From Chryseolinea sp. H1M3-3 (GTDB lineage: Bacteria > Bacteroidota > Bacteroidia > Cytophagales > Cyclobacteriaceae), in NCBI RefSeq assembly GCF_029360725.1, contig NZ_JARKMY010000009.1, positions 62,001 to 126,000 on the forward strand: a stretch of DNA of 64,000 bases. Reading direction: 5' to 3'. The position numbers and the translations under genes are program-made. The notes below the pieces were generated by a model, which worked only from the letters and a program-made list of their open reading frames with translations, did no database searches and was not told where the DNA came from. Shown in pieces: positions 1 through 64,000 of the stretch (position 1 is the stretch's first letter; every line of letters begins with the position of its first letter).

Positions 1-3000
1 TTTTAGCATCGGCCAACGCTACGCCTGGTATAAAATTTATTGAAAATAAAAATCAATGGCCTTCTTCCGTCCACTATGCGGCAAAGATTCCTGGAGGCAC
101 CATGGTTATTCGGCCGGGCACGTTTCAATACTATTTGCTGGATGAAAATCGTATGCATGAGCTGCACGAGCGAGGCCATCACGATGTCGTGGAATCAAGC
201 GGTCGCGGTGAGCTTGGCGAAATGATCAATGGACATTCTATCAGCGTAAGTTTCCTTGGCGCGAATAGGGCGTCCGTCCCTTTTCCGTTTGGGCAGTCAT
301 CTGAATATTATAATTACTTTATTGGAAATGATCATAACCACTGGGCATCGAAAGCATTTGGTTATGATGGATTTGTTTATCCCTCCCTTTATGATAAGAT
401 CGATCTTAAGGTTTACGCTTTGGATAAACAAGTTAAGTATGATTTTATCCTCGCACCTTACGCTGATCCATCGCAAATAATTTTAGAATATGCCGGCGCG
501 GAAAAGTTAACATTGAGTGGCCAGCAGTTGACGGTGAAGACATCAGTCGGCGACATTATTGAACAAAAACCAATCGCTTATCAATGGATTGAAGGTCAGA
601 AAGTGACAGTGCCCTGTGAATATCAACTCATAGGGAATCGCCTGTCCTTTTGCTTTCCGCAAGGATACGACCCCTGTTATGAGCTCACCATTGACCCTTT
701 GCTCATTTTCTCAACCTATTCTGGATCGACTGCAGACAATTGGGGCAGCACCGCGACGCCTGGCGAGAACGGGAATCTTTATTCTGCGGGTGTCACAAGT
801 CACGTAAACGCCGGCGGAAGTTTTCCCGCAACGCCAGGTGCTTTTCAGACTACGTATGCCGGACTCTATGATATCGCGATTTTAAAATACGATTCCGCAG
901 GAAAGCAACTTTTGTATGCGACTTACTTGGGTGGTGTAAATTCAGAATCACCACATAGCCTGGTGATGAATGCAAATGAAGAACTTATTCTATTAGGAAC
1001 TACCAGTTCGCACAATTTCCCCACCTCCGTGAGTGCTATCGATCGAACCTTCAACGGCGGCACCGGAGTTTCACATGTTGTTGAGTACACCAATGGATCT
1101 GACATCGTTGTGTCCAGGTTTAGTAAGGACGGTTCCCAATTGTTAGGATCGACATTTTTAGGGGGAGCCCAAAATGATGGATTGAATGCAACTTTTGGTG
1201 CTTTAACAAAAAACTATGGCGACGAACTTCGGGGAGATGTAATTACTGATAATCAAAGCAACGTTTATATCAGCACGGTTACAGCATCGTCTGATTTTCC
1301 AGTTGGCAAAGGGTTGGATATTACCTATAACGGTGGCGCTACCGACGCATTACTTATCAAGTTAAACGCAACCTTGTCGGAAATTTTGTGGTCGACATTC
1401 ATAGGCGGGAGCGGTGCGGATGCTTCGCATACCCTGAAGCTCGATAAGGACAATGCCATTTTTATGGCCGGTGGCACTACGAGTCCCGACTTTCCTGTAA
1501 AAGCAACGGCTTATCAAAGCGTGCATAAAGGAGATGCCGATGGATGGATTGCCCACATAGGTAACAACGGAGACACCATTTATAACGCTACGTATACTGG
1601 CACACCTTCTTTCGACCAGATTTACTTTGTAGATATCAACCAGGCTGAAGAAGTATATGTCTATGGTCAAACTAGCGGTGCTTTTCCGATTACCCCTGGC
1701 GTATATAACAATCCCAACAGCGGTCAGTTTGTTCAAAAATTTGATAGATCCTTATCTACATTGGTATTTTCTACGGTGTTTGGTTCGGGCAGGGGTACGC
1801 CGGACATTTCGCCCACGGCATTCCTGGTTAATGAATGTAACAATCTCTATATGTCGGGTTGGGGTGGCGTTGTAAATATTCAAACCTTTCATTGGCAAAG
1901 CAACACGCGTGGTATGCCGATTACGGGTGACGCATTTCAATCTACGACGTCGGGTTCAGACTTCTATTTCATGGTAATGACGGATGACGCATCCGAATTT
2001 CTATATGGTACATACCTTGGTGGGGGTCAATCTACCACCCATGTGGATGGCGGCACAAGTAGATTTGATAAAAGTGGCGTAGTGTATCATGCGGTTTGCG
2101 CCGGATGTGCAGCGTATAATGCCACCGGGCATTCGACTTCGGATTTTCCGACGAGTGCAGGGGCTTGGTCCAGGACAAATCGAAGTGGCAATTGCAATAA
2201 TGCAGCTTTCAAGTTTGACTTATCATCGCTCAAAGCTCGCTTACAATCAAATTCCGTTAAGCTCAATATGCCGGGTTTAAACAAGGTGTGTATGCCGGAT
2301 ACAATTGTATTCCAAAATCTGAGTACCGGTGGAGAAATTTTTGAATGGGATTTCGGCGACGGAACACGCTTGGTAAAAACTGATACTTCTATGGTGCCCC
2401 ATCAATATAAAGCGACCGGGCGTTATACAGTTTCTCTCAAAGCGATTGACCCGGGCACGTGCAAAGTGAAAGACTCCGTCTCTACGAAAGTAGATATTTT
2501 CCTGGCACAGGGTAAGGTACAGGAGGATGATGCCCTTTGTCTCGGTACATCGTACCAGTTGAAAGCCAGCGGTGCCCAGCAATATGCATGGGTAAGTGAA
2601 GATGGAAGCTTTCAATCAGATCTTCCCAGCCCGGTGGTACAGCCGGAAGACACCACTCGTTATTTTATAACCATGACCGAAGCATCTGGATGTGTCAGAA
2701 AAGATACCGTAGATCTTGTAGTCATACCAACTATAGAGCCAGCATTTGAAATTGACCGAAGCGCGGAATGCTTTAACAGGCCAAAGATCACGGTTAGTAA
2801 TCTAACGGATAGCCTACGAGTGGGAGATAGAATGTTTTTTGATTTTGGTGATGGGTTAACGTTGGACGAAGAGGAGGCAGAACATGAGTTCAAACAAGAT
2901 GGGCTTTTTAATGTGAAGCTTGTAGGCGTACGCGAGTTTTGTGTAACAGAAAAAATAATTCCAATGCCGGTTTTTCGATTGTTAATTCCTAATGTCATTA

Positions 3001-3251
3001 CACCCAAGATAAAAGATGAGGCTAACGATACGTTTACCATTCAACTTGGGGATGAAAAAGGACTAACGCCGGCAGACTATGGCTTTAAAACATCGGTTAC
3101 GATCTTCAATCGATGGGGTGGAAAAGTTTTTGAATCGCAGGATTACCAATATGATTGGGACGGGGATAACGTTGAGGCTGGTGTTTACTATTACGAAGTT
3201 TCTGTAGACGACCATGCCACCTGCAAGAGCTGGATTCATCTTGTGAAATGA
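1..3251 (+). CDS. Secreted PKD/beta-propeller protein with T9SS-type C-terminal domain (5' truncated)
   Basis: The frame is open from base 3, and the residues before the first ATG (base 102) already look like the start of the extracellular N-terminal domain (F-I-E-N-K-N-Q-W), so the true start lies before the window. At least 1082 residues remain. After the N-terminal domain (to about base 700) come SBBP-type beta-propeller repeats (recurring L-x-G-T-x-Y-L-G-G and D-F-P-x-T motifs, about bases 700-2200). Two PKD-like domains follow (W-D-F-G-D-G at about base 2350; F-D-F-G-D-G at about 2840). The last 85 residues (V-T-I-F-N-R-W-G-G-K-V-F... to K-S-W-I-H-L-V-K) match the gliding-motility-associated C-terminal domain used as a type IX secretion signal. 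The protein is probably exported and cell-surface attached; its ligand cannot be read from sequence. The next gene is convergent, 45 bp away. Confidence 0.85.
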   Translation, partial: LASANATPGIKFIENKNQWPSSVHYAAKIPGGTMVIRPGTFQYYLLDENRMHELHERGHHDVVESSGRGELGEMINGHSISVSFLGANRASVPFPFGQSSEYYNYFIGNDHNHWASKAFGYDGFVYPSLYDKIDLKVYALDKQVKYDFILAPYADPSQIILEYAGAEKLTLSGQQLTVKTSVGDIIEQKPIAYQWIEGQKVTVPCEYQLIGNRLSFCFPQGYDPCYELTIDPLLIFSTYSGSTADNWGSTATPGENGNLYSAGVTSHVNAGGSFPATPGAFQTTYAGLYDIAILKYDSAGKQLLYATYLGGVNSESPHSLVMNANEELILLGTTSSHNFPTSVSAIDRTFNGGTGVSHVVEYTNGSDIVVSRFSKDGSQLLGSTFLGGAQNDGLNATFGALTKNYGDELRGDVITDNQSNVYISTVTASSDFPVGKGLDITYNGGATDALLIKLNATLSEILWSTFIGGSGADASHTLKLDKDNAIFMAGGTTSPDFPVKATAYQSVHKGDADGWIAHIGNNGDTIYNATYTGTPSFDQIYFVDINQAEEVYVYGQTSGAFPITPGVYNNPNSGQFVQKFDRSLSTLVFSTVFGSGRGTPDISPTAFLVNECNNLYMSGWGGVVNIQTFHWQSNTRGMPITGDAFQSTTSGSDFYFMVMTDDASEFLYGTYLGGGQSTTHVDGGTSRFDKSGVVYHAVCAGCAAYNATGHSTSDFPTSAGAWSRTNRSGNCNNAAFKFDLSSLKARLQSNSVKLNMPGLNKVCMPDTIVFQNLSTGGEIFEWDFGDGTRLVKTDTSMVPHQYKATGRYTVSLKAIDPGTCKVKDSVSTKVDIFLAQGKVQEDDALCLGTSYQLKASGAQQYAWVSEDGSFQSDLPSPVVQPEDTTRYFITMTEASGCVRKDTVDLVVIPTIEPAFEIDRSAECFNRPKITVSNLTDSLRVGDRMFFDFGDGLTLDEEEAEHEFKQDGLFNVKLVGVREFCVTEKIIPMPVFRLLIPNVITPKIKDEANDTFTIQLGDEKGLTPADYGFKTSVTIFNRWGGKVFESQDYQYDWDGDNVEAGVYYYEVSVDDHATCKSWIHLVK

Positions 3252-3296
3252 AAGCTTACACGCCGTTATACCACCTGCGATACAGGGGCAATAAGT

Positions 3297-4391
3297 TTAT
3301 AACATTGCCAAGACCATTATCTCCGGCTCAAGTTTTAATGAGTACATGAATAGACTTGTAAAGGAGAAGATCTTTAACGTACTTTTTTCCTTTAATTTCT
3401 TCAGTGTCTCCTGATCCTTTACCTGAGATTCAATAAACCTGCTCATGGTAAAATGAAATATTTTATTTTGGATGCTGTAGGGCAATGCATTCTTAATTCG
3501 TGACTTTAGCCTGGAAGTTTTTGTCGTCATGTGTGTAATGAATGCATGTTTATCTGCCTCTTTATCTGCAATCACATACTTCGGATGCTTGAGCGGAAAC
3601 TCCAATAGTGCCGCTTTTAAGTTGCTTGATGGTGTATTTGAATTGGTAGTACTGGTTGCATCCGCACCGAATCCTAAGTTAACTACCATATTTTTTTGAG
3701 GCACGATCGTTAAACCAGAATTAATTCGCTTCACAAATTCCCATTGATAATCCCATGTAATGTGAGGAAATAAATAAGTGCGCTCAAAAACCCATTGGAA
3801 ATAATGTTCCTCATAGACAGAGCTAAAATGTTTCCTGAAATATCCCCGCTCTTTAATTTTTTTATAATATTTCATTTCATAGTCGTAGAGATTCCAAGCT
3901 CTTCGCCAGGAAGCCCATCCCCAAATTCCATTATGATCTGAAAAAGAATATGAATAAGGACTGTTACAATATTTTTCAGGGCGAATATTATTTCCACTTA
4001 CCTCCATAATCCTCGTATCATGGCGATAACGTTCTAAAAGCTCGGCGCAATAGCGAAAGAAGGTGGCATTCGGAAGACAGTCATCTTCCAAAATTATTCC
4101 CTCCGGTTCGTTTTTAAAAAACCATGTGATTCCCTCTGAAACGCCTTTCCCACAACCCAGATTCTCTTCTCTGAATAAAGTTTTTACTTCGCATTCCCAA
4201 TCGACATTTGTAGCAATCGCACGTACTTCATTGCATAGTTCAACTTCGCCGTTTTTGTCTTTTCTTGGGCCATCTGCTGCAATGTAAAGTTTTGAGGGAC
4301 GAGCCTGCCGGATGGCCTCGAAAACTACTTTGGTAGTAGAGGGACGGTTGAAGACTAAAAAAAGTATTGGTGTTTTTAATTCAAATTCCAT
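3297..4391 (-). CDS. GNT-I-like family glycosyltransferase (paralogue 1)
   Basis: This 364-residue protein starts with a nucleotide-sugar-binding Rossmann strand (P-I-L-F-L-V-F-N-R-P, residues 8-17). It carries an acidic metal/nucleotide motif I-I-L-E-D-D-C-L-P near residue 100, typical of GT-A glycosyltransferases related to the GNT-I/POMGnT family and HlpA-like proteins. Conserved W-G-W-A-S-W-R-R-A-W and W-D-Y-Q-W-E-F segments follow. No signal peptide or membrane helix is visible, so it is probably a cytosolic or membrane-associated enzyme adding a sugar to a surface glycan; donor and acceptor are unknown. A second copy lies at 32984-34054 with the same motifs. It stands alone between convergent and divergent neighbours, with a TAnnTTTG -7 element about 80 bp upstream. 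Confidence 0.8.
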   Translation of the reverse strand: MEFELKTPILFLVFNRPSTTKVVFEAIRQARPSKLYIAADGPRKDKNGEVELCNEVRAIATNVDWECEVKTLFREENLGCGKGVSEGITWFFKNEPEGIILEDDCLPNATFFRYCAELLERYRHDTRIMEVSGNNIRPEKYCNSPYSYSFSDHNGIWGWASWRRAWNLYDYEMKYYKKIKERGYFRKHFSSVYEEHYFQWVFERTYLFPHITWDYQWEFVKRINSGLTIVPQKNMVVNLGFGADATSTTNSNTPSSNLKAALLEFPLKHPKYVIADKEADKHAFITHMTTKTSRLKSRIKNALPYSIQNKIFHFTMSRFIESQVKDQETLKKLKEKSTLKIFSFTSLFMYSLKLEPEIMVLAML

Positions 4392-4694
4392 TAGCGATCT
4401 TAATTTCTAAATCTGTGTGAGCAAGCAAGAGACGACCATTTAGCTCCCTCCGTTCCCTTCCAAACCTGCAAAGATAGTCATTCAGAGAGTAATTCCTTTG
4501 CCAGCAAGAAAAGTTTTCTCCATGCGCACACGCTAACGTTTGAGAAGATCAATTGTTCATCATGAAAGGCCAAATATCCCGTGCGTTATTAAAAATATTT
4601 TTCCGGTTTATAAAAAACAAAATGACTTTCTATTGCTTAAGTAACTGAGCATCATTTAGTGTTGCCTTTTTTGCACGCGTTGGAGAAATTGAAT
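4392..4694. other. Divergent intergenic region upstream of susC and glycosyltransferase
   Basis: About 300 bp separate two divergent genes. On the minus strand it contains a TATCTTTG element that fits a Bacteroidota -7 box. On the plus strand it is AT-rich just before the SusC start. I see no ORF, RNA gene or strong palindrome. Confidence 0.5.
4469..4476 (-). promoter_or_regulatory. Candidate -7 promoter element (TATCTTTG)
   Basis: The minus strand reads TATCTTTG, an exact match to the Bacteroidota consensus TAnnTTTG. It lies about 78 bp upstream of the glycosyltransferase start at 4391. I do not see a well-spaced -33 TTTG, so the assignment rests on the -7 box and position alone. Confidence 0.4.
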
Positions 4695-7691
4695 ATGAAA
4701 AGACTTTTATCAATCATTGCTGTTTTACTACTAGCTATAAGCACTCATGCACAAAACAGAGCGCTTTCCGGAAAAGTAACTTCGTCTGAAGACGGTCAGC
4801 CTCTCCCGGGCGTGAATGTTGTTGTCCAAGGCACGACCAAGGGAACAGTAACAGATATAGAAGGGAATTATTCAATTGACCTGGCTCCACAGGAAAGTGT
4901 ATTGAATTTTACTTTTGTAGGGTATGCCACAAAAACCATTGCATTGGGAAGTGAATCTACCCTTAACGTTGTGTTGGAGCCTGACACCAAGACCTTGGAT
5001 GAAGTTGTAGTGATCGGATATGGAGTTGTCCGGAAGTCGGACCTCACAGGTTCGGTTTCATCTATTCGTGGAGAGGATTTAACGCGTATTCCGGCTGTAT
5101 CACCGATGCAGTCGCTGCAAGGGAAAGTAGCCGGCGTTCAGATCACTAGCCCCTCCGGTGCACCGGGGTCATCGCCGGTAGTTCGTATTCGCGGTACGGG
5201 AACGTTTAATAACTCCAATCCGATTTATGTCGTGGATGGCATGATCCTGGACAACATCGATTATTTAAATTCAGCTGATATACAATCTATGGAAGTATTA
5301 AAAGATGCTTCCGCCACCGCCATTTATGGATCCCGGGGAGCTAACGGTGTAATTATAGTCACTACAAAAGGGGGGAAGGCCGGACAAGAAACTCCGGTCA
5401 TCAACTTCTCCGGCGAATACAGCATTCAGAAACTTCAAAAGAAAATTGATTTGTTGAATGGGCCTGAGTTTGCCACCATCGTTAATGAAATTAATCCAGG
5501 TACTTACAATAATGTGAACGCTGTTCCAAGTACCGATTGGCAGGATTTGATCTTTCAGACAGCCCCTATACAAAATTATCAATTCTCAGCCTCCGGGGGG
5601 TCTTCGAAGAATCAATACTATGCGGGGTTCGGATACTTTAAACAGGATGGAATAATTCCTAAATCTAATTATGAACGTGTTACCATAAAGTTTAATAACA
5701 CATATCATTTGTCGGATGCAGTTCGTTTAGGCGGCAGTCTTAGCTTCACACCGTATCGACAGCAAAACACTAACGCTTCCGCACCATTTATTGTCTATCG
5801 TGCGCAGCCAGTAGTCACACCGTATCAGAACGATGGAAGCTACTCTCCCGTTCCTGGTGTAGGTAACATTCTGGCGAGCCTTGAATACAACAATAACGCT
5901 GATCGTGGAATTCGTTCCGTAAACAATGTATTTACAGAGATCGATTTCCTGGAAGGTTTTACGTTCAGGTCAAGTTTTGGAGTTGATATGGCGTATAGAA
6001 AGAATAAAAGTTTTACACCGGTATTTTTTGTTTCACCGCAGCAACAGAATTCGATCAGCACTTTAACCAAAAAAAATAGCGATCAACTTACCTGGTTATG
6101 GGAGAATACATTGAGTTATAACAAGGAAATAGGGAGTCATCGTATCAGTGCTGTAACTGGTTACACATTGCAGGAGGCATCTTCGGAATTTTTGGAATTG
6201 CAGGGTCAGAACCTGATCCGTGAAGGAGAGGATTTTTGGTATTTCACTTCCGACAACATCAATGAAACAGGTATTGCTACGCCGAACGGCGTAGAGGCGG
6301 ACTTGAACTATAGTCTTGCGTCATTTCTTTTTCGCGTCAACTATTCATTCAATGATAGGTATTTAATAACAGCAACGTATCGTCGGGATGGTTCTTCCAA
6401 ATTCAGCAAACAAAACCGGTATGGAGATTTTCCATCAGTAGCGCTGGGGTGGAATGTGATCAATGAAGGATTTATGGCGGATCATCCATTCATCACTAAT
6501 TTAAAACTACGGGCGAGCTGGGGAATTATTGGAAATGAAAAAATTGATTACAACAAAAGATATTCGCGTGTACTCAACTCCATTGGCGGTGTTTTTGGCA
6601 ACAATGAAACGTTGTATCCCGGATCCACTTTTGGGGTAAGCGGCAACGAAAATCTGAAATGGGAAAGTACTTATCAAACTGATATTGGACTGGAATTGGG
6701 ATTCTTTGAAAATCAGTTGACAGCTGAACTTGATTACTATAGCAAAACCACCGAAGACATTCTGATTGCTTTAGCAGTTCCTGGATACCTCGGCAATGGC
6801 ACCGGCGCTACCATAACCTACAATGCGGCAGAAGTTCTTAACAGAGGATTTGAATATAATCTGGCTTGGACCAGTCAAACCGATAATTTCACTTATCGAA
6901 TTGGAACGGTAGGTACCACCATTCATAACCGCGCTGTTAAAGTAATGGGTACTGGCGGGGCGGGAGACAGATTATTTAACGAGGCACAGACCACAGCCTC
7001 ACGTCCAGGGCTTCCGTTAGGGGCATTTTATGGTTATCAAGCTGATGGTGTTTTTCAAAATCAGGGCGAACTTGATGCTTATCCCCATCGCTCGGACGCT
7101 GGTGTAGGTGATTTGAGATTTGTGGATGTCAATGGTGACGGCGCAATAACCGATGCCGACAGAACATACCTGGGCTCGCCGATTCCAACATTTGTTTACG
7201 GATTAAACCTTGAGGTGGGCTATAAGGGATTTGACCTTTCAGCTGATTTTCAAGGACAAACTGGTAACAAGATTTACAACGCCAAAGAAACGATACGGCC
7301 CGATTTGTATAATTTTGAGCAACACGTATACGACCGTTGGACAGGTGAAGGGAGCACCAACACTGAACCGCGTCCCACAGCCGGCGGCTACAATTGGTTG
7401 CCTTCAAGCCGGTTCATTCAAGATGGATCCTTTGTTCGGCTTCGGAGTATTACGTTAGGGTATACGCTTCCTGAGACGTTGGCCCAGACAATTAAAATGC
7501 GTTCGGCGCGGGTATATGTAAGAGGCACCAACCTTTTCACGTTGACTGACTTTACAGGCTATTCTCCTGAGGTCGCAGGAGGAAATACCGTAAACCGTAC
7601 GACAGGTGGAAATCCTATCGACAGTGGTATTGACATCAGCACCTATCCGGTGTCCGCTATCTATTCCGTTGGTTTAAACGTCACATTTTAA
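4695..7691 (+). CDS. susC: SusC/RagA-family TonB-dependent outer membrane receptor
   Basis: This 998-residue protein imports oligosaccharides across the outer membrane with energy from TonB. I chose the ATG at 4695 (M-K-R-L-L-S-I-I-A-V) over 4659 because it places a clean signal peptide ending T-H-A-Q at the N-terminus. A carboxypeptidase-D-like regulatory domain follows (G-K-V-T-S...P-L-P-G-V-N-V-V-V-Q-G-T, residues 25-100). Next are the TonB-box/plug region (D-E-V-V-V-I-G-Y-G) and the plug signature D-A-S-A-T-A-I-Y-G-S-R-G-A-N-G-V. The rest is a 22-strand barrel ending in an aromatic residue (N-V-T-F). It is followed 9 bp later by susD, the standard SusCD pairing, and heads the four-gene locus 4695-12554. 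No dedicated sensor gene is adjacent. Confidence 0.95.
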   Translation: MKRLLSIIAVLLLAISTHAQNRALSGKVTSSEDGQPLPGVNVVVQGTTKGTVTDIEGNYSIDLAPQESVLNFTFVGYATKTIALGSESTLNVVLEPDTKTLDEVVVIGYGVVRKSDLTGSVSSIRGEDLTRIPAVSPMQSLQGKVAGVQITSPSGAPGSSPVVRIRGTGTFNNSNPIYVVDGMILDNIDYLNSADIQSMEVLKDASATAIYGSRGANGVIIVTTKGGKAGQETPVINFSGEYSIQKLQKKIDLLNGPEFATIVNEINPGTYNNVNAVPSTDWQDLIFQTAPIQNYQFSASGGSSKNQYYAGFGYFKQDGIIPKSNYERVTIKFNNTYHLSDAVRLGGSLSFTPYRQQNTNASAPFIVYRAQPVVTPYQNDGSYSPVPGVGNILASLEYNNNADRGIRSVNNVFTEIDFLEGFTFRSSFGVDMAYRKNKSFTPVFFVSPQQQNSISTLTKKNSDQLTWLWENTLSYNKEIGSHRISAVTGYTLQEASSEFLELQGQNLIREGEDFWYFTSDNINETGIATPNGVEADLNYSLASFLFRVNYSFNDRYLITATYRRDGSSKFSKQNRYGDFPSVALGWNVINEGFMADHPFITNLKLRASWGIIGNEKIDYNKRYSRVLNSIGGVFGNNETLYPGSTFGVSGNENLKWESTYQTDIGLELGFFENQLTAELDYYSKTTEDILIALAVPGYLGNGTGATITYNAAEVLNRGFEYNLAWTSQTDNFTYRIGTVGTTIHNRAVKVMGTGGAGDRLFNEAQTTASRPGLPLGAFYGYQADGVFQNQGELDAYPHRSDAGVGDLRFVDVNGDGAITDADRTYLGSPIPTFVYGLNLEVGYKGFDLSADFQGQTGNKIYNAKETIRPDLYNFEQHVYDRWTGEGSTNTEPRPTAGGYNWLPSSRFIQDGSFVRLRSITLGYTLPETLAQTIKMRSARVYVRGTNLFTLTDFTGYSPEVAGGNTVNRTTGGNPIDSGIDISTYPVSAIYSVGLNVTF

Positions 7692-7700
7692 CAGTAAGTT

Positions 7701-9176
7701 ATGAACAAAAGATTCCTTTATGTTTTGCTCCTGCTTACAAGTTGCAGTGATTTTTTAGAAAAACCTTTGCAAGGTGAGTTGACGCAGGAAACTTTTCCGA
7801 GGACAGAAAACGATGCGTTACTTGCGACGAATGCGATGTACAACATGCTGCGGAGTTCCGGCTTCCACCAGGGACTGTTTCCGATACTTGATATTATGTC
7901 GGATGATGCTCGTAAAGGAAGTAATCCTGGTGATGGCGCTTCTACGGTAGGTACTTACGATAATTTCACCCACATCCCAACAGAATCGAGCCTCAATACA
8001 TGGTGGAGTACATTGTATGAGGGCGTAAAGCGCGCCAATGTTGTTATTGAAAAGGTTCCATTGATCGAAATGGATGCCGCACTGAAAGCGCGATATATCG
8101 GAGAAGCTCATTTCATCCGTGCGCTGATTTATTTTGACCTGGTGAGGGCATGGGGTGATGTGCCGCTTGTTACAACGGTAACACCAGAGCGGGGCATGGA
8201 ACGCACACCCGCCGGTGAAATTTATGATTTTATTGAACAGGATCTTTTACTTGCTATTGACGCCCTTCCGGAAAAATCCCAGTATGGTTCGGCAGATGCA
8301 GGCCGGGCAACGAAAGGGGCAGCGAAAGGTCTGCTCGCAAAAGTATATTTATTTGAAAATGATTTTTTAAACGCTGAACGATATGCCCTGGAAGTAATTA
8401 ATTCAGGCGAATACGACCTTATGTCGTCTTTTGAAGATGCCAATAGCAAAGCTGGTGAATTTGGTGATGAATCGGTTTTTGAAATCGGCGCCTTGCCCTT
8501 TGAAGGATTAGGAAATGGTGGCAATCAATACGCCAACGTGCAGGGCGTACGTGGTACGCCAAATCGCGGATGGGGCTTTAACCGCCCGTCGCTTGATCTG
8601 CAAAATTCTTTTGAGACCGGGGACCCACGGAAAGAGGCAACGATCATTTTTCTTGGTGAAGTGCTGGATGGTATAACCATCGGCGGTGATGGCGGAACAC
8701 CTGATGAACTTCGGGATGCCAATAACAACCTTCTCGAGATCGAATGTTACAATCAAAAAGTGTGGACGCCAGGTTCAGACGTTCCTACACAACATGATCA
8801 CAACAAGCGGATACTTCGCTATGCAGATGTATTGTTAATGGCAGCCGAAGCCTTGAACGAAAATGGAAAGCCTGGGGAAGCTTTGCTGTATTTGAATGAA
8901 GTAAGAGAAAGAGCGCGTGAAGGCAATGTCTCCGTTCTTCCGGAGATCACATCAACCGACAAGACGCTGCTTCGCGATATCATACAGGAAGAACGTCGAC
9001 ATGAACTGGCATTAGAAGGCCATCGTTTCTGGGATCTTCTCAGGACGGGAAAAGCGCAGGAAGTCCTGGGACCACTAGGGTTCATTGCCGGTAAGCATGA
9101 ATTGTTGCCGATCCCGCAGTCTGAAATGGATTTAACCAATAACACCTGGGAACAAAATCCTGGATGGAATCAATAG
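7701..9176 (+). CDS. susD: SusD/RagB-family glycan-binding lipoprotein
   Basis: This 491-residue surface lipoprotein has a short lipobox-type signal (L-L-L-T-S-C, Cys15) and the helical TPR-like SusD fold. It forms the lid on the SusC barrel and binds the incoming glycan. Recognisable segments include the N-terminal D-F-L-E-K-P-L-Q-G-E-L-T, the G-E-A-H-F-I-R-A-L-I-Y-F-D-L-V-R-A-W-G-D-V-P-L helix pair near residue 135, and the C-terminal R-R-H-E-L-A-L-E-G-H-R-F-W-D-L-L-R-T-G. Length and organisation are normal for the family. It is co-directional with susC (9 bp gap) and the LamG lipoprotein (37 bp gap). Substrate specificity cannot be read from sequence; the downstream GH144-like enzyme suggests a beta-glucan. 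Confidence 0.95.
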   Translation: MNKRFLYVLLLLTSCSDFLEKPLQGELTQETFPRTENDALLATNAMYNMLRSSGFHQGLFPILDIMSDDARKGSNPGDGASTVGTYDNFTHIPTESSLNTWWSTLYEGVKRANVVIEKVPLIEMDAALKARYIGEAHFIRALIYFDLVRAWGDVPLVTTVTPERGMERTPAGEIYDFIEQDLLLAIDALPEKSQYGSADAGRATKGAAKGLLAKVYLFENDFLNAERYALEVINSGEYDLMSSFEDANSKAGEFGDESVFEIGALPFEGLGNGGNQYANVQGVRGTPNRGWGFNRPSLDLQNSFETGDPRKEATIIFLGEVLDGITIGGDGGTPDELRDANNNLLEIECYNQKVWTPGSDVPTQHDHNKRILRYADVLLMAAEALNENGKPGEALLYLNEVRERAREGNVSVLPEITSTDKTLLRDIIQEERRHELALEGHRFWDLLRTGKAQEVLGPLGFIAGKHELLPIPQSEMDLTNNTWEQNPGWNQ

Positions 9177-9213
9177 GAAAAAGTAAATAGAATGTTAAAC
9201 CTTTAATTGAAGA

Positions 9214-10503
9214 ATGATGAAAAAAGTGAAATTGTTTTTGAATGTGCTGTTGACTATGGCTTTTTTATCCCTGGCCACTGCAGTAATTGTAAGCTGTAGT
9301 GATGATGATGATCCCGTTGATCTTACGCTGACTGCATTGACTGCCGGCACTTCTGATTTAAATGGCGCTACCAGCCCAACCGATGTTCCTGTTGATGCCG
9401 TCATCACGGCGACTTTCTCCGATAATATTGATGCTGCAACAGCTACAGATGCGAACATAGTATTGTCGCGAGAGTTTGATGATTCAGAAGTAGAAAAGAC
9501 CATTGCTGTTTCGGGGAATACCGTTACGATTACACCGAATGACGATCTGTTTGCCGGCGATCAATATAATGTCGCTTTCAACATAGGACTACAATCAACT
9601 GCGGGCAAACCAATGTCAGCAGTTACGCGAACCTTCGCCACACCCGGGATTGGAATTGGTACTGCGCCTAAGTCGTCCGATCAGGTTCTTTATCTTCAAT
9701 TTAACGGAACGATTGAAGATGCAACGGCGAATGCTACTACGGTATCTGAGCAAGTTGGATATACCGATGACCGCTTTGGGAACGCAAATAGCGCCGCAAA
9801 CTTCCGAGGCGCAACGGCCGCAGGAAATGGTGACATTGTTGAACTTTCCGGCGATGCGCTGATCAATCCTAACGCTACGTTTAGCGTATGGTTTAAGATC
9901 GACGCAGCAGATTATGATGATCCTAATGGCAGTCGCGTAATGTTTGGATTAGGTGCGCTGCATGGGTATTTCTTTGAGGTTGGCTCAGGTGGCGTCGATT
10001 GGATGAAATTCCCGACCAATCACAAAGTAGCTGAGGCTGGTACACCTGATCATAACTATGGCACCGCTTGGACCGATTTCATCAATGGCGGATCACCCGT
10101 AGCCGGACAGTTGCTTTTTAATTATTCTGGTGCAATTTCTTCGCTCGTAGCAGATGGTGAATGGCACCAAATGGCGCTAACCTATGATGCGACTACATCA
10201 CTAAAGACGTTCTTTATTGACGGTGTCAAAATTATGCAAGCTGACATTGATTTGAATACAACAGAATGGCTTTTGAAGGAGATGGCATTGGCTGATAAAG
10301 ATGATTCGAATACCGCATTAACCGGCGTTGATGCAAAACTAGCCCTGGGATTCGGTGCCAGCAAGGCAAATACCAATCCTGATTGGATGAATTATTCTAC
10401 GGCAACTAATACCTATAAAGGAGCTATGGACGATTTCAGAATGTTCGATACTGCACTTACTGAAAGTGAGGTACAGGCTTTATTCAATGCTGAAAAACCC
10501 TAA
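9214..10503 (+). CDS. Ig-like / LamG-domain lipoprotein of the SusCD locus (probable surface glycan-binding protein)
   Basis: This 429-residue lipoprotein (lipobox I-V-S-C-S-D-D-D-D, Cys28; the acidic run after Cys resembles a Bacteroidota surface-export signal) has two parts. Residues 35-140 form an SbsA-type Ig-like domain (A-T-F-S-D-N-I-D ... F-A-G-D-Q-Y-N-V-A-F). Residues 150-425 form a concanavalin-A/LamG-like jellyroll (L-Y-L-Q-F-N-G-T-I-E-D-A-T, F-S-V-W-F-K-I-D, D-G-E-W-H-Q-M-A-L-T-Y-D, M-D-D-F-R-M-F-D-T-A-L-T). LamG folds bind or occasionally cleave glycans, and no catalytic motif is obvious here. Its position between SusD and the hydrolase suggests a cell-surface glycan-binding protein. 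A hairpin follows the stop codon. Confidence 0.8.
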   Translation: MMKKVKLFLNVLLTMAFLSLATAVIVSCSDDDDPVDLTLTALTAGTSDLNGATSPTDVPVDAVITATFSDNIDAATATDANIVLSREFDDSEVEKTIAVSGNTVTITPNDDLFAGDQYNVAFNIGLQSTAGKPMSAVTRTFATPGIGIGTAPKSSDQVLYLQFNGTIEDATANATTVSEQVGYTDDRFGNANSAANFRGATAAGNGDIVELSGDALINPNATFSVWFKIDAADYDDPNGSRVMFGLGALHGYFFEVGSGGVDWMKFPTNHKVAEAGTPDHNYGTAWTDFINGGSPVAGQLLFNYSGAISSLVADGEWHQMALTYDATTSLKTFFIDGVKIMQADIDLNTTEWLLKEMALADKDDSNTALTGVDAKLALGFGASKANTNPDWMNYSTATNTYKGAMDDFRMFDTALTESEVQALFNAEKP

Positions 10504-10527
10504 AAGAAATTATTAACCTAAACTTTG

Positions 10528-10564
10528 GAAAGGTTTCTGGATTTTCCAGGAACCTTTCTATTTT
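10528..10564 (+). terminator. Intergenic hairpin (terminator or attenuator) before the GH144-like gene
   Basis: A 14-bp stem (left arm 10528-10541, right arm 10545-10558, one G-U pair) closes on a three-base TTT loop and is followed by T-rich sequence. It sits between the LamG gene stop and the ATG at 10575. The shape is that of an intrinsic terminator, which would lower expression of the hydrolase relative to SusCD, or of a processing/stabilising hairpin. Confidence 0.65.
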
Positions 10565-10574
10565 GTTTCCTCAT

Positions 10575-12554
10575 ATGAATTCAAGAAAGATTTTCTTCTG
10601 GTCGATACTGCTCGTTGTTTTTCAGATTTCCTGTAGCGAAGATGACGGGAAAGAGGGCGCGTTAATGCAGTTATCGAGTGTTAAAGTTGGGGACTATAAT
10701 CTTGATTTGAATAATTTTGGAAATAATACGTTAGCACCTGTTAACGAGCCGATCGTTGCTACATTTTCGGTACCACTGGAAATTGCGACACTACAACAAA
10801 ACGTTCGGCTAACGCAAACTTCAACAGGTACTGATATTGCGCTTTCTTTTTCGTTCCTGAATAACAACGCAACTTTTTCAGCTTTGCCAGATCAGCCGCT
10901 GGCTGAAGGCGAACAATACGATTTGACACTGTCAAGCGACTTGAGGGGGGCCGCTGGCGAAACATTTTCAGGATATTCCATTGAATTTGAGACCACTCCT
11001 AAATCCTTGAAAGTTGTATCGCTTACCTTGGGTGGCGTTGATGGTTTGCAGGCTGGTCGCATTACCGATGTTCCTTGTGAAGGCGCTGTTTTGGAAGTTA
11101 CATTCGATGAGGCACTGGATCCCTCGACAGTAACGCCCGATAACTTCAAAGTATCGGGTAATAATATTGTACTGCCCATATCCATCGCGTTATCACAGGA
11201 AGATAAAAAAGTTTCGATTTCAGTTAATCAGAAATTTCGTGACTTAACACGATACCAGTTACTGATTACCGATAAGGTGAAGGGTAATAAGCAGGAGAGC
11301 CTGCAGCAATTCTCTAAGTTTTTTTATACGGCACCAGACCCTACACCAGATTTTCCGGTCATCGCAGATGAGGCATTGTTGACGTTGGTTCAACAGCAGA
11401 CTTTTAAATACTTCTGGGATTTTGCCCATCCGGCCAGTGGTATGGCCCGCGAGCGAAATTCTTCTGGAAATATAGTCACCAGCGGAGGTACTGGGTTTGG
11501 AATTATGGCCATCATTGTTGGTATGGAAAGAAACTTTATTTCCCGCAACCAGGGGGTAGAACGATTAGATAAGATTGTTACTTTCCTGGAAAATGCTGAT
11601 CGCTTTCACGGAGCCTGGTCACATTGGATTGATGGAAACACCGGCCAAGTTGTTCCCTTCAGTGCAAAGGATGATGGCGGCGACCTTGTTGAAACTTCTT
11701 TTTTGATTCAGGGCCTTCTCACATTTCGCCAATATCTGCAGCCTGCAGATACCGTGGGAAACAATTTAATTAAACGCATTAACGAGATGTGGAAAACGGT
11801 TGAGTGGGATTGGTACCGAAAAAATAATGAGCAGGTTTTGTATTGGCATTGGTCGCCGGAATTTGATTGGGCAATGAATTTTCCATTGTACGGATACTTC
11901 GAAGAACAAATCACCTATGTACTGGCTGCTGCCTCGCCATCGCATTCAATACCAAAAAGCGTATATACCAATGGTTATGGAAAAAATGGCGCGATTAAAA
12001 AAGGAAATACATTTTATGATTACACACTTCCTCTCGAAAGTCCGAGCCCGTTGTTTTGGGTGCATTACTCGTACCTCGGATTAGATCCACATTTCACGGA
12101 CGACTTCGCGAATTATTGGGACCAGAATGTGAATGCAACATTGATCAACCAGGCTTATTGTATCGACAACCCGAAAAATTACGTCGGTTACAGTGATTCC
12201 TTTTGGGGACTTACATCGAGTGATAACCAAAACGGATACGCGGCGCACTCACCAACAAATGACCTGGGTGTGATCGCACCAACGGCCGCCTTATCATCTT
12301 TTCCTTATACACCAACGGAGTCGATGAAGGCACTTAAGTTTTTTTATTACACCCTCGGTGACCGGCTGTGGGGTGAGTATGGATTTTATGATGCAATTAA
12401 TGTTACTGAAGGATGGACGGCAAACTCATATTTGGCCATCGACCAGGGACCGACTATTGTGATGATTGAAAATTATCGAACTGGATTGTTATGGGATTTA
12501 TTTATGTCGGCTCCTGAAGCGCAGACTGCTAAGACCGTGTTAGGATTTCAGTAG
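10575..12554 (+). CDS. Glycoamylase-fold (GH144-like) lipoprotein glycoside hydrolase
   Basis: This 659-residue lipoprotein (start ATG 10575 chosen over an upstream TTG; lipobox F-Q-I-S-C, Cys20) carries two SbsA-like Ig domains (about residues 30-255) and an (alpha/alpha)6-barrel domain of the glycoamylase family PF10091 (about residues 270-650). Characteristic segments are F-K-Y-F-W-D-F-A-H-P-A-S-G-M, G-G-T-G-F-G-I-M-A, F-H-G-A-W-S-H-W-I-D-G, D-D-G-G-D-L-V-E-T-S-F-L-I-Q-G-L-L and E-G-W-T-A-N-S-Y-L-A-I-D-Q-G-P. Characterised Bacteroidota members of this fold (GH144) cleave beta-1,2-glucan, so that is the best guess for the substrate. It is the only hydrolase of the locus, and no GH3 beta-glucosidase follows. 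Confidence 0.85.
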   Translation: MNSRKIFFWSILLVVFQISCSEDDGKEGALMQLSSVKVGDYNLDLNNFGNNTLAPVNEPIVATFSVPLEIATLQQNVRLTQTSTGTDIALSFSFLNNNATFSALPDQPLAEGEQYDLTLSSDLRGAAGETFSGYSIEFETTPKSLKVVSLTLGGVDGLQAGRITDVPCEGAVLEVTFDEALDPSTVTPDNFKVSGNNIVLPISIALSQEDKKVSISVNQKFRDLTRYQLLITDKVKGNKQESLQQFSKFFYTAPDPTPDFPVIADEALLTLVQQQTFKYFWDFAHPASGMARERNSSGNIVTSGGTGFGIMAIIVGMERNFISRNQGVERLDKIVTFLENADRFHGAWSHWIDGNTGQVVPFSAKDDGGDLVETSFLIQGLLTFRQYLQPADTVGNNLIKRINEMWKTVEWDWYRKNNEQVLYWHWSPEFDWAMNFPLYGYFEEQITYVLAAASPSHSIPKSVYTNGYGKNGAIKKGNTFYDYTLPLESPSPLFWVHYSYLGLDPHFTDDFANYWDQNVNATLINQAYCIDNPKNYVGYSDSFWGLTSSDNQNGYAAHSPTNDLGVIAPTAALSSFPYTPTESMKALKFFYYTLGDRLWGEYGFYDAINVTEGWTANSYLAIDQGPTIVMIENYRTGLLWDLFMSAPEAQTAKTVLGFQ

Positions 12555-12638
12555 TGTTGAGGTGTTGAAGTTCGAAGTGTTGAAGTTCTGTGATTTTAAA
12601 TAAGTGATGCGGTGTTGGGGTTCGAGGTGTTGAAGGTC
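12555..12638. repeat. Short degenerate direct repeats (GTGTTGAAGTTCGA type)
   Basis: Between the hydrolase and the dehydrogenase, units of the form GTGTTGAAGTTCGA recur about four times with variations (GGTGTTGAAGTTCGA, AGTGTTGAAGTTC, GGTGTTGGGGTTCGA, GGTGTTGAAGGTCG). A related run lies in the dapA leader at 20661-20691. The function is unknown. Confidence 0.6.
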
Positions 12639-12667
12639 GCCATTCAGTTTTTTGTGCTTTATGGATT

Positions 12668-13576
12668 CTATTCTTCGCCGAGACTGCCATAGATGGAGGC
12701 AAGCATACCGCGCGGCATTATTCTGGTGAAACCGGATGTGATCTTCGCCAAAGTACCTGGCACGATAATCATTTTACCATTCAGTGTTTCTCTTACGGCA
12801 GTCTCGCCGACACGTGAAGGGGGTACGGCCATTTGCATGCCGATGAAACCAAGCCGCCGTTTGGTATCTGCTTTAATACTTGGCTTTGTAAACACAGGCC
12901 CGGGGTGTAAGCAGCTAACACTGATATTTCTTTTTTTAAGTTGATGTCTGAGGTTATAGCTAAAAAATGTAACGGCTGATTTTGTTGCTGAATACATATT
13001 CTTCGATGGGATGGGAGCGAAGCCTGCCATGCTGCTAACATTTAAAATAAAGGAGGGCGCATTTTTTTCCAGCAAGGGAAGTAATTGCAAACTGAGGGAC
13101 ATACAGGATTCGATGTTCAGATTCACCATATAGTAAAGCGTATCCAGCGGCACTTTCAGATAATCGTTGGTACCGCCCAATCCAGCTACATTACAAAGCA
13201 TTTTTAGTGGAATATCATTTTTTATACACCATTTTGAGATTTCGGCCGCCGACGTTCTTTTGCTTAAATCATAGCTCATAATCTCCACTTGGATATTGTA
13301 CTTATTCTCAAGCTTTTCCTTTGCCTCCAAAAGCGGTGTATGGTGTCGCGCAACCAAGATCAAATTATATTGCCGTAGAGCCAATGCCTCGGCAATAGCA
13401 TAACCAATTCCTTTACTTCCTCCGGCTACCAATGCAAATGGGTTAGAATTTTTTGGATGAAATGACGTAGTCTCTGCTTTTAGCAATGAATCGCGCCGAA
13501 TAAAGATCGCTTTGGATTGAGGATACACATCTACCGTGCTGCATACAGCAATGAATAAAAAATAAAAAACTTTCAT
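12668..13576 (-). CDS. Short-chain dehydrogenase/reductase with N-terminal signal peptide
   Basis: This 302-residue protein is a classical SDR from about residue 46. It has the Rossmann motif A-G-G-S-K-G-I-G-Y-A-I-A, the N-V-A-G-L-G-G segment, catalytic Ser in N-V-S-S-M-A-G and the Y-S-A-T-K pair, followed by H-P-G-P-V-F-T-K, typical of DltE/COG0300 reductases. Unusually, the first 20 residues (M-K-V-F-Y-F-L-F-I-A-V-C-S-T-V-D-V-Y-P-Q) look like a signal peptide, followed by a 25-residue linker before the fold. No later Met stands close to the Rossmann strand, so the extension seems genuine. A cytosolic NAD(P)-dependent enzyme would not need it, so an anchored or periplasmic location is possible. 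Substrate unknown. Confidence 0.8.
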   Translation of the reverse strand: MKVFYFLFIAVCSTVDVYPQSKAIFIRRDSLLKAETTSFHPKNSNPFALVAGGSKGIGYAIAEALALRQYNLILVARHHTPLLEAKEKLENKYNIQVEIMSYDLSKRTSAAEISKWCIKNDIPLKMLCNVAGLGGTNDYLKVPLDTLYYMVNLNIESCMSLSLQLLPLLEKNAPSFILNVSSMAGFAPIPSKNMYSATKSAVTFFSYNLRHQLKKRNISVSCLHPGPVFTKPSIKADTKRRLGFIGMQMAVPPSRVGETAVRETLNGKMIIVPGTLAKITSGFTRIMPRGMLASIYGSLGEE

Positions 13577-13832
13577 GCTATGATATTAGGGATTCCTTGT
13601 CACTGTGAAACAAGCGCATTGTAAACTAAAGGGTGATTGATTCAATGTTAAAACAACGGATCGTCTTTAGTGTTGAATTAAAATGAAGAGGAATTGGGAA
13701 ATGGTGCCACTCGCAAGCTTGAAGGGTAACTGATGCAAGATAATGCCACTTTCTGAAAGCCTTCAACGGTAGAGAGTTTAAAAAAATTTGATATCCGCTT
13801 ACATGGATGGAATCGCGCGGGCGCGATGAATT
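13577..13832. other. Intergenic stretch with a GC palindrome
   Basis: No gene is seen. At 13812-13827 there is a perfect inverted repeat, ATCGCGC-GG-GCGCGAT, just beyond the restored end of the parE remnant, which could act as a weak transcription stop. Confidence 0.4.
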
Positions 13833-14118
13833 CTATATGCTTTTTAGTTGTCGCGCGGAATGATGTACACGAACTATTCCGACGACACTCGAATTTATTT
13901 TATAAATAATTCTGTAATTAACCTCTATTAATTCTCTGAGGTTCAGTATTAATTTCCGGGACAATTCGGCCAGAGTGAGGATTGTTTTCGAGTTGGTCAA
14001 CTCTGGAAATCAATTTTTCAATAAACTTGTCGGCATACACCTTTGAGTCCTTTGAGATATATTCGTGAATTGATCGGAGGTCTTCAATCGCAGACTCCGT
14101 CCAAATTATCTTCACCAT
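13833..14118 (-). pseudogene. parE: ParE/RelE-family toxin, frameshifted
   Basis: The intact frame from 14118 encodes only 66 residues (M-V-K-I-I-W-T-E-S-A-I-E-D-L-R-S-I-H-E-Y...H-S-G-R-I-V-P-E-I-N-T-E-P) and stops at 13918. Moving to the neighbouring frame at the E-P codons restores the rest of the ParE fold: L-R-E-L-I-E-V-N-Y-R-I-I-Y-K-I-N-S-S-V-V-G ending H-H-S-A-R-Q-L-K-S-I, stop at 13833. The restored product is about 94 residues, the usual ParE length. The lost part contains the conserved R-E-L...Y-R-I-I-Y core strand, so the 66-residue product is probably inactive. It overlaps the antitoxin gene by 7 bp. A sequencing error is the main alternative; there is no homopolymer at the shift. 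Confidence 0.8.
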
Positions 14119-14303
14119 TTCTTTGCTATCTCTTTTACTTGATCATGAGGAATTGTTTTTCCATTGTCAAGTTGCTGAAGTCCTTTTTCAACTTTTTCTA
14201 CAAAAATAAGTCTCTCGATCAGTTCCTCCAGCTCAAATTCTTGGGGGAATTCCTTTATCGTCTCTAACGCTTTATCCCTTTTCATTTTTGGAATTTTCTT
14301 CAA
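14112..14303 (-). CDS. Antitoxin of the parE-type module
   Basis: This 63-residue, highly charged protein (M-K-K-I-P-K-M-K-R-D-K-A-L-E-T-I-K-E-F-P...) lies directly upstream of the ParE-like toxin and overlaps its start by 7 bp (ATGGTGA), the usual antitoxin-first layout. The E-F-P-Q-E-F-E-L-E-E-L-I-E-R-L-I-F-V-E-K-V segment and C-terminal I-P-H-D-Q-V-K-E-I-A-K-K-W resemble the small helical antitoxins (often annotated as addiction-module or Phd-independent types) found beside ParE in Bacteroidota. The frame is intact. A second Met at 14285 is an alternative start. It should neutralise the toxin by direct binding and may autoregulate. Confidence 0.7.
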   Translation of the reverse strand: MKKIPKMKRDKALETIKEFPQEFELEELIERLIFVEKVEKGLQQLDNGKTIPHDQVKEIAKKW

Positions 14304-14533
14304 TTTACGAATTTTCTTGCAGACATTGTCCAGAGGGATCTTTACTAGTATTGACGTTATTGTGCTGCTTCATCTTCTGCGATTGATATTCTCTCGGTAT
14401 ATTTTATCTGGTAATAATGCCTTCTAATGAAACGCAGGATTGCGAAATCGTAGGAGTAGAAACTGAGCCACCTGTTAACGGCATAAGTATATTTTTGCGA
14501 GCTAACTAACCGGGTTTGTAGGCTATGGAAGAG

Positions 14534-14568
14534 AAATTAAAAAGGCAGTCCACCATTGCAACTGCCTT
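14534..14568 (-). terminator. Intrinsic terminator of the tRNA gene
   Basis: Read on the minus strand, AAGGCAGT pairs with ACTGCCTT across a 12-base (or slightly shorter) loop and runs into TTTTT-AATTT. It starts about 10 bp after the tRNA 3' end. Confidence 0.75.
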
Positions 14569-14577
14569 ATTATTAAG

Positions 14578-14651
14578 TGGGCCCAGCTGGGCACGATCCA
14601 GCGACCCCTTGATTATGAGTCAAGTGCTCTAACCAGCTGAGCTATGGGCCC
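14578..14651 (-). tRNA. ileX: tRNA-Ile2 (anticodon CAU, lysidine type)
   Basis: On the minus strand a 74-nt cloverleaf folds cleanly: acceptor GGGCCCA/TGGGCCC with discriminator A, D-stem GCTC/GAGC, anticodon stem CTTGA/TCAAG with loop CTCATAA (anticodon CAU), and T-stem GCTGG/CCAGC. CCA is not encoded. A CAU anticodon could mean Met, but the C4-G69 and C5-G68 acceptor pairs are those recognised by the lysidine synthetase TilS, favouring the AUA-decoding tRNA-Ile. The T-loop reads ATCGTGC, so the usual T54-A58 pair appears as A54-T58. Confidence 0.85.
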
Positions 14652-14833
14652 TAAAATATTGAGGGGCAATTTTACATATTTAATGTTAAAACACAACCTG
14701 TTTCAACACAAGAATCTCTTTGCACGGACCTTCTGTAACTTTAATCCTTTAAGTATTAACTGATAACCGTCTCCGTTTTGCAAACGAGCCGCAATGTTAC
14801 ATATTTGGGTTTGAATACACAAAAATTGACTGC

Positions 14834-15463
14834 GTGGCGACTGATCGTTCCATTAAAAATCTAATCTTTGACCTTGGTGGCGTTATTCTTGATCTATCTG
14901 TCGAAACTACGCTCCGTTCATTTGCTGATCTTTCGGGTATTGACACAGCGACGGTCAAAAAACTTTTCGTGACTTCGAAAGGATTTGAGGCCTATGAAAA
15001 AGGTGAAATCTCTGATGATGAATTCCGGGATTTTGTTAAACGGCTCTACAACATTTCGACGTCAAATGAAAAGCTGGATGCATGCTGGAATGCCATGTTG
15101 GCGAATATTCCTATTAAGAAACTGGAACTATTGCAAACATTGAAGACAAAGTACAATGTTTATTTGTTAAGCAATACAAACAATATCCACGTGCACTATA
15201 TCAACAATACTTTGCTCCCTAGAATAGAATGTAACTCGTTGGATGATTTTTTTCATCGTTCATATTATTCGCATCAGATGAAGAAAAGAAAACCGGATGC
15301 CGAGATTTTTCAACAAGTATTGGAGGAAGGAAATTTCAGGCCAGAGGAGACGTTGTTTTTGGACGATAATTCAGACAATATAAAAGGGGCCGGAAAACTC
15401 GGCATCAAGACGGTGCACGTGGTGAATCCAGACATGATCTTCGACTATTTTAATGAGCAGTGA
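14834..15463 (+). CDS. HAD-superfamily phosphatase (YihX-like, subfamily IA)
   Basis: This 209-residue hydrolase starts at a GTG (no in-frame ATG is near) and shows the HAD motifs in order: F-D-L-G-G-V-I-L-D (nucleophile Asp13), motif II Y-L-L-S-N-T-N-N near residue 115, the Lys in R-K-P-D-A-E-I-F near 155, and motif IV L-F-L-D-D-N-S-D-N-I near 178. A helical cap lies between motifs I and II. Relatives dephosphorylate small sugar phosphates such as alpha-D-glucose 1-phosphate, but the substrate here is unknown. Its stop overlaps the start of the site-2 protease gene by 11 bp, so the two are co-translated. Confidence 0.85.
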   Translation: MATDRSIKNLIFDLGGVILDLSVETTLRSFADLSGIDTATVKKLFVTSKGFEAYEKGEISDDEFRDFVKRLYNISTSNEKLDACWNAMLANIPIKKLELLQTLKTKYNVYLLSNTNNIHVHYINNTLLPRIECNSLDDFFHRSYYSHQMKKRKPDAEIFQQVLEEGNFRPEETLFLDDNSDNIKGAGKLGIKTVHVVNPDMIFDYFNEQ

Positions 15464-16592
15464 TCAAAAAAGAGTTTTATTACAACTCGGTTTATTTATA
15501 GTAACACTTATCACCACGACGATTGCTGGTGCGGAATGGACGTATGGCCGTTCCGTATTTGCCCCGGATTATAAGTGGGCAGATTTTCTCAGCGGTTTCG
15601 AATTCTCCATCCCGTTCCTATTAATTTTAACAGTACATGAGTTTGGACACTACTTCGTTGCCAAGTATCATAAAATATCTGTAACCCTTCCATATTACAT
15701 TCCAATTCCGCCACTACCGTTTTCTATCGGGACGATGGGTGCTGTGATACGGCTGCGGGAAAAAATATTTTCAAAAAAACAAAATTTTGACATTGGAATT
15801 GCTGGCCCGCTGGCGGGATTTATTACAGCTTTGATCGTATTGTATTATGGATTCTCAACCTTACCTGACCCGCAGTATATTTTTCAAATTCACCCTGAAT
15901 ATGAACAATACGGATTGAACTATGCAGATCATGTTTACGAAAATCAGAAAGAAAGTATCATCGATATTACCATCGGAAAGAATCTCTTATTTCTGTTTTT
16001 TGAAACCTATGTTGCAGATCCCAGTCGCATGCCTAATCCGCATGAGATCATGCATTATCCGGTAATATTCGCAGGATTTCTTTCACTGGTTTTTACTTTT
16101 TTAAACCTACTGCCAATTGGTCAATTGGACGGCGGACATGTAGTGTACGGCTTATTCGGTTTTAAAACACACAGGATCATCGCCAGTATTGTGTTTGTGG
16201 CGTTGCTCTTTTATGCTGGCATCGGCGTTGTAACGCCACGGGATAGTCCTGATGACTTATTGTTTTGGGTTCCCGGCGGAATTGCTTTTTTATACCTTGC
16301 CTTATCAGGTTTAGGACTGCCAAAAAGGGACACGATGATGTATGCCGTATTGATGTTCGCGGCGTTGTTTGTTTTATCGTGGGTTTATCCAACGCTGCAA
16401 GGTTATTCCGGATGGCTTTTGTTTGGCTTTCTCATCGGCAGGTTTATCGGCATTCAGCATCCACCTTCAGAGATAGAGGAGCCGTTAGATACCAAGCGAA
16501 TTATTATCGGTTGGTTATCACTGATCATATTTGTGATATGTTTTAGTCCGGCGCCCTTGAATATCACCCAGGTAATCGTAGACAAACCTTAA
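15453..16592 (+). CDS. Site-2 protease family (M50) membrane metalloprotease
   Basis: This 379-residue multi-pass membrane protein has the zinc motif H-E-F-G-H at residues 62-66 inside a hydrophobic helix and the third ligand in N-L-L-P-I-G-Q-L-D-G-G-H near residue 225, the two signatures of intramembrane S2P proteases. P-L-P-F-S-I-G-T-M-G-A-V-I lies between them, as in the EGY1/YwhC-like branch, and no PDZ domain is visible (unlike RseP). About seven hydrophobic segments are seen. It probably cleaves membrane-anchored regulators; substrate unknown. It overlaps the HAD gene by 11 bp and the convergent biotin carboxylase gene by 4 bp. Confidence 0.9.
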   Translation: MSSDQKRVLLQLGLFIVTLITTTIAGAEWTYGRSVFAPDYKWADFLSGFEFSIPFLLILTVHEFGHYFVAKYHKISVTLPYYIPIPPLPFSIGTMGAVIRLREKIFSKKQNFDIGIAGPLAGFITALIVLYYGFSTLPDPQYIFQIHPEYEQYGLNYADHVYENQKESIIDITIGKNLLFLFFETYVADPSRMPNPHEIMHYPVIFAGFLSLVFTFLNLLPIGQLDGGHVVYGLFGFKTHRIIASIVFVALLFYAGIGVVTPRDSPDDLLFWVPGGIAFLYLALSGLGLPKRDTMMYAVLMFAALFVLSWVYPTLQGYSGWLLFGFLIGRFIGIQHPPSEIEEPLDTKRIIIGWLSLIIFVICFSPAPLNITQVIVDKP

Positions 16593-18088
16593 GAATCAAA
16601 TTTCCTTTTTCGCCAGTTGTTTTCCGAAGGTTGCATCGTTGGTGTTTCAATTTTTGGAGATACTTTTTTTCCATTCTCCAACGTGATGGCTAGTGCGGCG
16701 GCAACCCAGTCGTCTGTCGCATCTGATTTTTGCAGCGCCGCGGGAGTGAAATAATTTTCGACAAAACGGGTATCAAAATTCCCCGAACGAAACGCCTCAT
16801 GCTTCATCACAAAGCGACAAAAACCGAGTGTCGTTTCGAGTCCCGTGATTTCGTATTCATCTATAGCACGAATCATCTTTTGGATAGCAGCTTCGCGATT
16901 GTCAGCCCTGCAAATTAGTTTGGCGATCATCGGATCATAATAAAACGGAATGTCCATGCCCTGTTCGAAGCCGTCATCAACTCTTATTCCATGGCCTTGA
17001 GGCCTCTTATAGGTATTGAGTGTGCCAATATCGGGTAGAAAATTATTGGCCGGATCTTCTGCGTAAACCCTGATTTCGATGGCATGTCCGTGAATGGAAA
17101 GCTCGTCTTGCTGAAACGGAAGTTTTTCCCCTTCGGCAATTTTGATCTGCAGCTTAACTAAATCGAGTCCCGTTATTTCTTCGGTTACCGGATGTTCTAC
17201 TTGTAAACGGGTGTTCATTTCAAGAAAGTAAAAGTTAAGCTGATCATCCATGATGAACTCCACCGTTCCTGCATTATAATACCCGCACGATTTCGCAACA
17301 TTAATGGCCGCTTCACCCATTGCTGCGCGTATGGCTGGCGTTACTATTGATGAAGGTGCTTCTTCCACGACCTTCTGGTGTCGTCGTTGTATGGAACATT
17401 CGCGTTCAAATAAATGAACCACGTTTCCATGCTTATCTCCGAAAATCTGAAATTCAATATGTCTTGGCTTGGTAATGTATTTTTCAATGAAAACAGATCC
17501 ATCACCAAAAGCAGAGGTCGCCTCACCGACCGCCCGTGCCATTTGTTCATCAAAACTGGCTTCATCCTCAACGATGCGCATACCTTTTCCACCACCGCCA
17601 GCACTTGCCTTTATCAGGATGGGATAACCAATAGTTGAGGCAACTTTTTTCGCCTTGTTAATATCAGTAATTGGCTCCGACGTTCCGGGTACCAGCGGTA
17701 CATTAAATTTCGCAACGGCTGCCTTAGCTGCCAATTTACTTCCCATGATATTAATCGCTTTTGGAGAGGGACCGATAAAGACCAATCCTTCATCTTCCAC
17801 GCGCTGTGCAAACATTTCATTCTCCGAGAGAAAACCGTATCCAGGATGAATTGCGTCCGCGTCCGTTTTTTTTGCCGCGGCAATAATGTTATCTATCTTT
17901 AAATAGGATTCTGATGAAGCCGGTGGGCCAATCAATACAGCTTCATCGGCATATTGTACATGCAACGCCCGCCGGTCAGCCTCGCTATAAACCGCCACGG
18001 TGCTGATGCCCATCTCTCGTGCGGTCCGCATAATTCGTAAGGCAATTTCACCGCGGTTAGCAACCAATATCTTCCTGATCTTTGACAT
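16589..18088 (-). CDS. accC: Biotin carboxylase subunit (acetyl/propionyl-CoA carboxylase)
   Basis: This 499-residue ATP-grasp enzyme carboxylates biotin with ATP and bicarbonate for acyl-CoA carboxylase. It begins K-I-L-V-A-N-R-G-E-I-A-L-R-I and shows H-P-G-Y-G-F-L-S-E-N, the glycine-rich A-G-G-G-G-K-G-M-R loop, the F-E-R-E-C-S-I-Q-R-R-H-Q-K segment, and the active-site E-M-N-T-R-L-Q-V-E-H-P-V-T-E. The length matches a stand-alone subunit with no biotin-carrier domain. About 50 C-terminal residues after the carboxylase fold are extra. No BCCP or carboxyltransferase gene is adjacent, so partners are encoded elsewhere; it may serve a propionyl- or methylcrotonyl-type complex rather than fatty acid synthesis. 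Confidence 0.93.
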   Translation of the reverse strand: MSKIRKILVANRGEIALRIMRTAREMGISTVAVYSEADRRALHVQYADEAVLIGPPASSESYLKIDNIIAAAKKTDADAIHPGYGFLSENEMFAQRVEDEGLVFIGPSPKAINIMGSKLAAKAAVAKFNVPLVPGTSEPITDINKAKKVASTIGYPILIKASAGGGGKGMRIVEDEASFDEQMARAVGEATSAFGDGSVFIEKYITKPRHIEFQIFGDKHGNVVHLFERECSIQRRHQKVVEEAPSSIVTPAIRAAMGEAAINVAKSCGYYNAGTVEFIMDDQLNFYFLEMNTRLQVEHPVTEEITGLDLVKLQIKIAEGEKLPFQQDELSIHGHAIEIRVYAEDPANNFLPDIGTLNTYKRPQGHGIRVDDGFEQGMDIPFYYDPMIAKLICRADNREAAIQKMIRAIDEYEITGLETTLGFCRFVMKHEAFRSGNFDTRFVENYFTPAALQKSDATDDWVAAALAITLENGKKVSPKIETPTMQPSENNWRKRKFDS

Positions 18089-18174
18089 AATAACAATTGA
18101 TAATAAAACTGTCTTTTGACAGACTTAGCGTGAATTGAATAAACCCCAAAATCTTCAAATTAAGGTTTTTTCCT

Positions 18175-18182
18175 TATTTTTG
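18175..18182 (+). promoter_or_regulatory. -7 promoter element (TATTTTTG) of the oxoamine synthase gene
   Basis: The plus strand reads TATTTTTG, an exact TAnnTTTG match, 28 bp before the ATG at 18210 in the divergent accC intergenic region. A clear -33 TTTG is not visible. Confidence 0.5.
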
Positions 18183-18209
18183 CAGGAATTATAAAACCAA
18201 TACTACACC

Positions 18210-19466
18210 ATGGTAGATTTATTTGAAAAGCTGAGAATGGAAGCCGGGCCACTTGCCAAATATTCGCACCTTCCAGATGACTATTTTTTCTTTCCGAAAC
18301 TGGAAGGAGACATCGGCCCGCGCATGAAATTCAATGGCCGCGAAGTGTTGAATTGGAGCTTAAATAATTACTTGGGTCTTGCCAATCATCCCGCTGTCAG
18401 AAAAGCAGATGCGGATGCTGCAGCGCAATATGGATTGGGGTTGCCGATGGGCGCGCGCATGATGTCCGGTAATTCATTGAATCACCTGGAATTTGAACGT
18501 CAGCTTGCCGAATTTGTCAAGAAGGAAGATGTGATGCTTCTCAACTTCGGTTATCAGGGTGTAGTTTCTATTATCGATGCATTGGTTGATCGCAAGGATG
18601 TTATTGTGTACGATGCCGAGTCACACGCCTGTATCATCGACGGCGTTCGCTTACATATGGGTAAACGATTTGTCTACCTGCATAACGACATGGAGAGTTT
18701 GGAAAAACAACTTCAACGTGCTACTAAACTTGCCGATGAAACGGGTGGAGGTATTCTGGTAATCACCGAAGGTGTCTTCGGCATGTCCGGAAAGCAAGGG
18801 GATCTAAAAGGCGTTGTTGAGCTTAAAAAGAAATATAACTTCCGATTGTTTGTCGATGATGCGCATGGTTTCGGCACCATGGGCAAAACGGGTGCAGGAA
18901 CAGGCGAGGAGCAGGGTGTTCAAGAACAGATCGACCTGTATTTTTCAACTTTTGCGAAATCTATGGCAAGCATTGGGGCATTCGTTGCCGGCTCCAAGAA
19001 AATATTAAAATACCTGCGCTACAGTGTTCGCTCCCAAATTTATGCGAAGAGCCTGCCCATGGCCCTGGTAGTTGGGGGTATGAAACGTTTGGAACTTCTT
19101 AAAACCGAGAAGCACCTGAAGGACAATTTGTGGAAAATCGTAGGCGCCATGCAAAACGGCTTACGAGAAAGAGGTTTTAACATTGGAAGTACCAATTCAC
19201 CTGTTACACCGGTATTGTTTAAAGGTGGCGTAGGTGAAGCTGCAAACATGTCAATGGACCTGCGCGAGAACTTCAATATATTCTGCTCAGTTGTCATCTA
19301 TCCTGTTGTGCCTAAGGATGTTATCATGTTTAGGATTATTCCTACGGCAGCTCACTCATTAGAGGATGTAGAGCTTACGTTAAACGCATTTTCGAAGCTG
19401 AAAGAGAAGCTTGATAGTGGCTTTTATAAGGAGGAAGTTTTAGTGTCTGTAACCAAGGGAGTTTAA
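18210..19466 (+). CDS. Alpha-oxoamine synthase, probable serine palmitoyltransferase
   Basis: This 418-residue PLP enzyme belongs to the family that joins an amino acid to an acyl-CoA with decarboxylation (SPT, KBL, BioF). Visible residues are the PLP-stacking His in E-S-H-A (His139), the D-D-A-H-G cofactor motif (Asp217, His219) and the Schiff-base lysine in F-S-T-F-A-K-S-M-A-S (Lys250). Bacteroidota make sphingolipids, and soluble homologues of this length are commonly their serine palmitoyltransferases, so this is the preferred assignment. 2-Amino-3-ketobutyrate CoA ligase and BioF remain possible, though no bio or tdh gene is near. No membrane segment. An exact -7 box precedes it. Confidence 0.75.
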   Translation: MVDLFEKLRMEAGPLAKYSHLPDDYFFFPKLEGDIGPRMKFNGREVLNWSLNNYLGLANHPAVRKADADAAAQYGLGLPMGARMMSGNSLNHLEFERQLAEFVKKEDVMLLNFGYQGVVSIIDALVDRKDVIVYDAESHACIIDGVRLHMGKRFVYLHNDMESLEKQLQRATKLADETGGGILVITEGVFGMSGKQGDLKGVVELKKKYNFRLFVDDAHGFGTMGKTGAGTGEEQGVQEQIDLYFSTFAKSMASIGAFVAGSKKILKYLRYSVRSQIYAKSLPMALVVGGMKRLELLKTEKHLKDNLWKIVGAMQNGLRERGFNIGSTNSPVTPVLFKGGVGEAANMSMDLRENFNIFCSVVIYPVVPKDVIMFRIIPTAAHSLEDVELTLNAFSKLKEKLDSGFYKEEVLVSVTKGV

Positions 19467-19553
19467 AAAAAACCGCTTTTTGGGTTGTTTTTAAAGGTAT
19501 TTATTTAAATTGGCGTAAGAAACTAAATTTTCAATCTTTAAAATCTAATAAAA

Positions 19554-19730
19554 ATGCAAAAATTTGAAGAGCTCAAAAGTCTCATAGCTTCACTTGAAGG
19601 AGATGCTGACAAGTTTTATAATAAGGGCAATAGCGCTGCCGGTACCCGCGTAAGAAAGGGTATGCAAGACCTTAAGAATCTCGCTCAAGCTATTCGTGCA
19701 GAGGTTCAAGAGATTAAGAACAAGGCTTAA
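19554..19730 (+). CDS. Histone H1/Hc1-like small DNA-associated protein
   Basis: This 58-residue ORF (M-Q-K-F-E-E-L-K-S-L-I-A-S-L-E-G-D-A-D-K ... N-S-A-A-G-T-R-V-R-K-G-M-Q-D-L-K ... E-V-Q-E-I-K-N-K-A) matches the short Hc1-like histone-H1-related proteins of Bacteroidota. It is helical and Lys/Glu-rich, with the conserved A-A-G-T-R-V-R-K-G-M-Q motif. It is expected in the nucleoid. An AT-rich leader and an ATG at 19554 precede it, and a strong terminator follows at 19752, so it is probably monocistronic and well expressed. Confidence 0.85.
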   Translation: MQKFEELKSLIASLEGDADKFYNKGNSAAGTRVRKGMQDLKNLAQAIRAEVQEIKNKA

Positions 19731-19751
19731 ACCTTGGATATTTGAGTTCAA

Positions 19752-19785
19752 AATAAGGGATAACAAGATTATCCCTTATTTTTTT
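19752..19785. terminator. Strong bidirectional intrinsic terminator
   Basis: A perfect 12-bp stem, AATAAGGGATAA pairing with TTATCCCTTATT across the loop CAAGA, is followed by TTTTT. It lies after the histone-like gene on the plus strand and overlaps the end of dapA on the minus strand, so it can serve both convergent genes. Confidence 0.85.
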
Positions 19786-20651
19786 ATACCTGAAGCCAGC
19801 CCCTGTATTTTCCGTTGTAAGTCCTCTGAAGCTTCCACCAGCGGCAAGCGGACGTTTGCATTGCAAATGCCCATCGTTTCCAATAGATATTTTACACCCA
19901 CCGGATTTCCTTCCTCGTACATTGGCCCATTGATTTCCAATAATTTGAAAAGCTGTTGACTTGCTTTGTCAAACGCGCCGGCAAAAGCATATTCCTTTGT
20001 TTTCTTAAAGATTTGGGGAAACGCATTTGCTAAAACGGAAATTACTCCTTTAGCACCGATCGAATACATTGCTACCGTTTGCATGTCATCACCAGATAAC
20101 AATAGAAAATCCTTCGGCATGTACTTCGCTATTTTCATGCACTGCTCAAGATTTCCCGAAGCTTCCTTTGTACCGATGATATTTTTATGCTCCGAAAGGC
20201 GGAGTGTGGTATCCGCAGTCAAATTGCTGGCGGTCCTTCCAGGAATATTATATAGCATGACAGGTACGGGGCACTGATCAGCAATAGTCTGAAAATGTTT
20301 AATAATTCCCTCTTGCGAAGGTTTACTATAATAGGGGCTAACCGAAAGCAAGGCACTAACATCGGTGAAATCCGTTGACCGAATGGATTCAATTACGTGA
20401 TGCGTATTATTTCCTCCAATGCCATACACAATTGGCAACTTGGACGAATTGTTTTTTTTGATGAACTCCAGTACCGCTTTCTTTTCTTCCTCTGAACATG
20501 TGGCGGCTTCGCCAGTGGTACCCATTACAACATAGTAGTCAACACCCTTTGCAGTATGTTGAAGAAGTTTTTTTAAGCCTTTGAAATCAACTTCTAATGA
20601 CTCGGTAAACGGAGTAATCAGGGCTACCCCTGTTCCGTACAATTTTTTCAT
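19776..20651 (-). CDS. dapA: 4-hydroxy-tetrahydrodipicolinate synthase
   Basis: This 291-residue aldolase condenses pyruvate with aspartate semialdehyde in lysine/diaminopimelate synthesis. I chose the Met at 20651 (M-K-K-L-Y-G-T-G-V-A-L-I-T-P-F), which gives the usual family length; a longer frame to 20717 adds 22 unrelated residues. Key residues are present: G-T-T-G-E (Thr45, Thr46), Y-Y-S-K-P (Tyr108), Tyr134 in L-Y-N-I-P-G-R-T, Arg139 and the Schiff-base Lys162 in G-T-K-E-A-S-G-N. The leader carries GTGTTGAAG repeats. The gene ends within the bidirectional terminator. Confidence 0.95.
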   Translation of the reverse strand: MKKLYGTGVALITPFTESLEVDFKGLKKLLQHTAKGVDYYVVMGTTGEAATCSEEEKKAVLEFIKKNNSSKLPIVYGIGGNNTHHVIESIRSTDFTDVSALLSVSPYYSKPSQEGIIKHFQTIADQCPVPVMLYNIPGRTASNLTADTTLRLSEHKNIIGTKEASGNLEQCMKIAKYMPKDFLLLSGDDMQTVAMYSIGAKGVISVLANAFPQIFKKTKEYAFAGAFDKASQQLFKLLEINGPMYEEGNPVGVKYLLETMGICNANVRLPLVEASEDLQRKIQGLASGIKK

Positions 20652-20660
20652 GTTTTTAAA

Positions 20661-20691
20661 GTGTTGAAGCGTTGTAGTTCGAATTGTTGAA
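20661..20691. repeat. GTGTTGAAG-type repeat in the dapA leader
   Basis: The sequence GTGTTGAAGC-GTTGTAGTTC-GAATTGTTGA repeats the unit seen at 12555-12638, here right upstream of the chosen dapA start. Confidence 0.5.
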
Positions 20692-20854
20692 GAAAGCGTC
20701 AGCAATTCGGGGCGCAAGCTACAAATTGAATGTAAGACATTTGCATTTGAAGAAGTGCAAATTTTCGTTACCTAAGGAAATTTTTTATAGATACCTCCTA
20801 GGGGATCGCAGGAAAAACCGTCAGACCGTTCGAAACTCACAGCGCGATTCTAAA

Positions 20855-21361
20855 TTACCGCAGTTGTGAAGTATACTTATACATACCCTCAATCAATGAT
20901 TGATTGCTGTTGATGGATTCGATCATGAACTCAAAATAAGGGCGGGTTTCTGGCCACGATCTGCCTACGCGGCAACGGGCTTTTCCCCGGGCCAGCAAAT
21001 ACAAAATGAAGGGATTCGGCGTAATATCTATATAAAACAGATAATCAAATGGGGCATCTGAAAAACGGATTGCATTCTCTGCTGTTACCTGACCCCAGAA
21101 TGACAAATCATTTTCGGAAAAAAAATCAAATTTGAATTCATAATTCTCCTTGTCCTTGGGAAGAAATTCAATGACCTGGACTTTCTTTCCATCATGCTCA
21201 AGTTTTTTTATAAACTCTTTGATCGCCTCATGTTTTTGTTTGTCCTCAACAGTAAAGATCACACCAACGTTTAAGGCTTCTTTGTAAGGCACGGTACCAT
21301 GGAGAACTTTGTTTTTTTTAAGTTCCCAATCTGTTCTAACCTTCAAAAGTTTCTGCCTCAT
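20855..21361 (-). CDS. Uncharacterised Bacteroidota protein (DUF6913-like)
   Basis: This 168-residue soluble alpha/beta protein has no signal peptide or membrane segment. Notable segments are G-V-I-F-T-V-E-D-K-Q-K-H-E-A-I-K-E-F-I (residues 33-51), F-D-Y-L-F-Y-I-D-I-T-P-N-P-F-I-L-Y-L-L-A-R-G-K-A-R-C-R-V-G (about 105-133) and F-E-F-M-I-E-S at the end. The layout, a strand-helix unit followed by a conserved D-x-T-P-N-P motif, recalls small conserved proteins usually found beside dapA and ligA in Cytophagales. It lies 16 bp after ligA, in the same direction, and is probably co-transcribed. I cannot assign a function. Confidence 0.65.
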   Translation of the reverse strand: MRQKLLKVRTDWELKKNKVLHGTVPYKEALNVGVIFTVEDKQKHEAIKEFIKKLEHDGKKVQVIEFLPKDKENYEFKFDFFSENDLSFWGQVTAENAIRFSDAPFDYLFYIDITPNPFILYLLARGKARCRVGRSWPETRPYFEFMIESINSNQSLIEGMYKYTSQLR

Positions 21362-21376
21362 TTGTTGAACGTTGCG

Positions 21377-23401
<2,025 letters not shown>

Positions 23402-23464
23402 CTAAAAAGTAAACGCGGAAAGCAAAAAAATTAACGTAAAGTCTTTCCCTCCGGAGATTGAAAT

Positions 23465-25336
23465 TTATTTTGTATTGTCACTGTAAGGCTTGAGGTCTTT
23501 AGAAAAATCCACAACATTATTTTTTCTTTCTACATCGGCCATGCGTTGAGATGGATCTATTTCGATGGAAGCTATTGCTTCGGATTTGCGCTGAATGTTC
23601 AGCGTATAAGTCGGATATACCCATGGCCATGCATCCAGGTCAACGCGTTGGATCGTTTTATCCTCTACCGGTTTGTTGCCCAAAGTTTCGTTGGTAGGTA
23701 TGTAATACATTTCCTTCGATCCATCTTTGTAAGTGATAACAAGGTCCACCGGCATAGGAAATTCACCTACGCGCTCTAATGAAATAAAAGTCGAGCCTTC
23801 CGATTCAACAACATTCTTGATTCCATAATCAATTGTCTTATTGGTATTGATCCAGTAAGACATATACCATCCCAGGTCCATCCCCGAGGTTTTTTCCATC
23901 ACTCTCCTAAAGTCATTCGGCTCAGGATGTTTAAACTTCCAGCTGTAATAATATTTGCGCATGCCTTTATAAAAATTCTCCTCGCCAACGATGTATTTGA
24001 GCTGCTCAAGAAATATTGCTCCCATTGCATAGGCTGCAACCTTGTAAGCCAGGTTAGTTGTATAATGGTCAGCGTGTTGGCTGATTGGTTCCTGAAGTCC
24101 TCTGGAAAGTAATCCAAAATAAGAGGCATAGCTACTCTGATGCGACGATTGAATGGGCGAGTCAAACATGGAGGCCATAGATTCCTGTCGTGCGAAATCA
24201 GTAAATCCCTCATCCATCCACGGGTAGAGGGCTTCGTTAGAAGCCAGGACAGCCTGATACCAACTGTGTGAAACTTCGTGTGCCATAAGTCCTACAAGAC
24301 CTGTTAGCGAACCTTCTCCCATGATTAATGTACACATTGGATATTCCATGCCACCATCGCCACCCTGAACGATCGAATAACTTTCGTAAGGATATTTGCC
24401 AAAAGTTTTGTTCATGAATTGGAAATGCTTTACTGCATATTCTTGCATTTTTTTCCAATTGGGTGTCGTCTTTTCATTCTTTTGATAAAAGAAATGAAGT
24501 TCAGGCCCATCTGGAACTTTAAGGCGGTCGTGCGCAAAGTCAGGATCTGAGGCCCAAGCAAAGTCGATTACATTCTTTGCGATAAAATGCCAGGTTAAAT
24601 CACCAGAAGGTTGTTTTACCGTGCTTCCTTGTTTTTCATAACCATGCCCAATTTTATCGGCGTTTTGAAGCATGCCTGTTCCCCCGATAACGTGCGTGGG
24701 GTCAATGGTGATCTTAACGTCGAAGTCTCCCCATACACTGTGAAACTCCCGTCCCACATATTGATAGGCATGCCATCCCTGAAAATCATATTCCGCCATC
24801 TTGGGATACCATTGCGTCATTGAATAGGCAATACCTTCCTTGTTATTCCTACCTGACCTTCTGATTTGAACCGGCACTTGTGATTCAAATTTCATATCGA
24901 AGATGGTTTTGCCATTGGGAAGGATTGGCTTGGATAAGATTACTTCCAATACAGTCCCGTCAACCTTATAGCTAACATCTTTTCCGTCTTGTTTAAGACT
25001 TTGAATATGCTGGTAGCCGATCTCATCATCTTTTAACTTAGAAATACGATCACCGACCCGCGCATCCGGATCTGTAATATTGATGGAACGAACATCCATC
25101 ATGGAACCAGGTTGAAATGCGTTCCAGTACAAATGATAAAATACTTTTGTTAAAGTGTCTCTGGAGTTATTGTAGTAAGTGAGTTTTTGAATGCCTGTTA
25201 CTTTATGCGTTGTGACATCGAGCCGCACATCCATGTTGTATTCAACACGTTGTTGCCACCGGAAATCCTGCGAAAAAGAAGATAGAACAAGTGTAAAAAG
25301 AAATAAAGAGACAATATGTAGTTTTAGCATGCCCAC
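23465..25336 (-). CDS. M1-family zinc aminopeptidase (secreted)
   Basis: This 623-residue gluzincin has a signal peptide (cleavage after S-S-F-S-Q) and an N-terminal beta-sandwich domain, followed by the thermolysin-like catalytic domain. The motif H-E-V-S-H is at residues 353-357 and the third ligand Glu376 lies in M-D-E-G-F-T-D, the HExxH-18-E spacing of M1. The substrate-binding motif reads G-G-D-G-G-M-E-Y-P in place of G-A-M-E-N, common in Bacteroidota members. It probably trims peptides in the periplasm or outside the cell. The alternative Met at 25330 gives a cleaner signal peptide. The gene lies between an outer-membrane protein gene and ligA. Confidence 0.9.
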   Translation of the reverse strand: MGMLKLHIVSLFLFTLVLSSFSQDFRWQQRVEYNMDVRLDVTTHKVTGIQKLTYYNNSRDTLTKVFYHLYWNAFQPGSMMDVRSINITDPDARVGDRISKLKDDEIGYQHIQSLKQDGKDVSYKVDGTVLEVILSKPILPNGKTIFDMKFESQVPVQIRRSGRNNKEGIAYSMTQWYPKMAEYDFQGWHAYQYVGREFHSVWGDFDVKITIDPTHVIGGTGMLQNADKIGHGYEKQGSTVKQPSGDLTWHFIAKNVIDFAWASDPDFAHDRLKVPDGPELHFFYQKNEKTTPNWKKMQEYAVKHFQFMNKTFGKYPYESYSIVQGGDGGMEYPMCTLIMGEGSLTGLVGLMAHEVSHSWYQAVLASNEALYPWMDEGFTDFARQESMASMFDSPIQSSHQSSYASYFGLLSRGLQEPISQHADHYTTNLAYKVAAYAMGAIFLEQLKYIVGEENFYKGMRKYYYSWKFKHPEPNDFRRVMEKTSGMDLGWYMSYWINTNKTIDYGIKNVVESEGSTFISLERVGEFPMPVDLVITYKDGSKEMYYIPTNETLGNKPVEDKTIQRVDLDAWPWVYPTYTLNIQRKSEAIASIEIDPSQRMADVERKNNVVDFSKDLKPYSDNTK

Positions 25337-25376
25337 AGTTTTCGTTGCACATGCAAAATATTGAAAGGGCTTTATT

Positions 25377-26330
25377 TTACAAAGACAATTTATTCCGTTT
25401 CATGCTGATAAAGTAGGTAAGGCTGCCAGACAAATAACTGCTTTCCGACATTGTCAAAGGTTCCCCGGGCAGGGCTTTAGGAATGTTATAACTGTAAGAG
25501 AAGGAAAAACCCCAATTTTTATGACTAATGCTCAACGGGACACTGATAGCATAATTCATTAAACCAAAGACCTTTCTTTCGTGCTGTACCCACTTATATC
25601 GCGTTCCATATTTCATGCGGTTTTGTAATGCTTCCGCTAAATTTTTGGGATCTACCTGTTCAAATTCGATTAACGTTTCATTTCCAAGCAACAGGAAGAA
25701 TGCGGGAGAAATTGCTACCCGATCGATGTTAAGAAATTTCTTTTTTTCAAAAATGATACTGATACCGGGCATTATACGGTGTGCATTGGCTTCCCCGAAG
25801 TAAAAAGAATAGGTTGCACTTAAAGCGAAGGGCTTGTATTCCAAGGTTGGAGTCGCAGACAAGGCGTTTGTATAGGGGACGTAGCTGTCTTCACCGACGA
25901 CATAAAAATACCGGTCATATCCGGCAGCCATTGAAAAATATTTGGAGAAATCGTGCATATATCCGACCGAGACAACGGTGAGGTAATAGGAGGGATCAAA
26001 ATCTTTACTCCAATAGCCAGACACATCGCCAAAGAATCCGGACTTGTGGTAGTACGATATTCCCGGAGCAATTCCAAAATTTTCTATGCCTAAGGTCCTT
26101 CCAGTAGACATCACGTTACTATTGTAACTTAGCCTGAGCGCGAGTTGCGAGGCATCCAAGTCGCCTTGCTGAAGTAAGCTATCAATTAAATTGAAAATTG
26201 AAAGGGAATCCTCAAATGTCAGATCCGTTTCGACATCGGACAGAATTAAAGAGTCAGCATCCTGAGCAAAAGCTGCAAAGGATGCTGACAGCAGTAAGCT
26301 GAATAAAAGACGTCTGCAACAATTCATCAA
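25377..26330 (-). CDS. Predicted outer-membrane beta-barrel protein, function unknown
   Basis: This 317-residue protein has a signal peptide (M-M-N-C-C-R-R-L-L-F-S-L-L-L-S-A-S-F-A-A-F-A-Q). From residue 70 on it shows alternating aromatic/polar strands (G-I-S-Y-Y-H-K-S-G-F-F-G-D-V-S-G-Y-W; F-S-F-S-Y-S-Y-N-I-P; L-S-G-S-L-T-Y-F-I-S) of the kind found in 10-12-stranded barrels. An acidic segment after the signal peptide could be a plug or a periplasmic extension. It follows the Spy-like gene by 18 bp and may belong to the ECF-sigma envelope cluster. No specific family is recognised. Confidence 0.6.
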   Translation of the reverse strand: MMNCCRRLLFSLLLSASFAAFAQDADSLILSDVETDLTFEDSLSIFNLIDSLLQQGDLDASQLALRLSYNSNVMSTGRTLGIENFGIAPGISYYHKSGFFGDVSGYWSKDFDPSYYLTVVSVGYMHDFSKYFSMAAGYDRYFYVVGEDSYVPYTNALSATPTLEYKPFALSATYSFYFGEANAHRIMPGISIIFEKKKFLNIDRVAISPAFFLLLGNETLIEFEQVDPKNLAEALQNRMKYGTRYKWVQHERKVFGLMNYAISVPLSISHKNWGFSFSYSYNIPKALPGEPLTMSESSYLSGSLTYFISMKRNKLSL

Positions 26331-26348
26331 TAGCCGATCTTAATTAAT

Positions 26349-26855
26349 TTAATTGTTGCGCTTTTGAAGTTGTTGTTGCGTTCGTTCTCTGAGATTTTGT
26401 TGTCGTTCTTGCTGCATTTGCCTGCGTTGTACCTGATCCAATATCATTTGTCTGAAACGGCGTTCTGCCTGTGGGAGGGATCTTAATTTTTGTGCTGAGA
26501 TAACTTTAAGCAATCTGCCGGAATAATCCTTTTCAAGATCCAGTTCCTTTTGTTTGGCTTTAAATTGTTGTTCGACAGCTTCCTGATCAGACTGACCTGG
26601 TGTTGGATTCTTTGATGCATCGCGAAGTTGTTGCCTGATTTCCCTGCGTCTTTCCGCGAACTCCCGGTAGATCGGCCAAAATTTTTCTGCTTCTTGCGGC
26701 GTAAGTTGCAACTGATCGGTAATGTAAGCGATTCTTGCGGCCTCAATTTTATCGCGAACTTTTTTGTCCTGTGGCGGCGGTAAATCATCATCATCCTGAG
26801 CAAAAGCAGAGATCGTCATTAAGCTGAGGAATATTATTTTTGCGATAGCTTTCAT
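26349..26855 (-). CDS. Periplasmic Spy/CpxP-like helical protein
   Basis: This 168-residue exported protein (signal peptide ending S-A-F-A-Q) is almost entirely helical and rich in Gln, Arg and Glu. It contains the L-T-P-Q-E-A-E-K-F-W-P-I-Y-R-E-F element typical of Spy/CpxP and the ECF-sigma-linked sensor proteins of Bacteroidota, plus a 60-residue Q/R-rich tail. It lies directly downstream of the membrane anti-sigma-like gene (13 bp), the position of periplasmic sensors or chaperones in such cassettes. It probably monitors envelope protein state and may bind misfolded proteins. Chaperone activity is inference. Confidence 0.75.
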   Translation of the reverse strand: MKAIAKIIFLSLMTISAFAQDDDDLPPPQDKKVRDKIEAARIAYITDQLQLTPQEAEKFWPIYREFAERRREIRQQLRDASKNPTPGQSDQEAVEQQFKAKQKELDLEKDYSGRLLKVISAQKLRSLPQAERRFRQMILDQVQRRQMQQERQQNLRERTQQQLQKRNN

Positions 26856-26867
26856 TGTCTTAGGCTA

Positions 26868-27278
26868 TTATTCAATTTCATTTAGTATTTCTTCATAGTC
26901 AGAATCGTTAAGCGGGAGTGCATAAACTGATTCTTCGATAATCGTTGCATCTTCCGCGTCCAATTCGACTTGGTCGAGCAATTCATCTGTCGTCAAGTCG
27001 GTTTCGTTCAGATAGGATATTAGATCTTCTGTCTGTATGGAAGCCAATATGCCCTCCGCACTGAGATCGGATTGTGGGCGATTGAACCAAAAAATTCCCA
27101 CGGTAATAAGGATCACTGCCGGTACTGCAAATCGGAGACTCACGCGATAATTCAACCACCAGCTTTTCTCTTCATGATGTTGCGCTACCCTGGATTGGAT
27201 AATCCCCGGAAGCTTCTCAAAGTACCCTTCCGGGACTTCAAAAAGCTGCTTTTTAGGTATGTCCTCCAGTTTCTTCAT
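26868..27278 (-). CDS. Membrane anti-sigma-factor-like protein
   Basis: This 136-residue protein has a cytosolic N-terminus (K-K-L-E-D-I-P-K-K-Q-L-F-E-V-P-E-G-Y-F-E-K-L-P), one transmembrane helix (about residues 50-65: F-A-V-P-A-V-I-L-I-T-V-G-I-F-W-F) and an acidic periplasmic tail with repeated I-Q-T-E-D-L-I-S-Y-L, L-D-Q-V-E-L-D and L-N-E-I-E. It follows the ECF sigma gene by 30 bp. That layout is the usual one for an inner-membrane protein that holds the sigma factor inactive. It lacks the classical zinc-binding H-x3-C-x2-C anti-sigma motif, so the mechanism is uncertain. Confidence 0.7.
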   Translation of the reverse strand: MKKLEDIPKKQLFEVPEGYFEKLPGIIQSRVAQHHEEKSWWLNYRVSLRFAVPAVILITVGIFWFNRPQSDLSAEGILASIQTEDLISYLNETDLTTDELLDQVELDAEDATIIEESVYALPLNDSDYEEILNEIE

Positions 27279-27308
27279 GCCGATTTGACAAGGTAAATTG
27301 TTGAAAGT

Positions 27309-27848
27309 TTAATCATTCGTTAAAAAATCTTCTATTTTTTTTACTGCGTGATGATAGCTTGCCTTGAGCGCACCCACGCTTGTATCGGTAATCTCCGAAA
27401 TTTGCTCATAGGGCATATCATCAAAGTATTTCATATTGAAAACCAATCGTTGTTTGTCAGGAAGTTTTAAGAGCGCTTTTTGAAGTTTAAGCTGAATTTC
27501 ATCCCCAGATAATCCCGGCGTGTTTTGAAGCTTGTCGCTCAGTTCTGCTTCAACGTCTCCAATAGGAAGAAAAAATCTGCGCTTTTTTCGCTGCAAAAAG
27601 CTAAGGCATTCATTGGTTGCTATGCGATATATCCATGTAAATAACTGGGCGTCTTCGCGAAACCTGTCAATGTGCCGGTGTATTTTTATAAATATCTCCT
27701 GTGTAAGATCATCAGCGTCATCATGGTCAACAACCATTTTACGAACATGCCAATACACCCGCTTTTGATACTCTCGTACCAGTAAATTGAACCCATAGTT
27801 CCGGGTCTCAGGATTTCTTAGCTTACTTAACAGTTCCTTGTCTTCCAA
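27309..27848 (-). CDS. ECF-type RNA polymerase sigma factor
   Basis: This 179-residue sigma-70 family protein has region 2 (D-D-A-D-D-L-T-Q-E-I-F-I-K-I-H...F-T-W-I-Y-R-I-A-T-N-E-C-L, residues 42-90) and region 4 (L-P-D-K-Q-R-L-V-F-N-M-K-Y-F-D-D-M-P-Y-E-Q-I-S-E-I-T...A-L-K-A-S-Y-H-H-A, about 129-170), with no other domain. It heads a minus-strand cassette: sigma factor, membrane anti-sigma-like protein, Spy-like periplasmic protein and then an OM protein, suggesting an envelope-stress regulon. It is not next to the SusCD pair and is unlikely to be its regulator. Confidence 0.9.
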   Translation of the reverse strand: MEDKELLSKLRNPETRNYGFNLLVREYQKRVYWHVRKMVVDHDDADDLTQEIFIKIHRHIDRFREDAQLFTWIYRIATNECLSFLQRKKRRFFLPIGDVEAELSDKLQNTPGLSGDEIQLKLQKALLKLPDKQRLVFNMKYFDDMPYEQISEITDTSVGALKASYHHAVKKIEDFLTND

Positions 27849-27939
27849 GAAAAAATGGCGTAATGGAAGTTAGACTAACCCTTGAAACAAAGGTTTAAAA
27901 GCTGTTAAGATAATCGGTAAGGAGCTCTATAAAAAGTAG

Positions 27940-29010
27940 TTATGCAAGACTGTCTGCCAACAACTCAAATTGTTCTTTGGAGTGCGTTGGAAAGTTGGCG
28001 AAACGCAACTGGCTCTTTTTTGCGGCGCCGTAACCATCGCCTGGCTGCATCCCATTTTCCAGTAATTTGCTTGTGATTTTTTCAGTGTATTCTCCACAAT
28101 CGGCAACAATGACAGTTTTAGACCGAAAGGTTTTATCTGCCACAAATGGTTTCAAATGCGGATGGCTGTCGAGCGTTTGATACAACAAAGTTGCCTTGTA
28201 TTCGGTCTCCTTTCGTATGTTGGAAATTCCGCGGCGTATCATGTCGCCGATTACTTTGCTCAGAACATATATGCTCAACACGTTGGGAGTCTCGGGAGTC
28301 TGATTTTTAACTGCATGTGCTTTCAGGCTTGGCAGATTGTGGTATGATCCGATGGATATACCTTTAGATAAAAGTGCATCCGCTTTTGCCAGACACTGAT
28401 CGTTTACCATCCACACACCGAGCCCTGCTGGCAGCCCGAATCCTTTCTGTACGGAAAAGAAAACAGAATCAAGTTTGGAATAATTGAAATCGGGAAATGG
28501 GAGGGATGAGACAGCATCCACGGCTATCAATGCACCAGGATTTTTAGATCTGAGGTTATAAATATAATCCAGGGGAACTGAAACGCCCGTACTCGTTTCG
28601 TTGTGGGTGACTGCGATTAATTCAGTATCGGTCGGGATTGAGAGTGAATCCTCAAAACCCTTTCCGTTGCTTACTTCATTTTTGGAGGGAATCTTACCAA
28701 GCTGCTGAGCGATTTCAAAAAAGCGTTTTGAGAAGGATCCGTTAACAAGGTGAAAGGATTTTTCTTCCACCAGATTTTGGATGAGTCGTTCCCAAATTTC
28801 TGTAGCTGAGCCTGTGAAGTAGATGTGATAATCAGCGGGAAGTTTTAACAATTCGCGCAGCCCCTCTACGGTGTCCTTATAATAGCTCTCAAATTTCTTA
28901 CTGCGATGCGATAACGTAGGTACACCGTCGCGAAAGGCAGTTCGAACATGATCTTCGACGGTAAAATAAAGTTGAGAAGGACCTGGCGTGAAATTAATTT
29001 TAGGATTCAT
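27940..29010 (-). CDS. Class V aminotransferase, SerC-like
   Basis: This 356-residue PLP enzyme (start Met at 29010, M-N-P-K-I-N-F-T-P-G-P-S-Q-L) belongs to the SerC/alanine-glyoxylate branch. It shows F-T-P-G-P, Y-F-T-G-S-A-T-E for PLP-phosphate binding, H-N-E-T-S-T-G-V, A-V-D-A-V-S-S-L-P near residue 180, and the Schiff-base lysine in V-Q-K-G-F-G-L-P-A-G near residue 200. Phosphoserine aminotransferase (serine biosynthesis) is the likeliest role, but no serA is adjacent and the length is slightly short. It could instead act on another small amino acid. It is transcribed with the sigma factor gene 90 bp downstream but is not clearly linked to it. Confidence 0.75.
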   Translation of the reverse strand: MNPKINFTPGPSQLYFTVEDHVRTAFRDGVPTLSHRSKKFESYYKDTVEGLRELLKLPADYHIYFTGSATEIWERLIQNLVEEKSFHLVNGSFSKRFFEIAQQLGKIPSKNEVSNGKGFEDSLSIPTDTELIAVTHNETSTGVSVPLDYIYNLRSKNPGALIAVDAVSSLPFPDFNYSKLDSVFFSVQKGFGLPAGLGVWMVNDQCLAKADALLSKGISIGSYHNLPSLKAHAVKNQTPETPNVLSIYVLSKVIGDMIRRGISNIRKETEYKATLLYQTLDSHPHLKPFVADKTFRSKTVIVADCGEYTEKITSKLLENGMQPGDGYGAAKKSQLRFANFPTHSKEQFELLADSLA

Positions 29011-29142
29011 AACGGGGGACAAATGTAATTAAAAAGTTAATAGTTAACAGAGCTGTTGTGTACGACGGCGTATATTATGACGGCAACTTTTTGACAATTT
29101 GCTGGGACATTACATCGCTAGGTAAAAAATACAAATTAGTCA

Positions 29143-29307
29143 ATGGTGCGCTTTAAAAGTGTTTTACCTAAGTTGCATGCAAATCCCACTCGGGTTTGGG
29201 ACACGTTTGCTGAACCTAACAATTATAAACAATACCGAGTGAAGCTTTCATGCAAAATCAGGCCTCATCACGCCATTTGGCGTGACCTCGCCCAAAAAGC
29301 AGGTTAA
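29143..29307 (+). CDS. Possible small basic protein (54 aa), doubtful
   Basis: An ATG-started 54-codon ORF runs inside the 480 bp gap (M-V-R-F-K-S-V-L-P-K-L-H-A-N-P-T-R-V-W-D ... H-H-A-I-W-R-D-L-A-Q-K-A-G). It is basic and without recognisable family. It overlaps exactly the region of the paired stems described for the candidate RNA, so the base composition may be shaped by RNA structure rather than by coding. No ribosome-binding feature decides. Confidence 0.25.
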   Translation: MVRFKSVLPKLHANPTRVWDTFAEPNNYKQYRVKLSCKIRPHHAIWRDLAQKAG

Positions 29308-29400
29308 CAGAAGAAGATTGCGGATGACAGCAGCTCAAAACTTGTCTTTTATGGGGTTCAGAAACACCTCACCAAATCCAGTGGGCTTTTTTTTTCTTTT
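29165..29400 (+). ncRNA. Candidate structured non-coding RNA with terminator
   Basis: In a region without a convincing gene, two sets of 7-bp complementary arms nest: TTGCATG (29173-29179) with CATGCAA (29249-29255) and CACTCGG (29187-29193) with CCGAGTG (29235-29241). They are separated by a symmetric 7/7-base internal loop and extended by CCT/AGG at 29167-29169/29260-29262. A perfect hairpin TCACGCC-ATTT-GGCGTGA follows at 29268-29285. Downstream, a 5-bp stem (29368-29372/29381-29385) runs into a 9-base or longer T-tract (29387-29395), like an intrinsic terminator. The 5' end is not defined. It does not show tmRNA, RNase P or SRP signatures. Confidence 0.5.
29368..29400 (+). terminator. Putative terminator of the candidate RNA
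   Basis: CTCAC pairs with GTGGG (one T-G pair) around the loop CAAATCCA, then comes C and an uninterrupted run of T followed by CTTTT. The stem is short, so strength is moderate. Confidence 0.5.
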
Positions 29401-29502
29401 GGTTGCGAGCTATGAAACTCGTAGTCAGTTGTTCTCTTCTTGTCAATAGTGTTGGATGATTGTGGGTCAACCATCAAATTGCTTCTCACTTACGCGCTGA
29501 CA

Positions 29503-30327
29503 TCAGTTCAGCTTTCCCCCACAATACTTGCAATGGATTGCATCTACATCATGTCCTTCTTTTAGGCAGTGTGGACAAACTTGTGTCGTAATAATTTCTT
29601 TATTGCGTTGAAAAACCATTTCGGCAGATACGATTCCGGTAGGGACAGCGATGATACCATATCCTAAAATCATAATTAATGATGCTAACGTCTGGCCTAC
29701 TGCTGTTTGAGGGGCAATGTCACCATAACCGACCGTTGTCATCGTAACGATCGCCCAGTAAATACTTTTTGGTATGCTGGTAAAACCATGTGAGGGCCCT
29801 TCAATAAGATACATCATGGTACCGGCGATGATAACAGACGTAAGAATGGTAACCAGGAAAACGGTGATCTTATGACGGCTTGATTTAAGGGCGCGCGCAA
29901 GATTTTGACCTTCGCCCACATACCTGGTGAGTTTAAATATTCTGAATATTCTTAGGAGCCGTATGCTTCGAATAACCATCAGAGATTGTGCGCCAACAAA
30001 AAATAATCCGAGGTATGTAGGTAAAATGGAAAGCAGATCAATTACGCCAAAGAAACTCGTAACGTATTTCTTTTTGCTGGGCACAATCCAAATTCTGCTG
30101 ATGTAATCAATGGTGAAGATGATGGTGAAAAACCACTCCAGCCCTACAAGCCATTTGTCAAAATATTTAGGGAGTGTATGGACACTTTCTAGAGCCACCA
30201 CGATAACACTGGCAACGATGCAAAAGAGTAATACGATGTCATAAGTTTTTCCTTCGGGCGTGTCGGATTCGAAAACTATCTCATACAACCTTAACTTAGA
30301 ACCGGAGAGCTGTGCTTTTGAAGCCAT
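29503..30327 (-). CDS. Voltage-gated potassium channel with C-terminal zinc ribbon
   Basis: This 274-residue channel has six transmembrane segments. The S4 voltage sensor carries regularly spaced arginines (R120, R123, R126, R129, K132, R135). The pore loop holds the selectivity filter T-V-G-Y-G-D at residues 198-203. After S6 the C-terminus has a zinc-ribbon-like motif, C-P-H-C...C-K-Y-C-G-G-K-L (last 20 residues). It should form a tetrameric K+ channel in the inner membrane, as in KvAP or Kch-type proteins. The zinc ribbon may assist assembly or sensing. Neighbouring genes do not suggest a pathway. Confidence 0.92.
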   Translation of the reverse strand: MASKAQLSGSKLRLYEIVFESDTPEGKTYDIVLLFCIVASVIVVALESVHTLPKYFDKWLVGLEWFFTIIFTIDYISRIWIVPSKKKYVTSFFGVIDLLSILPTYLGLFFVGAQSLMVIRSIRLLRIFRIFKLTRYVGEGQNLARALKSSRHKITVFLVTILTSVIIAGTMMYLIEGPSHGFTSIPKSIYWAIVTMTTVGYGDIAPQTAVGQTLASLIMILGYGIIAVPTGIVSAEMVFQRNKEIITTQVCPHCLKEGHDVDAIHCKYCGGKLN

Positions 30328-30383
30328 GTTTCAATATACAAGATCCATTGTAATTGTCTTGTGTTAGTAATATAAAATGCTTC

Positions 30384-31115
30384 CTACGATAACATCTTCT
30401 TAGTTTTCCAACGCAATCGATAAGCATTCATCGCTGCTTTACCCAACTTTTGTGTTAACCGATGGTTCACATATGCGCCAATGGGCGCGCCGATACCAGG
30501 TACAAGCTGAAGCAATTTTGCAACGTCAATGTAATCGCGGTATTCTAATTGGAAAGTTCGCCAATCAAATTCATTAATAGAGGGTGGTAATTCATTCAAT
30601 GTTTGATGCCAGTTTTCAATTAAAAGAATTGCTTTGTTTCGTTGCTTTTGGCTTGAAAATGTTATCTGAAAAATATACAAAATGTAAATACGCTCCTTGT
30701 AATCTTTAACATCGTAACCGTACAACGCAGCGATCTCGTGAAGCATTTTCATTTTCAGTGTTAACCAGATCGGGAAATCCGCCAGGCCTAGCAATATTCC
30801 GCCAGCACCAGTAATAGCGCCCTCTGTGGCAGCGGTATTTTTATAAAATCTAATTCGCTGTTTGATTTTTAACTCGCGCTCCTCGAGGGTGCCTTCGGCG
30901 AGTGGCCTAGACGTTGTAAATTCAGAACCCAAGAGAACAGCCCGCGTCATTTGCTTAATAGCGACCGTAAAAGCAACATGAATTTTCTCAGGGATTATCT
31001 TATTAATGCGATTTTGAAGTCGCTTTGCCAGCCCCCCAAAAAGGGATGGGGATAGTTTCATTTCTTGTTGCCATTGAGAAGCTTCTTCCATCGCTTCTTG
31101 TTCATAGGACGTCAT
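30384..31115 (-). CDS. EcsC-family protein
   Basis: This 243-residue protein matches the EcsC family, with the hydrophobic core A-A-T-E-G-A-I-T-G-A-G-G-I-L-L-G-L-A-D-F-P-I-W-L-T-L-K-M-K-M-L-H-E-I written here in parts (about residues 93-128) and a second glycine-rich stretch near the C-terminus (V-P-G-I-G-A-P-I-G-A-Y-V-N). EcsC proteins are found with ABC exporters in Firmicutes and alone in Bacteroidota; molecular function is unknown. No signal peptide. It lies 6 bp downstream of the VOC gene and is probably co-transcribed. Confidence 0.85.
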   Translation of the reverse strand: MTSYEQEAMEEASQWQQEMKLSPSLFGGLAKRLQNRINKIIPEKIHVAFTVAIKQMTRAVLLGSEFTTSRPLAEGTLEERELKIKQRIRFYKNTAATEGAITGAGGILLGLADFPIWLTLKMKMLHEIAALYGYDVKDYKERIYILYIFQITFSSQKQRNKAILLIENWHQTLNELPPSINEFDWRTFQLEYRDYIDVAKLLQLVPGIGAPIGAYVNHRLTQKLGKAAMNAYRLRWKTKKMLS

Positions 31116-31121
31116 TAGCCT

Positions 31122-31601
31122 TCAATTCGATATTTCATTCACTTGTCTCTGCAATTCTTCTACCTCGACGTCCTTAATATGTTTTGAAATAATCCACATA
31201 TGCCCAAAAGGATCCTTGATCCGACCCGCGCGATCGCCGTAAAACTGATCCTTGACAGGAAAGATCATCGTAGCACCCTCGTCCAACGCTTTCGCTACTG
31301 TTTCATCTACATCGGGCACGTACAAATTCATAATAATTGACGTACCGCCTAAAGTTTCGGGACTTTTGTTATAGTCGGGATGCTCTTCAGCAATCATTAA
31401 AAGGCAATCGTTAATACGGACTTCTGCATGGGCAATCTTACCATTGGGCTCCGTCAGTCGATACACCTCTTTGGCGTGGAATACTTTTTCGTACCAGGCG
31501 ATTGCTTGATCTGCATTTCTTATTGCCAACATGGGTGTTAGGGCGAGAAGCCCTTTAGGGACGTAATGGACAGTTTCCATAAGCGTTTTTTTTAAGGACA
31601 C
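31122..31601 (-). CDS. VOC-family protein (glyoxalase/PhnB-like)
   Basis: This 159-residue protein has the two beta-alpha-beta-beta-beta modules of the vicinal-oxygen-chelate fold: L-T-P-M-L-A-I-R-N-A-D-Q-A-I-A-W-Y-E-K-V-F early on, and V-P-D-V-D-E-T-V-A-K-A...R-A-G-R-I-K-D-P-F-G-H-M-W-I-I in the second half. The latter resembles the PhnB/YdeM branch. The conserved D-P-F-G-H-x-W motif provides a metal-ligand candidate. Substrate unknown (glyoxalase, dioxygenase or drug-binding relatives exist). The Met at 31580 is an alternative start. It precedes the EcsC gene by 6 bp. Confidence 0.85.
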   Translation of the reverse strand: MSLKKTLMETVHYVPKGLLALTPMLAIRNADQAIAWYEKVFHAKEVYRLTEPNGKIAHAEVRINDCLLMIAEEHPDYNKSPETLGGTSIIMNLYVPDVDETVAKALDEGATMIFPVKDQFYGDRAGRIKDPFGHMWIISKHIKDVEVEELQRQVNEISN

Positions 31602-31628
31602 TAAATTAAGTGTATTTGGATTTATTCT

Positions 31629-32972
31629 TCAGTGATCACCTTGCACTATTTTCCAAATGATACCACTCGCATCGTCAGCAACCAACATTGCACCGTCGGG
31701 CAGTACAGCGATTCCGACAGGCCTCCCGTACACCTCACTTTTTGCAGCATCAGCAATGAAGCCTGTGAGAAAGTCTTCTGGAGGGCCCGAGGGCTTGCCA
31801 TTTTTAAAGGGAACAAAAACTACCTTATATCCACTGAGCTGTGATCGATTCCAGGATCCATGCTGACCGATAAAGGCGCCGCCATGGTATTTGGCTGGAA
31901 AAGAATTTTTATTATAAAATACAAAACCTAGTGAAGCAGTGTGCGCGCCTAAAGAGACATCGGGTTTTAATGTTTGCTTTACGAGTTCTGGTTTCTGGCC
32001 CCTAAGCCGGGGATCTTCATTTGGTCCAAAATACGCGTAAGGCCATCCATAGAAACCGCCTTCCTTCACCTTTGTCAAAAAATCAGGGACTAAATCGTCG
32101 CCAAGTTCATCTCTTTCGTTTACTACGGTCCAAAGCTCGTTCGTGCCGGGGGATATGCCCATACCCACTGGGTTGCGCAAGCCGCTTGCGAAAACGCGCT
32201 CGCCAGTCCCGTCCGGATTTACTTCAAGAATATTTGCCCTTCTAATTTCATTTTCCATGCCGTGTTCGCCGATATTACTTCCGGAACCAACAGATATGTA
32301 AATTTTCGTCTGAGTTTGATTCGCGATGATGTTGCGCGTCCAATGATTGTTATAGCCACCCGCAGGCAATTCCAAGATCTTTTTTCCTTCTGACTTAATT
32401 TGAGTTTGTCCGGCCTGGTAAGGATATTGAACGAGTCCATCTGTATTGGCTACATAAAGAGAATTGCCAAGTACCAACATTCCGAACGGTTGAGTCAAAC
32501 CAAATAACAATACTTGCTTCAACTCAGGTTTGCCATCATTGTCTTTGTCACGCAGTAAAGTGATTCGGTTTGCGCTTTCGCCGGTATTTTGTGATTCTGC
32601 TTTTCCCGAAATTTTCTCGGCAACTTTTTTGAGCCCTTTCGTTTCGGTATTCGCTTCGGATACCAAGATATCTCCGTTAGGGGTTACATAAATCCACCTG
32701 GGATTTTGTAAACCATCTGCAAATTTTATAACCTGGAAACCGGTCGGAGCTTGCGGCAATTTCCCAGCCGGCCATCCAACCACTTTACTATAGTTTTTTA
32801 CCGATTTAGTTGCGTAGGGAGCAGGAAGCGAATCATGTGACGACTGTATCGACAGCGAGTCACGCGCCGGAACGTTGTTTTGTTTTCTGTTACAACTTTG
32901 GAAGCTTACCAGACAAATCAATAAAGCGAATAAATAATTAATCGAGTAAGCTAACATGCCACGTTTGTTCAT
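31629..32972 (-). CDS. Sorbosone dehydrogenase-like PQQ beta-propeller lipoprotein
   Basis: This 447-residue lipoprotein (lipobox S-F-Q-S-C-N, Cys27) folds as a six-bladed propeller of the glucose/sorbosone dehydrogenase family. Marker segments are F-A-D-G-L-Q-N-P-R-W-I-Y-V-T-P-N-G-D-I-L-V-S-E, N-N-H-W-T-R-N-I, A-S-G-L-R-N-P-V-G-M and F-Y-G-W-P-Y-A-Y-F-G, with G-Q-H-G-S-W-N-R-S near the end. Such enzymes oxidise sugars with PQQ in the periplasm or at the cell surface. No PQQ biosynthesis gene is visible in the window. It lies 11 bp downstream of the second glycosyltransferase. Confidence 0.85.
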   Translation of the reverse strand: MNKRGMLAYSINYLFALLICLVSFQSCNRKQNNVPARDSLSIQSSHDSLPAPYATKSVKNYSKVVGWPAGKLPQAPTGFQVIKFADGLQNPRWIYVTPNGDILVSEANTETKGLKKVAEKISGKAESQNTGESANRITLLRDKDNDGKPELKQVLLFGLTQPFGMLVLGNSLYVANTDGLVQYPYQAGQTQIKSEGKKILELPAGGYNNHWTRNIIANQTQTKIYISVGSGSNIGEHGMENEIRRANILEVNPDGTGERVFASGLRNPVGMGISPGTNELWTVVNERDELGDDLVPDFLTKVKEGGFYGWPYAYFGPNEDPRLRGQKPELVKQTLKPDVSLGAHTASLGFVFYNKNSFPAKYHGGAFIGQHGSWNRSQLSGYKVVFVPFKNGKPSGPPEDFLTGFIADAAKSEVYGRPVGIAVLPDGAMLVADDASGIIWKIVQGDH

Positions 32973-32983
32973 AGCTTATTTTA

Positions 32984-34054
32984 CTATCTATAGTTTGGTG
33001 TAGAATACTCTTCAAGGCGTTTTCGGTGTAGCGAATTATGATTGTAATCCTTTTCAAGTTCCTCTTGTGGAAGTTGCGATTGAATAAAGCGTTCCATGGA
33101 TTTGTTAAATAATTTGGTTCTGATACTGGGAGGTAAAAGGGTCTTTACAGTCGTCTTTAATCTCGAAGTTAAATTCGTATAATGTTCAATGAAGGCCATT
33201 TTATCGGCTTCATGGTCTACAATGATATACTCAGGATGCGACAACGGAAAATCCAGGCGTTCCAATTTTAATTTACTGGACTTGTCAACCGGATTTGTTG
33301 TATGCGTTGCATCTTCTCCGAACCCAAGATTCGAAATAAGGTTTTTATGAGGCAGAATTGTTAACCCTGAGTTGATCCTTCGAACAAACTCCCATTGGTA
33401 ATCCCACGTTATAGAAGGGAATAAGAAGGTTCGTTCAAAAACCCACTGGAAATAATCAAATTCGTATGGGGAAGCAAAATGATTTTTCAGGTACCCAAGT
33501 TTCTTGATTTTTTTGTATTCTGACATTTCGTAATCATACAGGTTCCAGGCACGTCTCCAGCTGGCCCATCCCCAAATGTTATTATGATTTGAAAAGAAGT
33601 ATGAATAATCATTTGGTCGAAAATTTTCGGGGACAAGATTGCTACCGCCAATTCCCATAATTCTTTTGTCATCGCGGTAGCGTTCTAACAATTCGCTGCA
33701 AAAGGGAAAAAAATCTGGAGAAGGTAAACAATCATCTTCCAAGATTATTCCTTCCGGCTCGTGTTCAAAAAACCAGGTGATAGCTGTTGAAACACCTTTA
33801 CCACAACCGAGATTTTCATCCCGAAACATTGTTTTTACCTCGCACTCCCAATCCACATCCAAGGCAATGTTCCTCGCCGAAAGACAATTTTCTAATTCAC
33901 CTTTTTTAGAAGGCCGCGGTCCGTCTGCAGCAATATAAAGTTTCTTGGGTCTTGCCTCACGAATAGCGTTAAAGACTTGTTGGGTTTGAGCAGGCCTGTT
34001 AAAAATTAAAAAAAGTACAGGCGTATTCAGGTTTTGCGTTAGTACGGGAGTCAT
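32984..34054 (-). CDS. GNT-I-like family glycosyltransferase (paralogue 2)
   Basis: This 356-residue protein is a close paralogue of the protein at 3297-4391: V-L-F-L-I-F-N-R-P, K-L-Y-I-A-A-D-G-P-R, D-V-D-W-E-C-E-V-K-T, N-L-G-C-G-K-G-V-S, I-I-L-E-D-D-C-L-P, W-G-W-A-S-W-R-R-A-W and W-D-Y-Q-W-E-F-V-R-R-I-N-S-G-L-T are shared. I chose the Met at 34054 because it aligns with the N-terminus of the paralogue; the frame extends to 34138 with unrelated residues. It is a GT-A type enzyme with the acidic motif near residue 100. Donor and acceptor are unknown. The C-termini diverge, suggesting different acceptors. Confidence 0.8.
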   Translation of the reverse strand: MTPVLTQNLNTPVLFLIFNRPAQTQQVFNAIREARPKKLYIAADGPRPSKKGELENCLSARNIALDVDWECEVKTMFRDENLGCGKGVSTAITWFFEHEPEGIILEDDCLPSPDFFPFCSELLERYRDDKRIMGIGGSNLVPENFRPNDYSYFFSNHNNIWGWASWRRAWNLYDYEMSEYKKIKKLGYLKNHFASPYEFDYFQWVFERTFLFPSITWDYQWEFVRRINSGLTILPHKNLISNLGFGEDATHTTNPVDKSSKLKLERLDFPLSHPEYIIVDHEADKMAFIEHYTNLTSRLKTTVKTLLPPSIRTKLFNKSMERFIQSQLPQEELEKDYNHNSLHRKRLEEYSTPNYR

Positions 34055-34323
34055 ACAAGAAATTTTGGTTAGTTCATTTGAACATGCCCGGAACGTTCCA
34101 CACTGTAGCATTAATTCTACAATATAAAGGTTGACCACTCATAGTATGCATCCTCCATGTCGCTTCTAACCGGAGGCCTACACCTTTTTGCAGTACCTTA
34201 AGTCACCGCAGTTCAACGTCAGGCATGTAGGTGAAAAATAATGCCAAGAATTAGCGCTGATATTTAAAAATTCCTGCAATCGATTTTGGGCGAATGCAAA
34301 AATCGTCGGGAATGCAGTAACAA

Positions 34324-34887
34324 TTATTTAATATTTTCACGAAAGTTACGAAGCTCCTGAAGCTGCATTTCAAGAGTCTTGGTTGCACTTCTCAAAACTT
34401 CCGACAGTTGCGCATCCTCAAATTTTTTAGACATTTTGTTGAAATCGCGAAGTGTTTTTTCATGCTTCGAAATGATCTCATCGCTCCATTTTTCATCAAA
34501 CTGCCTGCCTTCTACTTCACTTAATTCGTTAACCTTTTCTTTCGCATCGTCACCTTCCTCAATGGGAAGTGTTATTCCTTTTTTTCTTGCCAAGTCCTGA
34601 AACCTGGACAAACTTTCCGTCTGATCCGCTGCCATTCGCTGTGCAAAATCCTGAAGTTTCTTATTCGAGGATTTTGCACTAGCAAGTTCAGCTAATTTTA
34701 TTTCTCCCAATTTTTGTTGTACTGCATCGGCGATAAATTCCGCTTCCTTTTCTCCCTTTTTTGTTTCAAACGTTTCTTTATTCTTCTCGTCAGCGAGGGC
34801 TTTGCTGCTACTCGGAGACGACTGCTCGCAGCTTATGAGCGTAGAAACAAAAAGACAGAAAAGAAAAAATTGGCCTGCGGGTTTCAT
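34324..34887 (-). CDS. DUF4142 lipoprotein
   Basis: This 187-residue lipoprotein (lipobox T-L-I-S-C-E, Cys20) has a Ser/Lys/Glu-rich linker and then the four-helix ferritin-like DUF4142 domain: F-I-A-D-A-V-Q-Q-K-L-G-E-I-K-L-A-E-L-A, L-Q-D-F-A-Q-R-M-A-A-D-Q near residue 80 and L-R-D-F-N-K-M-S-K-K-F-E-D-A-Q-L near 150. The family is common in soil bacteria and is associated with stress, but has no defined activity. It is followed upstream by the DUF2383 gene, 17 bp away; both are four-helix-bundle stress-type proteins, so a common operon is likely. Confidence 0.85.
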   Translation of the reverse strand: MKPAGQFFLFCLFVSTLISCEQSSPSSSKALADEKNKETFETKKGEKEAEFIADAVQQKLGEIKLAELASAKSSNKKLQDFAQRMAADQTESLSRFQDLARKKGITLPIEEGDDAKEKVNELSEVEGRQFDEKWSDEIISKHEKTLRDFNKMSKKFEDAQLSEVLRSATKTLEMQLQELRNFRENIK

Positions 34888-34904
34888 TTCGGTACAAGTT
34901 TGAA

Positions 34905-35381
34905 TTATGCTTCCGCATATTGGTCACGGAAATGACGAACCAAATCGTGTGATCCCTTCAACAAACTTTTTTGACGGGCAATTAAGTCATAAGCATCCGA
35001 AGAAAGCGGGCCATCGTTTTCAAGTGCTTTCGCGTAGGCTTTTTGCGCCGCATCTTCTCCAAATTCGCAAGCTGATAACATCGATTTCGTATCGTTACCG
35101 GAAAAGGTTGCTTTCACATCCATCCAGGCATGATAGATTTTTCCGGGAACCGTAGTGTCTCCGGCAGGGTCGCCACCCAGCGTAGCTACGTATTCCGAAA
35201 GTTCACGGATATAATCATAACTTTCCTCCCGCATACGCGAATAAAGTGTTTTTAATTCTACATCCGTGGTTTCTGTATTTTCGATCGCTTTTTCATATCC
35301 TTTAATGCGGTCATGATTTATCTTAATGAGGTCATTGATGATTTCAATAGATTCCTCATTCCTTTTATTAAGGTCTTTCAT
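34905..35381 (-). CDS. PA2169/DUF2383-family four-helix-bundle protein
   Basis: This 158-residue cytosolic protein matches the ferritin-like PA2169 family: I-E-I-I-N-D-L-I-K-I-N-H-D-R-I-K-G-Y-E-K-A, L-Y-S-R-M-R-E-E-S-Y-D-Y-I-R-E-L, G-G-D-P-A-G-D-T-T-V-P-G-K-I-Y-H-A-W-M-D-V-K, and C-E-F-G-E-D-A-A-Q-K-A-Y. Members are seen in general stress regulons; no metal-ligand set is proven. It precedes the DUF4142 lipoprotein gene in the same direction. Confidence 0.85.
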   Translation of the reverse strand: MKDLNKRNEESIEIINDLIKINHDRIKGYEKAIENTETTDVELKTLYSRMREESYDYIRELSEYVATLGGDPAGDTTVPGKIYHAWMDVKATFSGNDTKSMLSACEFGEDAAQKAYAKALENDGPLSSDAYDLIARQKSLLKGSHDLVRHFRDQYAEA

Positions 35382-35654
35382 TTTTTTGTTTGTTTGATTC
35401 TTAAACGATTAGAGGAAAATCATGCCACAAGTAAAATACCTTGGTATCAGCAAACGTTATGAATCAAAACTTATGGTTCTGTAGAGAAAAGTCCATGATT
35501 GTGAAACTTGCACCAATAGTCCCTGAATGCCGATAGCGCGCCGCCATTGGAAGAAGAATATGTTAGACCAGGGATTTTAAGGGCGCTTGTGGAACTACTT
35601 TATTAAAAATTGGTTATTTTTCTGATTAACCATTTATCAGAATATACACAGCGA

Positions 35655-38132
35655 ATGCGATATATCGGATTAATTTTTTTAGCATCTATTTTTAGTTATA
35701 CCACCGTAGCTCAAACCCAAACTAGACCTGCAGCAGCACTCCCCGTTCCGCTGGATACTACCAAAAAGGAAACACCCTCGTCGGTTCCTGCAGGAAATAC
35801 ACAGCTATCGGCACCGCGCAACTACAACAACCTCATACGTTCAAATGCAATTACAAGAAAGGGGTTATTCATCGTCCACCAAGTTGATGACAATTATTAT
35901 TTTGAGGTACCCGACAGCCTTTTAGGTCGAGACATACTCGTCGTTTGCAGAATCGCGCAAGGCGCTGCGGGTATTCGTCCTGAATATACTGGATATGCAG
36001 GCGATCAAGTCGGCAATACCGTTGTACGTTTTGAAAAAGGCCCCGGCTCAAAATTGTTTTTGCGCAGAATTACTTTTGAAGAAAATGCGGGTGATAGTAC
36101 CGATGCCATGTACAGTGCGGTTACCCGTTCTAATCTTCAGCCGCTCGTATCAGCATTCGGTATTGGCGCATATAGCCCCAACGGAAGGGGTAGTGTTATT
36201 GAGATCACTGACTATATCAATGGTGATAACGATATTTTCTTTTTCAGCTCTGCCTCGAAAAAGACGATGCGTGTGGGAGGCTTGCTCTACAACATGAGTT
36301 ATATCAAAGATATAAGTTCGTTTCCGTTGAATGTGGAAATAAGGACCATCAAAACGTATAGGAATACCGTCACAGACAACACATTTACGCTGGAATTAAA
36401 CACTTCACTGGTATTGTTACCGAAAAGGCCAATGAAGAAAAGGTTTGCGGATCGTCGCATTGGTTATTTTACAGAACGGTATACCGATTATGATGCTAAT
36501 CCTCAAGGCGTAAAGGTTGTAAGTTATATCAAGCGATGGCGGTTAGAACCTAAACCCGGCGACATGCCCAAGTATATGCGTGGCGAATTGGTGGAGCCTC
36601 AGAAACCCATCGTATATTATATTGATCCAGCCACGCCTAAAAAATGGGTTCCTTATTTAATCCAGGGTGTAAACGATTGGCAGGCTGCTTTTGAAAAGGC
36701 CGGCTTTAAAAATGCTATTGTAGCAAAAGAAGCCCCCACAGAACAAGAAAATCCAAATTGGAGTCTGGAAGATTCGAGACACTCGGCAATTGTTTACAAA
36801 CCGTCGTCGTTTGCGAATGCCGCAGGGCCGATAATTACAGATCCGCGGAGTGGAGAAATACTTGAAAGTCATATTAACTGGTATCACAACCTGATGTCTA
36901 TACTCAGAGAGTGGTATATGATTCAATGTGGACCTCTTGACCCTAGGGCTCAAAAAATGCAGTTTGATGATAAATTGATGGGACAACTTATCCGTTCCGT
37001 CGCATCACACGAAGTAGGGCATTCCTTAGGGCTCACGCACAACTATGCCGCAAGTTCGTCGGTGCCGGTCGAAAAACTCCGTGACCGGGTATGGCTTGAA
37101 GCCAACGGTCACACGCCCTCCATCATGGACTATGCACGGTTTAATTATGTCGCGCAGCCCCAGGATAGCGTGGGAGAGCGGGGACTCATCAGCAGGATTG
37201 GCATTTATGACCATTGGGCCATCGAATGGGGTTACAGATTGTTTCCGGAAGCAAAAAGTGCAGAGGCGGAAATTCCAGTTATGAATAACTGGGTGGTAGA
37301 AAAGTTACAAAATGAGAAATTAAGGTTTGGTTCCGAATTTACCGCCGATGACCCACGCACGCAAACTGAAGATATTGGAGATAATGCCATGAAGGCAGGG
37401 GAGTATGGCATAAGAAATCTTCAACGGGTGATTCCAAATTTAATTAAATGGACACATCAGGAACATGAAAATTACCGAAGCTTGTCTCAGATGTATAATG
37501 CTGCGATTAATCAATTCGATTATTATCTAGGGCATGCGTTGGCATACGTGGGAGGCATGTATGAAACTGTTAAATCGTCTGATCAGCCAGGGCGAGTATA
37601 TGATGTTGTACCGGTAGAATTGCAATGGGAATCTATGGACTTCCTGACGCGGCATATCTTTACAACGCCGACGTGGCTGCTGGATACGGCGATTCTCACC
37701 CGGACCGGGAAATCTCCAACACAAATCGTTAACCGCTCACAAAACATGGTGCTAACTAGCCTGCTGAGTACCAACAATTTATCGAAGATGTCGGATGCCC
37801 AACTTGTTTATGGTAAGAAGGCATACCCGTTAATCAATTTTATAGATGATCTCGACAATGCGATGTGGGCGGAATTAAAAACCTATGACACTATTAGTAT
37901 GTATCGCCGAAATTTGCAACAGCTTTATGTTGATAAATTAATTGATCTCGTACAGCCTGCGAAACCAGATAAAACATTGCGGGATGTTCCGCCTATCATT
38001 GTAAACAAATTAACAGAGATTCAGGCACGAATAAAACGAGCGCTTCCGCGGACCAAAGGGGCGATGACGGTTTACCATTTAAAATTTATTGAAAACCGGA
38101 TCAACACGGCGCTTAAAGCTTTTACTAATTAG
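35655..38132 (+). CDS. Zinc-dependent metalloprotease, DUF5117/DUF5118 type
   Basis: This 825-residue exported protein (start ATG 35655, signal peptide M-R-Y-I-G-L-I-F-L-A-S-I-F-S-Y-T-T-V-A-Q) carries an N-terminal beta-rich region (about 60-380) and a metzincin-like catalytic domain. The zinc motif is H-E-V-G-H-S-L-G-L-T-H, near residue 455, an H-E-x-x-H-x-x-G-x-x-H metzincin signature, followed by S-I-M-D-Y-A-R-F-N-Y (Met-turn). The C-terminal third is helical. The order matches the large DUF5117 proteases of Bacteroidota, which act outside or in the periplasm. The longer frame from 35610 adds residues that spoil the signal peptide. Confidence 0.9.
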   Translation: MRYIGLIFLASIFSYTTVAQTQTRPAAALPVPLDTTKKETPSSVPAGNTQLSAPRNYNNLIRSNAITRKGLFIVHQVDDNYYFEVPDSLLGRDILVVCRIAQGAAGIRPEYTGYAGDQVGNTVVRFEKGPGSKLFLRRITFEENAGDSTDAMYSAVTRSNLQPLVSAFGIGAYSPNGRGSVIEITDYINGDNDIFFFSSASKKTMRVGGLLYNMSYIKDISSFPLNVEIRTIKTYRNTVTDNTFTLELNTSLVLLPKRPMKKRFADRRIGYFTERYTDYDANPQGVKVVSYIKRWRLEPKPGDMPKYMRGELVEPQKPIVYYIDPATPKKWVPYLIQGVNDWQAAFEKAGFKNAIVAKEAPTEQENPNWSLEDSRHSAIVYKPSSFANAAGPIITDPRSGEILESHINWYHNLMSILREWYMIQCGPLDPRAQKMQFDDKLMGQLIRSVASHEVGHSLGLTHNYAASSSVPVEKLRDRVWLEANGHTPSIMDYARFNYVAQPQDSVGERGLISRIGIYDHWAIEWGYRLFPEAKSAEAEIPVMNNWVVEKLQNEKLRFGSEFTADDPRTQTEDIGDNAMKAGEYGIRNLQRVIPNLIKWTHQEHENYRSLSQMYNAAINQFDYYLGHALAYVGGMYETVKSSDQPGRVYDVVPVELQWESMDFLTRHIFTTPTWLLDTAILTRTGKSPTQIVNRSQNMVLTSLLSTNNLSKMSDAQLVYGKKAYPLINFIDDLDNAMWAELKTYDTISMYRRNLQQLYVDKLIDLVQPAKPDKTLRDVPPIIVNKLTEIQARIKRALPRTKGAMTVYHLKFIENRINTALKAFTN

Positions 38133-38147
38133 CAGTAAGATCTTTTA

Positions 38148-38193
38148 TTCTTTTGGGCTCCATCTGATGGATGAGACGTCAGAATCAAAAGAA
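38148..38193. terminator. Possible bidirectional hairpin between convergent genes
   Basis: TTCTTTTG (38148-38155) pairs with CAAAAGAA (38186-38193), enclosing a second palindrome TCCATC-T-GATGGA. It lies between the convergent metalloprotease and DUF1080 genes. Confidence 0.4.
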
Positions 38194-38210
38194 ATGTGCT
38201 AAGCTTTGTT

Positions 38211-39653
38211 TTAGTTTGGATTACCTGGAATATAGATGTCCTTATATTCTAATTTGCATTGATCAATCACATCATAAAAATAATCCGGTTCGGAAATTTT
38301 GTTTTCTTTGAATAAGCCACCCGTTGTGAAAAGACAGCCTTTGTCTTTTGCAAGTTTTAAGAAGGTAATACTGGGTATTCTTTTTGGGTTGTAAACTTCA
38401 ATTGCGACGTTGTTACGTTTTGCCGCATCAATTACACTGGCCATTCTCTCTGGGGTCCATAATTGGTCATACTCGGAGGACAAAGATTCGGGCAGGAGGG
38501 TGGCTGTCGCCCATATGTTTATCTCACCTTTGTCTAACCCAGTCGTTATAGCTTTTACGTAATCTTCCATGAAGGCTTGTTTATCACCGATGTTTTCATT
38601 CTTCAAAACATCCACTTCCTGACCTTTCGCATTTTTGAACCTCGTAATATCGCCTATGAAATAATCAAACTGCTCTATCGTTTTTTTCTGAACACCCCCG
38701 AGTGGTTGTAGGTTGTTCTTGAAAATACCCAGAAACAATGGAAGTTTGCCGTATTTGTTAACGTGCGCGCTGAGTGTAGCATCTTCTTTACCTTTCTCTA
38801 ATTTGTCTATGTCAACGACAAGCCCTAGGTTGATTCCCGTTCTGTAAAAGGCTTGCATAGCAGAATCAATATTAAAAGATTCCCCGGTGTGAATGTGATA
38901 ATCAATAAATGCTAAGTGGTTTGCCTGATAATCTAATATTCGCGGTGCAACATCATCGTCTAAAATAGCGGTTGATGGAGCAGGTGTATCACCTAGATCT
39001 TTGACTTTTATATTTTTAAAATATACAGTGCTTCCGGGATCGTGCCCCTGCAAAGCAAACGTTCCACTTGATAAAACTTTTTTCGTTTGTGCGCGAGCTG
39101 GATGGGTGGGTTCTGTATAATCCACAACGAGTTGATCGTTGATTTTTATTTGAACGTGCTTACCTTCTACACGAATGTTAAAGTTATACCATACGCTGTC
39201 CTTCGTGTATGCTTTGTATAAGTTGCGTATCCCATAAAGACTTCCTCCTTTTTTAACTTCTTTATATCCGTCACCGCCGCGGTGCGAGCTGTTGACCTGA
39301 ACTTCGTATCCCTGATCAAGCCAACCTTCTTTTTGATGTGCCGTATGGAAATACACGCCAGAGTTCGCCAGGTGATGTGTCATCACATCCAGGTTAAGTT
39401 CAAAGTTTTTGAAATTGGCAGGTTCTTTTTTGTCGCCCACATAGAAGAGATGCGAACGTTCCCCATTAGCGACGATCATACCATCGACCACTTTAAATGA
39501 ACCGGGGTTTTCATTTGCTTCCCAGTTAGAAAGATCTTTACCATTAAATAATGTTACCCATTCATTGCTTTTCTTTTCTTTTACCTGATTGCAACTGATG
39601 AGTGAAAAAATCGAAAGAAGGATAAAAAGGAAATTACTTTTTGTGGTCATCAT
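38211..39653 (-). CDS. DUF1080 (3-keto-disaccharide hydrolase-like) lipoprotein fused to a PHP-like domain
   Basis: This 480-residue lipoprotein (start Met 39653; lipobox S-L-I-S-C, Cys21) begins with a concanavalin-like DUF1080 domain (W-V-T-L-F-N-G-K-D-L-S-N-W, V-V-D-G-M-I-V-A-N-G-E, Y-F-H-T-A, F-A-L-Q-G-H-D-P-G-S-T-V-Y-F-K-N-I-K-V; residues 35-215). DUF1080 proteins include 3-keto-glucoside hydrolases. The second half (residues 240-480) starts with Y-H-I-H-T-G-E-S-F-N and resembles PHP-type metal-dependent hydrolases (H-x-H, then A-I-E-V-Y-N-P near 425). The fusion is unusual and suggests a two-step surface enzyme. A longer start at 39689 is less likely. Confidence 0.75.
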   Translation of the reverse strand: MMTTKSNFLFILLSIFSLISCNQVKEKKSNEWVTLFNGKDLSNWEANENPGSFKVVDGMIVANGERSHLFYVGDKKEPANFKNFELNLDVMTHHLANSGVYFHTAHQKEGWLDQGYEVQVNSSHRGGDGYKEVKKGGSLYGIRNLYKAYTKDSVWYNFNIRVEGKHVQIKINDQLVVDYTEPTHPARAQTKKVLSSGTFALQGHDPGSTVYFKNIKVKDLGDTPAPSTAILDDDVAPRILDYQANHLAFIDYHIHTGESFNIDSAMQAFYRTGINLGLVVDIDKLEKGKEDATLSAHVNKYGKLPLFLGIFKNNLQPLGGVQKKTIEQFDYFIGDITRFKNAKGQEVDVLKNENIGDKQAFMEDYVKAITTGLDKGEINIWATATLLPESLSSEYDQLWTPERMASVIDAAKRNNVAIEVYNPKRIPSITFLKLAKDKGCLFTTGGLFKENKISEPDYFYDVIDQCKLEYKDIYIPGNPN

Positions 39654-39725
39654 ATAGTCGCTTCTCTTTGGTTGGTTAGGTAAAATCAATATTAGTTAAA
39701 CAATTAGTTATGATTGTACGAGAGG

Positions 39726-40583
39726 TCAATTCTTCAGTACATCGGCCAGGAATGTTTCGACAATGCGCTGATATTGAGGATCAAAATATGGCTTCTCAGT
39801 ATGCCCCGCTCCATGAACAACTTCCAGTTGGACTTTAAGGCCGTTCGCTTTGTAAACGCCGACTAGTTCATGTGACTGATTTATAGGAACCTGAATATCC
39901 TGATCACCGTGAAATATTAGCAGCGGTGGATCACTGGCTTCAACCTGCATCACGGGGCTGGCTTTCTTGGCCATATCGGTAGCATTGTCGACGGTATGTC
40001 CTAAAAGCAACGCTATGGCTGGACCACGAACGCCGACACCATGCGGTGTAGATTGTTTCATGATAGATGTGAAATTACTTGGACCATAATAGTCAACGAT
40101 AGCCTGGATCGATGAACTTGTTTGCGTATACAGACCTAAGGTTCCTTCTAAAGCGGGATCGTTGTTAGTTACACCGACAAGCGTCGCAAGATGGCCTCCG
40201 GCAGATGAGCCTGCAATGATGATTTTATCAGCATGGTAACCATGCTTTGTAGCATTCGCGCGTAAATAGCGGACAGCTGCTTTAATGTCGTGAATTTGTG
40301 CTGGAAACTTTGCCTCGATACTGAGCCGGTAATCTACACTCGCTATTGCATAACCCGACGATAAAAAAATGACGGGAGGGGATTCTTTTGACCCTGAATG
40401 CCAGGCACCGCCGTGGATCCATACAATCAAGTATGGATTAGGATTGGAGGGCATGTAAAGATCAAGCAGCAACTTGCGACTGCCGGTTTCGGCGTAAATT
40501 ATGTCTTTAATATTTTTTACGGTTTGCGCTTCAGAAGAAAATGCAATGCAAAAAAATGACAACAGGTATACCAGCCGGGGCAT
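39726..40583 (-). CDS. Alpha/beta-hydrolase esterase (BD-FAE/HSL-like), exported
   Basis: This 285-residue hydrolase has a signal peptide (to about S-S-E-A-Q) and the catalytic elements of the carboxylesterase group: oxyanion motif H-G-G-A-W-H-S-G (residues 57-64), nucleophile elbow G-S-S-A-G-G near residue 127, the acid in F-H-G-D-Q-D-I-Q-V-P (about 226) and the His in G-A-G-H-T-E-K-P (about 259). Similar Bacteroidota proteins deacetylate or de-esterify plant polysaccharides; the substrate here is not known. It is followed by a short gap to the DUF1080 gene in the same direction and may be co-transcribed. Confidence 0.88.
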   Translation of the reverse strand: MPRLVYLLSFFCIAFSSEAQTVKNIKDIIYAETGSRKLLLDLYMPSNPNPYLIVWIHGGAWHSGSKESPPVIFLSSGYAIASVDYRLSIEAKFPAQIHDIKAAVRYLRANATKHGYHADKIIIAGSSAGGHLATLVGVTNNDPALEGTLGLYTQTSSSIQAIVDYYGPSNFTSIMKQSTPHGVGVRGPAIALLLGHTVDNATDMAKKASPVMQVEASDPPLLIFHGDQDIQVPINQSHELVGVYKANGLKVQLEVVHGAGHTEKPYFDPQYQRIVETFLADVLKN

Positions 40584-40710
40584 TACTTTTAGAAGGTTAA
40601 AGGTTAGGTACGCTTAATTTATTGCCAACTTCTCTTGTAAGTGGTGCGAAGGTATAAAAATAGCGTGATGGGAGGGAAGTAATTCCATGAAAGGCAAACG
40701 GTCGAGCTTG

Positions 40711-40767
40711 GCCCAAGCTACGTTGAATGCATACGGCTCCTTGGCCCCTGCAGATTATAGCTTGGGC
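40711..40767. repeat. Inverted repeat downstream of the ABC permease gene
   Basis: GCCCAAGCTA (40711-40720) and TAGCTTGGGC (40758-40767) are perfect 10-base inverted copies with a 37-base interval; the left copy also forms a local palindrome AGCTTGG-C-CCAAGCT. It lies just beyond the 3' end of the permease gene (minus strand) and could act as a transcription stop or RNA-stabilising structure. Confidence 0.5.
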
Positions 40768-40773
40768 TATTGC

Positions 40774-43158
40774 TCACTCATTTCTAAGCGTATCTACAGG
40801 GTTCGCTTTTGCAGCCTTGAAAATCGTGGTACTGGTTGTAAATATTCCTACGCCAAAGATGAAAAGTGTGCAGACTACGACCGAAACAATTCCTACAGGA
40901 ATGTGAAAGGCGTAGATCTCTTTCAGCAGGGCATTGGTTAGATAGTACCCGCCGACTGAACCTGCTAATCCTGCTACAGCCAGAATAATTACAAACTCTT
41001 TGTTCAGTAGTCCCACGACATTTTGTATAGAGGCTCCCAATGCTTTGCGGATTCCAATTTCTTTTGTTCTCTTGGCAATGTTAAGGGAAGCCAGCGCGAA
41101 AATACCGGAGGCAGAAAGAAGACCGCCTAACACAGTTATGAAAAGAAATATCCGTTCAAGATTTGCATTGGTCTCCCTGCTGTTTTTCAGCACCAGATCC
41201 TCCTGGAAGTTACTTTCAAAATATCTTGCAGGGAATAATTCTTTCCAGGTGGCTTCCAGATACTTTTGAACTTCTCCCAGGTTTGCATGTTCTGTTCGTA
41301 CTTGCATCAACACATATTGATTTTTTCCCGCCGGGTAGAAGATAAAAGGCTCGGGGTCTTTTGATCGGTATAAATTATCCACGTGGTTTTCTATGACACC
41401 AAGGATTCTGCGTTTGTTATCATGCAATGTCACAATCTTGTCAAGTGGATCTTTTAAACCTGTTTTTTGAACAAATGCTTTATTGACAATCACACCTTCA
41501 GTTTGGTCAGAGGAGTTATCAAGATTGAATGTACGGCCCTCCGAAATTCGAAGTCCCATCGTCTCAAAATAATTCTTGCCAACACCCATGGCCTGTACGT
41601 TGTATTTGCCTGTGTCGATGGTAACCGGTGTTTCATAATTGTTGCTGCCGACATTTCCATCACTTACACCAACACTTAAAATTTTCGGATTAGTCAGAAT
41701 CGCTTTTTCCATGAGTTCAAAATCGCGTTCACCTTGTAATCCCACAGTAATGACCATATCCTTGTCGTATCCGAATTCTATCGTGTCCTGAAACCGGGTG
41801 TTTTGGATAAATACGACACCACCTATTAACACAATAACAGATAAAGCAAATTGTAAACCTACCAACGTCCTGGTTAACATGTTTGTACCCTTTATCCTTA
41901 CAGATCCTTTCAATAACAGCGTCGGCTTGAATTTACTGCTTAGGAGCGCGGGGTATAAGCCTGCAATTAAGGCAGCGGCAAAAACAAGCACGATTAACGC
42001 CGTAAATAAATTAAGACCGTTCATGTCCTCCAATCCATAAGGGAACTGCCACATATCGGCAAAGGCAGGAACGATTATCTGCGCTAACAGTAAACCGACA
42101 ACGAGTGACAGCGAAATGGTTATTAGTGTCTCAAATAAAAATTGTGAAATAATTTGGCTACGTGCGGCGCCGATTGCCTTTCTAACGCCTACTTCCTTTA
42201 GCCGTTTTGCAGTCATGGCAATGGATGTGTTGGTAAGATTGAAGCAAGCGATCAACAAAATAATTAACGCCATTGATGTAAAAATAACGAGTGGCTCAGG
42301 ACTTATTCTATATGAAACCCAGCTACTTCTAATATCACCTTGGTCGTCGGAAGTCTTAAAGGGTTCAAGAACATACGAATCAACGACCATATCGGTTCGT
42401 TTCTCATTCCGGGTGGGGATATATTTGCTAAACTGGTTACCGATTTGCGCCGCATTTTGAGGAGATGCTAGTTCCATGAATGTACTCGGGTTGCGCCAAT
42501 CGCCCCAGTCGTCTTCTTTCAGTTTGTGTATGTCAATGAATTTTTCAATTCGGACTAATCCTTGAAAATTAAAAGTATTGTTGATGGGAAACTTTTTCAC
42601 AACACCGCCAACCAGCAATTCAATTACAGATTCATTTACAGATGAAAGCACCATTAGCTTTCCAACTGGATCTTCATCTCCGAAATATTTTTTTGCCAAT
42701 TCTTCACTTAGGAAAATGCTATTCTTATCCTTGAAAAATTTATGGCTGCCGGATTTCAACGGGTAATCAAATAAATCAAAAAACGTACTGTCGGCAAAGG
42801 CAAGTCCTTCGTTGAAAATCTTTTCGTCGCCATAACGCAAGGTGCCGCCGCCGTAAAGAAATCGGGTGTAACGTTCTATACCTGCTATCTCACCTGCGGC
42901 GATGGGCGGAAGGACAAGTGGTGCCTGGCAGTCCTTGTTAACCTTTCCGTCTTTATCGCTTGACATGGTTTGTACGCGAAAAATCCGTGCAACTTTCTGA
43001 TCGTCGTGGAAATTATCAAACTCAATGTTATAGGCTAACAACAAGTAAGCTGCCATGCAACATGCGAGCGAGACACCAAGTCCAAGGGCATTAATAACAA
43101 CGAAACTTTTGTTTTTTAGAAAGCTTCTGAATGCGACACGAAGGTAATTTCTAAGCAT
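40774..43158 (-). CDS. MacB/FtsX-family ABC transporter permease
   Basis: This 794-residue permease has two MacB-PCD periplasmic domains and two FtsX-type membrane modules. Each begins with one N-terminal TM helix plus a large periplasmic region, then three TM helices with the L-T-N-T-S-I-A-M-T-A-K-R-L-K-E-V-G-V-R-K-A-I-G-A motif (about residues 310-330), repeated at the C-terminus as L-A-S-L-N-I-A-K-R-T-K-E-I-G-I-R-K-A-L-G-A. Bacteroidota encode many such fused permeases for export or lipoprotein handling. No ATPase gene is adjacent, so its partner is elsewhere. The operator-bearing divergent region lies upstream. Confidence 0.9.
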   Translation of the reverse strand: MLRNYLRVAFRSFLKNKSFVVINALGLGVSLACCMAAYLLLAYNIEFDNFHDDQKVARIFRVQTMSSDKDGKVNKDCQAPLVLPPIAAGEIAGIERYTRFLYGGGTLRYGDEKIFNEGLAFADSTFFDLFDYPLKSGSHKFFKDKNSIFLSEELAKKYFGDEDPVGKLMVLSSVNESVIELLVGGVVKKFPINNTFNFQGLVRIEKFIDIHKLKEDDWGDWRNPSTFMELASPQNAAQIGNQFSKYIPTRNEKRTDMVVDSYVLEPFKTSDDQGDIRSSWVSYRISPEPLVIFTSMALIILLIACFNLTNTSIAMTAKRLKEVGVRKAIGAARSQIISQFLFETLITISLSLVVGLLLAQIIVPAFADMWQFPYGLEDMNGLNLFTALIVLVFAAALIAGLYPALLSSKFKPTLLLKGSVRIKGTNMLTRTLVGLQFALSVIVLIGGVVFIQNTRFQDTIEFGYDKDMVITVGLQGERDFELMEKAILTNPKILSVGVSDGNVGSNNYETPVTIDTGKYNVQAMGVGKNYFETMGLRISEGRTFNLDNSSDQTEGVIVNKAFVQKTGLKDPLDKIVTLHDNKRRILGVIENHVDNLYRSKDPEPFIFYPAGKNQYVLMQVRTEHANLGEVQKYLEATWKELFPARYFESNFQEDLVLKNSRETNANLERIFLFITVLGGLLSASGIFALASLNIAKRTKEIGIRKALGASIQNVVGLLNKEFVIILAVAGLAGSVGGYYLTNALLKEIYAFHIPVGIVSVVVCTLFIFGVGIFTTSTTIFKAAKANPVDTLRNE

Positions 43159-43412
43159 GGATTTGTAGGGGTTGGGGTAAAAAGGAATACTGCTAGCTAA
43201 TCTTTCTCCAAAATATCACATACCTGAAAATCAACACTTTAAAAGACATTCCCAAGCAGACAATGTTCATTATAATAACATCCAGTGAACGGAAATGTAC
43301 AGTGCGCGATGAGGCACATTTATCATTAATGGAATAACCGTTAGATGCGTCGTACCAAAAGGAAGTTGCAGGCAAACCTAAAAATTTTTGGATTTTACAG
43401 TTATTTAACTTT

Positions 43413-43429
43413 ACTTTGAACAACAAAGT
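43413..43429. promoter_or_regulatory. Operator-like palindrome 1 (ACTTTG-N5-CAAAGT)
   Basis: ACTTTG-AACAA-CAAAGT, 8 bp before the start of the first gene of the XrtN locus. With the bases that follow it makes a 26-bp element (43413-43438) that recurs with one mismatch at 44388-44413. It overlaps a TACTTTG promoter-like box. Probable binding site of the winged-helix regulator at 44070. Confidence 0.65.
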
Positions 43430-43437
43430 ACTTTTAG

Positions 43438-44073
43438 ATGAAGCAAGATAAAACATCACCACTTGAGACCCTCACTGAAATTCGCCAGTTAATGGAGCGG
43501 TCTTCCAGATTTATTTCTTTAAGTGGTTTATCCGGGGTATTTGCCGGGCTTTATGCATTGGCAGGCGCTTATGCCGCATATCGGTATCTTGGGTTAGAAG
43601 GATTGGGCTATTACTCTGGACAACGGGTTGTCAGTTCATTTAGGGGCGCAGACACACTAGGGTTTTTAATGGCAGATGCGGCGATTGTTCTTGTCTTAGC
43701 GATCGGCACTGGAATTTTTCTTACAACAAGAAAAGCTAAACAAGATGGAAATTCTATCTTCGACGCGACAGCGAAAAAGTTAATTATCAATCTTGCTATT
43801 CCATTGATTGCCGGGGGAATCTTTTGCATAGCGCTTAATTTTCACGGGGCTTTTATATTTGTTGCTCCGGCAATGTTGATATTTTACGGACTTGCATTGG
43901 TGCACGCCAGTAAGTATACTCGTAACGATATAAGAACACTAGGTTTCGCGGAAGTGTTGTTGGGATTGATTGCATCATTCGTCGTAGGATACGGATTGCT
44001 TTTTTGGGTGCTGGGCTTTGGTGTGCTGCATATTGTTTATGGTACTTACATGTATTTTAAATACGAGAAGTGA
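43438..44073 (+). CDS. Membrane protein of the XrtN locus, function unknown
   Basis: This 211-residue protein has five or six transmembrane segments, beginning after a soluble N-terminal 30 residues (T-S-P-L-E-T-L-T-E-I-R-Q-L-M-E-R-S-S-R-F). It contains G-L-S-G-V-F-A-G-L-Y-A-L-A-G-A-Y, then I-V-L-V-L-A-I-G-T-G-I-F-L and three more helices up to the C-terminus. It overlaps the regulator gene by a GTGA-type 4-bp junction, so the two are translationally coupled. In Bacteroidota a short membrane protein often accompanies a HTH_34 regulator in this order. It starts 8 bp after operator 1. Molecular role unknown. Confidence 0.75.
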   Translation: MKQDKTSPLETLTEIRQLMERSSRFISLSGLSGVFAGLYALAGAYAAYRYLGLEGLGYYSGQRVVSSFRGADTLGFLMADAAIVLVLAIGTGIFLTTRKAKQDGNSIFDATAKKLIINLAIPLIAGGIFCIALNFHGAFIFVAPAMLIFYGLALVHASKYTRNDIRTLGFAEVLLGLIASFVVGYGLLFWVLGFGVLHIVYGTYMYFKYEK

Positions 44074-44372
44074 AGAAAATATTAGTTGATTTTAACAAGG
44101 CATTTGAAAGTAGGGTCCGATTAGGTATCATGTCCATCTTAATGGTAAATGATGAGGCTGACTTTAACACACTTAAAGATTTGCTGAATCTTTCCGATGG
44201 TAATTTGGCGAGCCATATTAAAGCATTAGAAGAATTGAAATACGTCACCGTCAATAAACAGTTCATCGGACGCAAACCCAATACAAATTATAGCGCCTCC
44301 AAAGAAGGGAAGAAGGCATTCAACGCGCATCTTAAATCATTAGAAAATTTAATAAAAAGTCAAACCCATTAA
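44070..44372 (+). CDS. Winged-helix transcriptional regulator (HTH_34/MarR-like)
   Basis: This 100-residue protein begins at GTG 44070 overlapping the TGA of the upstream gene (GTGA). It shows the winged-helix pattern: F-N-K-A-F-E-S-R-V-R-L-G-I-M-S-I-L-M, recognition helix L-S-D-G-N-L-A-S-H-I-K-A-L-E-E-L (residues 42-57), the wing K-P-N-T-N-Y-S-A-S-K-E-G-K-K-A-F, then one C-terminal helix. No ligand domain. This type is normally a dimeric repressor. The two identical palindromes flanking it (43413 and 44388) are the obvious binding sites, suggesting control of itself and of the XrtN genes downstream. 66 bp separate it from the VIT protein start. Confidence 0.85.
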   Translation: MKKILVDFNKAFESRVRLGIMSILMVNDEADFNTLKDLLNLSDGNLASHIKALEELKYVTVNKQFIGRKPNTNYSASKEGKKAFNAHLKSLENLIKSQTH

Positions 44373-44387
44373 AAAATTTGTCGTTCA

Positions 44388-44404
44388 ACTTTGAACTACA
44401 AAGT
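44388..44404. promoter_or_regulatory. Operator-like palindrome 2 (ACTTTG-N5-CAAAGT)
   Basis: ACTTTG-AACTA-CAAAGT, 34 bp before the VIT-protein start. It copies operator 1 with one changed spacer base, and the identity continues through the following TACTTTTAGA (26 bp in total). Confidence 0.65.
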
Positions 44405-44437
44405 ACTTTTAGAATAGAAAACATATTCATCTATACC

Positions 44438-47017
44438 ATGAACACGATCACAGAACCACTTCCTTCGATTAATCCCGGTGTCGCAAATACCGAACATGAA
44501 AGAACAAGCCAAAACATCAGATTGGGCTATGTACTTTTAACCGTTTCTTTTTTTCTTTTTGTTCTATTTGAACATTTGGATTTAAACAGGCGAGATGATT
44601 CGCTCACTGTTTTTGTGCTGCATTATGTTGTCGCTGTAGTGTATGCGATTGTGTTAGCGAGGAATGACGCTTACGGAATCAGAAAAAGTTGGAGAAAGGA
44701 AAACATCAACAGAACAGTAATCTTATTAAGCCTCTTTTTAATAAGCGCATTTGCTTTGAATCGCAGTCTACCGGTGTTTGCAGAATCTACAACCTGGCTG
44801 AGTGCCTATCTCATCATTACAAGTCTATTTCTTTTAAGCTTTCAATATTTTGACAGATTGAACGTATGGATTAACCGACTGCAACTTCTCGTGGCAGGAA
44901 GTGCCGTTGTTCTCCATTTTTACCTGGCCGCATATGTTGCTAACATTTATGGTATCGGGATTATAGGAATACTTTTCTTCGGGATTGGTACACATATTTT
45001 TGTCCCGCTCACCATGGCAGCGGTGTGTGCATTCTTAATTCGTTATGCAACAGATCAGCAGAGAACATCTATTTATTGGGCAAGTGCCGGTGCTATGTTA
45101 ACGCTTGCATTCGTATTGGTATTCATGGGGGAATGGAACAGCCGAATTTCCAAAATTGAAGCCATGAACAATCAATCCGTATTGCGGCAAAACTACGGTT
45201 TGCCTACTTGGGTGGCGGTTACACAGCATTTGGAAAAAGATTGGATTTCTGAAAAAATATTAAAATCGGACCTTGTTTATACAACACACAACAAAGATTT
45301 TCAATGGGACTTTTTTCCTGCCAACAGATTCTGGGGCGAACCGAGGAAACATGATCCGTTGGTATTTATTTCCAGCTTAATATCAAGATGTCCGATATCC
45401 TATGATGATCGGGTAAAGATTCTCCAATCGATTTTTGCCGACAGGCATCAGAGCAATGAGCGCCTTTGGTCTGGCGATAACCTCACCACGTCCTACATCG
45501 TGTCTGATGTCGATATCTATCCAGCCCTGCGGTTGGCTTATGTTGAAAAGTATCTAAGCGTTAGAAATAATATTTCCGATAACAGTTGGAGAGAACAGAC
45601 CCAGGAAGCGATCTACACTTTTCAACTGCCGGAAGGTTCGGTGGTGACCGCGCTTTCTTTGTGGATCAATGGTAAAGAAGAAAAAGGCATACTTACTTCA
45701 AAACAAAAAGCAACAACCGCATACAAAACCATCGTAGGGGTAGAGCAACGAGACCCATCTGTTATCCATTGGCAGGAGGGCAATACCGTAACAGTCCGTG
45801 TCTTCCCATGTACGCCAGAGGAAGAAAGAAAATTTAAAATAGGTATTACGTGTCCCCTGGTTGACGACGGTGACGACATCATCTTTAAGAACATCACCTT
45901 CCGGGGACCATTTGCACATCATGCAAATGAAACGGTTCGCATTCGGTTAATTGGAGAATCTCAAGACGTTGTATTACCTCATTACTTTAAAAAAGATGCT
46001 AAGGGTGATTACATCACTGAGCAGCGTTACAATCCTGATTTCCAGTTTGCCTTCAAAAAGGTGCCTCTGCCTTCCAATCAATTCACTTTCGACGGATACA
46101 CATACGCTTTGCGTCCGCATCGACCATCCCTTCAACCGGCAAACATTAGTCAAATTTTTTTAGACATCAACAATAGTTGGACACGTAAAGAAGTAAAGGC
46201 TGCAGAAAGTCTTCTCGATACCCATAAAATATATGCCACGGTCGATGATGGGTTTGTTCAATTGACAGATGAAAACTGGGACGACTTAACAGGTGTAATG
46301 CGGCAGTATAATTTTTCGATATTCCCTTTTCATCGAATACATAATTTAGAAAATAGTTTAATCGTAACGAAGGGAAAAGGACTATCGCCTCACTTAAGTG
46401 ATTTTAAAGATAGTCAGTTTGCCGAGGACGTTGGACGTTATTTTGAAAGCGGGAAGCAAGTTAAGGTATACAATCTTGAGGGAGGCACATCTACCTATGT
46501 CAGTTCTCTCCGTGAGTTAAGAGGCTTGCAATATGCGCAAGGCAAATTTGATCAGCTCAACGATTGGCTTATTCAAAAGAAATATCCGCGCCCCGAAGAA
46601 TCTGATGGAAACATCATCCTACATGATTCGAAACTTGAAATCACAAAAAACAAAATCAACCGGGAAAGCAAAATAAAGAATAATGCACCTGATCACCTTG
46701 CGAGACTCTTTGCCTACAACAACATCATGCGGAAAGTTGGTGCGCATTATTTCAACGATGATTTCATTTCCCAGGAATTAGTGGATGAAGCTGCTTCCGC
46801 TTATGTGGTTTCGCCCGTGTCAAGCCTCATTGTACTTGAAACGCAAAAAGATTATGATCGATTTGGGATAGAGGAGTCGGTGAACAGTTTGCATAACGCG
46901 ACCAAAGAATCTACAGGAGCCGTACCCGAACCTCATGAATGGGCTCTGATAATTTTATTCCTTGGTTTTATATGCTACCTGAAAGTTCGTCGCTATAAAC
47001 TTTGCACCGCTCTATGA
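44438..47017 (+). CDS. XrtN-system VIT-domain membrane protein with C-terminal sorting signal
   Basis: This 859-residue protein (start ATG 44438, chosen because the upstream frame begins with TTG in the operator region) has seven or eight TM helices in the first 250 residues. A Vault/inter-alpha-trypsin (VIT) domain follows (about 380-480: Y-T-F-Q-L-P-E-G-S-V-V-T-A-L-S-L-W-I-N-G-K...), then a 350-residue soluble region. The C-terminus is a sorting signal: V-P-E-P-H-E-W at residues 829-835, a hydrophobic helix, then K-V-R-R-Y-K. This is the tripartite PEP-CTERM pattern. The next gene, overlapping by 4 bp, is an exosortase, so the protein is its likely dedicated substrate. Function of the mature protein unknown. 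Confidence 0.85.
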   Translation: MNTITEPLPSINPGVANTEHERTSQNIRLGYVLLTVSFFLFVLFEHLDLNRRDDSLTVFVLHYVVAVVYAIVLARNDAYGIRKSWRKENINRTVILLSLFLISAFALNRSLPVFAESTTWLSAYLIITSLFLLSFQYFDRLNVWINRLQLLVAGSAVVLHFYLAAYVANIYGIGIIGILFFGIGTHIFVPLTMAAVCAFLIRYATDQQRTSIYWASAGAMLTLAFVLVFMGEWNSRISKIEAMNNQSVLRQNYGLPTWVAVTQHLEKDWISEKILKSDLVYTTHNKDFQWDFFPANRFWGEPRKHDPLVFISSLISRCPISYDDRVKILQSIFADRHQSNERLWSGDNLTTSYIVSDVDIYPALRLAYVEKYLSVRNNISDNSWREQTQEAIYTFQLPEGSVVTALSLWINGKEEKGILTSKQKATTAYKTIVGVEQRDPSVIHWQEGNTVTVRVFPCTPEEERKFKIGITCPLVDDGDDIIFKNITFRGPFAHHANETVRIRLIGESQDVVLPHYFKKDAKGDYITEQRYNPDFQFAFKKVPLPSNQFTFDGYTYALRPHRPSLQPANISQIFLDINNSWTRKEVKAAESLLDTHKIYATVDDGFVQLTDENWDDLTGVMRQYNFSIFPFHRIHNLENSLIVTKGKGLSPHLSDFKDSQFAEDVGRYFESGKQVKVYNLEGGTSTYVSSLRELRGLQYAQGKFDQLNDWLIQKKYPRPEESDGNIILHDSKLEITKNKINRESKIKNNAPDHLARLFAYNNIMRKVGAHYFNDDFISQELVDEAASAYVVSPVSSLIVLETQKDYDRFGIEESVNSLHNATKESTGAVPEPHEWALIILFLGFICYLKVRRYKLCTAL

Positions 47018-48390
47018 ATCCACTTTTGAAATTTGGCATGCAGCAACTGATAGCAAAGGGTTATTTACTTTTGATTGTATTGTTGATAATCGTAGCCGTC
47101 GGCGGTGCGTTTGCATTCACCGGTACATTCCTCACTGGCACCAATGTCCTGTTAGGATTTTGCCTGCTTCCTTTCACGATATTTTTCCAGGAGAAGCAGC
47201 GCATCAACTATACCTACATGGGACTGATGATTTTGTTTGCCATACTCGCTTTTGTGTACAGCGTTCGTATGTTTTACTTCTTCATGTTAGCGTTTTATTT
47301 GTTGCTTTTACTGGAAAGGTTTGTTGGGAAAGTGAATCCACTCATCTTATTTCTGCTCGCTTTCATGTCTCCGTTTTTCCACCAGGTGTCCGTCATTTTG
47401 GGTTTCCCCATACGATTACAACTCAGTCAGTGGGCGGGAAGTATGCTCGCCATTGCAGGGTGTAATGTTCAGGTTGAAGGAAACACCATGTTGATGAATG
47501 GAAGTGTTTTTGAAGTGGATGAAGCTTGCATGGGTTTAAGTATGCTTGCCACTTCATTATTGATGGGCGTCGCAGCGATAGCGCATCAGTATCGTATATC
47601 GGGACTGCGATTGAATTTAATTCATCTCATTTCGTTCTTCAGTTTCGTAGCTATACTGAATGTGATTTCAAATATATTTAGAATTATGTTGCTCGTGATA
47701 TTTCGCGTTCCTCCAGAAGACCCGATGCACGAACTTGTAGGAATCGCATGCTTACTGCTTTATGTAATGGTACCCATTTATTTTATCAGCGTCTGGGTGA
47801 TTACAAAGTTTGGAAAATCATTTCAGGCACTAGAGCAAAGAAGGCCAGTTGCTAAATTCGCAAAAGCACTTTGGACAACAACCGCTATTATCGTTATGAT
47901 GATTGGCATCCGCCTCGATCTTCAAAGAAAATTACCACCGACAATTTCTCATGCCTCAGTAAAACTTCCGGGTGCTCAAGTTGTAAAGATGGATGCCGGA
48001 ATAACCAAATTGTCCAACCAGAAAATTTTAGTATATGTAAAACCCATACCAGAGTTTTTTACCAGTGAGCACACGCCTTTGTTATGCTGGCAAGGGAGTG
48101 GATATAAATTTCAACGTGTTACTAAAACCAAGGTCGCCGGGAATGAAATTTATACCGGACAACTCGTGAAAGACCAGGATAAATTGTTTACCGCATGGTG
48201 GTATTCAAACGGGAAGATCGTAACAATTGATCAGTGGAATTGGAGACTCAGGATGTTCAAAGGCGAAGAAAAATTCTCCGTTATTAATGTAACGGCCAAA
48301 GACCCACGGACACTTATGACTAACATAGAAATGATTTTTGAAAAGCACTGGTTAATGAAAAAAAATGCGGATAGCGATGTTGCACTATAG
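47014..48390 (+). CDS. xrtN: XrtN-type exosortase
   Basis: This 458-residue membrane protease/transpeptidase has about ten TM helices (residues 1-270) and a C-terminal domain of about 190 residues on the outer side. The exosortase triad is clear: Cys172 in E-A-C-M-G-L, Arg223 in S-N-I-F-R-I, and His239 in P-M-H-E-L-V-G. I chose the ATG at 47014, which overlaps the TGA of the substrate gene (ATGA); 47002 is a TTG. Exosortases cut PEP-CTERM-like signals from proteins crossing the inner membrane. The neighbouring VIT protein carries the signal, supporting the XrtN subtype call. Confidence 0.88.
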   Translation: MNPLLKFGMQQLIAKGYLLLIVLLIIVAVGGAFAFTGTFLTGTNVLLGFCLLPFTIFFQEKQRINYTYMGLMILFAILAFVYSVRMFYFFMLAFYLLLLLERFVGKVNPLILFLLAFMSPFFHQVSVILGFPIRLQLSQWAGSMLAIAGCNVQVEGNTMLMNGSVFEVDEACMGLSMLATSLLMGVAAIAHQYRISGLRLNLIHLISFFSFVAILNVISNIFRIMLLVIFRVPPEDPMHELVGIACLLLYVMVPIYFISVWVITKFGKSFQALEQRRPVAKFAKALWTTTAIIVMMIGIRLDLQRKLPPTISHASVKLPGAQVVKMDAGITKLSNQKILVYVKPIPEFFTSEHTPLLCWQGSGYKFQRVTKTKVAGNEIYTGQLVKDQDKLFTAWWYSNGKIVTIDQWNWRLRMFKGEEKFSVINVTAKDPRTLMTNIEMIFEKHWLMKKNADSDVAL

Positions 48391-48883
48391 AGACACTCGT
48401 GAATTGCAAAATCAAATTAGTAACAGGATTGTTCTTTTTATTGCGGGGCTGGTCTTTAGCGGGGTAACAGCTTTTCCAATTGAAGGGGAGCTACGCATTG
48501 CGCATCAATGGATCACTCGTAATGAATGGGATAATGTGTTTACTAAATGGATCGCTTGTGTTTATCAGGGCGTACATGAGACTAATAGCGCATACCCATT
48601 TATCTCTTATGGGAGTGATTGGTTAGGATTTGCCCACATTATAATCGCCATAGCATTTCTGGGTCCGTTAAAAGATCCGGTTAAAAACCGATGGATAATA
48701 GAATTCGGATTAATTGCTTGCCTTGCAATTTTTCCATTTGCTTTGATTGCAGGTGCAGTTCGGGGAATTCCGATCTTTTGGCGCTTTATCGATTGCATGT
48801 TCGGCATTGTTGGAGGTTGGATTCTTTGGAGTTGTTACATAAGGATAAAGCTATTAGAAAGTATAAAATCATTAAATGCATGA
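48365..48883 (+). CDS. Membrane protein of the XrtN locus, function unknown
   Basis: This 172-residue protein has four predicted TM helices (F-I-A-G-L-V-F-S-G-V-T-A near residue 25; D-W-L-G-F-A-H-I-I-I-A-I-A-F-L near 85; L-I-A-C-L-A-I-F-P-F-A-L-I-A-G near 115; C-M-F-G-I-V-G-G-W-I-L-W near 145). A conserved-looking A-I-A-F-L-G-P-L-K-D-P-V-K and R-G-I-P-I-F-W-R lie between them. The pattern R-G-I-P...D-C-M-F-G recalls lipid-phosphatase-like (PAP2) folds only weakly, and no family is certain. It overlaps xrtN by 26 bp and the following gene by 4 bp, so it belongs to the operon. Confidence 0.6.
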   Translation: MRIAMLHYRDTRELQNQISNRIVLFIAGLVFSGVTAFPIEGELRIAHQWITRNEWDNVFTKWIACVYQGVHETNSAYPFISYGSDWLGFAHIIIAIAFLGPLKDPVKNRWIIEFGLIACLAIFPFALIAGAVRGIPIFWRFIDCMFGIVGGWILWSCYIRIKLLESIKSLNA

Positions 48884-49608
48884 AGCCAATATTGAGAACC
48901 GTAGTTGCCGTCAGTGTTTTCAGCATCGCCATGGCGGCTTTGGAAAGTGCTGTTGTCGTATACTTGAGAGCACTTTATTATCCGGAAGAATTCACTGTAC
49001 AGTTTAAAATTATTGATCAGCATATTCTCCTGATTGAGATCGTTCGGGAAATTGCAACACTGGCGATGCTGGCCTCAATCGGTTTTATAGCTGGTAATAA
49101 CTTTAGAGAACGTATGGCGTATTTTCTAATAAGTTTTGCCGTGTGGGATGTCTTCTACTATGGATGGCTAAAAGTTTTTATCGATTGGCCTGCTTCATTT
49201 TTGGATTGGGATATTTTATTTTTGATTCCGATAACCTGGATTGGTCCCGTTGCTGCGCCGATTATATGTTCACTGACGATGATCGTGCTAGCGGTGTTTC
49301 TTCTTCTTTACAAGTCAGTTATGACAAGAGCTACTTGGACGTGCTTGGTCTTAGGTACGTTGCTGATTCTGTTTACATTTACAAGGGATTATGCCCAATT
49401 GATCGCCTTAAATGATTTTGTAAAAGATTATCCTAACCTGATGCAAAATCCGGACTTCGTTGCTAAAGCGGCGATGTTAACACCAAAACCTTATGCATGG
49501 AATATCTTTTGGGCCGGTGAATTCATGTTTTTGTTGGCAATCATAAACGTCAAATTGAATAAATACCACGGTATGATTACACGCGAGATGATTTCCACAT
49601 CACAATAA
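48880..49608 (+). CDS. Membrane protein of the XrtN locus, function unknown (terminal gene)
   Basis: This 242-residue protein (ATG 48880 overlapping the TGA of the previous gene) has six TM helices: L-R-T-V-V-A-V-S-V-F-S-I-A-M-A, E-I-A-T-L-A-M-L-A-S-I-G-F-I-A-G, Y-F-L-I-S-F-A-V-W-D-V-F-Y-Y-G-W, a W-D-I-L-F-L-I-P-I-T-W-I-G-P-V-A-A-P-I segment, then two more. The conserved F-Y-Y-G-W and I-P-I-T-W-I-G-P-V-A-A-P-I motifs suggest a real family, but I do not recognise it. Its 3' end overlaps the convergent GntP gene by 32 bp. The operon position argues for a role with the exosortase or its substrate. Confidence 0.6.
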   Translation: MKPILRTVVAVSVFSIAMAALESAVVVYLRALYYPEEFTVQFKIIDQHILLIEIVREIATLAMLASIGFIAGNNFRERMAYFLISFAVWDVFYYGWLKVFIDWPASFLDWDILFLIPITWIGPVAAPIICSLTMIVLAVFLLLYKSVMTRATWTCLVLGTLLILFTFTRDYAQLIALNDFVKDYPNLMQNPDFVAKAAMLTPKPYAWNIFWAGEFMFLLAIINVKLNKYHGMITREMISTSQ

Positions 49609-51031
49609 AGACAACAATGAGTATACCTAGTGGAAGCAACGGGTCCAAAATAGTGCCGTGCGCACCCCAAAATAAATTTAACAATGCAATGCTAGTTCCA
49701 CCTATTGCCCAGGCTATAGTTGTGGACACCGACCACACCGCCATTTGTTGTTTTACATCTATGATTCCCATCATTCGGTTGACTACCCAAAAAAGACTGT
49801 CATTAAAATAACTAAAGAAAAAGGCACCCGTTACGGTGGCTTGGGCCGCGAACAACATGTTTACATCAGGTATTTGAGAAAGAATTGGCGCACAGATAGA
49901 AGCGGTGGTCACACACGCGACGGTTCCAGATCCTTGAATTAGCCTGATTAGCGTTGCAACGACAAAAGGGATCATAATGGGTGACAGCGGCAAACTTGTA
50001 ACGCGCTCGGCTAACGCTGCACCAGCCGTACTATCGCGTACTACTGCACCCAAAGCTCCGCCAGCTCCTGTCACCATTAAAATAATTCCGGCAGATTGAA
50101 GACCTTCTTCAAGCCGTGCGGAAGTTGACTGACGATCCATGTAGGGAATAAGCAAGTACACCGCCAGCAACGTGCTAATCGAAAGCGCAATGATGGGTGT
50201 TCCAATAAAATTGAAAGATGAGGTAATGAACGAATCTCCGCCGCTGTTCGGGAAGATTCCAATAATCGCCTTAATGAAAATGAGAGCAATCGGAACAACA
50301 ATAGGGAGAAGGGACAACGTAAGATTCGGAAGTGGGCGATCTGCCTTCGCAGTTAGATAAGTATCATGCATTACCTGAAGCGCTTTGTCGGATACATCAT
50401 GCGCTGTAACAATGGGATATCTTTTTTCAAGCCATTGCGCATAAAGCACAATACCGATCACACACGGAATGGCAAGCGCCATTCCCAAAAGCATCATCGC
50501 ACCAATGTCAACACCAAAAATTCCCGCTGCACCGAGGGGACCCGGTGTAGGCGGTACCATGGTGTGTGTAACGACCAGGCCACCCGCCAACGCTACACCC
50601 AGAGCGATCACGGATCGATTCCCTTTTTTTGCTAACGCCTTTGTTACAGGATAAAGGATGACAAATGCCGAATCAACAAAAATGGAAATACTAACAATAT
50701 AGCCTGTTAAAGCAAGCGCCCATTCTTCCCGTCGTTTCCCCAGCCATTTGATAAAAGAAAAAGCGATTTGTTCAGCCGCGCCCGAGACCTCCAGAATGCG
50801 GCCCATCATAACACCCAGTCCAATGACTATTCCTATACTTCCTAATGTAGAACCGAACCCCTTTATAATTACATCAATTGTTTTTTCAGAAGACATTCCT
50901 CCGCTCATACTCGCTATGCAAGCCGCGAGTATCATTGCGATCAGCGGAGGGACTTTGGTTCGAAGGACAAGGAGAATAAGTACTGCGACCGCGACCACCA
51001 GGCCAATGATTGGCAGAAACATGGGGCTCAC
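49577..51031 (-). CDS. GntP-family proton symporter for acid sugars
   Basis: This 484-residue permease has about 12-14 TM helices and the GntP signature: early P-L-I-A-M-I-L-A-A-C-I-A-S-M, S-I-F-V-D-S-A-F-V-I-L-Y-P-V-T-K-A-L-A, H-T-M-V-P-P-T-P-G-P-L-G-A-A and I-Q-G-S-G-T-V-A-C-V-T-T-A. Relatives import gluconate or four-carbon acid sugars (YgbN). It overlaps the DenD-like gene by 4 bp (ATGA), and together with the divergent DUF1537 kinase it forms a threonate/erythronate-type catabolic unit. Its 3' end overlaps the last XrtN-locus gene tail-to-tail. Confidence 0.9.
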   Translation of the reverse strand: MSPMFLPIIGLVVAVAVLILLVLRTKVPPLIAMILAACIASMSGGMSSEKTIDVIIKGFGSTLGSIGIVIGLGVMMGRILEVSGAAEQIAFSFIKWLGKRREEWALALTGYIVSISIFVDSAFVILYPVTKALAKKGNRSVIALGVALAGGLVVTHTMVPPTPGPLGAAGIFGVDIGAMMLLGMALAIPCVIGIVLYAQWLEKRYPIVTAHDVSDKALQVMHDTYLTAKADRPLPNLTLSLLPIVVPIALIFIKAIIGIFPNSGGDSFITSSFNFIGTPIIALSISTLLAVYLLIPYMDRQSTSARLEEGLQSAGIILMVTGAGGALGAVVRDSTAGAALAERVTSLPLSPIMIPFVVATLIRLIQGSGTVACVTTASICAPILSQIPDVNMLFAAQATVTGAFFFSYFNDSLFWVVNRMMGIIDVKQQMAVWSVSTTIAWAIGGTSIALLNLFWGAHGTILDPLLPLGILIVVFIVMWKSSRV

Positions 51032-51978
51032 GCGCTTTGTTTATTTTCGGCCATGTGTTGATGTATAAAATTATCGAAGCTACTGTCGACCCGAAACCCC
51101 AATTCCAATGCCCGTTTAGTATCAAGGGCACCCGGCCAGCTGGATACGATTTTGTTGACGCCTTCATCAGCTTTGAATTGTACTCTGGCGATCGTGGCTT
51201 CATCTGTAACGCGTTTTAAACTATCGAGCATTTGCTTCACGGTAACCGTTATTCCCGGAAGGTTTACGGTTCGCCAGCTCAAAGATTCTGTTTTGAGTGT
51301 GGCAGCATGAATCAAATTCTGAATAACAGTCTCAGGACTGGAGAGGAAAAGAGGAAGGTCGGGCGAGACGGGGCAAATGGCAGCTTCACCCTTTATCGGC
51401 TCACGGATGATGCTGCTAACAAAGGAGGACGCGGCTAAGTTAGGTCTCCCTGGTCTAACACAAATGGTAGGCAGTCTCAATACGACACCATCGACAAATC
51501 CCTTTCGAGAATAATCATTAACCAGGAGTTCTCCCATTGCCTTTTGCGTACCATAGGAACTCCGTGGTGTAACGGCAGTTGCGTCGTTTACGATCGCAGG
51601 CAACTCGCCGCCGTAGACTGCCAGGGAACTTGAAAAAACAAAACGAATATGTGGATTGGTATAACGACAGGCTTCCAGTAGGTACCGCGTTATATCAAGA
51701 TTTACTTTCCAGCCAATATCGAAATCTTTTTCTGCATGACTGCTCACGATTGCTGCGAGATGAAATATGATACTAGTTTGTGCAGTTATCAGCGTTTTAG
51801 CAGCCGCTTGCTCAGAAAGATCTAATTGCTTGCAGTGAATCCGGGAATCCATACCTGGATTGGTTGGCATGACGATGTCAACCAGTGTTAATTCATCAAA
51901 AGATATGGTGCTATTTAAAAGCGCTTTGGCGAGACGCTGGCCGAGAAAACCTCCGCCACCGGTAATGATGATTTGCAT
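51028..51978 (-). CDS. denD: D-erythronate dehydrogenase-like SDR (DenD)
   Basis: This 316-residue extended SDR has the NAD motif G-G-G-G-F-L-G-Q-R-L (residues 7-16), S-S-L-A-V-Y-G near residue 118, the catalytic Y-G-T-Q-K pair (about 142) and the DenD-typical R-L-P-T-I-C-V-R-P-G-R-P-N-L-A-A-S-S-F-V-S-S-I-I-R-E segment, written here in parts. DenD oxidises D-erythronate (or an acid sugar of that kind) with NAD before DUF1537 kinase phosphorylates the keto product. It is co-transcribed with the GntP permease and divergent from the kinase, across a 216-bp region with a palindrome. Confidence 0.8.
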   Translation of the reverse strand: MQIIITGGGGFLGQRLAKALLNSTISFDELTLVDIVMPTNPGMDSRIHCKQLDLSEQAAAKTLITAQTSIIFHLAAIVSSHAEKDFDIGWKVNLDITRYLLEACRYTNPHIRFVFSSSLAVYGGELPAIVNDATAVTPRSSYGTQKAMGELLVNDYSRKGFVDGVVLRLPTICVRPGRPNLAASSFVSSIIREPIKGEAAICPVSPDLPLFLSSPETVIQNLIHAATLKTESLSWRTVNLPGITVTVKQMLDSLKRVTDEATIARVQFKADEGVNKIVSSWPGALDTKRALELGFRVDSSFDNFIHQHMAENKQSA

Positions 51979-52099
51979 AGCGTAACGTTATCCGTTATTA
52001 GTTAAAGTTAATGTACGCCTCAGTGTGGTACGACACAGAACGTTTCTGCTAGTTAGATAATTTATTAAAATTTCAAACTACTTTTCGGATCGCTGGTAA

Positions 52100-52116
52100 T
52101 TTTGAGTGACTCAAAA
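52100..52116. promoter_or_regulatory. Perfect palindrome, probable operator of the acid-sugar divergon
   Basis: TTTTGAGT-G-ACTCAAAA is a perfect 8-1-8 inverted repeat in the 216-bp region between the divergent denD and DUF1537 kinase genes. It stands 41 bp upstream of a -7 box (52157) and is well placed for control in both directions. No regulator gene is seen in the cluster. Confidence 0.6.
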
Positions 52117-52156
52117 CCGATTGGCCAAAATTTATTAGCCATTAACTTAGCCGCTG

Positions 52157-52164
52157 TAAATTTG
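52157..52164 (+). promoter_or_regulatory. -7 promoter element (TAAATTTG) of the DUF1537 kinase gene
   Basis: TAAATTTG is an exact TAnnTTTG match 31 bp before the kinase start codon at 52195. A convincing -33 motif is not visible. Confidence 0.5.
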
Positions 52165-52194
52165 TAGTTTTAAACCAAACGATTACCCATAAGA

Positions 52195-53604
52195 ATGTAC
52201 AAAAAAGCACAAGATGTACTGACTCGCCTACCCGTCGAATATCAGGCCGACTTGCTCCCAGCCATACGAAAAGAATTTCTGCAGAGCGAAAAAACTGTCG
52301 TCGTGTTTGACGATGATCCCACTGGCACACAAACGTGTCACGACGTAATCGTTCTTACAGCATGGACGGTGCCCTTGTTGCTGGCTGAATTGAAAAAAAA
52401 ACCATCTATATTGTTTATTCTTACGAACTCCAGAAGCCTTAGCACGGAAAAAGCGGTTGATCGCACGCTGGAAATTGGGCGAAACCTGAATGAAGCCGTA
52501 GAACAAAGTGGTCGACAAGTAATCGTCATCAGTCGCAGCGACTCCACGTTGCGTGGACATTTTCCGGATGAAGTTGATGCGATAGCCAAGGCGTTAAAAA
52601 CCCAGCATGCCGTATGGCTTTTGATTCCTGCATTTATAGAAGGTGCCCGTTATACAATCGATGATGTGCATTATATTTTGGAACATGGCGAGCTGGTGCC
52701 CGTTGCTGATACACCCTTTGCTAAAGACAGTGTATTCGGTTATATCCACTCCAATCTTAAAGAATGGATCCAGGAAAAAAGTAATGGAAAAATTGGATTA
52801 GGAGATATCATGTCAATTTCGATTGAAGACATTCGACGAGGCGGTCCGGAATTGGTTGCCAAAAAATTACTGGACTGTAAACCTGGTAAAATTGTAATTG
52901 TTAACGCCGCTGCTTACAAAGATCTTGAGGTTCTTGCCATGGCGATACTTATTGCGGAAAGATCTGGCCAACAATTCTTGTATCGAAGCTCGGCTACATT
53001 CGTGTCCATTCGCGCAGGTATTGCGCCGGGAAAGATTTTTTTACCAACGAAGGAAGACATCAGTTCTAAACATGGATCATTACTTATTGTTGGTTCTTAT
53101 GTACCTAAGACAACCGGTCAGCTCAACTTCCTGCTCGGTCAGAAGAAACATGAAACGATTCAAATTGATGTTGACGAGCTTTTGACAAAAGGAAACTCCA
53201 CACAGCATTTACGCCGTATGATCGAGCAAACTGATCAATGGCTTTCAAATGGAAGGGACGTTGTGATTTACACCAGCAGAGAATTAAAGGTTGGAACGGA
53301 TACTGAAAGCAGTCTGAAGATACATAGTGTCGTTTCGACATTTGTCGTAGCGATCGTTGAGGGAATTAAAATACGGCCTTCCTTCATCATCGCGAAAGGG
53401 GGTATCACATCCAGCGATGTCGCTTCCAAGGGACTATCGTCTAAATCAGCGTTAATACTTGGACAAGCGATTGCCGGTGTGCCGGTCTGGAAACTGGACC
53501 TGGAGAGCAAATTTCCAGAAATGATCTATATAGTCTTTCCCGGAAACGTTGGCGATGAGGCAGCGCTCTGGAATGTTTGGAATAAATTCAAATCTCCTGC
53601 ATAA
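52195..53604 (+). CDS. Four-carbon acid-sugar kinase (DUF1537, OtnK-like)
   Basis: This 469-residue kinase has the N-terminal substrate domain with F-D-D-D-P-T-G-T-Q-T (residues 39-48), S-R-S-D-S-T-L-R-G-H-F-P near residue 112 and F-I-E-G-A-R-Y-T near 145. The C-terminal ATP-binding domain has K-G-G-I-T-S-S-D-V-A-S-K-G-L near 400 and F-P-G-N-V-G-D near 448. DUF1537 enzymes phosphorylate keto-tetronates from L-threonate or D-erythronate. It is divergent from the DenD-like dehydrogenase and GntP permease, matching the known import-oxidation-phosphorylation order; no OtnC decarboxylase or OtnI isomerase gene is near. Confidence 0.9.
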   Translation: MYKKAQDVLTRLPVEYQADLLPAIRKEFLQSEKTVVVFDDDPTGTQTCHDVIVLTAWTVPLLLAELKKKPSILFILTNSRSLSTEKAVDRTLEIGRNLNEAVEQSGRQVIVISRSDSTLRGHFPDEVDAIAKALKTQHAVWLLIPAFIEGARYTIDDVHYILEHGELVPVADTPFAKDSVFGYIHSNLKEWIQEKSNGKIGLGDIMSISIEDIRRGGPELVAKKLLDCKPGKIVIVNAAAYKDLEVLAMAILIAERSGQQFLYRSSATFVSIRAGIAPGKIFLPTKEDISSKHGSLLIVGSYVPKTTGQLNFLLGQKKHETIQIDVDELLTKGNSTQHLRRMIEQTDQWLSNGRDVVIYTSRELKVGTDTESSLKIHSVVSTFVVAIVEGIKIRPSFIIAKGGITSSDVASKGLSSKSALILGQAIAGVPVWKLDLESKFPEMIYIVFPGNVGDEAALWNVWNKFKSPA

Positions 53605-53685
53605 AATTGCGTCATATTGCCTAACATTGCACTTCTTTTTTTAAGGCTATATAAAAAACAAAATAATCATTTACCAATAAGTCCT

Positions 53686-54738
53686 ATGTCACTTGTTTTA
53701 AATTACTCCGAGGCTAAAAAAGTATTTGAAAAAGCAAAAGCAGAGCAATTCGCACTGCCTGCAGTAAATGTTACTACGTCAAATACAATCAATGCTAGCC
53801 TCGAAGCTGGTAAAAGTGTAAACTCTCCAATAATCATCCAGTTTTCAAATAGTGGTGCTGCTTTCTTTGTAGGAAAATCAGTTTCGAACAATGAGCAAGC
53901 CGCATCTATCGCTGGAGCTGTATCTGGTGCAAAATACGTGCATGAAGCAAGTGACTTATACGGCATTCCGGTTCTGATCAACACGGACCATGCTGCAAAA
54001 AAACTTTTGCCGTGGGTGGACGGGATGCTTAAAAAAGGAGAGGAGTTCTATAAGCAATATGGCAAGCCATTGTTTACGTCTCACATGTTAGATTTATCAG
54101 AAGAGCCTCTAAAAGAAAATATTGAAATCAGCAAAAGGTATCTTGAAAAACTAACGAAGCTGGACATGTATCTCGAAATCGAGTTAGGCGTAACTGGTGG
54201 TGAAGAAGATGGTGTTGACAATACAGGTGTTGAAAGTTCAAAGTTATACACGCAACCAGAGGAAGTGGCGTACGCTTATGAAGAGTTGATGAAAGTAAGT
54301 GACAATTTTGTAATTGCGGCTTCTTTCGGAAATGTTCATGGTGTTTATAAACCAGGTAACGTTAAGCTTGAGCCAGCCATTCTGAAAAATTCTCAGGACT
54401 ACATTCAAAAGAAATTTAAAACGAAAAGCAATCCGGTTAACTTTGTATTTCATGGCGGGTCAGGTTCTGAGCCATCTGCTATTCGTGAAGCCATCAGCTA
54501 TGGCGTTGTAAAAATGAATATTGACACTGACCTTCAATGGGCATACTGGGACGGTATCCGTGCCTATTACAAGAAAAATGAAGGTTTTCTCCAGGGACAA
54601 CTTGGCAATCCAACCGGCGATGATGCTCCCAACAAAAAGTACTATGATCCTCGGGTTTGGTTGCGTGAAGGTGAAGTCTCTATCAAGAATCGCCTGGCCC
54701 AGGCATTTCAGGAGTTGAATGCTTTGAACCGGAATTAA
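53686..54738 (+). CDS. fbaA: Class II fructose-bisphosphate aldolase
   Basis: This 350-residue zinc aldolase of the E. coli FbaA type cleaves fructose 1,6-bisphosphate in glycolysis. Start ATG 53686 (M-S-L-V-L-N-Y-S-E-A) is preferred over 53617 because the upstream residues do not fit. Zinc-ligand and active-site motifs are present: N-T-D-H-A-A-K-K-L-L-P-W, Y-L-E-I-E-L-G-V-T-G-G-E-E-D-G-V, F-G-N-V-H-G-V-Y, F-H-G-G-S-G-S and N-I-D-T-D-L-Q-W. It lies 81 bp downstream of the DUF1537 kinase, but its strong conservation suggests a housekeeping role. The hairpin at 54771 follows. Confidence 0.95.
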   Translation: MSLVLNYSEAKKVFEKAKAEQFALPAVNVTTSNTINASLEAGKSVNSPIIIQFSNSGAAFFVGKSVSNNEQAASIAGAVSGAKYVHEASDLYGIPVLINTDHAAKKLLPWVDGMLKKGEEFYKQYGKPLFTSHMLDLSEEPLKENIEISKRYLEKLTKLDMYLEIELGVTGGEEDGVDNTGVESSKLYTQPEEVAYAYEELMKVSDNFVIAASFGNVHGVYKPGNVKLEPAILKNSQDYIQKKFKTKSNPVNFVFHGGSGSEPSAIREAISYGVVKMNIDTDLQWAYWDGIRAYYKKNEGFLQGQLGNPTGDDAPNKKYYDPRVWLREGEVSIKNRLAQAFQELNALNRN

Positions 54739-54770
54739 TTTTCGAAATTCCATTAACATAATTGAAGTGT

Positions 54771-54806
54771 GAAAGAATGAAAGACAACATGTTCTTTTAT
54801 TCTTTC
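54771..54806 (+). terminator. Hairpin after fbaA
   Basis: A 14-bp stem, GAAAGAATGAAAGA (54771-54784) pairing with TCTTTTATTCTTTC (54793-54806) with one G-U pair, loops over CAACATGT. There is no clean T-tract after it, so termination strength is uncertain. Confidence 0.55.
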
Positions 54807-54827
54807 AGCCTCGTAAAAACAATCGCT

Positions 54828-55019
54828 TCATTTTTGTTGTGACCGTAGCATCTCGATCAGTTTGATAAGCTTTCCGTACATCATCTTTCCTTTCTTTTGT
54901 TTAAACTTCACCGCTTCATCAGTTTCAAAATGAAATAGCGGTCTCCATTGTTGACGCTTCCATGTGATTAAATTCCGTCGTCGAATAGAACACAGTGAGG
55001 AGAAGCGAGTAGGAAACCG
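54828..55019 (-). pseudogene. ORF remnant without a start codon
   Basis: On the minus strand 63 codons are open between stops with a protein-like composition: ...R-R-R-N-L-I-T-W-K-R-Q-Q-W-R-P-L-F-H-F-E-T-D-E-A-V-K-F-K-Q...Y-G-K-L-I-K-L-I-E-M-L-R-S-Q-Q-K. No ATG stands near the 5' end. The W-x-P-L-F-H-F-E-T-x-E-A pattern is loosely like the C-terminal half of GIY-YIG nucleases, so a decayed gene is possible, but this is weak. The rest of 54739-55228 shows only the hairpin at 54771. Confidence 0.3.
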
Positions 55020-55228
55020 TTACCAGTTTTTACTCGATTTGAATGTTTTAACAATGGAAGCAGTTTGAATTGGATCGCATGAGAACGATACATGTATTAC
55101 AGCTGACGCCAGACGACCATAGAACTTGATTGGCAATTTATCAATATATTGTTTTCAAATTGAAGTTGGTTTGTTTAATACCGCCATCGACGACAATCTT
55201 CTGGAGTACTTAAAAGCTATTTATTGGT

Positions 55229-57247
55229 ATGAAAATTTTTTTAAGAATTTGTCTGTTCAACGCCTTCGCATTTTTACTTATCTCGCAAGCTTGGTCTCAA
55301 AAAACGACCACGGTAGATATTTGTGTCTATGGAGGAAGTTCCGCCGGGGTCATCGCGGCTTACACGGCAAAAAAGCTAGGGAAATCTGTGATCGTTATTG
55401 AGCCTGGAAAACACCTCGGTGGCCTTACATCGGGTGGGCTAGGTTTTACCGACATCGGTAACAAGTACGCAGTTTCCGGGTTAGCCCGTGATTTTTATCG
55501 CCGAATAGGAAATCATTATGGGAAGTTTGAACAATGGATCTTCGAACCACATGTTGCAGAAAATATTTATAAGGAATACGTAAAGCAAGCGAAGGTAAAT
55601 ATACTGTTTGGCCATCGCATAATTGACGCTCGAACAAAAGATGGATACATCCAGGAAATTATGGTTGAAAATTCAACGACCCCTGTTGCATCAACAAACC
55701 AAATCATCCGTGCAAAAATGTTTATTGATTGCTCTTACGAAGGTGATTTAATGGCTAAGGCAGGGGTTTCGTATTTTGTGGGAAGAGAAGCGAACGATCT
55801 ATACAATGAAACCTATAACGGAGTACAATTAAAAGATAAGCATCAATTCGTTGATGGCATTGATCCCTATAAAACTCCCGGAAAACCTGAAAGTGGGTTG
55901 CTGTGGGGAATAAGCAACGAAACTTTATTACCTGAAGGTTCCGGTGATAAGAAAGTACAGGCTTACAACTTTAGAATATGTCTCTCCCGTGATCCGAAGA
56001 ATCTGATGCCGATTGTAAAGCCAGATGACTACGATTCAACGCGTTATGAATTGTTGATCAGAATGCTGGAGAAAGAACCTAATCGACCTTTCAATTTAAT
56101 TCTGAAGCCCGACCTGATGCCAAATGAAAAAACGGACATCAATAATAACGGTCCGTTTTCCACAGACATGATTGGCATGAATTACAATTATCCGGAAGCC
56201 AGCTATGATCAGCGCACAAAGATTGTTAAGGAACACGAAAACTATAACAAAGGACTTTTGTACTTCATCGGGCACAGCGGACGTATACCTAAACCGTTGA
56301 GAGAAGAAATGTTGAAATGGGGTTACCCCAAAGACGAGTACACTGATAATGGCCACTGGTCTCCACAGATGTACGTACGTGAGGCAAGACGTATGGTAGG
56401 GTCATACGTTATGACCCAGGCAAATTGTGAAGGCAAAGAGAAAGTAAGCGACGGTGTAGGCATGGCAGCTTATACCATGGATTCACATAACACCAGTCGG
56501 ATCGTGATCAACGGCATGGTGAAAAATGAAGGCGATGTACAGGTTGGAGGATTTCCACCATATCCGATTTCCTATCGTTCATTAATTCCAAAAGCAAGCG
56601 ACTGCAAAAATCTATTTGTACCAGTATGCCTGTCGGCAACACACATTGCCTACGGATCAATCCGCATGGAACCTGTCTTCATGGTGCTGGCGCAGTCTTC
56701 CGCAACGGCCGCCGTACAGGCTATCGACCGGAACGTAAGTGTTCAGGAAGTCGATGTTGAAACGCTGCAGAAAAAGCTGATGGAAGATCCACTCGTGGAT
56801 GGAAGCACGCCTGAAATATTGATTGACAACGATGACAAAGAATCGATAACCACCACGGGCAATTGGACCCATGAAAAGAATGGCAGGGGATGCTATGCCT
56901 TTTCGTTTCTAAAGTCTCCAATGGATAACAACAAAACAATTCAAAGTGTGAGATTTAATCCTTTGGTCAAGAGCGCCGGTAAGTATGAAGTATTCATTTA
57001 TTTTCCCCGGTTGGAAGGCGCTTCGACAACCGTAACAACCATTATTCACACTGGAAAAAAAGAACAAGAGGTCGTTTTACGTCCCAATGAAATAAAGGTA
57101 GAGGGTCAGACGTCCGGCGAGTGGATCGCTGCCGGGAAATATGACTTCAGCAAAGGAAAAGATAGCACAGTCGAAATATCGACAAAGAATGCAGATGGAA
57201 TTGTGATTGCCGATGCAGTGCTCTTTATACCATTAAAAAGCAATTGA
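55229..57247 (+). CDS. Exported FAD-dependent oxidoreductase with C-terminal golvesin-like domain
   Basis: This 672-residue protein has a signal peptide (M-K-I-F-L-R-I-C-L-F-N-A-F-A-F-L-L-I-S-Q...), then a flavin-binding Rossmann fold (V-Y-G-G-S-S-A-G-V-I-A-A-Y, residues 35-47) and the L-G-G-L-T-S-G-G-L-G motif of the FAD-dependent oxidoreductase family PF12831. Motifs D-C-S-Y-E-G-D-L-M-A-K-A-G and F-V-P-V-C-L-S-A-T-H-I-A-Y-G-S-I-R-M-E-P follow. The last 130 residues (from about 545) form a beta-sandwich of the golvesin/xanthan-lyase type seen in surface carbohydrate enzymes. The substrate is unknown; these proteins often lie in polysaccharide or acid-sugar clusters, here behind fbaA. Confidence 0.82.
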   Translation: MKIFLRICLFNAFAFLLISQAWSQKTTTVDICVYGGSSAGVIAAYTAKKLGKSVIVIEPGKHLGGLTSGGLGFTDIGNKYAVSGLARDFYRRIGNHYGKFEQWIFEPHVAENIYKEYVKQAKVNILFGHRIIDARTKDGYIQEIMVENSTTPVASTNQIIRAKMFIDCSYEGDLMAKAGVSYFVGREANDLYNETYNGVQLKDKHQFVDGIDPYKTPGKPESGLLWGISNETLLPEGSGDKKVQAYNFRICLSRDPKNLMPIVKPDDYDSTRYELLIRMLEKEPNRPFNLILKPDLMPNEKTDINNNGPFSTDMIGMNYNYPEASYDQRTKIVKEHENYNKGLLYFIGHSGRIPKPLREEMLKWGYPKDEYTDNGHWSPQMYVREARRMVGSYVMTQANCEGKEKVSDGVGMAAYTMDSHNTSRIVINGMVKNEGDVQVGGFPPYPISYRSLIPKASDCKNLFVPVCLSATHIAYGSIRMEPVFMVLAQSSATAAVQAIDRNVSVQEVDVETLQKKLMEDPLVDGSTPEILIDNDDKESITTTGNWTHEKNGRGCYAFSFLKSPMDNNKTIQSVRFNPLVKSAGKYEVFIYFPRLEGASTTVTTIIHTGKKEQEVVLRPNEIKVEGQTSGEWIAAGKYDFSKGKDSTVEISTKNADGIVIADAVLFIPLKSN

Positions 57248-57269
57248 GGTCACTCGCCAGTAATAATAC

Positions 57270-58835
57270 TTAATGTCCGCTGGGTTTTACTGTCTTTAAA
57301 AACTTTGCGGCCAATAAAGCTAAACCGACCGCGATAATAGCACCGATCACAGAATTAACCTGCATACCTGTGACAAACGCTTCATTCGCTGTACCCAGAA
57401 GTTGAATACCATGTTCCTGAGGCAATTTACTTGCAACGCTTGCTGCACCGCCCAGGGTCTCCGTTGCTTCGTCAGCTAGGTTGGCTGAAATCGGTGGTAT
57501 ATCACGCGTTATTCGTATTCGGTATATAGCTGTTCCTATACTTCCCAGGACTGCAATTCCAAGTGCGCCACCAAATTCAGAACTGGTTTCTGAAAGCGCC
57601 GAGGCAACACCTGCACGTTCAGGTGGCGCCGCACCAACAATCAGGTCAGTGGTCAATGTAATCACTGGCGCTAATCCTAATGAATAAATCAGCATACCCA
57701 CAACCAGATATCCCATTCCGTTATCGACATCGACTTGTGTGATCAGCCCGAAGCCGAGGGCAGCGATAACAAGTCCACCGGTAATTACATGAACAGGGCG
57801 AACACGGTGTGCAAGCATGGGTGCAAAAACGGATCCGATAATAAAGCCACCAAAGGAGGGAAGCGCCAACAATCCAGCTTTCATTGGTGAAAGTTTTTGA
57901 ATGAACTGCATGTACTGAAATATAAAAATGAATCCGCCAAAAGCGATGAACGTTATCAGCGTATATATCGTGAGTGCAGCACTGAAGGCCGGAACTTTGA
58001 ATAAGTTAAGGTCAATCATAGGATCTTTTAAACGCCGTTGCCGCAGTAAAAAGATTTTGCCAATGAAGATTCCTACCGCGATCGATGCTATTGACACCCA
58101 CCCAACGCCGCCTTCAGCGATTTTCTTCAAACCAAAAATCATTGCGAGAACAGCAGTTAAGGAAAGCAACGCACTTAGAAAATCCAGCTTACCTGCATCC
58201 GGGTCTTTAAACTCAGGCAATAAAAAAGGGCCGAGCCCAAGAAGTAATATCATTACAGGAACTGCAATAAGGAACACTGATCCCCATGAATAATATTCCA
58301 GCATAGCGCCACCGACCACCGGCCCGATCGCACCGCCCGCAGAATAACTGGCAACCCATACGCCGATAGCGACCGTTCTTTGTTTAGGATCAAGGAACAT
58401 ATTCCGGATGAGTGAAAGCGTTGATGGCGCTAACGTGGCGCCTGCAATTCCGAGCACGGCCCTGGCAAGAATCAACATCTCCGGTGTTTTAGAAGATGCG
58501 GCAAAAATAGACGCTGCTCCGAAAGCAACGGCACCCATAAGCAATAATTTTCGGCGTCCTATGCGATCACCCAATGTGCCCATCGTCATCAGCAAACCTG
58601 CAACAAGAAATCCATAGATGTCGACGATCCATAATAATTGAGAACTGCTAGGTTCAAGATCTATTGTAATATGCGGGATCGCCAGGTTTAGTACGGTAAG
58701 ATCCATTGAATAGAGTACACAAGGCAGAGCAATAACTGCCAGACCAATCCATTCCTTTCTTCCGGCGCGGAGTCCTTGCGTTTCCAAAATTGTGTCTGTT
58801 AGCGGATTTTCAGTAGGCCTCAGGTTTTCCATCAT
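57270..58835 (-). CDS. DHA2-family MFS multidrug transporter
   Basis: This 521-residue pump has 14 TM helices and the DHA2 (QacA/SmvA/EmrB-like) motifs: S-M-D-L-T-V-L-N-L-A-I-P-H-I, M-G-T-L-G-D-R-I-G-R-R-K (motif A, about residue 85-96), A-R-A-V-L-G-I-A-G-A-T-L-A-P and G-V-W-V-A-S-Y-S-A-G-G-A-I-G-P-V-V-G-G (motif C). It probably extrudes lipophilic cations or similar compounds by proton antiport. It is divergent from the tetR gene at 59081; the operator in between (59046) lies nearer to tetR. MFS and RND systems under one TetR may form a multidrug island. Confidence 0.92.
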   Translation of the reverse strand: MMENLRPTENPLTDTILETQGLRAGRKEWIGLAVIALPCVLYSMDLTVLNLAIPHITIDLEPSSSQLLWIVDIYGFLVAGLLMTMGTLGDRIGRRKLLLMGAVAFGAASIFAASSKTPEMLILARAVLGIAGATLAPSTLSLIRNMFLDPKQRTVAIGVWVASYSAGGAIGPVVGGAMLEYYSWGSVFLIAVPVMILLLGLGPFLLPEFKDPDAGKLDFLSALLSLTAVLAMIFGLKKIAEGGVGWVSIASIAVGIFIGKIFLLRQRRLKDPMIDLNLFKVPAFSAALTIYTLITFIAFGGFIFIFQYMQFIQKLSPMKAGLLALPSFGGFIIGSVFAPMLAHRVRPVHVITGGLVIAALGFGLITQVDVDNGMGYLVVGMLIYSLGLAPVITLTTDLIVGAAPPERAGVASALSETSSEFGGALGIAVLGSIGTAIYRIRITRDIPPISANLADEATETLGGAASVASKLPQEHGIQLLGTANEAFVTGMQVNSVIGAIIAVGLALLAAKFLKTVKPSGH

Positions 58836-59045
58836 TATTTTAATCGCTGGTGCAAAATTGAATTGACGAGAAATGTCTTGAGAAAGATACCTTCCCTTTA
58901 ATTACAAAAGTATGGGCATTAGCGTAGACAGGACGGTGTAACTACGGCAATGTAAAGGGCCGATCCCGCCAAATTTCCCTCAAGTCACCATGTTGTGAAT
59001 AAAGAAAATGGACAAAAAATTTTGCAGATCTCCGCAACCTAACTA

Positions 59046-59062
59046 ACTTAACACCGTTAAGT
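59046..59062. promoter_or_regulatory. TetR operator 1 (ACTTAAC-N3-GTTAAGT)
   Basis: ACTTAAC-ACC-GTTAAGT is a perfect 7-3-7 palindrome, 18 bp upstream of the tetR start and in the divergent region with the MFS pump gene. Such a position allows repression of both. Confidence 0.7.
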
Positions 59063-59080
59063 AACTTACCGATTCCGGAT

Positions 59081-59704
59081 ATGACTATAAGCACGAGAAA
59101 AGAGCGTCAGAAAGAAGAGCTAAAGGGTAAAATTCTCCAGGCGGCCAAAGAACTGTTCATGCAAAAGGGATTTGAGGACACGTCCATTCGCAATATTGCC
59201 GAGAAGATTGAATATTCTCCGACCACTATTTATCTATATTTTAAAGATAAGGATGACATTTTTTGTGAACTTCACAGGGAAGGATTTTCTCTTTTAAATC
59301 AATACTTTCGCCCCCTCGCGCATGTTTCAAATCCATATGAGAGGTTGAAAGCCATTAATAAGGCATACATCAGTTTCGCCATGGAGAATGGTGAATTGTA
59401 TGACTTAATGTTCATTATTAATTCCCCAATGAAGTCGATTCAGAAAGATGAATCGGATTGGGAAGAAGGAAAACGCGCGTTTAGTTTTCTGGTGAATACG
59501 GTCCAGCAGTGTATAGATGCTGGCTATTTCAAAAATATGCAAGTGGAAGTAGTGGCTTTTACGGTATGGTCTATGGTGCATGGTATTGCTTCCCTTGAGA
59601 TCCGTAATCGTTGCCCTGTTGTAGAAAACTTAAATGAAAAAGACCTGGCCCTTAAAGCAAGCGATATGGTAAATGAAATATTAGATCGCATGCACAAAAA
59701 ATAA
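59081..59704 (+). CDS. TetR/AcrR-family repressor of the efflux genes
   Basis: This 207-residue regulator has a TetR DNA-binding domain at the N-terminus (I-L-Q-A-A-K-E-L-F-M-Q-K-G-F-E-D-T-S-I-R-N-I-A-E-K-I-E-Y-S-P-T-T-I-Y-L-Y-F, residues 20-57, with the recognition helix S-P-T-T-I-Y-L-Y-F) and a helical ligand domain (C-terminal about 150 residues). It lies between the divergent MFS pump and the TolC-adaptor-RND operon. A perfect palindrome (59046) and a degenerate copy (59726) fit its binding sites. It probably senses an efflux substrate and derepresses both systems. Confidence 0.92.
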   Translation: MTISTRKERQKEELKGKILQAAKELFMQKGFEDTSIRNIAEKIEYSPTTIYLYFKDKDDIFCELHREGFSLLNQYFRPLAHVSNPYERLKAINKAYISFAMENGELYDLMFIINSPMKSIQKDESDWEEGKRAFSFLVNTVQQCIDAGYFKNMQVEVVAFTVWSMVHGIASLEIRNRCPVVENLNEKDLALKASDMVNEILDRMHKK

Positions 59705-59725
59705 AATAAATTTTTTTGCGATACG

Positions 59726-59742
59726 ACTTAACAGTGTAAACT
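59726..59742. promoter_or_regulatory. Degenerate TetR operator 2 before tolC
   Basis: ACTTAAC-AGT-GTAAACT differs from operator 1 at two bases of the right arm (GTTAAGT to GTAAACT) plus the spacer. It lies 9 bp before the tolC start at 59752. Confidence 0.55.
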
Positions 59743-59751
59743 AAATAATCA

Positions 59752-61122
59752 ATGCTAATTAACTCTCTACCTATCAGCAAAAAAGCGTTCCAATGGTGCT
59801 GGACCTTTGTATTATTCGCTGCCACCATTTCAGAAGCACAAACCTTAGAGGACTATGTGCAGGAAGGCTTGAAAAACAATCTTGTACTGCAACAGAAAAA
59901 CGTCACCCTTCAACAGGCGCAGCATTCCTTAAGGATCGCTAAAAGTTATTTCCTTCCTACCGTAAATGTTTTAGCTGATTATACATCAGGGGAAGGGGGT
60001 CGGAGCATCGGCATTCCCGTGGGGGACTTATTAAACCCGGTATATGCCTCGTTAAATGAAATGACGCAAAGCGATGCATTTCCGCAAGTGGAAAATGTAA
60101 ACCAAAACTTTTTCCCTAAGAATTTTTATGATGCAAAGATACGTACATCCATACCGTTGGTTAATACCGACCTCCTAATTAACCGGTCCATTCAAGGCCA
60201 GCAACTCATGTTGAGACAATATGAGCTCGATGTTTATAAACGCCAACTGGTATTGGACATTAAAACTGGCTACTACAATCATCTCGCAGCATTATCGGCA
60301 ATAAAAATTTATGAAAGTGCGCTGACCCTGGTGCAAAAAAATGTAGAGATTAATGAATCGTTGTTACGAAATGGGAAAGCGCTACCGGCAAATGTATTGC
60401 GTTCAAGAAGTGAATTGGAACGCGTAAAGGCCGATGTTAACGACGCTCGAAATCAATTAAGCAACACACGCCAATATTTGAATTTTTTATTGAATAGAGA
60501 TCTCAATCATGAGGTGGTCACCACATCTTTATTGGAAAGCATTGTTCTAACCGATACAGCTTCCAATATGATTAATAAAAGGGAGGAAATTCAAATGATC
60601 AAAACAGTCCGGCAGATCAATAACTCCTCCTTACAAATGAGCAGGCTTAGCCGTTTGCCTAAAGTCAATGCCTTCCTGGATCTCGGTACCCAGGCACAGG
60701 ATTGGAAATACAACAACGATTCGCGCTACTACCTTGTCGGAGTACAACTTTCTATCCCCGTATTTCAAGGCTTTCGCAACGATATAACTATTCGTCAAAA
60801 TAAGCTTGAGATTCAAAAAACGGAGCAGCATCTTAGATATACAAGTAAGCAATTAGAAATGGCTATGGCTATTTCAAAGAATCAATTGCAGACGTCTATT
60901 CAGAATTTCCATGCGGCGCAAGAACAATTGAAGTCTGCTAAGAGCTATTTCAATTTGGTTGAAAAGGGATACAAAGAAGGTGTCAACTCGCTCATTGAAT
61001 TCCTTGATGCACGAAACCAGCTTACGTCATCCGAACTGCAACTCAATCTACGTCAACTTGAAGTACTGACAGCAGAAGCGAATCTCGAAAGAGAAACAGC
61101 TGCTTATGCGATCGAAAATTAA
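59752..61122 (+). CDS. tolC: TolC-family outer-membrane efflux channel
   Basis: This 456-residue protein (signal peptide to about S-E-A-Q) has the duplicated TolC pattern of long coiled helices and barrel strands: L-Q-Q-K-N-V-T-L-Q-Q-A-Q-H-S-L near residue 42 and E-V-L-T-A-E-A-N-L-E-R-E-T-A near 443, with V-N-S-L-I-E-F-L-D-A-R-N-Q near 410. It provides the exit duct for the adaptor and pump encoded immediately downstream. The operator-like element lies just before the start. Its 3' end lies 17 bp from the adaptor gene. Confidence 0.9.
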   Translation: MLINSLPISKKAFQWCWTFVLFAATISEAQTLEDYVQEGLKNNLVLQQKNVTLQQAQHSLRIAKSYFLPTVNVLADYTSGEGGRSIGIPVGDLLNPVYASLNEMTQSDAFPQVENVNQNFFPKNFYDAKIRTSIPLVNTDLLINRSIQGQQLMLRQYELDVYKRQLVLDIKTGYYNHLAALSAIKIYESALTLVQKNVEINESLLRNGKALPANVLRSRSELERVKADVNDARNQLSNTRQYLNFLLNRDLNHEVVTTSLLESIVLTDTASNMINKREEIQMIKTVRQINNSSLQMSRLSRLPKVNAFLDLGTQAQDWKYNNDSRYYLVGVQLSIPVFQGFRNDITIRQNKLEIQKTEQHLRYTSKQLEMAMAISKNQLQTSIQNFHAAQEQLKSAKSYFNLVEKGYKEGVNSLIEFLDARNQLTSSELQLNLRQLEVLTAEANLERETAAYAIEN

Positions 61123-61139
61123 ACCACTATCCACGCTCT

Positions 61140-62201
61140 ATGAAAAAGAATATCATTATCACATTAACATTTGTCGGTGCACTTGCCTCAGCAGTCGTTT
61201 TGCAATCTTGTACTGACAGTAAAGGAAATGCAACCATTCCAAAGAATTCAGAACCTATTCCCGTACGAGTAATTGAATTGCAAAAATCCGTAGGACATCA
61301 AATTATTAAGGCATCTGGACAGCTCACAACAAATGACGAGACGATCCTTGGCTTCAAGACCAGTGGCATTGTAAACTCTATTCTTGTTAAAGAAGGTGAC
61401 TTTGTCAAAAAAGGTCAACTGCTTGCAACCCTTGACCTACGCGAAATTGATGCTCACGTCGCCCAGGCACGTTTTGGTTACGAAAAAGCCCAACGAGATT
61501 TTGATCGCGTTAAAAATTTGTACCAAGACAGCGTCGCTACCTTAGAGCAGTTGCAGGATGCAGAAACGGGACTAGCGGTTGCAAAAGAACAACTCGCTGC
61601 TGCAGGCTTTAATCGGAACTTTTCATCCATCTATGCAATAGGAAATGGTTATGTATTACGAAAATTTGTGAACCCTGGCCAAGTGGTCGACGTTGGAGAT
61701 CCGATCGTAATGACTAACGGCGCCGGTACGGCAAAATGGATATTAAAAATTGGTGTTAGCGACAAACAATGGTCGGATATCAATATTGGCGATAGTTCAA
61801 CAGTAACAATCGATGCTTTTTCAGACAGAACTTTCGAAGCCAAAGTTGTGCGTAAATGGGAAAGTGCGGATCCACAGACCGGCGCGTTTACCATTGAGCT
61901 GGAAGTTAAGCAGGGCCGTGCAAGATTTGCCAATGGCATGTTTGGGACAGCTGAACTTTCGTCGAAAATTAAGCAAACGTCATGGAGTGTTCCTTATGAG
62001 TCTGTATTGGATGCGAACGACAATGATGGTTTCGTATTCATAACCAATGATAATAAAAAAGCTCAGAAGCAGCCGGTGGTCATAGCGTCGTTTGACGGTA
62101 AAACCATTAGAATCAGCCGAGGCTTGGAAAACACAAATGCCTTAATCGTTTCCGGCAGCGCTTATCTTACCGATAACTCACCCATCTCCATCATTAAATA
62201 A
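61140..62201 (+). CDS. RND efflux periplasmic adaptor (HlyD/MFP family)
   Basis: This 353-residue lipoprotein-like adaptor (lipobox region V-L-Q-S-C-T, Cys24) has the biotinyl-lipoyl half-motifs (G-I-V-N-S-I-L-V-K-E-G-D-F-V-K-K-G-Q-L-L-A and I-Y-A-I-G-N-G-Y-V-L-R-K-F-V-N-P-G-Q-V-V), a helical hairpin between them (Q-A-R-F-G-Y-E-K-A-Q-R-D-F-D-R-V-K), and a beta-barrel domain with F-V-F-I near the end. It links the inner-membrane pump to TolC. It lies between both genes with short spacings (17 bp and 6 bp). Confidence 0.92.
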   Translation: MKKNIIITLTFVGALASAVVLQSCTDSKGNATIPKNSEPIPVRVIELQKSVGHQIIKASGQLTTNDETILGFKTSGIVNSILVKEGDFVKKGQLLATLDLREIDAHVAQARFGYEKAQRDFDRVKNLYQDSVATLEQLQDAETGLAVAKEQLAAAGFNRNFSSIYAIGNGYVLRKFVNPGQVVDVGDPIVMTNGAGTAKWILKIGVSDKQWSDINIGDSSTVTIDAFSDRTFEAKVVRKWESADPQTGAFTIELEVKQGRARFANGMFGTAELSSKIKQTSWSVPYESVLDANDNDGFVFITNDNKKAQKQPVVIASFDGKTIRISRGLENTNALIVSGSAYLTDNSPISIIK

Positions 62202-62207
62202 GCGCAT

Positions 62208-64000
62208 ATGAAAATTTCTGAATATGCTGTAAAGAACTATCAGTTCACACTCATTATGTTTTTGATGGCGGTTGCCTTAGGTGTGACTACTTTATTTAAT
62301 ATGCCACGAAGTGAAGATCCTGATATTGAAGCGCCTCAGTATGCCATTGTAGTTGTATATCCTGGCACTAGTCCAAAAGACATGGAAGAATTAGTTGTTG
62401 ATCCAGTGGAGGAAAAAATAAATGAACTGGAAGACATGAAGCGGATCAAAACCACGATCAGCGATGGGCTTGCCGTGTTTCGCGTCGAGTATAAATATGA
62501 AAGTGATCCAGATGAAAAATACCAGGAGTTGGTTCGTGAAATAAACAGTCTTAGACCGGATTTGCCAAAGGATATTTTTAGCATCGAAATTCAAAAGTTT
62601 CAGCCCTCGGATGTTAACATCGTACAGATAGCATTGATTTCTGAAAATGCTTCTCGCACTAAACTGAAATTTTATGCAGAAGCATTGCAAGATGAGCTTG
62701 AGAAGATCTCTGCATTAAAAAATGTTGAAATTCAAGGACTGCCGGAACAGGTTGTTCGTATTGAACTGCGCCTTGAAAAGATTGCTCAAATGCATATCCC
62801 TTTAGATGCTGTAATCGGGACACTCCAAAGTGAAATGGCAAATATCCCTGGCGGTAGTATCGTGGCAGGTTCAAAAACATTCAGTATAAAAACCAGTGGT
62901 AACTATACCAGTCTTGATGAAATTAAGAACACCATTGTGTATGCGGCGAACGGAAAAAATATCTTACTTCGGGATGTCGCTGATGCGTACATAACATTTG
63001 ATGAAACCAAACACATTACACGTCTGAACGGTCATCGTTGTGTTTTTGTCATCGCGGCACAAAAACCCGGATTAAATATCACCCAAACTCAAAAGGTATA
63101 CGCTCCCGTGCTGGAAGCCTATGATAAAAAGCTGCCATCGAACATTGATATGGTACATCACTTTGACCAGGCAGATAATGTAAATGGCAGGCTGGCAGGT
63201 TTAGGGAAAGATTTTCTCATTGCAATTTTTCTGGTTTCCATAACCCTTTTGCCCTTAGGATTTCGTGCTGCCACCATCGTGATGATATCCATTCCATTAT
63301 CCCTGGCAATTGGTCTGGTGCTGCTGAATTTGCTGGGGATTAGTTTGAATCAGTTGAGTATTGTAGGTCTGGTAGTGGCGCTTGGCCTGTTAGTTGACGA
63401 TAGTATTGTTGTAGTAGAAAATATTGAACGTTGGATGCGCGAGGGCCACTCCAGATTCGAAGCAACTATCAAAGCAACAAAACAGATAGGCCTGGCGGTA
63501 GTAGGCTGTACAGCAACGTTGATCATTGCATTTATGCCTCTGGTGTTTTTGCCAGAAGGCGCCGGAGATTTCATCAGAGGTTTGCCACTTGCTGTGATCA
63601 TGTCGGTATTGGCATCGATGCTGGTGTCTCTAACGGTTATTCCATTTTTGTCTAGCAGATTGTTAAAAGATCATGGTCATACAGGAGGGAACGTTTTTAT
63701 GCAGGCCCTTCAAAAGGTGATTCATGGAAGTTATTCCCGGCTGTTGGATAAAGCATTAAAGCATCCTGTTGTCACAACGGTTGTGGCAGGCGTCATCTTC
63801 TTTGGGTCGTTGCAGTTGTTTCCGGTGATAGGTTTTGCATTGTTTCCAGCTTCCGAAAAGCCACAATTCATTATCAATGCGATTACCCCGTTGCAAACCA
63901 ATCTCGATCGTACGGATTCGGTTGCCAGATTTGTTGAACGTGCTGTTAGCCGAATACCACAGGTGTCTTATTATGCAACAAATGTCGGCAAAGGCAATCC
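62208..64000 (+). CDS. RND-family efflux pump, inner-membrane subunit (3' truncated)
   Basis: An ATG at 62208 begins M-K-I-S-E-Y-A-V-K-N-Y-Q-F-T-L-I-M-F-L and the frame stays open to the window end (597 codons). It has the AcrB-like first TM helix, porter loops (P-R-S-E-D-P-D-I-E, I-V-V-V-Y-P-G-T-S-P), TM helices 2-6 with L-G-L-L-V-D-D-S-I-V-V-V-E-N-I-E-R (RND signature), and the E-A-T-I-K-A-T-K-Q-I-G segment. It exchanges protons for drugs or other small molecules across the inner membrane. The remaining half is beyond the window; the start of a second helix set is seen (H-P-V-V-T-T-V-V-A-G-V-I-F-F). Confidence 0.93.
   Translation, partial: MKISEYAVKNYQFTLIMFLMAVALGVTTLFNMPRSEDPDIEAPQYAIVVVYPGTSPKDMEELVVDPVEEKINELEDMKRIKTTISDGLAVFRVEYKYESDPDEKYQELVREINSLRPDLPKDIFSIEIQKFQPSDVNIVQIALISENASRTKLKFYAEALQDELEKISALKNVEIQGLPEQVVRIELRLEKIAQMHIPLDAVIGTLQSEMANIPGGSIVAGSKTFSIKTSGNYTSLDEIKNTIVYAANGKNILLRDVADAYITFDETKHITRLNGHRCVFVIAAQKPGLNITQTQKVYAPVLEAYDKKLPSNIDMVHHFDQADNVNGRLAGLGKDFLIAIFLVSITLLPLGFRAATIVMISIPLSLAIGLVLLNLLGISLNQLSIVGLVVALGLLVDDSIVVVENIERWMREGHSRFEATIKATKQIGLAVVGCTATLIIAFMPLVFLPEGAGDFIRGLPLAVIMSVLASMLVSLTVIPFLSSRLLKDHGHTGGNVFMQALQKVIHGSYSRLLDKALKHPVVTTVVAGVIFFGSLQLFPVIGFALFPASEKPQFIINAITPLQTNLDRTDSVARFVERAVSRIPQVSYYATNVGKGN

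Follow-up and report, generated by a model that had tools for sequence, protein, structure and literature searches.

An XrtN exosortase and its VIT-domain substrate beside an HTH_34 regulator and a repeated operator-like palindrome in Chryseolinea sp. H1M3-3

Gene order and features of the XrtN locus

The window, that is the whole 64-kb stretch of DNA that was analyzed, contains six genes (g1 to g6) at positions 43438-49608, all on the + strand. The first, g1, encodes a membrane protein and g2 a winged-helix regulator; g3 encodes the VIT protein and g4 the exosortase XrtN, and g5 and g6 encode two more membrane proteins. The junctions were found to be GTGA at 44070 (g1/g2) and ATGA at 47014 (g3/g4) and 48880 (g5/g6), and g5 starts inside g4; an earlier sequence-only reading had described six tightly packed genes on one strand, and the gene coordinates and overlaps bear this out. 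A gap of 65 bp separates g2 from g3, and the genes therefore probably form two transcription units. The features of the locus are as follows.

43387..43418, + strand: candidate Bacteroidota promoter of g1-g2, inferred from sequence; TTTG (43387-43390), 20 bp, TTACTTTG (43411-43418)
43413..43438, + strand: operator copy 1 (putative), the palindrome ACTTTG-AACAA-CAAAGT with ACTTTTAGA after it, reaching to the ATG of g1
43438..44073, + strand: g1, 211-aa multi-pass membrane protein, the partner of g2 and kept with it in cassettes
44070..44372, + strand: g2, 100-aa winged-helix regulator (HTH_34, PF13601), GTG start over the g1 stop
44388..44413, + strand: operator copy 2 (putative), upstream of the VIT substrate gene, 25 of 26 bases as in copy 1
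44438..47017, + strand: g3, XrtN substrate of 859 aa (TIGR04477, AF2 model, tail alignment)
46916..47014, + strand: three-part sorting tail at the end of g3 (G-A-V-P-E-P-H-E-W, then a helix, then KVRRYK); the sole tail match genome-wide, supported by alignment
47014..48390, + strand: g4, exosortase XrtN (TIGR04476, catalytic residues), its ATG overlapping the g3 stop
48365..48883, + strand: g5, 172-aa membrane protein with an uncertain start codon, an occasional neighbor of XrtN (12 of 80 loci)
48880..49608, + strand: g6, 242-aa membrane protein that seldom accompanies XrtN (2 of 80 loci)

The 26-bp operator-like palindrome, ACTTTG-N5-CAAAGTACTTTT, precedes both g1 and g3; it takes the form ACTTTG-N5-CAAAGT followed by ACTTTT. 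The sequence-only reading had set the beginning of the operon at 43413, which is the first base of this element, and had overlooked it. A generic scan of the operon for promoters and terminators gave counts at chance level.

The VIT substrate, its sorting tail and the exosortase

When g3 and g4 were compared with curated family models, g3 scored 902.6 bits against TIGR04477 (cut-off 250) over model positions 2-820 of 822, and g4 scored 346.5 bits against TIGR04476 (cut-off 200) and also matched PF09721. By these tests the two proteins are a pair of known type and g4 is a member of the XrtN family, as had been proposed when the locus was read as an exosortase of subtype N with a VIT partner. 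The exosortase catalytic residues Cys171, Arg222 and His238 (numbered on the 457-residue translation from 47017) were present in g4 and invariant in 10 homologues. The protein carries an extra C-terminal domain that is weakly EpsI-like; the window XrtN itself gave no match to the DUF3485 or EpsI models, DUF3485 in one XrtN homologue (L011) reached E 0.0055 and 16.8 bits, below the cut-off of 26.1, and the comparison with EpsI_type_B gave E 0.23, so that the EpsI-like character is suggestive only. No match was obtained for XrtN in a PDB fold search.

The AF2 model of g3 (pLDDT 86.7) predicts seven N-terminal transmembrane helices, which hydropathy also predicts, followed by the VIT domain (PF08487, E 7.5e-13), a vWA-like alpha/beta domain with a D-x-N-x-S motif, the tail, a transmembrane helix and a basic end; the modelled helices agree with the earlier description of the substrate as a multi-membrane protein. 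The closest PDB fold to the model was inter-alpha-inhibitor heavy chain 1 (E 1.7e-14). Against TIGR04286 (MSEP-CTERM), g3 gave 63.5 bits on the VIT stretch, below the cut-off of 150, which does not qualify it as a member of that family.

Alignments confirmed the PEP motif, the transmembrane helix and the basic end of the g3 tail, and the ending V-P-E-P-H-E-W, helix and K-V-R-R-Y-K noted previously is indeed present as AVPEPHEW, helix and KVRRYK. The G, PEP and EW residues were invariant across 36 homologues, and G-[AS]-V-P-E-P-x-E-W was nearly constant across the family. The back-translated PEPxxEW-type pattern occurred once in the window against zero expected. A profile built from 24 homologous tails was then run over all six frames of the 6.88-Mb genome, where it recovered g3 at E 6.9e-21, with the next match at E 1.87, and no second substrate tail of the g3 type. 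For tails of this type, an XrtN with one substrate is well supported, and the dedicated single substrate claimed by the sequence-only reading stands. The locus does not fit a classical multi-cargo PEP-CTERM/EpsH system, the tail match in six frames being single. The genome has a second exosortase-family gene, XrtF, which is found together with the gene of its associated protein on a different contig, in an apparent polysaccharide gene cluster.

Synteny was examined in 80 XrtN loci from Bacteroidota genomes, a comparison that the sequence-only reading had proposed for Cytophagales. As here, the VIT substrate gene was immediately upstream of XrtN in 79 loci; at the exceptional locus (L053) the contig stops 176 bases before XrtN, and at two loci (L044 and L095) additional open frames interrupt or separate the VIT gene and XrtN. 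Genes for CreD, DUF4153, DUF1361 and a diacylglycerol-kinase-like protein (DAGK) were recurrent in the XrtN gene strings.

The g1-g2 cassette and the operator-like palindrome

The regulator g2 matched PF13601 with E 2.8e-30 and 104.7 bits (gathering cut-off 27), which makes it an HTH_34 protein; it is the sole full-length one in the genome, and its closest solved structure is 1ub9 (PH1061). The membrane protein g1 had no Pfam or NCBIfam family above cut-off and no PDB match in a fold search, and its AF2 model (pLDDT 85) is entirely helical. It was conserved alongside g2 in 40/40 cassettes examined, and since it is also translationally overlapped with g2, it is the natural candidate for signal input and possibly serves g2 in this way. 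Neither g5 nor g6 had a family match above cut-off; in a further genome (L122), g5 also adjoins a DUF1361 gene linked to the operator.

In this genome, the exact 23-mer of the palindrome occurred five times in 6.88 Mb, and its reversed form, used as the control for the exact pattern, did not occur. Matches with one mismatch numbered 22 against 30 in the control, which is background, so that a copy is evidence by itself only if it is exact, and the others were used solely at regulon genes. Upstream of the sole creD of the genome there are two copies, one exact and the other with a single mismatch; two further copies, both exact, stand ahead of a DoxX-like gene and of a gene for a small membrane protein. 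The -7-like box of the candidate g1 promoter overlaps the left half of the palindrome. Among 18 aligned g1 sites, TTG at -25 to -23 and T[T/A]ACTTTG at the palindrome were conserved, with 20 bp between the TTG and the T[TA]ACTTTG box; this is the layout of Bacteroidota promoters. No clear promoter element was seen upstream of operator copy 2.

The candidate operator (up to one mismatch) was found no more than 400 bp from g1 or g3 in 63 of the 80 XrtN loci, and was exact in 57. Of the remaining loci, seven carry an exact copy that heads the same gene string or lies within it, and five lack the relevant upstream DNA. The g1-g2 cassette itself lay next to XrtN in 20 of the 80 loci. Cassettes unlinked to XrtN had a copy (up to one mismatch) in 20/20 examined, upstream of g1 in 18 and, in the other two (L160 and L161), at DUF1361-DAGK genes heading the same string as g1; these operator-bearing cassettes adjoin CreD, DAGK or DUF1361.

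In a phylum-wide sample, XrtN exceeded its cut-off in 4 of 296 genomes, too few for co-occurrence, and XrtN-positive genomes were therefore reached via their loci. The exact 23-mer was found 62 times in 48 XrtN-positive genomes and 68 times in 98 relatives, with no occurrence of the reversed pattern. Among the 68 copies in relatives, 35 lay near g2, and for most of these two spacings recurred: some 640 bp ahead of the g2 start, hence before g1, and 300-350 bp past that start, just beyond the g2 end. Exact copies elsewhere precede DUF4153, DUF1361 and small membrane-protein genes, and some precede genes without evident kinship. A g2 ortholog was detected in 48/48 XrtN-positive genomes tested and in many genomes without XrtN, and the palindrome, too, was found in genomes without XrtN. 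A strong g2 ortholog was present in 36 of 38 relatives with the palindrome versus 23 of 60 without it (Fisher p 9e-9, an optimistic value given that the genomes are related); the g2 genes of those 23 relatives imply that the exact pattern misses sites or that sites vary.

Co-occurrence and position are the grounds on which g2 is proposed to bind the operator. The XrtN-VIT pair appears to be one target among others in a broader envelope regulon, and the comparison suggests that it is switched by a small DNA-binding protein of the g2 type, under whose control other envelope genes would also stand in many Bacteroidota.

The origin of the window cassette was also considered. In same-genus genomes g1-g2 is near creD and distant from XrtN. 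In an unrooted tree of g1 and g2, a long branch separated the window cassette from its same-genus counterparts, which a split with 100% support united with Pedobacter-type cassettes. It may fairly be inferred that the window g1-g2 was acquired or replaced, and if it is an acquired replacement, its targets may differ.

Interpretation and relation to known systems

What the sequence itself shows is that g3 and g4 form a pair, that there is one such tail, that the palindrome is repeated and that it is linked with g2. We think it reasonably probable that these belong to a one-substrate XrtN system controlled by g2, an HTH_34 regulator of a wider inner-membrane/envelope regulon. Most likely g2 would act as a repressor, binding ACTTTG-N5-CAAAGTACTTTT over the -7 region and the transcription start; repression is likelier because a protein bound at the operator would cover the transcription start, and activation by g2 instead is possible. 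Its putative sites lie before g1-g2, where they would give autoregulation, and before g3-g4-g5-g6, the sole creD and two small membrane-protein genes. A signal would probably be relayed to g2 by g1. Once repression is relieved, g3 would be made and anchored by its seven helices, with the VIT-vWA body in the periplasm according to the modelled topology. XrtN would then cut g3 at the PEP motif and free the body from the last helix, and the new C-terminus may be passed to an envelope acceptor.

The strongest alternative is that XrtN is a maturation protease, which activates a VIT-vWA protein residing in the inner membrane by removing no more than its last helix, with no transfer or export. It departs from the above scheme in the last step only. 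In its favor, the tail is the single one in the genome, and the g3 product after the PEP cut would, by the model, still be held in the inner membrane by the seven predicted N-terminal helices. An XrtN-positive genome without a g2 ortholog or an exact operator (G075) provides the opposing evidence. Here the tailed protein closest to XrtN, encoded two genes upstream of it, has 653 aa, with a signal-peptide-like start replacing the seven helices, followed by VIT and vWA, and ending in the tail TPEPHEW, where alone the XrtN substrate model matches it; such a partner, with a signal-peptide-like start and the same tail, better fits release or transfer. We regard the maturation protease as a serious possibility, though one with rather less than an even chance.

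The G075 partner scored 427 bits against TIGR03788, the proteobacterial sortase target (cut-off 551.65). A sortase-target-like body with an XrtN tail amounts to a swap made by nature, in which cargo and recognition signal come apart. VIT-vWA proteins of this kind numbered 19 in 390 genomes of the order; in the loci read, two of the 19 had a PEP-type tail and the others end differently, and within its locus the second PEP-tailed protein (G461), whose tail is VPEPEEW, had no XrtN or other exosortase nearby. The G075 VIT-vWA protein was also looked for in viral contigs, with no match. A broader and rather doubtful proposal takes VIT-vWA as a recurring chassis on which XrtN, XrtK and sortase tails are swapped, the new C-terminus being joined to an envelope glycan and the whole, in Bacteroidota, induced together with CreD in an envelope-integrity response under HTH_34 control. 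This proposal likens the covalent joining to glycan to that of animal inter-alpha-inhibitor heavy chains.

The sequence-only reading had called the locus self-contained, with a built-in regulator. On such an account g2 would act locally on the operon, and the creD-type copies of the operator would be coincidental or bound by another protein. Here g1-g2 and g3-g6 are indeed contiguous, with an operator at both units, and 20 of the 80 loci likewise have g1-g2 beside XrtN; however, the other 60 lack an adjacent cassette and most keep the operator, g5 and g6 accompany XrtN still more rarely (12 and 2 loci), unlinked cassettes carry the same operator beside CreD, DAGK or DUF1361, and g2 and the operator exist in genomes without XrtN; the putative operator also precedes other membrane-protein genes. 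We consider this account improbable, and the comparison supports neither "self-contained" nor "built-in". Slightly less probable still is that ACTTTG-N5-CAAAGTACTTTT is a promoter or sigma-factor site and not a g2 operator, as its overlap with the -7-like box might suggest, for the element is palindromic, is rare (five exact copies in 6.88 Mb) and tracks the g2 ortholog.

If the envelope-regulon reading is right, it matters for a pair of named families for which we found no known role. A conserved operator common to the CreD, DUF4153 and DUF1361 genes would place XrtN-VIT in an envelope regulon, and such membership, if true, makes the role of the pair testable. A limited literature search found no paper on XrtN or MSEP-CTERM.

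Among known systems, the inter-alpha-inhibitor (ITIH) heavy chains, whose C-terminal peptides are covalently attached to polysaccharide (PMC7170535), have a VIT/vWA-type fold in common with g3; they are animal secreted proteins without an exosortase, and the likeness in processing is by analogy only. The genes of XrtF and its associated protein were found in a surface-colonization screen of Flavobacterium johnsoniae (PMC10936215). This is also an exosortase pair of Bacteroidota and has its homologous pair elsewhere in the present genome, but unlike g3-g4 it is of another subtype and has no VIT protein. The marine proteobacterial sortase target (TIGR03788) is likewise a VIT-vWA target of a dedicated C-terminal enzyme, whereas the G075 partner stays under the cut-off of that model and has an XrtN-type PEPHEW tail. 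XrtK (TIGR04287), which we take to pair with the MSEP-CTERM VIT protein (TIGR04286), resembles g3-g4 in combining an exosortase with a VIT-domain target, in keeping with the weak TIGR04286 match on g3, and differs in tail and exosortase subtype. The nearest system is the XrtN pair defined by TIGR04476 and TIGR04477, which is alike here in matching both models and in having one VIT substrate directly upstream, and differs here by the joined g1-g2 regulatory cassette. To our knowledge, no operator or regulatory setting of XrtN has been described, and our limited literature search found none; the pair itself is already known, and the new part is its regulatory setting, seen across many Bacteroidota.

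Flanks of the six-gene system and further copies of the putative operator

In the window, the six genes g1-g6 are flanked by two permease genes, neither of which looks related to the XrtN system:
40774-43158, minus strand, MacB/FtsX-type ABC permease gene (upstream, opposite to g1-g6)
49577-51031, minus strand, GntP-type permease gene (downstream, opposite strand, overlapping the g6 end)

Elsewhere in the home genome, exact copies of the putative operator precede a DoxX-like gene (C2:803793, locus L106) and a 95-aa membrane-protein gene (C10:33159, L107); in locus L127, the operator is followed by a small protein similar to the latter.

Irregular loci and a second exosortase-family gene

Extra open frames split the VIT gene at L095:4707-8836, and at L044:4691-10212 two inserted frames separate XrtN from the VIT gene. 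The second exosortase-family gene of the home genome, XrtF (C6:198515-198892; L171:1459-2004, minus strand; 132 bits), is accompanied by an XrtF-associated membrane protein, and DegT aminotransferase and acyltransferase genes surround the pair.

Tailed VIT-vWA proteins in other genomes

A VIT-vWA protein of genome G461 (L190:1402-3501 / L191:7091-9190) carries the tail VPEPEEW, and no exosortase was found near its gene at these loci. In G075, an XrtN-positive genome, the VIT-vWA protein at L166:965-2923 is likely the XrtN partner. Its start is signal-peptide-like, and it resembles the proteobacterial sortase target but bears the tail TPEPHEW.
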